Part shown: in pieces, positions 1 through 26,791 of the stretch
How positions within the stretch are numbered: the first letter of the stretch is position 1
Layout: each line of letters begins with the position of its first letter
Virus record (IMG/VR): IMGVR_UViG_3300002514_000126
Span: 6,062-32,852 of that record
Length of the DNA stretch: 26,791 nt
Direction: 5' to 3' (one strand)
Source: a virus
Notes under the pieces: generated by a model
Seen by the model: the letters and a program-made list of their open reading frames with translations, nothing else
What the model was told of the DNA's origin: nothing
The model's database searches: none
Translations under genes and position numbers: made by a program

Positions 1-972
1 ACGGAGGATTTAATTAAGTTTGATAGATTTAAATCACAAATAGATGCGTCTAAAAGAGATATTAATAAAATTTCCTCAATAGATGAATTATATGAGTTAA
101 CCAAAGATTTCTCATTAGAAAAAGCAACCAGTACTAAAGCTGAACAAAAAGAAAAAAGAAAACGAGATGATGTAGCTTACATATATGATGGTAATAGATG
201 GGAAGTAGTAGTGCCTCAAACAAAAGAGGTAAGTTGTGATATGGCAGGTCCTCCTTTAACGAGATGGTGTACTGCTTCAAATAATTATAATTATTATGAG
301 AGATATTCGGGACAAGGCCCTTTATATATAATAAGAGATAAGAGTAATATAGTAAGTGGGGGTGGTAAAGGAGAAGGTGAACCGAAGCCTAAGTACCAAT
401 TCCATTTCCCTTCCAGTCAATTTATGGATGAAGATGATAGAAGTGTTAATCTAGAACAACTCTTAGCGGATGGAGGAGAATTAAATGAATTAAAAGAATT
501 CTTTAAACATGAATTTGCAAAATCCCTTAACAAAGATTTTGGTGACCAAGTACAGATAAATTACCCCAACGACGCAGTTTCTCGATTCATAGGTTTATAT
601 GGATTTGATGAATTCTTTGACAAATTACCCAAAAGCTTAAAAAGGTTTGACTTTGAAAAAGGACAAAGAAATTATGGTGGACAAGATGACGTGATACCCC
701 CAAGTCCTCTCCATCCTAAAATATTAAATTTTCCTGACCTTAATGTATTACATATTGAAGGTCTCTTAAGTGAACTTCCAGAAGAGATAGGAAGATTGAA
801 AAATTTAAGTTTCATTTCAATTCCTAATAACCCTGAACTAACTTCTCTTCCTGAATCTTTAGTGGATTTACCTAATTTACAAGTATTAAATATTAGAAAT
901 AACCCTAAATTAGAGATAGGTCCCAGACTCCAAGAAGTTATAGATAATGGAGACATTACTGTAGTTAGATAA
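1..972 (+). CDS. Cys/WCT-domain protein with C-terminal leucine-rich repeats (5' partial)
   Basis: The frame is open from base 1, so the gene begins upstream of the window. A GTG at 211 is internal, because the homologous region already starts before it. Residues encoded at about 180-330 read VVVP...SC...TRWCTAS...GPLYII, matching the domain in the proteins at 3535-5187 and 5191-6939. The spacing between the two cysteines is C-x10-C here. The region at 730-950 encodes about two and a half leucine-rich repeats with repeated LPEEI, LKNL, LPESL and LPNLQVL elements and an N-NP-L turn. Such repeats usually make a protein-binding surface. The family function is unknown to me. A virion or host-takeover role is inference from its phage context and its paralogues. 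The stop is TAA at 970-972. Confidence 0.75.
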   Translation, partial: TEDLIKFDRFKSQIDASKRDINKISSIDELYELTKDFSLEKATSTKAEQKEKRKRDDVAYIYDGNRWEVVVPQTKEVSCDMAGPPLTRWCTASNNYNYYERYSGQGPLYIIRDKSNIVSGGGKGEGEPKPKYQFHFPSSQFMDEDDRSVNLEQLLADGGELNELKEFFKHEFAKSLNKDFGDQVQINYPNDAVSRFIGLYGFDEFFDKLPKSLKRFDFEKGQRNYGGQDDVIPPSPLHPKILNFPDLNVLHIEGLLSELPEEIGRLKNLSFISIPNNPELTSLPESLVDLPNLQVLNIRNNPKLEIGPRLQEVIDNGDITVVR

Positions 973-1066
973 TTTTACATCTTTTTGCCATTTACGGTAC
1001 TCTCTATTTCCGCTCCCCAACAAATAATATTTTGAATTACCTCGTATAGATATTGAATAATAAATA

Positions 1067-1074
1067 TAATTTTG
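1067..1074 (+). promoter_or_regulatory. Possible Bacteroidota -7 element upstream of the secreted protein
   Basis: TAATTTTG fits the Bacteroidota -7 consensus TAnnTTTG. It lies 52 nt before the start of the 1127 gene. No convincing TTG is seen 17-23 nt upstream, so the call is weak. Confidence 0.3.
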
Positions 1075-1126
1075 TATATTTATAAATCAACATTAAATTT
1101 TATAACAAATTAAACAAGTTAATATC

Positions 1127-1531
1127 ATGAAAAGGTTATTCGTTTTACTATTATTATGTGTTTTTTCATTTACAACTCAAGCCCAACATGTACTTCATTT
1201 CGTTAAGGGATTCCCCATTACCGATACCGAGTATACCATCCCATCCACTGCTTATCCAGTCGAGGTAATACATTCCGATATTGAATTCTTACAGTTTTCT
1301 GTAAGTGTATATTCTAATTCTGGGAAACACATACTGAGTCAATTATTAAAAATGGGTAGATATAATATAATAATTAAAGATGGTGAAATATCGTTCGATA
1401 AAATTAAACATAAAATCCTAATTAAGGGTAAGGAACTTAATGAGTTTATTGTTATACGTGCTTATGTACCATATGGTGTTAGGTTAATATGCAAGGGAAA
1501 CCCAATGAATGGTATTGGGTTGTTAAATTAA
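1127..1531 (+). CDS. Small secreted protein of unknown function
   Basis: 134 residues. The N-terminus is a clear Sec signal peptide: MKR, then a leucine/valine-rich core, then TTQAQ. Cleavage probably falls around residue 20. The AQ ending is typical of Bacteroidota exported proteins. The mature part (about 115 residues) looks beta-rich and has no motif I recognise. The gene could act in the host periplasm or outer membrane, for example in superinfection exclusion, but that is speculation. It ends tail-to-tail with the epimerase, overlapping it by 9 nt. An 8-bp hairpin is embedded in its last codons. Its DNA is as AT-rich as the surroundings, so there is no strong sign of recent acquisition. 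Confidence 0.75.
   Translation: MKRLFVLLLLCVFSFTTQAQHVLHFVKGFPITDTEYTIPSTAYPVEVIHSDIEFLQFSVSVYSNSGKHILSQLLKMGRYNIIIKDGEISFDKIKHKILIKGKELNEFIVIRAYVPYGVRLICKGNPMNGIGLLN
1499..1521 (+). terminator. Hairpin inside the end of the secreted-protein gene
   Basis: AACCCAAT (1499-1506) and ATTGGGTT (1514-1521) form a perfect 8-bp stem with a 7-nt loop. No strong T-run follows, only a moderately T-rich stretch. It may act as a weak terminator or as a roadblock between the convergent genes. Confidence 0.4.
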
Positions 1532-2434
1532 AATTTTACTTTGGGTTTTTAACTTGGCTATCCATTTTTTTAAATCATAGGTAGGTTCCCAACCCATTAA
1601 TTTCTTTATTTTACGGTTGTCGGCGAGAGATAGGTTAGGTTCTAACCTTTTCTCACCATATTTCTTTTCATCCCCAAACATATCAGCTACTTCATTTACC
1701 GAATAAATTATTCCTGTACCTACATTGTATATTTCCCCTTTCATCGGAGTAGTAGAATTTCCTACTCTAATATTGGCATTTACAATGTCTTTTACATTTA
1801 TATAATCTCTTTTTTGTTCTCCGTCATTTACTATATTAAGGAGGTCTCCTTTAAAATGAGCTTCTTTAAATACAGAAATTACACTTTTATATGCCCCTTC
1901 ATTTTTCATCCTCTTACCATATACATTGAAATAACGTAAACATACTGTTTCTACCCCATATATTTTAGAATATAAGTGACAGTAATCTTCCCCTATCTTT
2001 TTATCTAACGCATAAGGACTCATGGGTTGTATGGGGTGAGACTCATCAATGGGAGTATATCTGGGATTACCATATACGGCGGAACTACTACTAAAAACTA
2101 GACGATTGATTTTTTTTAATCTACACAATTCTAAAATATTTAATGTAGTGGTAATATTATTAGTTTCTGTTGGATTATCCAGGGAGTGTTGTACTTCAGG
2201 ATAGGCAGCAAGATGAAATACCACATCGACTACTGGAATTTGAGATTGGATAGAAAGAAGATTCTCTAAACACGATAAATCAACCTGGATGAATTTACAC
2301 TTAGAATTAATATTTTTAATATTTCCCGTAGATAAATCATCTAGTACCCATACCTCAATACCCTTCCTGATTAGGGTATCCACTAAATTAGAACCGATAA
2401 AACCAGCTCCTCCTGTTACTAATGCTTTTTTCAT
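1523..2434 (-). CDS. NAD-dependent epimerase/dehydratase (extended SDR, UDP-sugar 4-epimerase-like)
   Basis: 303 residues, the usual length for GalE/WbpP-type extended SDR enzymes. The N-terminus VTGGAGFIGSNL is the NAD-binding GxxGxxG Rossmann motif, followed by the LDDLSTG loop typical of UDP-sugar epimerases. SSSAVYG carries the catalytic serine region, and SPYALDKKIGE holds the YxxxK catalytic pair. RYFNVYG and the C-terminal NVGTG and SLADNRKIKKLMGWEP segments also fit the family. Such enzymes interconvert nucleotide sugars such as UDP-Glc and UDP-Gal in the cytoplasm. In a phage the gene would be an auxiliary gene that may alter host surface glycans or supply sugars for modification. 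The exact substrate cannot be told from the sequence. Confidence 0.9.
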   Translation of the reverse strand: MKKALVTGGAGFIGSNLVDTLIRKGIEVWVLDDLSTGNIKNINSKCKFIQVDLSCLENLLSIQSQIPVVDVVFHLAAYPEVQHSLDNPTETNNITTTLNILELCRLKKINRLVFSSSSAVYGNPRYTPIDESHPIQPMSPYALDKKIGEDYCHLYSKIYGVETVCLRYFNVYGKRMKNEGAYKSVISVFKEAHFKGDLLNIVNDGEQKRDYINVKDIVNANIRVGNSTTPMKGEIYNVGTGIIYSVNEVADMFGDEKKYGEKRLEPNLSLADNRKIKKLMGWEPTYDLKKWIAKLKTQSKILI

Positions 2435-2531
2435 ATTATAATTTTACAATTAGTTTAACAGAAAGTACATCATTTATTGACCACTTGATAGTTTTTATTG
2501 ATGTTTCCTTAAAAAAATATTATATTTATAA

Positions 2532-2867
2532 ATGATGAATGTTGACGTAGAAATATATTGTAAAAATTTTAAAAATTTTTTTATTAATAATCCCAAGAGT
2601 AAAAAAGAACTATTAGCTACTGTTCCAGGAGTTACATTTGAGGATTTTATGGAAAAAGTAGGGGAAATAACCCAATCTAATTTTGAAAAGTTAGGGGACC
2701 CCTCTATAAGCAGGAAACAGATATTGGACACACTGAATGACTTATATATTAAATATATGGAGCAGAACCATAAAGAATTAGGTAAAGAAGTAGGTATCTT
2801 TAATAATACTATCCCCGATTCGAAAGTCTTTCAACAACTTAAAGGGTTTTTGATAGGTTTAAATTAG
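2532..2867 (+). CDS. Hypothetical phage protein, 111 aa
   Basis: The protein starts MMNVDVEIYCKNFKNFF and appears largely helical and charged, with no motif that I recognise. Two ATG codons stand in tandem, so the start is uncertain by one codon. The upstream sequence TTATATTTATAA runs directly into the start, leaving no room for a Shine-Dalgarno site. The gene is divergent from the epimerase. It meets the next - strand gene tail-to-tail with the stop codons interlocked in a 4-base TTAG. It is probably real, given its length and the exact fit between neighbours. Confidence 0.6.
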   Translation: MMNVDVEIYCKNFKNFFINNPKSKKELLATVPGVTFEDFMEKVGEITQSNFEKLGDPSISRKQILDTLNDLYIKYMEQNHKELGKEVGIFNNTIPDSKVFQQLKGFLIGLN

Positions 2868-3532
2868 ATGGTGTTTTCTATAGTAACTTTATAACTTGTT
2901 TTCATAACCTCCACTCCCGATTCTTCAGCGGGAACCGAAAAAGAAATTAATAAATTAGTAGTACATTTACTGATAGGGTCCTCACAATCGATATCTGTCT
3001 GCCAACATTGACTATTCCCATCTTCAACTGAAGGAAAAGTGAGAGTGGTAGTGTCTAACAATTGTAAAGTTCCCGTTCCCGCGGTAAAACATTCAAATGT
3101 ATAAACTTTAATTTCTACATCTACAGTAGCTGGATTTCCGTTTATATATAGGTTTCCACATACATTAATAGCGTTTGAAACTCCTCCATGAATAGAATGT
3201 GGAAAAGGTACTCCACAATTGTGGTATTTCACATCCAAACTCGGCAGCGTTAAATTCCATACATCACTATTAAAACCTCCATTCTCCCCACCTATATATT
3301 CCTTAGTGTCTAAAACTGTAATATAGGCAGAGTTAGAAACTATTAATATGGGTGTACTTGTTCCACTAATACAGTGAGTTATAGCACTACACGGGATTAG
3401 GTCCTCAGTAAAGCAAGAAAGATAACTGTCGGCTGTCGGGTAATATTCAGGTATATTATACTTTTTTAGTTGATTAAGTAGTTCTCTACAAGGACTTCCA
3501 GGACCACAACCAAATGGGTTAGTTAATGACAT
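2864..3532 (-). CDS. Cysteine-rich, beta-rich hypothetical protein, possibly structural
   Basis: 222 residues with about 11 cysteines, many in a short GCGPGSPC N-terminal patch and in the C-terminal half. The composition is rich in Thr, Ser, Val, Ile and Asn, typical of all-beta phage tail or surface proteins. No TM or signal peptide is seen. The gene starts 2 nt after the stop of the 3535-5187 gene, in what looks like one - strand operon running from 6939 down to 2864. I do not recognise the family. A tail or adhesin-type virion component is the most natural guess, but this is inferred from composition only. Confidence 0.65.
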   Translation of the reverse strand: MSLTNPFGCGPGSPCRELLNQLKKYNIPEYYPTADSYLSCFTEDLIPCSAITHCISGTSTPILIVSNSAYITVLDTKEYIGGENGGFNSDVWNLTLPSLDVKYHNCGVPFPHSIHGGVSNAINVCGNLYINGNPATVDVEIKVYTFECFTAGTGTLQLLDTTTLTFPSVEDGNSQCWQTDIDCEDPISKCTTNLLISFSVPAEESGVEVMKTSYKVTIENTI

Positions 3533-3534
3533 AA

Positions 3535-5187
3535 TTATTTTCTACTTAAGTTTCCCTCTTTCCAAGTTTCATAATTAGGACCTAAGACATATACAAATTG
3601 TCTTCCATTCCTTTTCATTTCAACGATACCTGAATTATTTATGACCGCAAAAAATTCGGAATTATGCCCAGGAGTATAAGTTCTCCCGATGTGGTCATAA
3701 AATTCTTTTCTAGTCTTACCTGGATTATTTTTAACAAAGTCTACGAATAATTGAGTTAACGAACCTTCTTTAGGTGGGTATCTAAATACGAGTGGTGTTC
3801 TCCATCTTTGAGGTCCCCACAACACTTTATCTTCTTGAGTTAATTCTTTAACTTCAGGTCTCGATAAAAGATATCTTAAATTTGGTATTAAAATATTATT
3901 TAAAAAAGTTTTTTCTGGCCAACCCCTCCACTGATTCCCTTCATACTTCTCATTGTCTAGAAAGTTAGCTTTAAACATATCTCGTGGTGGTAGACCTAGT
4001 TTCCCATTCATTAATTCATTATAACCTAAAGTACGTGAAGCTTCAACAATTTTTTCAGGAAGAATTTTAAAATACCAACCCACATCTTCATCCAAGTCGT
4101 TTTCTTCTGTAGGTTTGATAGTTCTTTGATAATCACTTACATTAATTTCATATTCACCATCGACAAATGTATCAATTGAGAAAGATATAGGTGTTTCGCC
4201 CACATGATTTACATACCATTCACTACGATTTACAAACTCTAAACTCCATGTTCCACTCTCCGTATTAAATAGAATATTTTCCCCCTCTAGTTTTTCCGAT
4301 ATCATTTCCGTAAATCTATTTAGGGACATCCACCTGTTAAAATCTAGAGATTCTTGATGGGGAACTAATTCCTGTCTATATAAGTCGTCTATTACCTGTA
4401 TAGTTTGTGCCGGTAACATTGATTTTATCATATGTACAATTTGTCCACCTAACTTAGCATCTTTCTCATCATACCATTCATCATCAGGTACTAATCGGTG
4501 TGACCTGGAAGGGAATTTTTTAAATAAGGCAACTTTAAAGTCTTTCCCTTGTGAGGTTTTCTCTTTTTTTATAATATAATATAAGACACCCTCCTCCGAA
4601 TATTTTTCAAAGTATGTGTCACTATCCTTAGTAGTAGTACACCATTTAGTTCCTCTACCATAATAACAGGAAGCTCTATGACTTTGTGGTCTAATAATTA
4701 ACCAGGTATCGTCTTCGTAAACTCTATCTATTTCCGATTTTGCCTTTTTTCGTTCTTGTTGTTTTGTGGATATATGGTCTATGGTATCCATTACATGTTC
4801 AAGGGTTGATATCTCCTCATAAGACTCTATATCTCTAGGTGATTGTGTTATTTTACTCCCAACACCGTAACCCCACTCCTTCATAAACTCTGGAGTTAAT
4901 CTGTCTACATTTTTATGGAATCTTTGCACTAAGGATGATATGTCACTTGGAGCTGTACCTCTCTCTTCTGGATTAAGATACATCTTAACCATCCACATAA
5001 GATATTTGTTATTACCTGAAGGGTCCGCATTAATAAAATGTTTTAATACACCATCTAAATTTGTCCCCGCATATATACCGGCAGCATTTTGAAATTCAGC
5101 TATGGGCCATGACCCCACATAATCTTCAAAGTATCGTTGTGCGTCTTCTACTCTTCCTTCTAATAGTATATTTCTATAATAATTCAT
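3535..5187 (-). CDS. Cys/WCT-domain protein with winged-helix-like C-terminus
   Basis: 550 residues. After a short leader (LLEG at residues 8-11) comes a helical part with KYLMWMVKMY and a DI-x-SYEEISTLEHV segment. At about residues 160-210 lies the conserved domain: VYEDDTWLIIRP, then SCYYGRGTKWCTT, then GVLYYIIKK. The two cysteines are spaced C-x8-C. The same order of segments is found in 5191-6939 and in the partial gene at the window start, so these are paralogues. The last 90 residues (TQLFVDFVKNNPGKTRKEFYDHI to RQFVYVLGPN) look like a winged helix. The start is 3 nt after the upstream paralogue's stop, so the two are cotranscribed. The function is unknown. The domain layout suggests a different effector or partner module on each paralogue. 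Confidence 0.8.
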   Translation of the reverse strand: MNYYRNILLEGRVEDAQRYFEDYVGSWPIAEFQNAAGIYAGTNLDGVLKHFINADPSGNNKYLMWMVKMYLNPEERGTAPSDISSLVQRFHKNVDRLTPEFMKEWGYGVGSKITQSPRDIESYEEISTLEHVMDTIDHISTKQQERKKAKSEIDRVYEDDTWLIIRPQSHRASCYYGRGTKWCTTTKDSDTYFEKYSEEGVLYYIIKKEKTSQGKDFKVALFKKFPSRSHRLVPDDEWYDEKDAKLGGQIVHMIKSMLPAQTIQVIDDLYRQELVPHQESLDFNRWMSLNRFTEMISEKLEGENILFNTESGTWSLEFVNRSEWYVNHVGETPISFSIDTFVDGEYEINVSDYQRTIKPTEENDLDEDVGWYFKILPEKIVEASRTLGYNELMNGKLGLPPRDMFKANFLDNEKYEGNQWRGWPEKTFLNNILIPNLRYLLSRPEVKELTQEDKVLWGPQRWRTPLVFRYPPKEGSLTQLFVDFVKNNPGKTRKEFYDHIGRTYTPGHNSEFFAVINNSGIVEMKRNGRQFVYVLGPNYETWKEGNLSRK

Positions 5188-5190
5188 CTT

Positions 5191-6939
5191 TTAATTTGTT
5201 CTATATATGTAAAACCACTCTCCATCATAACTAACCTCTCGTTCTTCACCATCATAACCTGAGAGTCCATTACCTCTACCATCTGTCATTATAACATCTT
5301 CCACAAAGTCATCTATATCTATAAAATTCTCGATATCTAAGTCATACATTTCAATATATTCCTGTGGGTCATATTCTATATCTTTTAGTTTCGTTTCCAG
5401 CGCGTCATCTATTGCTTCTTCTGACCATTCATAATTGTCTTCATCATCGATAATGTCCTGTTTTTGTTCTTCTAACGCTTCTATTTGGTCTTGAGTATAT
5501 TCTTCTTCTGCCTCATTTTCCGCGTCTTCTAATTCATAATGTAAATCTCCTATTTCTTCATCTATTGCTTCCAATTGGTCTTCCCATTCTTTGGTGAGAT
5601 TTTTATCGTCTTCTTCATCTAAATAACTTTCTGGGGATTCCTCTATGTCTTGTCTAATCCAGTCCGATACGTATTCCGCTACCTGCTCCCCATCTATATG
5701 GTTACTGTAAAAACTTTCATTAAAACCTTCCAACCCTATATCATCAATCAAATTTCTTACTTGTTCTTCTGCAGCCTCATCTGCTTCATCATCATCCCCA
5801 ACTGCATACTCCCTTCCATCATATTCAAATATAGGCATCTCCCCATAATGGGTAGAACCGTCATACTTAATATCATATACGGTGGGTTTATTGGCCATTG
5901 CCTCGATTAATTCCTCTTCAAGATTATTTAAATCTTGACCATAATCTTGGGCTCTTTCCCCTTCAGGATTCTCAATAACTTCTGGGTCATTTTCCATATC
6001 TTGTTGCATGTCCCGTATTTCATTTTCTACTGTCTCTATCGCATCATCCCCATCTTCCCACTCTCCTTCATCAATTAAATATTCCATTAATGCATTAGCA
6101 CGTATACCTACATAGTCACCATTTTCTGGATTCCATTCCTCATTTTCTTTTCTTATTTCTGCTGCTGCACTTAACCTCATTTCTCTCTCTATTCTTTGTT
6201 GTGCCCATTCTTGGTCTCGTGCTTGTCTTTCTAATTCTCTTTGTTTTTCTTCCGCACTAATCCTTGCAATATCTTCTTTATAGGTGAATTCAAAATACTT
6301 TTCTATAGTTTCCATTAATGGATGGTCAAAAAGATATTGGATTTTATTTCTATCATGGATTAGACTGTCAGGGGCGTCATAAAAATCTGTTGCACCCTTA
6401 TAAGTTTTATTAAGAGCTATCTTATATAAAGGATTAGAAGTGGGTAATGTTTTATCTAAAATGTAAAAAAGTTTTCCACTTTGGTTATAATTTGTGAAAT
6501 GTCCAGCATTATCTTTGGATGCTGTACACCATTTAGTTCCTGCACCATAATAACAGGATGCGTCATGGGATTCGGGTAGTACTACTTTAAAACGGTCATC
6601 TTCATATATTACTTTAGATTGTTCATGGGTATCTATTATTCGTTGTCTTTCTTTTAAATTATCTAAAATTTGTTTTAACGCAGTAAGAGATTTATAAGAA
6701 TATAAATCTTTTCTAGGGAGTTTGTTTTTTTTTCTATCGAATCTTTCCACAACATCGAGAATCATATCTACAGTCATATCATTCTGTCTAGCAGAGTCTT
6801 GATATACCTTTGCCATCCATTCTAAATATTTGTGGTTAGAAGATATGGACTCACTCCCTTTTACCATCCTTGCCCACATATCGACAGGTATATTATATTT
6901 TTCTTTTACTTTAGAAACTCTACTCTCTATTAATATCAT
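5191..6939 (-). CDS. Cys/WCT-domain protein with long acidic coiled-coil tail
   Basis: 582 residues. The leader contains LIES at residues 3-6, followed by KYLEWMAKVYQ, a helical SYKSLTALKQIL segment, VIYEDDRFKVVLP and the motif SCYYGAGTKWCTASK ending in GKLFYILDK (about residues 110-165). The middle is a charged Arg/Glu helix rich in QAR and REM repeats. The last 300 residues are extremely acidic, with many Glu/Asp runs, aromatic residues and predicted coiled coil. Such acidic tails can mimic nucleic acid or bind basic proteins, but no specific target can be named. It is the first gene of a - strand operon with 3535-5187 and 2864-3532. A TATTTAT motif lies 15 nt before its start. Confidence 0.8.
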   Translation of the reverse strand: MILIESRVSKVKEKYNIPVDMWARMVKGSESISSNHKYLEWMAKVYQDSARQNDMTVDMILDVVERFDRKKNKLPRKDLYSYKSLTALKQILDNLKERQRIIDTHEQSKVIYEDDRFKVVLPESHDASCYYGAGTKWCTASKDNAGHFTNYNQSGKLFYILDKTLPTSNPLYKIALNKTYKGATDFYDAPDSLIHDRNKIQYLFDHPLMETIEKYFEFTYKEDIARISAEEKQRELERQARDQEWAQQRIEREMRLSAAAEIRKENEEWNPENGDYVGIRANALMEYLIDEGEWEDGDDAIETVENEIRDMQQDMENDPEVIENPEGERAQDYGQDLNNLEEELIEAMANKPTVYDIKYDGSTHYGEMPIFEYDGREYAVGDDDEADEAAEEQVRNLIDDIGLEGFNESFYSNHIDGEQVAEYVSDWIRQDIEESPESYLDEEDDKNLTKEWEDQLEAIDEEIGDLHYELEDAENEAEEEYTQDQIEALEEQKQDIIDDEDNYEWSEEAIDDALETKLKDIEYDPQEYIEMYDLDIENFIDIDDFVEDVIMTDGRGNGLSGYDGEEREVSYDGEWFYIYRTN

Positions 6940-6954
6940 TCTTTACTTTTAATT

Positions 6955-6963
6955 ATAAATATC
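6955..6963 (-). promoter_or_regulatory. TATTTAT motif, candidate late promoter
   Basis: GATATTTAT in sense orientation, 15 nt before the start of the 5191-6939 gene. The spacer AATTAAAAG-T-AAAGA is nearly the same as the one before the amidase gene at 9185. Confidence 0.45.
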
Positions 6964-7024
6964 TATCTTATTTCTCGTTTATGGACTTGTATTTTTAAAA
7001 GGACAATATATTTTCTCTTTTTTT

Positions 7025-7032
7025 TATAAATA
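7025..7032 (+). promoter_or_regulatory. T4-late-like TATAAATA upstream of the M23 gene
   Basis: TATAAATACT matches the start of the T4 gp55-type late promoter consensus. It lies 19 nt before the ATG at 7052. In such AT-rich DNA an 8-base match may be chance. Confidence 0.3.
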
Positions 7033-7051
7033 CTTATAAAAGTAGTATCGT

Positions 7052-7633
7052 ATGAAGAATAACCCCACATATATTATAGGATTTATCATCACTTTGTTTT
7101 TTGTGGTGATAATGATGAATTATAAAAATAAAAAAGAAACCCAACACCTCTTTAATAAGACCTATGTAGATTCCTTGAATATATTAATAACCGCCAAAGA
7201 TTCCATTATTCATAACTTCAACACTTATATTCCTTTTGGTTCACCTTTAGATAGTCTTACTATCAGTAGTGATTTTGGTATTAGGACTCATCCTATTAGT
7301 AAACACAAAAAATTTCATGAAGGATTAGATTTAAAAGGATGTTATAGAGATACGGTTTTTTCTACTGCAGCAGGAATTGTGATGGACGCAAGGAGAAAAG
7401 GTGGTTATGGTAAATGTGTGGTCATAAATCATAACAACGGTTATCAGACAGTATATGCACATCTCAGTCAAATATTAGTTAAAAAAGGACAACATGTTAC
7501 AGACAGTACTCCTATAGGAAAAGTGGGGAATACGGGATATAGTACAGGGTGTCATTTACATTATGAAATAATAAAAGAAGGGGAAAAAATTAATCCAGAA
7601 GATTTCATTTACATTAAAATAGATAGTTTGTAA
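7052..7633 (+). CDS. Membrane-anchored M23-family metallopeptidase
   Basis: 193 residues. Residues 7-22 are a hydrophobic helix (YIIGFIITLFFVVIMM), preceded by few charges and followed by NYKNKK. This fits a membrane anchor or uncleaved signal with the enzyme outside the cytoplasm. The C-terminal 125 residues are a LytM/M23 domain. SDFGIRTHP opens it; HEGLD supplies zinc ligands H89 and D93; YAHLS holds H137; and CHLHYE holds H168 and H170. The full catalytic set is therefore present. M23 enzymes cut peptide cross-links of peptidoglycan. It probably takes part in lysis or in local wall opening together with the nearby amidase and lysozyme. Confidence 0.92.
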   Translation: MKNNPTYIIGFIITLFFVVIMMNYKNKKETQHLFNKTYVDSLNILITAKDSIIHNFNTYIPFGSPLDSLTISSDFGIRTHPISKHKKFHEGLDLKGCYRDTVFSTAAGIVMDARRKGGYGKCVVINHNNGYQTVYAHLSQILVKKGQHVTDSTPIGKVGNTGYSTGCHLHYEIIKEGEKINPEDFIYIKIDSL

Positions 7634-7672
7634 TATTTATGGGTATAATAAACATATTTTAAAATAAAAAAC

Positions 7673-7888
7673 ATGCACGAATTACCAATGAAAGAGACAG
7701 AGAACTCTTTAGAAATTACATTATGTGGGAAAGGAAGTTGTAAGTGTCCAGCGGTTGATATTCATACTGACCGTGAGGAGGTTATAATTGGAGGGAAGGA
7801 AGAAGGATTTACTACATTCACCAAAGAACAATTTGAATTGTTAGTAACCGAAGTTAAAAATGGTAGATTTGACAAATTCATCAAATAA
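7673..7888 (+). CDS. Small cysteine-containing hypothetical protein
   Basis: 71 residues. LCGKGSCKCPAVDI carries C18, C23 and C25, a compact C-x4-C-x-C cluster that could bind a metal. The rest reads like a small regulatory domain with TFTKEQFELLVTEVKNGRFDKFI at the end. A second in-frame ATG five codons later is an alternative start. The A-rich leader AAAATAAAAAAC lacks any Shine-Dalgarno site. It is followed 2 nt later by the 45-aa gene at 7891, suggesting cotranscription. I recognise no family with certainty. Confidence 0.65.
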   Translation: MHELPMKETENSLEITLCGKGSCKCPAVDIHTDREEVIIGGKEEGFTTFTKEQFELLVTEVKNGRFDKFIK

Positions 7889-7890
7889 AT

Positions 7891-8028
7891 ATGGGTTGTG
7901 GTTGTAAAAAAAAGAAAGGGACGAGTAAATCTAATAGTAAATTAGATAAAAAAGAAATGCAAGCTCTTATAAGAAAAAAAATTACCGAACAAATCAACAA
8001 AAACACCAATTTAAATAAAGGGGTATAA
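7891..8028 (+). CDS. Short MGCGC-K4 hypothetical protein, 45 aa
   Basis: Begins MGCGCKKKKG and then has Ser/Asn/Lys-rich sequence with a helical KEMQALIRKKITEQI segment. The N-terminal Cys pair and lysine patch could bind metal or, as a very short lysine-rich peptide, nucleic acid. The start follows the preceding stop by 2 nt, and the gene ends inside the terminator hairpin at 8017, which fits the last gene of an operon. No homologue is recognised. Confidence 0.6.
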   Translation: MGCGCKKKKGTSKSNSKLDKKEMQALIRKKITEQINKNTNLNKGV

Positions 8029-8040
8029 AACCCCTTTTAT
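8017..8040 (+). terminator. Rho-independent terminator after the 7052-8028 operon
   Basis: AAAGGGG (8017-8023), a 7-nt loop, CCCCTTT (8031-8037), then T and TATTT. The stem can extend as AAAT/ATTT with one bulge. It overlaps the stop codon of the 45-aa gene. Confidence 0.75.
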
Positions 8041-8050
8041 TTCCCCTCAC

Positions 8051-8059
8051 ACTATTTAT
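8051..8059 (+). promoter_or_regulatory. TATTTAT motif, candidate late promoter
   Basis: ACTATTTAT, exactly 4 nt (CAGT) before the ATG at 8064 and just after a terminator. The same motif with 4-5 nt spacing precedes the genes starting at 14082, 16352 and 16964. Confidence 0.55.
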
Positions 8060-8063
8060 CAGT

Positions 8064-9170
8064 ATGAAGTTAATTCATACCATACACACCCTTGTAGAAC
8101 AAGAAACTCACCCATTTTGGGTTAAAGAAGCACTTAACAGTTGGGACTGGGACGATATAAAAGACACAGTTAAACTTTTTGGGGGGGATTTACACGAATA
8201 TTACTTAGCATTAGAGAAGAAAGGGGTAGGAGAACAATTTTTATCTCAAGTACAAAACTGGGACGACGACCCTAGATTCTATATTATGCTTGCGTTAGGA
8301 GGAAGAGATAAAATAAAAAGAGGTATGGTAGATACAGATTTATTAACTCATTATATCATTAAGGATATGGTGGAGGAATTAAATAGTGATATTGAGATGA
8401 AAGAGGGAAAAATATACCTTACTTTAGATAGGATTGAGAAACCTTATTTTTTTGACATCAATAATACAGGGTATGACCGTCATAGTAGTTGTGAGGAAAT
8501 GGCTAGACTAATTTTCAACGAGAGTTTAGGGGAATACTGGGAGGATTACGAATGGACCCCCAATATCGAAGAATTAATAATGAATCTTACCCCCAAGAAC
8601 TATGAATTACTTCTCACTCATATAATAACTAATTTTCAAAACGAGGATATAAAGTGTGAAAGAGAAGAGTTCGAGACTTGGAGGGAAGAAGACGGTATAA
8701 CAAACGGATTCTTTGTATTGCCTAGTAGATTTAATTCTTTTTTGAAAAGTAAATATGAGTTGGGTGTATTAATAGAATGTTCACCTGACCTAAGTGACTA
8801 TAAATATGGTTTACAAAACGCATATACGAGAGCTTTTAACGATGGAATTCTAAGTAATTGGTATAAAAGTTACCATGAAGCTTTAGAAGAACTTCTAGGT
8901 GAACCTGTTGGTACTACTACCACTTTTGAATATAGAGGAGATAAAAAGATAGAATTACCTGCAGAAATTTATGATGTTACAGATTTAGCCTCTAAAGTTT
9001 TCATAGAATTGTCTATGGATGGAGAAGAATTCCAACACTCTGATTTTGCAGAGAATTATAGAGAGTGGGCTCCAAACGGAGGTTTATGTCCCGATGTTGA
9101 TGAAGAGGAACCAGAAGATGAAGAAGAAGTATGGGAAATGTATAATGACATAGTTATGGACTATTTATAA
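8064..9170 (+). CDS. Acidic hypothetical protein with MKLI leader, 368 aa
   Basis: The N-terminus MKLIHTIHTLVEQE resembles that of the lysozyme (MKLINQLSYLLEEE) and contains LVE at residues 10-12. The body is acidic and rich in Trp and Tyr (WDWDDI, NWDDDPRFYI, EYWEDYEW). It ends in a strongly acidic segment of DEEEPEDEEE type. Composition and style resemble the C-terminal half of the 1025-aa protein at 10958-14035, but I cannot show direct homology. No enzyme motif is visible. It lies between a terminator and the amidase gene, 14 nt upstream of the amidase start, and is probably cotranscribed with it. Likely a late, perhaps packaged, protein; this is inference. Confidence 0.7.
   Translation: MKLIHTIHTLVEQETHPFWVKEALNSWDWDDIKDTVKLFGGDLHEYYLALEKKGVGEQFLSQVQNWDDDPRFYIMLALGGRDKIKRGMVDTDLLTHYIIKDMVEELNSDIEMKEGKIYLTLDRIEKPYFFDINNTGYDRHSSCEEMARLIFNESLGEYWEDYEWTPNIEELIMNLTPKNYELLLTHIITNFQNEDIKCEREEFETWREEDGITNGFFVLPSRFNSFLKSKYELGVLIECSPDLSDYKYGLQNAYTRAFNDGILSNWYKSYHEALEELLGEPVGTTTTFEYRGDKKIELPAEIYDVTDLASKVFIELSMDGEEFQHSDFAENYREWAPNGGLCPDVDEEEPEDEEEVWEMYNDIVMDYL
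9160..9168 (+). promoter_or_regulatory. TATTTAT motif before the amidase gene
   Basis: ACTATTTAT, 16 nt before the ATG at 9185. It overlaps the last codons (Asp-Tyr-Leu-stop) of the preceding gene, so coding constraint could explain it. Confidence 0.35.
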
Positions 9171-9184
9171 TTAAAAGAAAAAGG

Positions 9185-10021
9185 ATGAATATCAAAAAGA
9201 TTTATTTAGAGAGTGAGGAATACTATCACGATATAGTACCTAAAAAAACAATTTACTTACACCATACTGCGGGTAGTCATAGACCTGACTGGACAGTATC
9301 CAGTTGGGAGAGAGATAAAACTAAAAGTGGGGGGGTGAGACATATTGCCACTGCCTATGTTATAGGAGGTAAATCTACCAGAGATGGAAATACAAAATGG
9401 GATGGGACAGTCATAGAATGTCATCCCCCAGAGAAATGGGCACATCATTTAGGAATTAAAGCAAGAAATAATAGAAAATTAAATAAAGAAAGTGTTGGAA
9501 TAGAAATATGTAATTACGGACCTATTAAAGTGAAGAATGGAGAATATTTTAACTATGTTAATAGTAGGGTACCTAAAGAGGACGTAATTGACTTAGGGTT
9601 CGTCTTTAAAGGTTATAGACACTACCACGCATATACGGATGCACAAATAGAATCCACTCGACAATTAATTCACTACTTAAGTGAGAAGTTTGATATAAAT
9701 GTAGCGAAAGGTATGAAAAGAATCATCAATAAAGCTTTAAAAATACCCGAAGATTTGGATTTGTTAGGTAAACAAAAATGGTTAAATATACAAGGTTATT
9801 TGGGAGCTAACGGAAAAAGACTAGCAGAAGATGGTCTAGATGGAAGAAATACCCAATTCGCTATTAAATCTTACAGTCATGATAAGAAAGGAGATGCGTT
9901 TGCATTGAATGACCAAGCGTTGATAGGAGCAGAAGGAGTGTGGACCCATACAAATGTAAGGAAAGATAAATATGATTTATCACCCCAACCCAAACTAATT
10001 GAAATGTTAAGTGAATTATAA
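9185..10021 (+). CDS. N-acetylmuramoyl-L-alanine amidase (amidase_2/PGRP type)
   Basis: 278 residues. TIYLHHTAGS is the classic first zinc-histidine motif of amidase_2 enzymes. AYVIGGKSTRDGNTKW-DGTVIECHPPEKWAHHLG follows the family order, and SVGIEICNYG gives the central strand. WTHTNVRKDKYDLSPQP is the terminal zinc-ligand and substrate-binding segment (H...K-x-D-x-x-P). The enzyme cuts the bond between MurNAc and L-Ala of peptidoglycan. It is longer than minimal phage amidases because of an insertion around residues 180-230. No signal peptide is present; the N-terminus MNIKKIYLESEE resembles the short leaders of neighbours. It may be a holin-dependent endolysin or a virion-associated wall enzyme. 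Confidence 0.92.
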   Translation: MNIKKIYLESEEYYHDIVPKKTIYLHHTAGSHRPDWTVSSWERDKTKSGGVRHIATAYVIGGKSTRDGNTKWDGTVIECHPPEKWAHHLGIKARNNRKLNKESVGIEICNYGPIKVKNGEYFNYVNSRVPKEDVIDLGFVFKGYRHYHAYTDAQIESTRQLIHYLSEKFDINVAKGMKRIINKALKIPEDLDLLGKQKWLNIQGYLGANGKRLAEDGLDGRNTQFAIKSYSHDKKGDAFALNDQALIGAEGVWTHTNVRKDKYDLSPQPKLIEMLSEL

Positions 10022-10047
10022 ACCTTTAAGGTTTACGCTTAAGGTTT
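10018..10047 (+). terminator. Imperfect hairpin after the amidase gene
   Basis: AAACCTTTAAG and CTTAAGGTTT can pair with one bulged T around a 7-nt loop. No clear T-tract follows, so it may be only a weak terminator or an mRNA-end structure. Confidence 0.4.
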
Positions 10048-10076
10048 AGTTGTGTATAATTTATAAAAAATACCTT

Positions 10077-10277
10077 ATGAAAATAATCACACACAAATTT
10101 AGAAGAAAAGAGAACGATATCGTATATCTCATTAATCTCGTAGACGTGACTGGCCATCCCCTGGAAAGCCTTATAGCAGAGAATAAAGATGAATGTATTA
10201 CACTTGCGAATGTTCTGGCACTTGAAAATGGGGTCAAAAATGTTTTACATAATCCAGGATTTTCAATATTAACATAA
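10077..10277 (+). CDS. Hypothetical protein, 66 aa
   Basis: I place the start at the ATG at 10077 (MKIITHKFRRKEN) rather than at the upstream in-frame TTG at 10050, because the upstream codons overlap an AT-rich leader. The protein is small and mixed alpha/beta, with IVYLINLVDVTGHPLESLIAEN and a C-terminal NVLHNPGFSIL. No family is recognised. Its stop overlaps the next start as TAATG, implying translational coupling with the 58-aa gene. It lies in a run of small + strand genes leading to bS21. Confidence 0.6.
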   Translation: MKIITHKFRRKENDIVYLINLVDVTGHPLESLIAENKDECITLANVLALENGVKNVLHNPGFSILT

Positions 10278-10453
10278 TGTCACAAGAATTATTAAATAAA
10301 AAAATAGAAAAAGTGATAGACAAATTGAGAATATCACAAGCTGAAAAAGACGAAAAGTCTATTCAACAAAGCATAAACGAGTTAAATAAGTTGTGGTTGG
10401 AAAGTAGTGAAGAAATGAAAAAAAATGCTCGTAAAGATGGTTTCGACGTTTAA
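10277..10453 (+). CDS. Short helical hypothetical protein, 58 aa
   Basis: The ATG at 10277 overlaps the preceding stop (TAATG). The peptide is almost wholly charged helix (KKIEKVIDKLRISQAEKDEK, then INELNKLWLESSEEMKKN), so a small coiled coil is likely. It ends 19 nt before the zinc-knuckle gene. Codon use matches its neighbours. The function is unknown. Confidence 0.6.
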   Translation: MSQELLNKKIEKVIDKLRISQAEKDEKSIQQSINELNKLWLESSEEMKKNARKDGFDV

Positions 10454-10472
10454 ACCGTCAAAGTTATTTTAA

Positions 10473-10694
10473 ATGGAAAACAAACAAAAACTAAGGCAAT
10501 TGGTTTCACAAAAAGATAAAATTGCCAAAGAGATTCAAGAAATCCAAAAAGAGTGTTCTCATGATGACCAACACATTAAATTTGTAAGTGATGGTAATAG
10601 TAGTGTAGGTAGAACTAGATGGGTATGTAAAACCTGTGATAAAGTTCTTACTATCCCCACCAATAAAGAAATAGAAGAGTGGATGAAAAAATAA
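10473..10694 (+). CDS. Small zinc-knuckle protein
   Basis: 73 residues. The N-terminal 25 residues form a charged helix (KLRQLVSQKDKIAKEIQEIQ). It is followed by C28-S-H30 and, after a short loop, W-V-C52-K-T-C55, which together look like a C-x-H...C-x2-C zinc site. The segment after it, VLTIPTNKEIEEW, closes the domain. Such short helix-plus-zinc proteins are common in phages of Bacteroidota and often bind nucleic acid or protein partners, but no specific role can be given. The gene sits between two small hypothetical genes and the bS21 gene. Confidence 0.7.
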   Translation: MENKQKLRQLVSQKDKIAKEIQEIQKECSHDDQHIKFVSDGNSSVGRTRWVCKTCDKVLTIPTNKEIEEWMKK

Positions 10695-10772
10695 TCTATA
10701 AATAAGTTGGTTATATTTAATATTTTTTTTATTATTGTAATAATATTTATATTAACCCACTAATCAGATTAT

Positions 10773-10961
10773 ATGCTCATAGTAAAAGTACAAAAAAATA
10801 ACATAGAAAAAGCCATCAAACAGATGAGGAGAAAAGTTGTCCAAACACAACTATTTAAAGAATGTAGAAAAAGAAAACAGTTCACAAAACCTTCTATTCT
10901 TAGAAGAGAGGAAATCAAGAAAGCAGCTTATGTCCAGCAGAAATTTGGAGATGAAGATTAA
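10773..10961 (+). CDS. rpsU: Phage-encoded 30S ribosomal protein bS21
   Basis: 62 residues, near the usual bS21 length. The sequence fits the family along its whole length: MLIVKVQKNNIEKAIKQMRRKV, a Lys/Arg-rich middle with CRKRKQFTKPSILRREE, and a basic helical end. The start is clear at the ATG; no Shine-Dalgarno site precedes it. In the cell bS21 binds the 30S platform near the 3' end of 16S rRNA. In Bacteroidota it helps hide the anti-Shine-Dalgarno tail (known from ribosome structures). Phage copies of bS21 are known and are thought to replace the host protein and bias translation to phage mRNAs. It meets the 1025-aa gene tail-to-tail with interlocked stops (TTAA). TATAAATA at 10697 and AATATTTAT at 10742 lie upstream. 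Confidence 0.85.
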   Translation: MLIVKVQKNNIEKAIKQMRRKVVQTQLFKECRKRKQFTKPSILRREEIKKAAYVQQKFGDED

Positions 10962-13900
10962 TAAACATCAAACAAAGTAGGACTTTTAACCTTCGTTATA
11001 AAACCTTCCAACGGTTCCGTAAATCTTTCCCCACCATATTTAACACTATCACCGTCTTTATATGACTCAATATCAAATGTTATTGTCTCATCCTTAGCAT
11101 CTATTTTACGTACCCCAATAGTTCTTTTATTTATATCATCTAGAAGTTGTTCTTTTTTAAATGAATGAACACCCCATCCCTGTTCCTCAAATTTCTCATC
11201 GTGTAAAAATAATCTTACTTTGTCGATAAACTCCTTTCTACCTTCATAGTCTACATCCTCTATTTTTTCAAATAACCTATCGAACACATACTCCACCTCT
11301 TCTTCTGTGCCGTCTGCCCAATCATATGAATCATAAAAAATATCACTTAATTCATTGGGTATAGAATTAATAGGTTGAGTGAATAAATTATCTAATGTCT
11401 CACCTTTCTTTAAATAAGTTTTAACCAAATATAACAAAGGTTCCCACCCGATGTGTATTCGTACATCACCACCAACATGGTCGTAATCCAGAAAAATTTC
11501 ATTTTTAAAATATTCGGTCATCTGGTTAGCTCGTTCCTTAGCGATACCTTTACCTACCTCATATAATAGGTCACCGTTATAATAGTCCCATTCGTTGGGA
11601 AAATACAACTCAAAGAAGTCAGCTATTTCCCCCTCCTCAAAGGAGTGACACTCTTTAGTTAGAGGCATATTAGTACCCTTTAGTGTATTCATGAGGGGTA
11701 TAAGTTTTTTCATTTGCTTATCATTAAACCAACAAGATATATAATTTAATTCATCCTCATCTAATTCATCATAGGGTTCGTCATAATAGAGGTCATGTGC
11801 CAAATCATAATAATATTCACCATCTCCTACTTCTAAAATATTAGTTAACCAGTCTTCTTTGGATAGATACACATTAATCCCATCAGAAGTGAGTTCTATT
11901 TCGTTTTCCCCTCCAGAAGTATAATATGAGTCTTCATACCTATCGAATTCACCATAATACTCTTCTAAATCTTCAGGGTCTGCTTTATTTATATTAATGT
12001 TGTATATAAGTTCACCTAATTTACTATGTTCTTTACCCTCTAACTTACTGTCTTCAGTAAAACCCATATTAAATTTGATGAGTTGAGGTAAAGAATAATT
12101 TAATTTAAAAAATTTTTGTAGTTCCATTTCTTCACTTAAAATTTCATAAAGGTCCTCCACAGACCCATTTGTGTTCACGCCGATTCTCCTGCTAGTAGGT
12201 TCCATTAGTAAAGGTATTTTCCCTTCGTCTATTATAAGAAATTGTGAAGCATGGTGAGAAGGTTTAAGGACTTTATTTTTAAACTCAACAATATAAGGAG
12301 TACCCCTATATACCTTCTCTGTGAGCCAGTGATTGTGGCTATGACAATATTCCGTATTGGGTATATTACAGATATCACTAGACTTAAGAGGAACATATAC
12401 TCGATAGTCTTCATTATCTAATACCACTTTCTTAGGTATATCTTTTGTAGGTTCTTTTTGTTCTTGTAACCTTCTTAATTCCTGTTCTTCTTCCCAACCA
12501 CCTCTTCTATACCCAGGATTCATAATCCAATCATCTTTTCCAGATACTATAAAAGTGTCTGAGTAGAGCGCTCGGTCCTCTAAATTTTTTTGGGTTACTT
12601 TATATACTGTAGTATCATCATCAGGACCCTCCCAATTTTGGGGTTGCCGATGAATAACAGCAGTAACAATATAAGGTAGATATAATTGGGTAGATTCAGG
12701 TCGTGTTGTACGCCAGGGTATAGCGGGAAATGTGTTTTTATCGATAGAAATGAGTAAAACCTCATCTCCTATATCTAGAGGAATATTTTTTTTTGGACCT
12801 TTAGCTTCATGTAATGAATCTCTACCGTATCTTTCAGTAATATCTTTTAAAAGAATGGTATATAATTCTTCACCCTCTTCATCTGTTAACCCCTGTCTCT
12901 TTTTAGTATTTTCTACAGAGTTACGAATTACCTCTTCAAAGGACCTATTTTGTTTTCTTCGTCTGGCATTAAGGCCAGAGGTCTGTGCGTCAATTTCATG
13001 GTCTTGGGTGTAGTAGGGCAAACCGTCTAAATCTTTATTTACATTTGTGGGGGAAGTCCCCATAACCTCCTGTTCCCCATGTCTTATCTCATGCCTAATA
13101 TATTCAGTTAAATAGTTTTCTATGTGGTCGTAACTTTCAGGTTCCATTAAAGGATTAATAATTAAACCAATCTCGATAGTGTCCTCACCCTCAATATAAA
13201 AAGCTTCTAAATGAAACTCATCTTTAATATCTTCATCTCTACTGATAGTCAATTCTACTGTAAACATAAAATTATCTATGGGGTATATAGTTTCATCTGG
13301 ACGTAAGTCTTCGGGGAGATAATAAGTGTTTACATTAGGGTCATTTACAGTTTGATGGATAAGTTTCATTACATCATCTACCATTATCAAAGTTTCTTTA
13401 TAGAAATTTCTTTCTTCATTTAAATTTTGGTCAGTAGTGTCTAGAGATTTTAATTTACCTCCTAATTTTTTTATAATATGGTTAAATATATTTTTAAAAC
13501 CTATTAAACCCACACCAAACAATACACTCTTAAGGTATCCAGTTGGTGAACCAGGATTTATGAGGCCTTTATCCATTAAAAATAATAACCCATCTAGGAT
13601 GGGGAATGCTAAGAAAGTAAAAGATACAATATCCACTAAAGAATTAGTTGTATACCCTATCGACTCACCTATTTTTAAGGCTATATTTTCTACCGATTTA
13701 AGAAAATCTACTACCATCGATAAACCTTTATTTAATCCCTTTTCCTGGATGATAGTGAGAAGTTTTTGAATTTTCTCCTTATGTTTGTTTGTTAGAATCC
13801 ATATTGCCGTAATATAAAGAAGAATGATGTCTTGTTCCCCCAGTTCAGGCATAGAACCAGACACCAATTCCTTAACTGCTGGTAACAGTGCAGTAATGCC

Positions 13901-14035
13901 TGTACCAAACGTGAAGGTTCCGTCTATTATCCCACCTAAATCAACTAAGGTTTTCTTCACCAGAGAGTCATTTTTCTCTATTCTTTCTAAAATAAGACCT
14001 TTTTGATGAAGGCTATCAATTAAACTAATATTCAT
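10958..14035 (-). CDS. Large membrane/zincin protein with divergent Cys domain, 1025 aa
   Basis: A multi-domain protein. Leader: residues 1-18 with LILE. Residues about 30-190 hold several hydrophobic helices (ITALLPAVKELV, IILLYITAIWILTN, VSFTFLAFPILDGLLFLM, YLKSVLFGVGLIGF), suggesting membrane insertion. At about 308-345 HEIRHGEQ gives an HExxH zinc-protease motif, followed by a YTQDHEIDAQTSG segment that can supply the third ligand, as in phage-type zincins. Around 540-610, DYRVYVP...DICNIPNTEYCH...PYIVEFKNK follows the order of the Cys/WCT domain with WCT replaced by YCH and spacing C-x7-C. The last 350 residues are acidic and Tyr-rich. It may be a packaged or ejected protein acting at the host membrane; this is inference. 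Confidence 0.75.
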   Translation of the reverse strand: MNISLIDSLHQKGLILERIEKNDSLVKKTLVDLGGIIDGTFTFGTGITALLPAVKELVSGSMPELGEQDIILLYITAIWILTNKHKEKIQKLLTIIQEKGLNKGLSMVVDFLKSVENIALKIGESIGYTTNSLVDIVSFTFLAFPILDGLLFLMDKGLINPGSPTGYLKSVLFGVGLIGFKNIFNHIIKKLGGKLKSLDTTDQNLNEERNFYKETLIMVDDVMKLIHQTVNDPNVNTYYLPEDLRPDETIYPIDNFMFTVELTISRDEDIKDEFHLEAFYIEGEDTIEIGLIINPLMEPESYDHIENYLTEYIRHEIRHGEQEVMGTSPTNVNKDLDGLPYYTQDHEIDAQTSGLNARRRKQNRSFEEVIRNSVENTKKRQGLTDEEGEELYTILLKDITERYGRDSLHEAKGPKKNIPLDIGDEVLLISIDKNTFPAIPWRTTRPESTQLYLPYIVTAVIHRQPQNWEGPDDDTTVYKVTQKNLEDRALYSDTFIVSGKDDWIMNPGYRRGGWEEEQELRRLQEQKEPTKDIPKKVVLDNEDYRVYVPLKSSDICNIPNTEYCHSHNHWLTEKVYRGTPYIVEFKNKVLKPSHHASQFLIIDEGKIPLLMEPTSRRIGVNTNGSVEDLYEILSEEMELQKFFKLNYSLPQLIKFNMGFTEDSKLEGKEHSKLGELIYNININKADPEDLEEYYGEFDRYEDSYYTSGGENEIELTSDGINVYLSKEDWLTNILEVGDGEYYYDLAHDLYYDEPYDELDEDELNYISCWFNDKQMKKLIPLMNTLKGTNMPLTKECHSFEEGEIADFFELYFPNEWDYYNGDLLYEVGKGIAKERANQMTEYFKNEIFLDYDHVGGDVRIHIGWEPLLYLVKTYLKKGETLDNLFTQPINSIPNELSDIFYDSYDWADGTEEEVEYVFDRLFEKIEDVDYEGRKEFIDKVRLFLHDEKFEEQGWGVHSFKKEQLLDDINKRTIGVRKIDAKDETITFDIESYKDGDSVKYGGERFTEPLEGFITKVKSPTLFDVY

Positions 14036-14051
14036 TTAATTACTTTTATTA

Positions 14052-14060
14052 ATAAATATA
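14052..14060 (-). promoter_or_regulatory. TATTTAT motif before the 1025-aa gene
   Basis: TATATTTAT, 16 nt before the start of the - strand gene at 14035, with an AAAAG run in the spacer as at 6955 and 9160. Confidence 0.4.
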
Positions 14061-14068
14061 ATCTTAAA

Positions 14069-14077
14069 ACTATTTAT
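14069..14077 (+). promoter_or_regulatory. TATTTAT motif before the DUF192 gene
   Basis: ACTATTTAT, 4 nt (GTGT) before the ATG at 14082. This spacing supports 14082 over the in-frame ATG at 14076, which lies inside the motif. Confidence 0.5.
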
Positions 14078-14081
14078 GTGT

Positions 14082-14423
14082 ATGGAATTAAAGGTTGGAA
14101 AATATAATTTACCCCTAGAGGTTATGGATACCCCAAATAAAAGAAGGAGGGGGATGATGTGGAGAGAAAAGTTAGATGGGGGAATGTTATTTTTATTCCC
14201 CAATACCCAAGAACTATCTTTTTGGATGAAAAATTGTAAAATTCCTCTCGACATTATTATGGTAAGTGATAATGTGGTTACAACGGTACATAAAAATTGC
14301 CTACCATGTACTACCCCAGAATGTAAACATTATAAGGGTATTGGGAATAAAGTATTAGAATTAAATGGGGGAATGGCACATAAGTTAGGGATAAAACCAA
14401 CCACCATATTAGATATTAGGTAA
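14082..14423 (+). CDS. DUF192 family protein
   Basis: 113 residues from the ATG at 14082. RRRGMMWREKLDGGMLFLFP and LSFWMKNCKIPLDIIMV match the DUF192 signature (GMM-R-L, GMLF-F, FWMKN-IPLDI). The usual C-terminal ELNGGMAHKLGIK strand is also present. DUF192 proteins are small beta-rich proteins of unknown biochemical role; most bacterial members are exported, while this one has no signal peptide. An insertion with C-x4-C-x3-C (CLPCTTPEC) is unusual and might bind metal. The gene lies between two - strand genes and overlaps the end of the DHH gene by 15 nt. Confidence 0.88.
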   Translation: MELKVGKYNLPLEVMDTPNKRRRGMMWREKLDGGMLFLFPNTQELSFWMKNCKIPLDIIMVSDNVVTTVHKNCLPCTTPECKHYKGIGNKVLELNGGMAHKLGIKPTTILDIR

Positions 14424-16352
14424 GTCTGAAGTACTTTTCTTCATAGCTTTACTGAGGTTAGATATTAAATCATGAGCTTCACCCACTCTTTTCATCGCAC
14501 TCACCACTTCAGTTTTCCCGACGAAAGGAATTAAACTTATTACATTTTCTACATTATCTAAGATTTTAGGTAATTCATCTGCCATTCCTTGTTGTAATAA
14601 TTGTTCTCCAGCGAAAGCACCCACATCCGTTAGAGCGGTAGGGTCAGGGATTAACTGAACTAAACGAGAACTTAAATCTATTAAATCCTCACTTACACCA
14701 TACATTTCATCTTCTATATCACGAATTAATTCACTCGTAGGATTTCTTTTAAAGTCATTCATTGCTTTTTCTAAAGAGCGTGACCCACTTTTTATTTCAA
14801 ATACATTCTTTGCAATTATACCTAACATGACGGGCATCCCTATCACCCCTGTAGCACCGATGCCGGCAGCAGTTAAGTCACCTAAAGTGTCCCCAATCAT
14901 ACTTATTTCTACTAATTTAGTTTTTAAGGTAGAATAGATTTCATTTACTTTATTTTGTTGTATTTTTTCTTTTAGGGTATTCACCATTTCTTTTTGTACC
15001 CACTTAACAAATTCCACATATCTTGTAGGTTTACTACCTGTTTTTCTCTTCCAGGACCCGTCTGGATTTCTAGTTGCTCGACTAAAAAAATTAAGACCAC
15101 TAATATTGGTTATACATTTATGTCCTCCACTATTAGCTTGGATTACATCCCAAGCAGAGACTGTGATAGTATCTAAAATTTGTTTTTGTTGTTCACTTAA
15201 CTCTCCCCACGGGCTATCAATTATATTAACTACCTCACTATAATAGGGAGAGTCTGGGGTAGGCATATGGTTAAGTTTATCTTTATAAAGAGCAAATAAA
15301 TCTGAAGTCTTAAACCCAATACTGTCTTGAGTTGCTTTAGTTTCACCTATTCTCTTGATGACAGATACAGGTATTTGGTGTTGTTTAAGTTGAGGTTCAA
15401 TCTTAGATAATACTTCTTGTGCGATATCCCCTAAATTAATTCCTTTAAGAGCTCTATCTTCTTTAAATGGATTACATGACGCTTGTACCAAACCCATGGG
15501 CCATGCAATTACTAAAAAATCTGCATCGGGATGAATTTTAAATGGAGTGTAACGGTCATAAGAACCTGGTTTGAATAAGCTTCCCCCACCATATTGTACA
15601 ATAATATTACCATCTAAAGTTAGATTGTTACTTTCTTCTTGTGATTTAATATATTTTTGTTGATTTATAGCCATTCTTTCAGGACTAGCAAAATTCTCAT
15701 CACCTGCTATTCTATTAATATTGTGAAAAATATTCATTAAAGAAGGTGAGGAATTCTTCACCAACTCCTCTAAAAAACCTTGTTTATTTTTATAAGCTAA
15801 TAGGAGTTTGTTGGTTAATAATGCTAACATCCATTTATTACTAGGAACGGTCCCGTTTGCATCAAATTTTTTAATATAGTTCATTACATCATCTGGTGTG
15901 AGACCATGTTTCGCATAATCCGCACTATCTACAGTGGATATTCTCATTACATCATCAGTAGTGAAAATATCATGGGGACTTACGACTTGAGAAAGAGTCT
16001 CAACATTAGAACGGGCTCCTCTAAATTGTGTTGAAGTATCCCCCTCAACCCCTGATTGACTATCATGATGGTCAGTATGGATAGTAAACATTGGTTTACC
16101 ATGGGCAAAATCAACCAATACCTGCATGGTATCTCCTTCAGCTTTTGGTTTCGATACAGAAAATTCTTTATCCCCATATTGGATAACGTGAGTATCTACC
16201 ACATTTATACCATACTTTTCTAAGTATTCTTTCATAGCGATTGCAGATACTACACCATCTAAATCTTGGTGAAAATAAATCTCAGCTTTAGGATATCTTT
16301 TAGCTATTTTATTAATATCCTGTATACCACTTTCTTTGATTATTCTTTTCAT
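14409..16352 (-). CDS. DHH-family phosphoesterase fused to a helical/membrane-prone C-terminal domain
   Basis: 647 residues. The short leader MKRIIKES is followed by YFHQDLDGVVSA (H28, D30, D32), the first DHH metal motif. VLVDFAH gives the next aspartate (D81) and HTDHHDS (D94-H95-H96) is the DHH motif proper. STVDSADY gives a further aspartate, and GGHKCITNISG at about 425 is the DHHA1-like substrate loop. DHH enzymes hydrolyse phosphodiester or pyrophosphate bonds, for example in oligoribonucleotides, cyclic dinucleotides or ssDNA. The last 150 residues are a separate helical domain with a glycine-rich hydrophobic stretch (AAGIGATGVIGMPVMLGII) able to enter a membrane. The fusion suggests delivery to or action at the membrane. 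The substrate is not deducible; degradation of a host nucleotide signal would fit a counter-defence role but is speculation. Confidence 0.85.
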   Translation of the reverse strand: MKRIIKESGIQDINKIAKRYPKAEIYFHQDLDGVVSAIAMKEYLEKYGINVVDTHVIQYGDKEFSVSKPKAEGDTMQVLVDFAHGKPMFTIHTDHHDSQSGVEGDTSTQFRGARSNVETLSQVVSPHDIFTTDDVMRISTVDSADYAKHGLTPDDVMNYIKKFDANGTVPSNKWMLALLTNKLLLAYKNKQGFLEELVKNSSPSLMNIFHNINRIAGDENFASPERMAINQQKYIKSQEESNNLTLDGNIIVQYGGGSLFKPGSYDRYTPFKIHPDADFLVIAWPMGLVQASCNPFKEDRALKGINLGDIAQEVLSKIEPQLKQHQIPVSVIKRIGETKATQDSIGFKTSDLFALYKDKLNHMPTPDSPYYSEVVNIIDSPWGELSEQQKQILDTITVSAWDVIQANSGGHKCITNISGLNFFSRATRNPDGSWKRKTGSKPTRYVEFVKWVQKEMVNTLKEKIQQNKVNEIYSTLKTKLVEISMIGDTLGDLTAAGIGATGVIGMPVMLGIIAKNVFEIKSGSRSLEKAMNDFKRNPTSELIRDIEDEMYGVSEDLIDLSSRLVQLIPDPTALTDVGAFAGEQLLQQGMADELPKILDNVENVISLIPFVGKTEVVSAMKRVGEAHDLISNLSKAMKKSTSDLPNI

Positions 16353-16357
16353 ATAAT

Positions 16358-16366
16358 ATAAATAGT
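16358..16366 (-). promoter_or_regulatory. TATTTAT motif before the DHH gene
   Basis: ACTATTTAT in sense orientation, 5 nt (ATTAT) before the ATG at 16352. It sits in the 15-nt gap after the lysozyme stop codon. Confidence 0.5.
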
Positions 16367-16367
16367 A

Positions 16368-16964
16368 TTAGTAGTCACAATTGGAAAATAAACGAGATTC
16401 TTTTATTCTTCTATTGCCTACTCCCAAAGGAAGTTTCCAAGATTTAATTTTTTTAGCTGCTTCATCAAATTTACCATATTTGACATCTTGAATCCATGCA
16501 CTTAATCTAATACCAGGGTTATTTCTACTTCCTTCACAACCCGCATTAAAGGCTAAAGAAACCATTGCATCGTACTGACATTGGTTTAATTTAGCACCAG
16601 GTAAATCATTTGCACTCCAAACCTTTACTATTCTATTAATACAACCTTCAAACCCACGTAAGTCTTCTTTTAAATACTGTATGGCCTCTTCTTGAGTTAT
16701 AACCTTCCCTTCGGTAGCATGTTTACCAGTGTGACCATAACCTATGGTTAATGTACCTTTAGGTGTACCATTTTTATACCTACTACTCTCATATTTTATA
16801 GGTGGGTCATTATAATAGCCGTCATCATAGGTGTATAGTACAGGTTCACCACCCACCCCTTCATCGTCTGTTAAGAAAGTAATAAGTTTTTTCGATGAAG
16901 AATTTGGAGTCTGGTTTATGCCTTCTTCTTCGAGGAGATATGATAATTGATTAATTAATTTCAT
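16368..16964 (-). CDS. GH24 (T4-type) lysozyme/endolysin
   Basis: 198 residues from the ATG at 16964. A GTG six codons upstream (16982) is less likely because it lies before the TATTTAT motif. The leader MKLINQLSYLLEEE precedes the catalytic core: E35 in LTDDEG, D47/D48 in YTYDDG, T73 in LTIGYGHT. The end has the usual GNRRIKESRLF segment. GH24 enzymes cut MurNAc-GlcNAc bonds in peptidoglycan. The stretch between the catalytic Asp and Thr is about 25 residues, against about 5 in T4 lysozyme. No signal or SAR helix is visible, so release would need a holin. A two-TM candidate lies at 18665-18889. Confidence 0.93.
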   Translation of the reverse strand: MKLINQLSYLLEEEGINQTPNSSSKKLITFLTDDEGVGGEPVLYTYDDGYYNDPPIKYESSRYKNGTPKGTLTIGYGHTGKHATEGKVITQEEAIQYLKEDLRGFEGCINRIVKVWSANDLPGAKLNQCQYDAMVSLAFNAGCEGSRNNPGIRLSAWIQDVKYGKFDEAAKKIKSWKLPLGVGNRRIKESRLFSNCDY

Positions 16965-16968
16965 ATCG

Positions 16969-16977
16969 ATAAATACT
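16969..16977 (-). promoter_or_regulatory. TATTTAT motif before the lysozyme gene
   Basis: AGTATTTAT, 4 nt (CGAT) before the ATG at 16964. The stretch from the motif into the first codons closely resembles the one at 8051-8072. Confidence 0.5.
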
Positions 16978-16994
16978 TTCACATGTTATAATGA

Positions 16995-17213
16995 TTATTT
17001 TTCTATCTCTCTTTTCAGATACCAAAGAGCTTTTTCTAAATCTTGTTTAACCTCATCTTTTTTTCCTGACCTCGAAATATATTTAATTACATTTCCCAGG
17101 TTAAAATTTAAATTCCACGCTTCAATTACTTTAATGGCTTCATAAGGGTTATCTTTACCCCCATAGTGTTTAGGGTGATTCACCCAATTACTTTGTGGTT
17201 TTTTCATCATCAT
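16995..17213 (-). CDS. DUF3310 family phage protein
   Basis: 72 residues starting MMMKKPQSNW; three ATGs in tandem make the start uncertain by two codons. VNHPKHYGGKDNPYEAIKVIEAW and LGNVIKYISRSGKKDEVKQDLEKALWYL are the diagnostic DUF3310 blocks (NHP-HY, E-I--IEAW, G-VIKYI-R-G-K-----DL-KA-WYL). Members are widespread in tailed phages; the biochemical role is not established, though the helical fold resembles small nucleotide-processing proteins. The start overlaps the upstream gene's end by 26 nt, so the two are translationally coupled. Confidence 0.9.
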   Translation of the reverse strand: MMMKKPQSNWVNHPKHYGGKDNPYEAIKVIEAWNLNFNLGNVIKYISRSGKKDEVKQDLEKALWYLKREIEK

Positions 17214-17514
17214 TAGCGATAGGCATTAAAACATCTTTATATTCTTTTTCTAAATCTCCTATTAAAGATAGTACTCTATTGGTTAAGTCTTCTACCTTTT
17301 TAACGTCTGTTTTAAGAACACTAATTAACTCTACCTTAGTTTCTATATCTCCAGGTAATACTAATACCTTATAACCGAATTGGTCAGAGAGACCCTTAGC
17401 AAAAGCTTGGAGTTCTTCTTGAGGAGGGACCCTTAATAATTGAACCACTAGGATGGGTTCATATTTTTCATTTAATAAATCTTCTAGTTTAGACAATAGT
17501 TTTTTTTCTTCCAT
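17188..17514 (-). CDS. Hypothetical protein, 108 aa
   Basis: A helical N-terminus (EEKKLLSKLEDLLNEKY) leads into an alpha/beta-like core, PILVVQLLRVPPQEELQAFAKGLS and YKVLVLPGDIETKVELISV, and then a coiled-coil tail ending in acidic residues. The ILVVQL and VLVLPG strands suggest a small Rossmann-like or ferredoxin-like fold, but I recognise no family. It overlaps both neighbours by 26 nt: the gene starting at 17728 on its 5' side and DUF3310 on its 3' side. All three form one compact - strand unit. Confidence 0.65.
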   Translation of the reverse strand: MEEKKLLSKLEDLLNEKYEPILVVQLLRVPPQEELQAFAKGLSDQFGYKVLVLPGDIETKVELISVLKTDVKKVEDLTNRVLSLIGDLEKEYKDVLMPIANDDEKTTK

Positions 17515-17728
17515 TTTTTTCTTTTAGTATTAATTGGGCTATCTTATCCCATTTTTCTGGTAAATTTAATTTATCCTCTAATAATACATCAACTATCGTG
17601 GAAGATAAAGCGTCTGAAGTAATAAGGGAATCTGCACCTAGGACATACGTTTCTAAACCTAATAACCCACTTTCTTCATATATGTTAATAATATTATCTT
17701 TATTTAACCTTCTTTTGTGAAATGACAT
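17489..17728 (-). CDS. Hypothetical protein, 79 aa
   Basis: Starts MSFHKRRLNKDNIINIYEESG and continues as a small helical protein (SLITSDALSSTIVDVLLEDKL, WDKIAQLILKEKNG). It is the first gene of the 17728-16995 unit and divergent from the DUF932 gene, with a 90-nt shared upstream region. A basic N-terminal patch (HKRR) is present. No homologue is recognised and no motif allows a function. Confidence 0.6.
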   Translation of the reverse strand: MSFHKRRLNKDNIINIYEESGLLGLETYVLGADSLITSDALSSTIVDVLLEDKLNLPEKWDKIAQLILKEKNGRKKTIV

Positions 17729-17746
17729 ATTTTTTTTCAGATTTTA

Positions 17747-17777
17747 TTTGTATTACCAAAATAATTTATTATATTTG
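17747..17777 (+). promoter_or_regulatory. Bacteroidota-type promoter for the DUF932 gene
   Basis: TTTG at 17747-17750, 19-nt spacer, TATATTTG at 17770-17777, a full match to the TTTG/TAnnTTTG consensus used by the Bacteroidota primary sigma factor. The leader to the ATG at 17819 is about 35 nt and A-rich. Confidence 0.7.
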
Positions 17778-17818
17778 TACTGTAATCATATAAATAAACT
17801 TTAATAAAATAAATAAAA

Positions 17819-18601
17819 ATGATAGAAAAAATTATGGAACCCTTAACACAAACTTACATCGAAACAGTAGCCCCTTCAGTTTATGCTACATCACCCTCAA
17901 CCAATGTATCGGATAAATACAGTTTTATTCCCACCACACAAATAATGACTGACCTAGGACAAGAAGGTTGGCAAGTATATGACGCAAGTCAACGAAACTC
18001 TAGAACAGGACAAGGCATGTTTACAAAACATATGCTTAGATTTAGAAATGATAATATTCCTATGATAGATGGGATAGTTCCCGAAATTGTTTTAACCAAT
18101 TCACATGATGGGAGAAACGCTTTTAATTTACACGCAGGTCTTTTTAGACTAGTATGTTCTAATGGTTTGGTTATTGCAGACCAAACATTTGAAAAAGTAA
18201 AAATTAAACACCAATGGTACAATTTAAATGATGTTCAAAAGATTACAGATAAAGTCGTGACTTCAATCCCTACTATTATGAATTGTGTAGATGATTTTAA
18301 AAATACTACTTTGAGTGATATAGCAAAAAAAGATTTTGCGAAGAAAGCGATTCTAACACGATGGAAAGAAGGTCAAGAATATCTTCCTCTTGCGGAAATA
18401 TTAAAACCAATGAGAGGTGCGGACCAAGGAGATAAACTGTGGGAAGTATTTAATATCGTTCAGGAGAAAATCATTAGAGGTGGAATAACATACTACTTGA
18501 CTTCTGGGAGACAACAAACTGTGAGAGAACTTACTAATATCGACCAACGATTAAATGTGAACAAGAAATTGTGGACATTAGCTGAAGAATATGTATCGTA
18601 A
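17819..18601 (+). CDS. DUF932 family phage/plasmid-like protein
   Basis: 260 residues. SKYSF-type strand (SDKYSFIPTTQIMTDLGQEGW), LTNSHDGRNAFNLHAGLFRLVCSNGLVI and the long helical C-terminal half with YLTSGRQQTVRELTNIDQRLNVNKKLW match the DUF932 family found in phages and plasmids. Family members are cytoplasmic and of unknown biochemistry, and are often expressed early. The gene has its own host-type promoter and ends in a strong bidirectional terminator, so it is probably monocistronic. The promoter type suggests expression by host RNA polymerase soon after infection. Confidence 0.9.
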   Translation: MIEKIMEPLTQTYIETVAPSVYATSPSTNVSDKYSFIPTTQIMTDLGQEGWQVYDASQRNSRTGQGMFTKHMLRFRNDNIPMIDGIVPEIVLTNSHDGRNAFNLHAGLFRLVCSNGLVIADQTFEKVKIKHQWYNLNDVQKITDKVVTSIPTIMNCVDDFKNTTLSDIAKKDFAKKAILTRWKEGQEYLPLAEILKPMRGADQGDKLWEVFNIVQEKIIRGGITYYLTSGRQQTVRELTNIDQRLNVNKKLWTLAEEYVS

Positions 18602-18624
18602 AAAATTGAAACCTCAATAAAAAG

Positions 18625-18652
18625 AAAAAACCCTCCTAAAGAGGGTTTTTTT
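18625..18652. terminator. Bidirectional Rho-independent terminator
   Basis: AAAAAACCCTC (18625-18635), loop CTAAA, GAGGGTTTTTTT (18641-18652). The A and T runs flank the stem, so it works on both strands. It lies between the convergent DUF932 gene and the two-TM gene. Confidence 0.9.
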
Positions 18653-18664
18653 CATTTAGACATT

Positions 18665-18889
18665 TTATTTTTTGTCTAGGATTTTTAATAATAGGATAAC
18701 CGCAATTAACCCTACAAATCCTGAGTTGCCTAAGGAATCTATAAGAGTAGTTACATTACCTACCACATCCATACCGAATACAGGTCCGCCGAACAATACT
18801 TGAACTAAAACCCCTACCGATAAGAAAGTGATTAATAAATCAGATACTCCAGTAAAAAATCCTTTAATCATACTAAAAATATTTTCCAT
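18665..18889 (-). CDS. Small two-TM membrane protein, holin candidate
   Basis: 74 residues. Hydrophobic helices are visible at about 18-40 (DLLITFLSVGVLVQVLFGGPVF) and 54-70 (NSGFVGLIAVILLLKIL), with a charged end DKK. Size, two TM helices and a charged C-terminus fit a class II-type holin, which would release the GH24 lysozyme and amidase. However, it is about 1.7 kb from the lysozyme and many phage membrane proteins look the same. The start has an A/T-only leader without Shine-Dalgarno site. The terminator at 18625 serves this gene too. Confidence 0.65.
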   Translation of the reverse strand: MENIFSMIKGFFTGVSDLLITFLSVGVLVQVLFGGPVFGMDVVGNVTTLIDSLGNSGFVGLIAVILLLKILDKK

Positions 18890-19177
18890 TTTTATATTTT
18901 TTTAAAGGTTTAGGTACATACACGTGCTTTGTACAATTGTTTAGGAATTTATCATTCCTTTCACTACCCAAATAATTAAGGAGAAATGTTTAAAAATTTA
19001 ATATTGTGATGATATTTTTTTTATCGTAAATATCCTAAAAAAACACTAAAATTTAGTTGTAAGATAATGAACCCCTAATTTTTTTTTAAAGATTTTAAAA
19101 AAACTGGAAGGAAAAGGGGGTGTTTTACGATAAAAAAGAGGGTTGGTTTTATGATTTTTTTTATTTATATTTAGTGC
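18890..19177. other. Divergent intergenic region with hairpin and A/T runs
   Basis: A 288-nt gap between divergent genes. It contains a 6-bp hairpin AGGAAT/ATTCCT (18943-18959), and an AAGGAG before the ATG at 18986 that opens only a 7-codon frame. It also has several T-runs and a GGAAGGAAAAGGGGG purine stretch around 19107-19120. No convincing gene or RNA is seen. TATATTTA at 19166 with TTG at 19143 resembles a promoter but lies almost on the start codon. Confidence 0.4.
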
Positions 19178-21073
19178 ATGACTAAAAAAACTAACACATG
19201 GAATCTTATTTTTAAACAAAAAAAAGAAGAATTTGAACTCTTATCTCACTTTAATCACAATAAAGTAGTAGAGAAAAATGAAGAATATGAAGAAGAAGTA
19301 TTTGATGTAGAGGAAAATTGTATTATTACTCGGCCCGTATCAGTAAATTGGAGCGAAAAAACTATCACCCCTTATATAAATATGAAAGATTCGAATGGGA
19401 TAAAACACGTTGAGGTGGGATATTTTACCCCTAGAGGTCCTGTATGTGTAGTAGGAGAAAAAGAATGGTTAGATAAATCTGTAGATATTCTTCATACAGC
19501 AGTAGTGAGAAGAATTACTGTAGTATTAGAAAAAAATGAAGATAAAGTTAAATTATCTATGTTTAATTTTTGTAAATCTAGACAAGCGGGTCATCGATAT
19601 TTTCGGAAACAAAGTGATGATATTCATATAACCTTTAATTTAAAAAGTAAAAACTTTTATGTAACGACATCCATTTTCAATAATAGAAAGAAAAGAACCT
19701 CGACTACTAAAAATGATTTTTCCAAAATCATTAGTAGAATTTATCCTATGAGATTTATAAATCCCTTCGTTAGTATTATACATCCAGATAGGAAACAAAT
19801 CATGTCTCAGAACCCCCCTCAAGTTTCACCCTTAAAATTTTTGGAAGAGTTGATAAAGGAATTAGATGTGGACATTAATTTACCAGAGAATAACCCATTG
19901 TCCCCAGGAGAACTCTTAGGCGATATTATTATGAAATGGTTTATCAAAGTATGGGGCATTAAAACATCTAACAATTACACTTATTATTTATTAAAACATT
20001 ATCCTGGTATTAAAAAACTAAGAAAATATAAAATGAATTTGATTCATACTATATTAAATGAAAGAGGGTTAAAGGGTAAATTTTATAATAGATTATTAAA
20101 TGTAGAACCTGAGTGTAATGTGACTGACCTTCACTTTTTAAAATACATGTTAGGGGATAACTATGTAAAACAAATTCATCCACACTTATTGGGGAGTAGT
20201 AGAAATTTTGAAGATACCAAATATACCCATCCCGATAATCTTATTACTCACATAGGATATTCTCCAGGGTTAACTAAATATGAAAAGAAAAACATAATTA
20301 GTATCTACAATACTTGTTCTAATCCTGAATTGATTGGAGGATTGATAGATTTACTTATGGACCATTTTAAAATTAAGTATAAATTATTAGGGTATGGGGT
20401 GAATAAAAAGATAAAAGCTAAAACTTTAGATAAATTTAATGATGAACATAGTGAATGGTCTAATTTAATACACGCATGTGAAAGAACTACTAAGGTTAAC
20501 TATATATACCCTTCTCCTTTTTTACAACACATGGAAAAACCTATCCAACTAGAGGGGGTAAAATATTTCGTTAAAGTGTTAAAAAACGATAACGATTATT
20601 TTAAAGAAGGTCAGATACAACATCACTGTGTGAGGTCCTATTTAGATAGGTACAAGAGTATAATTATTTCGGTAAGAAAATATCATGACAATGGAAATGA
20701 AAGAATGACTTGTGAATTTTTAACTAACTCAGAAATTAGTGAACCTAATTTAGGGAAGGATTATTCTAATACTCCTACGTTGGTACAAACAAGAATGAAA
20801 TATAATACCAATCCTGAAGGCAATTGGGAAATAATTAAAAAAATATTAAGAAAAGAGTTTTTAGATTATGTGTGTAAACCTAGAAATAATACACGCCCTT
20901 ATATTAAAATTACTAATAACATAACTCATCATATAGAGATTTTAAAATATAATTCTGAAAATGATAGATATCTTAATGATACGGATATGATAGAGGATAT
21001 TTCCCCTACCATTTCTCCACCTACAATAACCCTTAATTATCAAAATTCCATAAGAGATGATTTACCTTTTTGA
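19178..21073 (+). CDS. PcfJ-like protein, 631 aa
   Basis: The C-terminal third carries the PcfJ signature: FVKVLKN, then FKEGQIQHHCVRSYLDRYKS, a strand IIISVRKY, and ERMTCEFL followed by LVQTRMKYNTNP. In PcfJ-like proteins the G-x-x-x-HHCV helix and Q-x-R/G-x-x-N segment are conserved. PcfJ was named from an enterococcal conjugative plasmid and its activity is unknown. The N-terminal 400 residues are basic and show no known domain. The order strand - Cys helix - Y - strand resembles the Cys/WCT domain of the proteins at 3535 and 5191, so a distant relationship is possible. The start ATG has only GTGC between it and a TATATTTA. Confidence 0.75.
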   Translation: MTKKTNTWNLIFKQKKEEFELLSHFNHNKVVEKNEEYEEEVFDVEENCIITRPVSVNWSEKTITPYINMKDSNGIKHVEVGYFTPRGPVCVVGEKEWLDKSVDILHTAVVRRITVVLEKNEDKVKLSMFNFCKSRQAGHRYFRKQSDDIHITFNLKSKNFYVTTSIFNNRKKRTSTTKNDFSKIISRIYPMRFINPFVSIIHPDRKQIMSQNPPQVSPLKFLEELIKELDVDINLPENNPLSPGELLGDIIMKWFIKVWGIKTSNNYTYYLLKHYPGIKKLRKYKMNLIHTILNERGLKGKFYNRLLNVEPECNVTDLHFLKYMLGDNYVKQIHPHLLGSSRNFEDTKYTHPDNLITHIGYSPGLTKYEKKNIISIYNTCSNPELIGGLIDLLMDHFKIKYKLLGYGVNKKIKAKTLDKFNDEHSEWSNLIHACERTTKVNYIYPSPFLQHMEKPIQLEGVKYFVKVLKNDNDYFKEGQIQHHCVRSYLDRYKSIIISVRKYHDNGNERMTCEFLTNSEISEPNLGKDYSNTPTLVQTRMKYNTNPEGNWEIIKKILRKEFLDYVCKPRNNTRPYIKITNNITHHIEILKYNSENDRYLNDTDMIEDISPTISPPTITLNYQNSIRDDLPF

Positions 21074-21120
21074 GAATATTACTTATCTTTTCTTAAAATA
21101 AATTTATCATAATATATAAT

Positions 21121-22197
21121 ATGAAAGTAAAATTAGAATACATTTGGTTGGACGGTAATGAACCAACCCAGAAATTAAGAAGTAAGACAAAGGTTTGGGA
21201 ATATGACCCTATGAGTAACCCTAAAATGCAGACTAAAAGAATAATGGCCTATAATGGTAGAGTCATTCCTTGTGCAGATGAACTTCCTATCTGGAGTTTT
21301 GATGGTTCCTCCACTAATCAAGCGAGTGGCAATAAGTCGGATTGTATATTAAAACCAGTTCATGTGATAATGGACCCTCAGAGATTAGACGGTTATCTGG
21401 TGATGTGTGAGGTATTAACAGCGGAGAACACCCCTCACCACTCTAATAGGAGACATTCTTTAGTAAACGATGACCAATATTGGTTTGGTTTTGAACAAGA
21501 ATATATTTTAACTAAAAATCTTAAACCTTTAGGGTTCCCTATGGAGGGTTATCCTAAACCACAAGGTGATTATTATTGTGGGATTGGTTCGGAGAATGTA
21601 GTAGGGCGTGATATTGTAGAAGAACATTTACAAGTATGTTTAGAAGCTAATCTTAACATTACTGGCACCAACGCAGAAGTAATGGTAGGGCAATGGGAAT
21701 ACCAGATTTTTGGTGAAGGAGCTAAAAAAGCAAGTGACGAGTTATGGTTATCACGTTTCTTACTTATTAGATTAACTGAAAAATATGATTTGAAAGTAGA
21801 TTTTAATCCTAAACCAGTTGAAGGAGATTGGAACGGTTCAGGTCTTCATGTTAATTTTTCTAGTGATTTAACACGAGAAGTGGGAGGAGAAGAAATGTTT
21901 GTCTCCATTTGTGAAGAATTAGGTAAAAATCACAGAGAACATATAGAAGTGTACGGGGAAGAAAACGATAAGCGATTAACAGGATTACATGAAACTCAAC
22001 ATATAAATAACTTTAGTTATGGGGTGAGTGATAGAGGTGCATCCATACGTATACCTATATCTACGGTGGAAGATGGATGGAAAGGTTATTTAGAAGATAG
22101 GAGACCTGCGAGTAATGCGGACCCTTACCTGTTAACGGGGAGAATTTACAATACTTTACTCACAGCAGAAAATAAATTTAGGACAATAGAAGTGTAA
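21121..22197 (+). CDS. Type II glutamine synthetase (GSII, eukaryote-like)
   Basis: 358 residues, full length for GSII. LEYIWLDG opens the beta-grasp part and WSFDGSSTNQA is the substrate-site loop. Further blocks in order are FGFEQEY (E125, E127, metal ligands), GSENVVGRDIVEEH, NAEVMVGQWEYQ, NGSGLHVNFS, ENDKRLTGLHET (flexible glutamate loop), RGASIRIP and RRPASNADPY. All expected catalytic residues appear intact. The enzyme makes glutamine from glutamate, ammonia and ATP in the cytoplasm. GSII is present in many Flavobacteriia, a likely donor, and is unusual in phages. It is the first gene of an operon with three thiol-redox genes. A role in nitrogen supply for nucleotide synthesis during infection is inference. 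Confidence 0.95.
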   Translation: MKVKLEYIWLDGNEPTQKLRSKTKVWEYDPMSNPKMQTKRIMAYNGRVIPCADELPIWSFDGSSTNQASGNKSDCILKPVHVIMDPQRLDGYLVMCEVLTAENTPHHSNRRHSLVNDDQYWFGFEQEYILTKNLKPLGFPMEGYPKPQGDYYCGIGSENVVGRDIVEEHLQVCLEANLNITGTNAEVMVGQWEYQIFGEGAKKASDELWLSRFLLIRLTEKYDLKVDFNPKPVEGDWNGSGLHVNFSSDLTREVGGEEMFVSICEELGKNHREHIEVYGEENDKRLTGLHETQHINNFSYGVSDRGASIRIPISTVEDGWKGYLEDRRPASNADPYLLTGRIYNTLLTAENKFRTIEV

Positions 22198-22200
22198 AAA

Positions 22201-22479
22201 ATGAAATTAACATTATTTAGTCAATGGGAGTGTAAAACTTGTTTAGTAATGAAAGAAACTTTGGAAAAAGAAGAGATGAAGTATAAAGTTATAGAAGTAC
22301 TAGAACATAAAGAATTGTGGGAAGGAATTAGGAAACAACAACTTCAATTAGACCCTACTGGTATAATGTATACACCTACTGTATTAGTAGAGAGTAAAGG
22401 CATAGGGGTTTATATTTCAGCAGGTCGAGATTTTGATACAGTCGAAGAGGCATTAGATAAAATAAGAGAATATTTATAA
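22201..22479 (+). CDS. Glutaredoxin-like protein (CKTC)
   Basis: 92 residues. The start TLFSQWECKTC places a C-x-x-C pair (C11, C14) at the tip of a thioredoxin fold. MYTPTVLV supplies the cis-proline, and a helical SAGRDFDTVEEALDKI end follows. The redox pair CKTC differs from classic CPYC glutaredoxins and the GHK-binding residues are not clear. It may use another donor. It starts 3 nt after the glutamine synthetase stop and is followed 2 nt later by thioredoxin. Confidence 0.85.
   Translation: MKLTLFSQWECKTCLVMKETLEKEEMKYKVIEVLEHKELWEGIRKQQLQLDPTGIMYTPTVLVESKGIGVYISAGRDFDTVEEALDKIREYL
22469..22477 (+). promoter_or_regulatory. TATTTAT motif before thioredoxin
   Basis: AATATTTAT, 4 nt before the ATG at 22482. 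It coincides with the Tyr-Leu-stop codons of the preceding gene, so it may be chance. Confidence 0.25.
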
Positions 22480-22481
22480 TT

Positions 22482-22793
22482 ATGGAAGTAAACGATAGTA
22501 CTTTAGAAAAAACCTTAAAAGATAATAAAGTAGTTTTATTAGATTTTTGGGCAGAATGGTGTGGTCCCTGTAGAATGCTAAGTCCTACTATTCAAGCATT
22601 AGAAACGGAATTTAAGGATAAAGTGGTAATAGGAAAATTAAATATTACCGAGAACCCTACTTCCTCTACTAAATACGGTGTAAGGAGTATACCTACCGTC
22701 ATTATTTATAAAAATGGAAAAGAGATGGAGAGATTAGTGGGGATAAGAGAGAAATCTTTTTATGAAGATAAAATTAATTATTATTTAAATTAA
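22482..22793 (+). CDS. trxA: Thioredoxin
   Basis: 103 residues, the standard thioredoxin length. VVLLDFWAEWCGPCRML contains the classic active site W26-C27-G28-P29-C30, and VRSIPTVIIYKNGKE gives the cis-proline strand. ADxx-type IGKLNITENP and the final helix are normal. Thioredoxin reduces disulfides in target proteins such as ribonucleotide reductase. In phages it can also serve DNA metabolism enzymes. It lies between two glutaredoxin-like genes in the GS operon, with gaps of 1-2 nt. Confidence 0.96.
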   Translation: MEVNDSTLEKTLKDNKVVLLDFWAEWCGPCRMLSPTIQALETEFKDKVVIGKLNITENPTSSTKYGVRSIPTVIIYKNGKEMERLVGIREKSFYEDKINYYLN

Positions 22794-22794
22794 A

Positions 22795-23067
22795 ATGAAA
22801 ACATTATTAATATATTCAGAGGATGGTTGTCCTTGGTGCACCAAAATGAAAGGGTTGCTGGATGAAAGTAACATTAAGTTTTTAGTAAGAGATATTGAAA
22901 GATATGATAAAGAATGGGAACGGGTAAGTGAAGAAGCTAAAACTGAATACATACCTACTGTGTGCATCGTAGACCATGATGAAAAAACTAAAACTTATTT
23001 AACACCTGATGTAGATTTCGAGGAAATTGAAGAAGGTGTAGAAAAAATTAAAATATTGATGACATAA
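22795..23067 (+). CDS. Glutaredoxin-like protein (CPWC)
   Basis: 90 residues. LLIYSEDGCPWCTKMKGLL has the C12-P-W-C15 active site, close to classic glutaredoxins, and EYIPTVCIVD gives the cis-proline. A C-terminal FEEIEEGVEKI helix completes the fold. It probably exchanges thiols with glutathione, bacillithiol-like thiols or thioredoxin reductase; which of these is unknown. The stop overlaps the start of the next gene (TAATG), so the five genes from 21121 to 23663 form one translationally linked unit. Confidence 0.9.
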   Translation: MKTLLIYSEDGCPWCTKMKGLLDESNIKFLVRDIERYDKEWERVSEEAKTEYIPTVCIVDHDEKTKTYLTPDVDFEEIEEGVEKIKILMT

Positions 23068-23663
23068 TGGGATTAGATATTTCATATTATAGTGATGTAA
23101 AACGAATTCCCGACCAGGAAGTTCCAGAAGGTGTAGAACCGTGGAATGCCGCTTATGACGAATGGGAAGAGAAGAGGGGAAGAGACACTTCCTTATATTA
23201 TATTAGACCAGACCATTCTTATTTTGATGGACATTTACAAGGGTTAGAACCTGGATGGTATGAAGTTCCTGCTGTAAGTGAAAATTACTTCAGAGGAGGA
23301 AGTTACAGTGGGTATAATACCTGGAGAAATGACCTTGCCCTAGCAGCGGGTTATAAAGGAGGTGCAGACGGAGCGTGGAATCTTCATCATATGTTATATG
23401 AACCAGATAGTCCTTTATTTTTAGAACTCATTAATTTTTCGGATTCCGACGGTGTTATAGGTCCTATTATAAGTAAAAAACTTTATAATGATTTTGTTCG
23501 ACATGAAAAAGATATCTTAAAAAAGGTGGACGATTGGTATTTAAAAATGGACCCAGACAAAGAATATAATACAGATGATGTACAGTATTTTATGATGAAG
23601 TATAACCAATGGAAAGAAGCGTTTAAAGAGGCTTCTAATAATGGTTTTGTTTCTTTTCATTAA
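23067..23663 (+). CDS. MGLDI-family conserved phage protein
   Basis: 198 residues. The start MGLDISYYSDVKRIPD, the aromatic FRGGSYSGYNTWRNDLALAAGY, and INFSDSDGVIGPIISKKLYNDFVRH mark a family found in phages and some bacteria, known only as hypothetical proteins. The FSD-x-x-G-x-IG segment is the best conserved. No catalytic motif is known to me. Its place at the end of the GS-redox operon may link it to metabolic takeover, but nothing in the sequence proves this. Confidence 0.75.
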   Translation: MGLDISYYSDVKRIPDQEVPEGVEPWNAAYDEWEEKRGRDTSLYYIRPDHSYFDGHLQGLEPGWYEVPAVSENYFRGGSYSGYNTWRNDLALAAGYKGGADGAWNLHHMLYEPDSPLFLELINFSDSDGVIGPIISKKLYNDFVRHEKDILKKVDDWYLKMDPDKEYNTDDVQYFMMKYNQWKEAFKEASNNGFVSFH

Positions 23664-23665
23664 GA

Positions 23666-23697
23666 TTTGTCTTTCTCTTTTATTTTTCTTATTTTTG
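23666..23697 (+). promoter_or_regulatory. Bacteroidota-type promoter for the 23714 gene
   Basis: TTTG at 23666-23669, 20-nt spacer, TATTTTTG at 23690-23697. The ATG at 23714 is 16 nt downstream, giving a very short leader. Confidence 0.6.
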
Positions 23698-23713
23698 TGT
23701 CAAATAAAAAACG

Positions 23714-23986
23714 ATGGTAGAACAAAACCCAATCCTGGAACAAATTACTGAATTAAATCCCGAAGCTATTGTATTAGATGGTTTAGATAATGCAATAATA
23801 GGTATAGGGCATTCTAAAGATTTAGAACCTAGATTAATCTATTCAATTACAAATATTATATCCATTCTGATGAACCGTGATAAAATGACTTTCCTAGAAG
23901 CACAGGAATTTTATGACTATAATATTGTGGATGGTTATTTTGGAAACCACGGACCTATATTTTTAGACTCACATAATAAGGATTAA
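23714..23986 (+). CDS. Small conserved phage protein, 90 aa
   Basis: EAIVLDGLDNAIIGIG, RLIYSITNIISILM, then FLEAQEFYDYNIVDGYFGNHGPIFLD. This order (LDG-DNAIIG, I-YS, eA-Ey--YN-----G---P-F) belongs to a widespread family of small phage and plasmid proteins with no assigned role. The fold is probably alpha/beta. The gene is monocistronic, with its own host-like promoter, and probably expressed early. Confidence 0.7.
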   Translation: MVEQNPILEQITELNPEAIVLDGLDNAIIGIGHSKDLEPRLIYSITNIISILMNRDKMTFLEAQEFYDYNIVDGYFGNHGPIFLDSHNKD

Positions 23987-24034
23987 AAAATTCAAATTAA
24001 TACGGGAGAAATTTTTTTCTTAGTAAATTTTTCG

Positions 24035-24042
24035 TATATTTG
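24035..24042 (+). promoter_or_regulatory. Bacteroidota -7 element for the 24078 gene
   Basis: TATATTTG fits TAnnTTTG exactly. The matching upstream position is a T-run (24012-24019) rather than TTTG. The leader to 24078 is about 30 nt. Confidence 0.55.
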
Positions 24043-24077
24043 TACTACAGTAATTAACTCACTAAATTATAATACAA

Positions 24078-24350
24078 ATGGCTTATACCAATTTTAATAG
24101 ACACGAATCAATGTCGAAAGAAGTTTTCGAACAAATAGGGAGTCTACTTCATAAAGACTTATATGAATATGAAATTACAACAGAACAGAGAAGGTCAGTA
24201 ACCAATGAACTTTTTGGGTTATATGATGGTTATCTTTATGAGAGTTTACTGAGAGAGGCCGATAACTTACCTGAACCAGTAAGAAGAAAAATTAAAGAGG
24301 TATGGTACGCATGTAGTCTTTACCCGAAATCTACCACACAAGTTTTTTAA
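24078..24350 (+). CDS. Hypothetical protein, 90 aa
   Basis: Starts MAYTNFNRHESMSKEVFEQIG and is helical throughout, with a charged middle (ITTEQRRSVTNELFGLYDGYLYESLLREAD) and PEPVRRKIKEVWYA near the end. No motif is recognised. It is flanked by its own promoter and, 3', by a CCCC-TTTA-GGGG hairpin just before the promoter of the Ro60-like gene, so it is transcribed alone. Likely an early phage protein by promoter type. Confidence 0.6.
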   Translation: MAYTNFNRHESMSKEVFEQIGSLLHKDLYEYEITTEQRRSVTNELFGLYDGYLYESLLREADNLPEPVRRKIKEVWYACSLYPKSTTQVF

Positions 24351-24357
24351 AAAAAAT

Positions 24358-24369
24358 CCCCTTTAGGGG
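24358..24369. repeat. Small hairpin before the Ro60-like promoter
   Basis: CCCC-TTTA-GGGG. On the + strand no T-run follows; on the - strand an 8-base T-run does. It directly abuts the TTGACA of the next promoter. Confidence 0.35.
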
Positions 24370-24399
24370 TTGACAGACAGAAATTTTTTTATATACTTG
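24370..24399 (+). promoter_or_regulatory. Promoter for the Ro60-like gene
   Basis: TTGACA at 24370-24375, and TATACTTG at 24392-24399, one mismatch to TAnnTTTG; the gap from TTG to this element is 19 nt. The leader to the ATG at 24475 is about 70 nt. Confidence 0.65.
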
Positions 24400-24474
24400 A
24401 AGAACATTAGTGACTTTTACTATTTAATTCACTACTTATAATACTATTTAAAATTTACTTTAATCCTAGAAACT

Positions 24475-25911
24475 ATGAATTTAAGAGACGCACTTCAGAC
24501 ACAAGACACCGTAACCGAGAATGGAATGACAACTAATTCTTCTTCTTTAAATCACTGTGTAGACCTATTCTTTCAGATAGGTGCGATGAGAGGTATGGAC
24601 AAGAAAAGACTTGTTTCTAAATTCTCCAAGGCGTATAACGAAGACGCTCTAGTAGCCATGAGAATTTTATTCTGGGCACGAGACGTAAGAGGGGGTGCGG
24701 GTGAAAGACAAATTTTTAGAGATTTACTAGGTTGGTTATGTGAAAACCACAGTGACGTACTTACCAAGAATATTCATTTAATTAGTGAATATGGTAGATG
24801 GGATGACATTTTGACACTCATGAATAGTAAAAACTGTTGGTTAGAACCGTTAGCTTTAATCAAAACTGCGTTAGAAAACAAAGATGGGTTATGTGCAAAG
24901 TGGATGCCTAGAAAAGGAGTTAAAGCAAATACTATTAGAAAGTATATGAAAATGACTCCTAAAGAGTACCGAAAAACTTTAGTAGGATTAACTAATGTGG
25001 TGGAAACCAGTATGTGTTCTAAGGAATGGGAGAATATTAACTATTCTAAATTACCATCCTTGGCATCATCTAGGTACCAACAAGCATTTCACAAAAATGA
25101 TGGTGAAAGATATCGTGAGTACGTAGAGTCTTTGAAGAAAGGTACTACCAAAATTAACGCGGGAGCGGTATACCCTTACGACATCACTAAATCTGTTAAG
25201 TTCGGTGACGCGGAAGTTGCGAGTGAACAGTGGAAAGTTTTACCTAATTACATGGAAGGTTCTGAAGAAAGAATTCTCCCCGTAGTAGATGTTTCAGGTT
25301 CAATGAGTTGTCCCGCGGGAAATAATCCTAACCTTACTTGTATGGATGTTGCAGTCTCATTAGGTTTATACATTTCGGAAAGAAACGTAGGTCCTTTCCA
25401 AGACACGTTCGTAACGTTCTCGGCAAGACCAAAACTTCAAGTACTTAATGGTAACCTAAGGGAGAGATTGAGTCAACTATACCGAGCGGAATGGGAGATG
25501 AATACGAACATACAAGCAACCTTCAAACTTATTCTAGACCAAGCGGTTAAACATCAAGTCTCTCAGGATGATATGCCTACCAAGGTTCTTATCCTATCAG
25601 ATATGGAATTTGACCAAGCGACAGGTAAGTCATGGAGTTATAATGAGGTACCTCAGTGGAATCCTACCGCTCAACAAATGATTAAAGGAATGTATCAAGA
25701 GGCTGGATATGAAATGCCAGATATCGTTTACTGGAACTTAAATGCCAGAAATGATAATTTCCCAACTTCAGTTAATGAAATGGGGACAGCATTAGTATCT
25801 GGTTTCTCTCCTTCAATCATGAAAAGTATTTTAACATGTGAGGAATTTACTCCTTACAAAATGATGATGGAGACTATCGACTCACCTCGATACGAACCAA
25901 TCAGGGTCTGA
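24475..25911 (+). CDS. Ro60/TROVE-DUF2828-like RNA-binding protein with vWA domain
   Basis: 478 residues. The N-terminal half is an alpha-solenoid with the diagnostic MTTNSSSLNHCVDLFFQIGAM, then FWARDVRGGAGERQIFRDLLGWL and SEYGRWDDIL. These segments match DUF2828 and resemble TROVE/Ro60 proteins. From about residue 268 a vWA domain follows with MIDAS residues DVSGSM (272-277), NTNIQATF (about 344) and LSDMEFD (about 377), and ends in YWNLNARN and ALVSGFSPSIMKSIL. Ro60 rings bind misfolded RNA and partner Y RNAs, and guide exonucleases. Most phages lack such a gene. The protein may survey or degrade RNA. It is followed directly by a structured non-coding region, as Ro genes are by Y RNA genes. 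Assignment to DUF2828 versus TROVE is not certain. Confidence 0.85.
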   Translation: MNLRDALQTQDTVTENGMTTNSSSLNHCVDLFFQIGAMRGMDKKRLVSKFSKAYNEDALVAMRILFWARDVRGGAGERQIFRDLLGWLCENHSDVLTKNIHLISEYGRWDDILTLMNSKNCWLEPLALIKTALENKDGLCAKWMPRKGVKANTIRKYMKMTPKEYRKTLVGLTNVVETSMCSKEWENINYSKLPSLASSRYQQAFHKNDGERYREYVESLKKGTTKINAGAVYPYDITKSVKFGDAEVASEQWKVLPNYMEGSEERILPVVDVSGSMSCPAGNNPNLTCMDVAVSLGLYISERNVGPFQDTFVTFSARPKLQVLNGNLRERLSQLYRAEWEMNTNIQATFKLILDQAVKHQVSQDDMPTKVLILSDMEFDQATGKSWSYNEVPQWNPTAQQMIKGMYQEAGYEMPDIVYWNLNARNDNFPTSVNEMGTALVSGFSPSIMKSILTCEEFTPYKMMMETIDSPRYEPIRV

Positions 25912-26207
25912 TGGGTAGACCAAAGAATCTCTTCGGCAAAATTTAACTATAAATCAAAACCAGAGAGAGAGGTGGAAGTTACTCCCCACCTTGTTGAATA
26001 ACAAAAAAAGGGGTATTTAGTCTCAGGAGTCCTAAGTAAAAAAAGAGTCCACACTTGATTCTGACTACCCAGAAGATTTAAAAATTCTCGTGACTTTGTC
26101 ACGTTTATATAGAAAGGAAGGCTACAGCAATCTTTAATTGTAACCAAATCAAACAACGACCCCCTTCCTGAATTTATTAAAACCCCAGTGACGACTGGGG
26201 TTTTTTT
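25912..26207 (+). ncRNA. Candidate structured RNA (Y-RNA-like position) with terminator
   Basis: About 270 nt without a credible gene between the Ro60-like stop and a strong terminator. Seen: a closing helix TGGGTAG (25912-25918) with CTACCCA (26065-26071); hairpin AGGTGG/CCACCT (25970-25991); hairpin TTGTT/AACAA with GAAT loop (25991-26004); hairpin CGTGAC-TTT-GTCACG (26089-26103); and helix AGGAAGG (26115-26121) with CCTTCCT (26163-26169). The loop ACTCC (25981-25985) could pair with GGAGT (26026-26030) as a pseudoknot. The position next to a Ro60-like gene is where bacterial Y RNAs are often encoded. No typical tRNA T-loop is seen. It could also be a long structured 3' UTR of the Ro60-like mRNA. 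Confidence 0.5.
26179..26207 (+). terminator. Strong Rho-independent terminator
   Basis: AACCCCAG (26181-26188), loop TGACGA, CTGGGG (26195-26200) then seven T. The first two T also pair with AA, giving an 8-bp stem. Confidence 0.92.
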
Positions 26208-26208
26208 A

Positions 26209-26240
26209 TTTGGTGGTTTAAAATATTTTTCTTATATTTG
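26209..26240 (+). promoter_or_regulatory. Bacteroidota-type promoter close to the 26245 start
   Basis: TTTG at 26209-26212, 20-nt spacer, TATATTTG at 26233-26240. Expected initiation about 7 nt downstream falls on the ATG at 26245, so the mRNA may be leaderless. Confidence 0.6.
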
Positions 26241-26244
26241 TATT

Positions 26245-26376
26245 ATGAATGAAATAGAAATAATAGGAACTTTTGTTAAAGTAAGAATCGGAAACGAACT
26301 TTACGTTTATTTTGGGGGAAGTCTTTTATATAAAAGATGGATTAACCAAGGATATGGAAAAGTTTTTCACCGGTAA
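26245..26376 (+). CDS. Hypothetical protein, 43 aa
   Basis: I set the start at the ATG at 26245 (MNEIEIIGTFVKVRIG), not at an upstream in-frame ATG at 26188 that would lie inside the terminator. The peptide looks like a small beta-rich protein with ELYVYFGGSLLYKRW. Its -7 promoter element ends 4 nt before the ATG, so translation may start on a leaderless transcript. No family is recognised; its small size lowers confidence. Confidence 0.5.
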   Translation: MNEIEIIGTFVKVRIGNELYVYFGGSLLYKRWINQGYGKVFHR

Positions 26377-26398
26377 AATTATAAATTATATGTGTAAT

Positions 26399-26773
26399 AT
26401 GACATTGACAAAAAGACAACTAAATAAAAGATTAAGTGAAGAAGTTTTAAAGGGTAGAGATTTTCCTGGACAAACTCTCCAGGGTCTAGAAATTAGAGTT
26501 ATGAGAGCTAGACCATTAGGTGCTCATCAATCGTGGAGACACGGTGGGACAAATGTAACTGGGGTTCATATTCGAATTAAAGGGAAGGTACTCTCCAGTA
26601 AAAAGGAGATGCTACCCCTAACTCGATACGGTTCCAAAGCTATCCGTAACTATTTACGTATCAGTGAAGATAGTGTTAATAAAGTAATTGGTAGTTGGGT
26701 AAAACTATGGGGATTTACCTCTAATATTTATGTAGAAAATATGACTATAGTTTATGAATCAGATAAAATTTAA
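26399..26773 (+). CDS. Hypothetical protein, about 124 aa
   Basis: In-frame starts are possible at 26354, 26390 and 26399. I prefer 26399 (MTLTKRQLNKRL) or 26390, since both lie after the 26376 stop. The N-terminus is a basic helix, followed by a region rich in Arg, Gly and His (EIRVMRARPLGAHQSWRHGG), a strand GVHIRIKG, and a helical YGSKAIRNYLRISEDSVNKVI. The basic character suggests nucleic-acid contact, but no domain is recognised. It is probably cotranscribed with the 26245 gene. Confidence 0.6.
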   Translation: MTLTKRQLNKRLSEEVLKGRDFPGQTLQGLEIRVMRARPLGAHQSWRHGGTNVTGVHIRIKGKVLSSKKEMLPLTRYGSKAIRNYLRISEDSVNKVIGSWVKLWGFTSNIYVENMTIVYESDKI

Positions 26774-26791
26774 ATAAAATTTAAATAAAAT
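26764..26791 (+). repeat. Short AT tandem repeat at the window end
   Basis: AAAATTTAAAT is repeated twice directly after and over the last stop codon, and the window ends in it. Its full extent is unknown. Confidence 0.5.

Follow-up and report, generated by a model that had tools for sequence, protein, structure and literature searches.

The window, by which we mean the whole stretch of DNA analysed (26.8 kb out of a 32,852-bp viral record), contains a 647-aa open reading frame at 14409-16352, described in the original prediction as a DHH phosphoesterase with a leader peptide and an added helical C-terminal domain. A check of the window's reading frames confirmed the frame as real and placed it on the minus strand. 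The features at and around the locus are as follows, a slash marking a predicted cut.

14409-16352, minus strand: precursor gene encoding leader, DHH enzyme and helical unit (647 aa)
16332-16352, minus strand: leader MKRIIKE, predicted cut after E7 ([LI]xE/SG); motif in 78/78 frames
14907-16331, minus strand: predicted mature DHH phosphoesterase, residues 8-482
16257-16271, minus strand: core of DHH motif I (H28-x-D30-x-D32)
16065-16073, minus strand: DHH motif III (D94 H95 H96)
15120-15131, minus strand: SGGH signature of the DHHA1-like half (S408-H411)
14904-14915, minus strand: fusion junction LVE/I (residues 480-483), predicted second prohead-protease site; [LI]xE in 10/10 fusions of the window type
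14412-14906, minus strand: helical, hydrophobic unit of 165 aa; stand-alone in related record G003 (L029:9333-9860)
16368-16964, minus strand: phage lysozyme with leader MKLINQLSYLLE/, directly upstream of the DHH gene on the same strand
10958-14035, minus strand: second predicted polyprotein (1025 aa) with LILE/ leader, hydrophobic unit, LNE/ before a zincin (HEIRH) and LQE/ before a TKWCT-like unit
3535-5187, minus strand: TKWCT-motif protein, leader MNYYRNILLE/
5191-6939, minus strand: TKWCT-motif protein, leader MILIE/; a relative is fused to DHH in locus L022
8064-9170, plus strand: 368-aa protein, leader MKLIHTIHTLVE/
9185-10021, plus strand: amidase (PF01510), N-terminus MNIKKIYLE/S

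The amidase was considered as a further leader-bearing protein and rejected, its N-terminus having Tyr where its neighbours have Leu or Ile and thereby misfitting [LI]xE. A recurrent [TR][KR]WCT-like domain without a Pfam name was found at 1-972, 3535-5187, 5191-6939 and 10958-14035, the motif itself being altered in the 1025-aa frame, and two of the window's TKWCT-type frames matched phrog_17056/28193 (unknown function). Convergent with the DHH gene, a DUF192 gene (14076-14423, plus strand) overlaps its last 15 bases; convergent frames of like size follow the DHH genes of L015, L018, L024, L109 and L087, and none follows that of L023. PADLOC gave no match for the DHH gene. A Bacteroidota-type promoter pattern occurred 4 times against 1.35 expected, a count equalled in 4/100 shuffles, and hence showed no clear enrichment.

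The DHH enzyme and its relatives

Viral contigs were rich in relatives of the enzyme, with at least 571 of 600 pattern matches confirmed, of which the best 80 were retained. By tblastn against 50,697 phage records four relatives were recovered, all from uncultured phages, and BFVD held two unnamed viral relatives with 54 and 40% identity. On cellular genome contigs 0 of 42 pattern matches were confirmed as DHH relatives, using strict patterns that remote cellular kin could escape. The 78 distinct frames compared below include the window's own and a few cut copies of one another. Given that loci were picked partly via the HQDLDG stretch and that the frame filter required DHH, counts of HxDxDG and DHH are circular, while the conservation of the other motifs is not.

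In agreement with the original prediction that all DHH motifs are present, HxDxDG, VDFAHGKP and TDHHD each occurred in 78/78 frames (two of these counts being circular), as did DSA ([VI]DSA in 76, MDSA in two) and SGGH (SGGHK in 77, SGGHR in L126). Of the 78 frames, 43 were selected for an alignment (L126 was left out because the script sought GGHK), and in these residues H28, D30, D32, D81, D94-H95-H96, D142 and S408-G409-G410-H411-K412 were invariant. The Pfam DHH profile matched 43/43 aligned members, the window protein falling under the curated cut-off (20.6 vs 28.1 bits). No Pfam DHHA1 match was obtained for the window protein or the aligned members, and the claim that all DHHA1 motifs are present was therefore overstated; what supports a DHHA1-like half is SGGH and the fold.

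The model of residues 1-482 reached a pLDDT of 73.8 and a pTM of 0.73. Searched with Foldseek, as had been proposed, it matched best the small DHH phosphodiesterases PggH (E 6e-5) and DhhP (1.9e-4). VIA-align gave Z scores of 13.5 for PggH, 12.6 for PAP phosphatase, 10.8 for PF0399, about 9.8 for RecJ and 9.6 for NrN, aligning 252 residues with PggH and 214-219 with NrN; the fold match ran to residue 464-468, at an identity of only 8-17%. The presumed metal ligands, whose absence from a model was named in the original prediction as a refutation, are conserved in sequence, and the active-site loop (82-123) has a pLDDT below 50, too uncertain for geometry.

The TIGR00644 recJ profile matched 31/43 members weakly (best 1.9e-4) and, in the window protein, covered residues 10-81 only, at 18.1 bits against a cut-off of 396.9. 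As RecJ was also not the best structural match, a RecJ exonuclease identity was rejected, and the clear match to a replication exonuclease that the original prediction had warned of did not emerge. Sequence searches of the PDB with enzyme profiles returned no DHH chain (none at E ≤ 0.1; in another run, two unrelated chains at E 0.47 and 0.84). The enzyme is thus a DHH phosphoesterase that fits the small phosphodiesterases somewhat better than RecJ. It has the fold and DHH motifs in common with PggH, DhhP, NrN, NrnA and GdpP, but differs from these small DHH phosphodiesterases in its greater size (core of about 460 residues), in its low identity to them (about 8-16%) and in having no detectable Pfam DHHA1 domain. 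The shared fold names no substrate.

Leader peptide and junctions between fused units

The leader reported in the original prediction is real and conserved, [LI]xE/[SGT]G preceding the conserved enzyme start in 78/78 distinct frames. It has 38 spellings, with 7 residues in 55/78 and 20 residues in 14/78 as assigned by script, and E7 and G9 are invariant in the 43 aligned members. Relatives with 28-43% identity from 635-735-kb phage records carry xNE/E in place of [LI]xE/[SGT]G (FINE/E, FINE/E and ALNE/E), their N-termini reading MISKYNQFINE/E, MLRKYGQFINE/E and, from a TTG start, MIKEFHNFALNE/E. The letters of [LI]xE match the T4 prohead-protease consensus, and by sequence the leader resembles a T4 prohead-protease/capsid-targeting site.

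Leaders of the long form were also found on a lysozyme, two M23-type proteins and other non-DHH proteins. Against a long-form template, 17/836 N-termini scored at least 36, compared with 0.2 for shuffles and 0.3 for protein interiors; the template is itself one of the 17, of which 8 are DHH (template among them) and 9 non-DHH, some alike. [LI]xE is a weak motif, with 23 sites in the 1025-aa neighbour and several inside the DHH enzyme, so that its weight lies solely in position and conservation. Plain [LI]xE was mildly raised at N-termini (45/149 against 34.2 ± 4.6 in interiors; 41/127 against 28.8 ± 4.5), which is a poor test, and stricter and positional tests, chosen after the data were seen, were therefore used. 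Strict [LIVM][LI]xE at residues 5-25 occurred in 22/149 frames of G003, against 6.2 ± 2.2 in interiors (largest of 500 draws 14) and 9.8 ± 3.0 in shuffles (largest 21). For G001 the count was 15/127, against 6.7 ± 2.3 (largest 13) and 8.4 ± 2.7, respectively, the excess over shuffles being modest since the largest of 500 shuffles (18) exceeds the observed 15.

The enzyme is fused to a further unit in 35 of the 78 frames and ends the protein in 36; 7 were left out (two repeated tails, four ended by the contig end, and L126). Fusion partners were the helical unit, a TKWCT protein, SET, M23, PG-binding with GH19, and others with PG-binding. Within a fixed 34-residue segment at the join, [LIV]xE was present in 31/35 fused tails, against 18.7 ± 2.7 in shuffles (largest 28). 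L075, L086, L090 and L094, the four tails without it there, carry a site that crosses the segment edge, and extension by six preceding residues (40 around the join) raised the count to 35/35, the shuffle control applying only to the fixed segment.

Joins were mapped by laying stand-alone leaders onto fused relatives, dropping alignments of fewer than 60 columns, offsets below 150, sequences with no leader and starts more than 14 residues past the leader. Among the 36 mapped joins, which comprise about five types including near-copies and are not independent, 25 lay within one residue of [LIV]xE (random 2.4 ± 1.5, largest of 2000 draws 8) and 35 no farther than seven residues from it (random 10.4 ± 2.7, largest 19). 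The single join off by more than seven residues is a second mapping in L022 and falls inside the enzyme. Several M23 fusions have no exact unit borders because their N-termini fail to align.

The C-terminal unit of the window protein is predicted to be helical (pLDDT 77), with one hydrophobic segment at residues 496-514 (Kyte-Doolittle 1.85), and matched nothing convincing by profile (best E 0.024) or Foldseek (none at E ≤ 0.001). In G003 its relative is a stand-alone 175-aa protein, MKLLKHLSNIISE/YAISDTLGDL..., whose gene adjoins a lysozyme gene. The window's DHH gene occupies the spot of this stand-alone gene beside the lysozyme; G003's own DHH gene lies about 9 kb from its helical gene and is fused to a TKWCT protein. 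In 10/10 listed fusions of the window type, [LI]xE lies one residue (offset -1) from the mapped stand-alone leader cut, with the junction spelled LVE/IS, LIE/IS, LLE/TS or LIE/SS. Consistent with the original prediction, the C-terminal stretch is thus helical by prediction and has a hydrophobic segment, but these comparisons favour viewing it as a protein unit of its own, 165 residues long, rather than as an extra domain of the enzyme. Because an apparent cleavage site parts the two, the helical unit probably does not anchor the enzyme in the membrane. Within the predicted mature DHH enzyme, VNE at residue 471 is a possible additional site.

The 1025-aa gene presents a second case, in which the LILE/ leader is followed by LNE/ before the HEIRH zincin and then by LQE/ before the TKWCT-like unit, the latter six residues off the mapped point; the G003 relative of the zincin begins MTTQSYLINE/. 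L098 is a three-unit chain of DHH, M23 with PG-binding, and PG-binding with GH19, carrying the linker KEKINESKGLNE at both joins.

Several observations were made alongside. HExxH was present in 14/14 listed zincin-type frames, which had been picked by that motif. SET domains (PF00856) are fused behind the phage DHH enzyme in L110 and L023. A huge-phage DHH relative (L154:2977-5253) has its own C-terminal extension, with LNE/A, located by eye, near the start of its last part.

Head maturation and possible roles of the products

A protease matching PF03420 (E 3.6e-24; L037:13471-14181) is encoded in G003, which carries the DHH relative L022, and was the sole one among nine records; none was found in the window's own 32.9-kb record (G000). 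Across ten related records, a protease was present in three, and the same three carry a gp23-type capsid gene above cut-off; no protease was found in the other seven, which may be incomplete. Capsid matches in G001 and G002 were weak and below cut-off, with the protease absent, a pattern that would be expected if head genes are missing from the records. Three related records encode a major capsid protein with HLINE/A at residue 60 (3/3), presumably where a T4-like propeptide would end. T4 internal proteins are described as carrying N-terminal propeptides of 10-19 residues as core-targeting signals; gp21 takes these propeptides off (PMC9026906), cleaving after Glu (PMC9026906, PMC5694885). Internal proteins with such leaders are reported to be injected (PMC9026906, PMC12373910), and Alt to be cut at both ends (PMC5694885).

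On this evidence the gene probably encodes a prohead-processed effector polyprotein of a T4-type phage, giving rise to two virion-internal proteins. The short N-terminal peptide ending in [LI]xE would direct the chain to the prohead core, where during head maturation a gp21-type protease would cut the precursor after E7 and E482 to yield two products, a DHH-family phosphodiesterase (residues 8-482) and, separate from it, a helical, membrane-prone protein of 165 residues. These would be kept in the head and pass into the host together with the DNA. At the onset of infection the enzyme would most likely hydrolyse short oligonucleotides or small nucleotides, a defence signal possibly among them, while the helical protein may act at the host cell membrane. 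Cleavage, packaging, injection and catalysis are steps that we infer from sequence; the substrate, the anti-defence role and the helical protein's site of action are guesses. The injection put forward in the original prediction is supported, by inference, by the conserved T4-type [LI]xE leader and by similar leaders on unrelated proteins. Among the points against the polyprotein reading are the leaders of 5-7 residues, short beside the 10-19 given for T4 (PMC9026906), and the wall-cleaving partners, which one would not expect on an enzyme acting as a cytoplasmic effector.

Early destruction of a signal by the enzyme is a reasonable guess because precedents exist: injected T4 Ip1-3 are reported to act as inhibitors of distinct GmrSD defence systems (PMC12373910), a role in countering nucleotide signals has been suggested for DHH phosphodiesterases of jumbo phages (PMC7824862), and NrN, a DHH enzyme, is described as degrading SAM-AMP in a type III CRISPR system (PMC10600005).

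While such destruction of a signal is plausible, nucleotide recycling and DNA entry are also possible roles. The packaged enzyme might aid DNA entry or wall penetration, a reading that shares its packaging part with the polyprotein account and would suit both the repeated fusion to M23, PG-binding and GH19 units and the lysozyme gene directly upstream in the window and in L018, L023 being similar judging by the N-terminus. We think this improbable, as SET, TKWCT and helical partners also exist, and we know of no DHH enzyme that acts on the cell wall. The structural scores for PAP phosphatase (Z 12.6) and RecJ (about 9.8), together with the weak recJ profile matches in 31/43 members (best 1.9e-4), would fit an intracellular recycling or replication nuclease of the nanoRNase, PAP phosphatase or RecJ type, unconnected with the head. 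Such an enzyme is a very improbable explanation, since it leaves the family-wide [LI]xE leader and the leader-bearing neighbour genes unexplained, and the RecJ match is limited to residues 10-81 (18.1 vs 396.9 bits).

It is also unlikely, in our estimate, that the chain stays uncut as a membrane-anchored multidomain 'polyvalent' effector, its leader being a packaging tag or a chance conserved N-terminus. The fusion is kept in window-type contigs, the hydrophobic segment at 496-514 could serve such an anchor, the N4 virion RNA polymerase is described as packaged uncut (PMC5512222), and a title cited in PMC7824862 concerns the degradation of a type III CRISPR messenger by a membrane-associated DHH-DHHA1 nuclease. 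However, the helical unit of G003 stands alone with its own leader and the fusion retains [LI]xE at that point, and many relatives have another C-terminal unit or none. The likelihoods given to these alternatives are not mutually exclusive.

The polyprotein reading has parallels in described systems. T4 IPI-III and Alt lose an N-terminal peptide after Glu to a gp21-type protease, are packed in the head and are injected (PMC9026906); the predicted leader site here is similar, and a gp21-type protease and a gp23-type capsid occur in three related records. Unlike in the T4 internal proteins, the leaders here go down to 5-7 residues, and a single chain combines several units with internal sites. 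Polyvalent proteins (Iyer et al. 2017, PMC5512222) are presented as mixtures of enzymatic domains, including zincins and lysozyme domains, that are thought to be injected, and the various C-terminal units found on one DHH core likewise place several effector domains on one phage chain. Processing of polyvalent proteins into separate products, by built-in zincin or assemblin-like domains, was proposed in the same paper (PMC5512222). In contrast, the sites here fit the head protease and lie near unit borders, and 'DHH' is absent from the main text of PMC5512222. The jumbo-phage DHH phosphodiesterases of PMC7824862 share superfamily and proposed role with the window enzyme, and injected polyvalent proteins are stated there to carry signal-targeting enzymes; the passages on these enzymes name no leader, head-protease cleavage or polyprotein, and 'prohead protease' is absent from the main text. 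Searches of the open-licence literature gave no account of a prohead protease separating effectors that are made as one chain, and the word 'polyprotein' is absent from papers retrieved on that subject.

More tentatively, and less likely than not, a widespread lineage of T4-type and huge phages may string injected effectors together via leader-like linkers, pack them as one chain and have the head protease separate them at [LI]xE. These effectors would comprise a nucleotide phosphodiesterase, zincin, SET methyltransferase, wall hydrolases and membrane-active helices, with DHH often in first position, where it would clear a nucleotide defence signal before phage genes are expressed. If the polyprotein reading is right, head maturation would also serve to process a mixed cargo of effectors, and the leader would provide a sequence rule for listing likely injected proteins in uncultured huge phages. 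The DHH family would likewise supply concrete candidates for an activity on nucleotide defence signals when infection has only just begun.

Farther along the window, on the plus strand, lie genes for a PcfJ-like protein (PF14284; 19178-21073), with weak PADLOC matches to Cas12k/Cas12j (15 bits), and for glutamine synthetase (21121-23067), the latter followed by three small frames judged by eye to be thioredoxin/glutaredoxin-like. A DUF2828/DUF7788 protein is encoded at 24475-25911 on the same strand.
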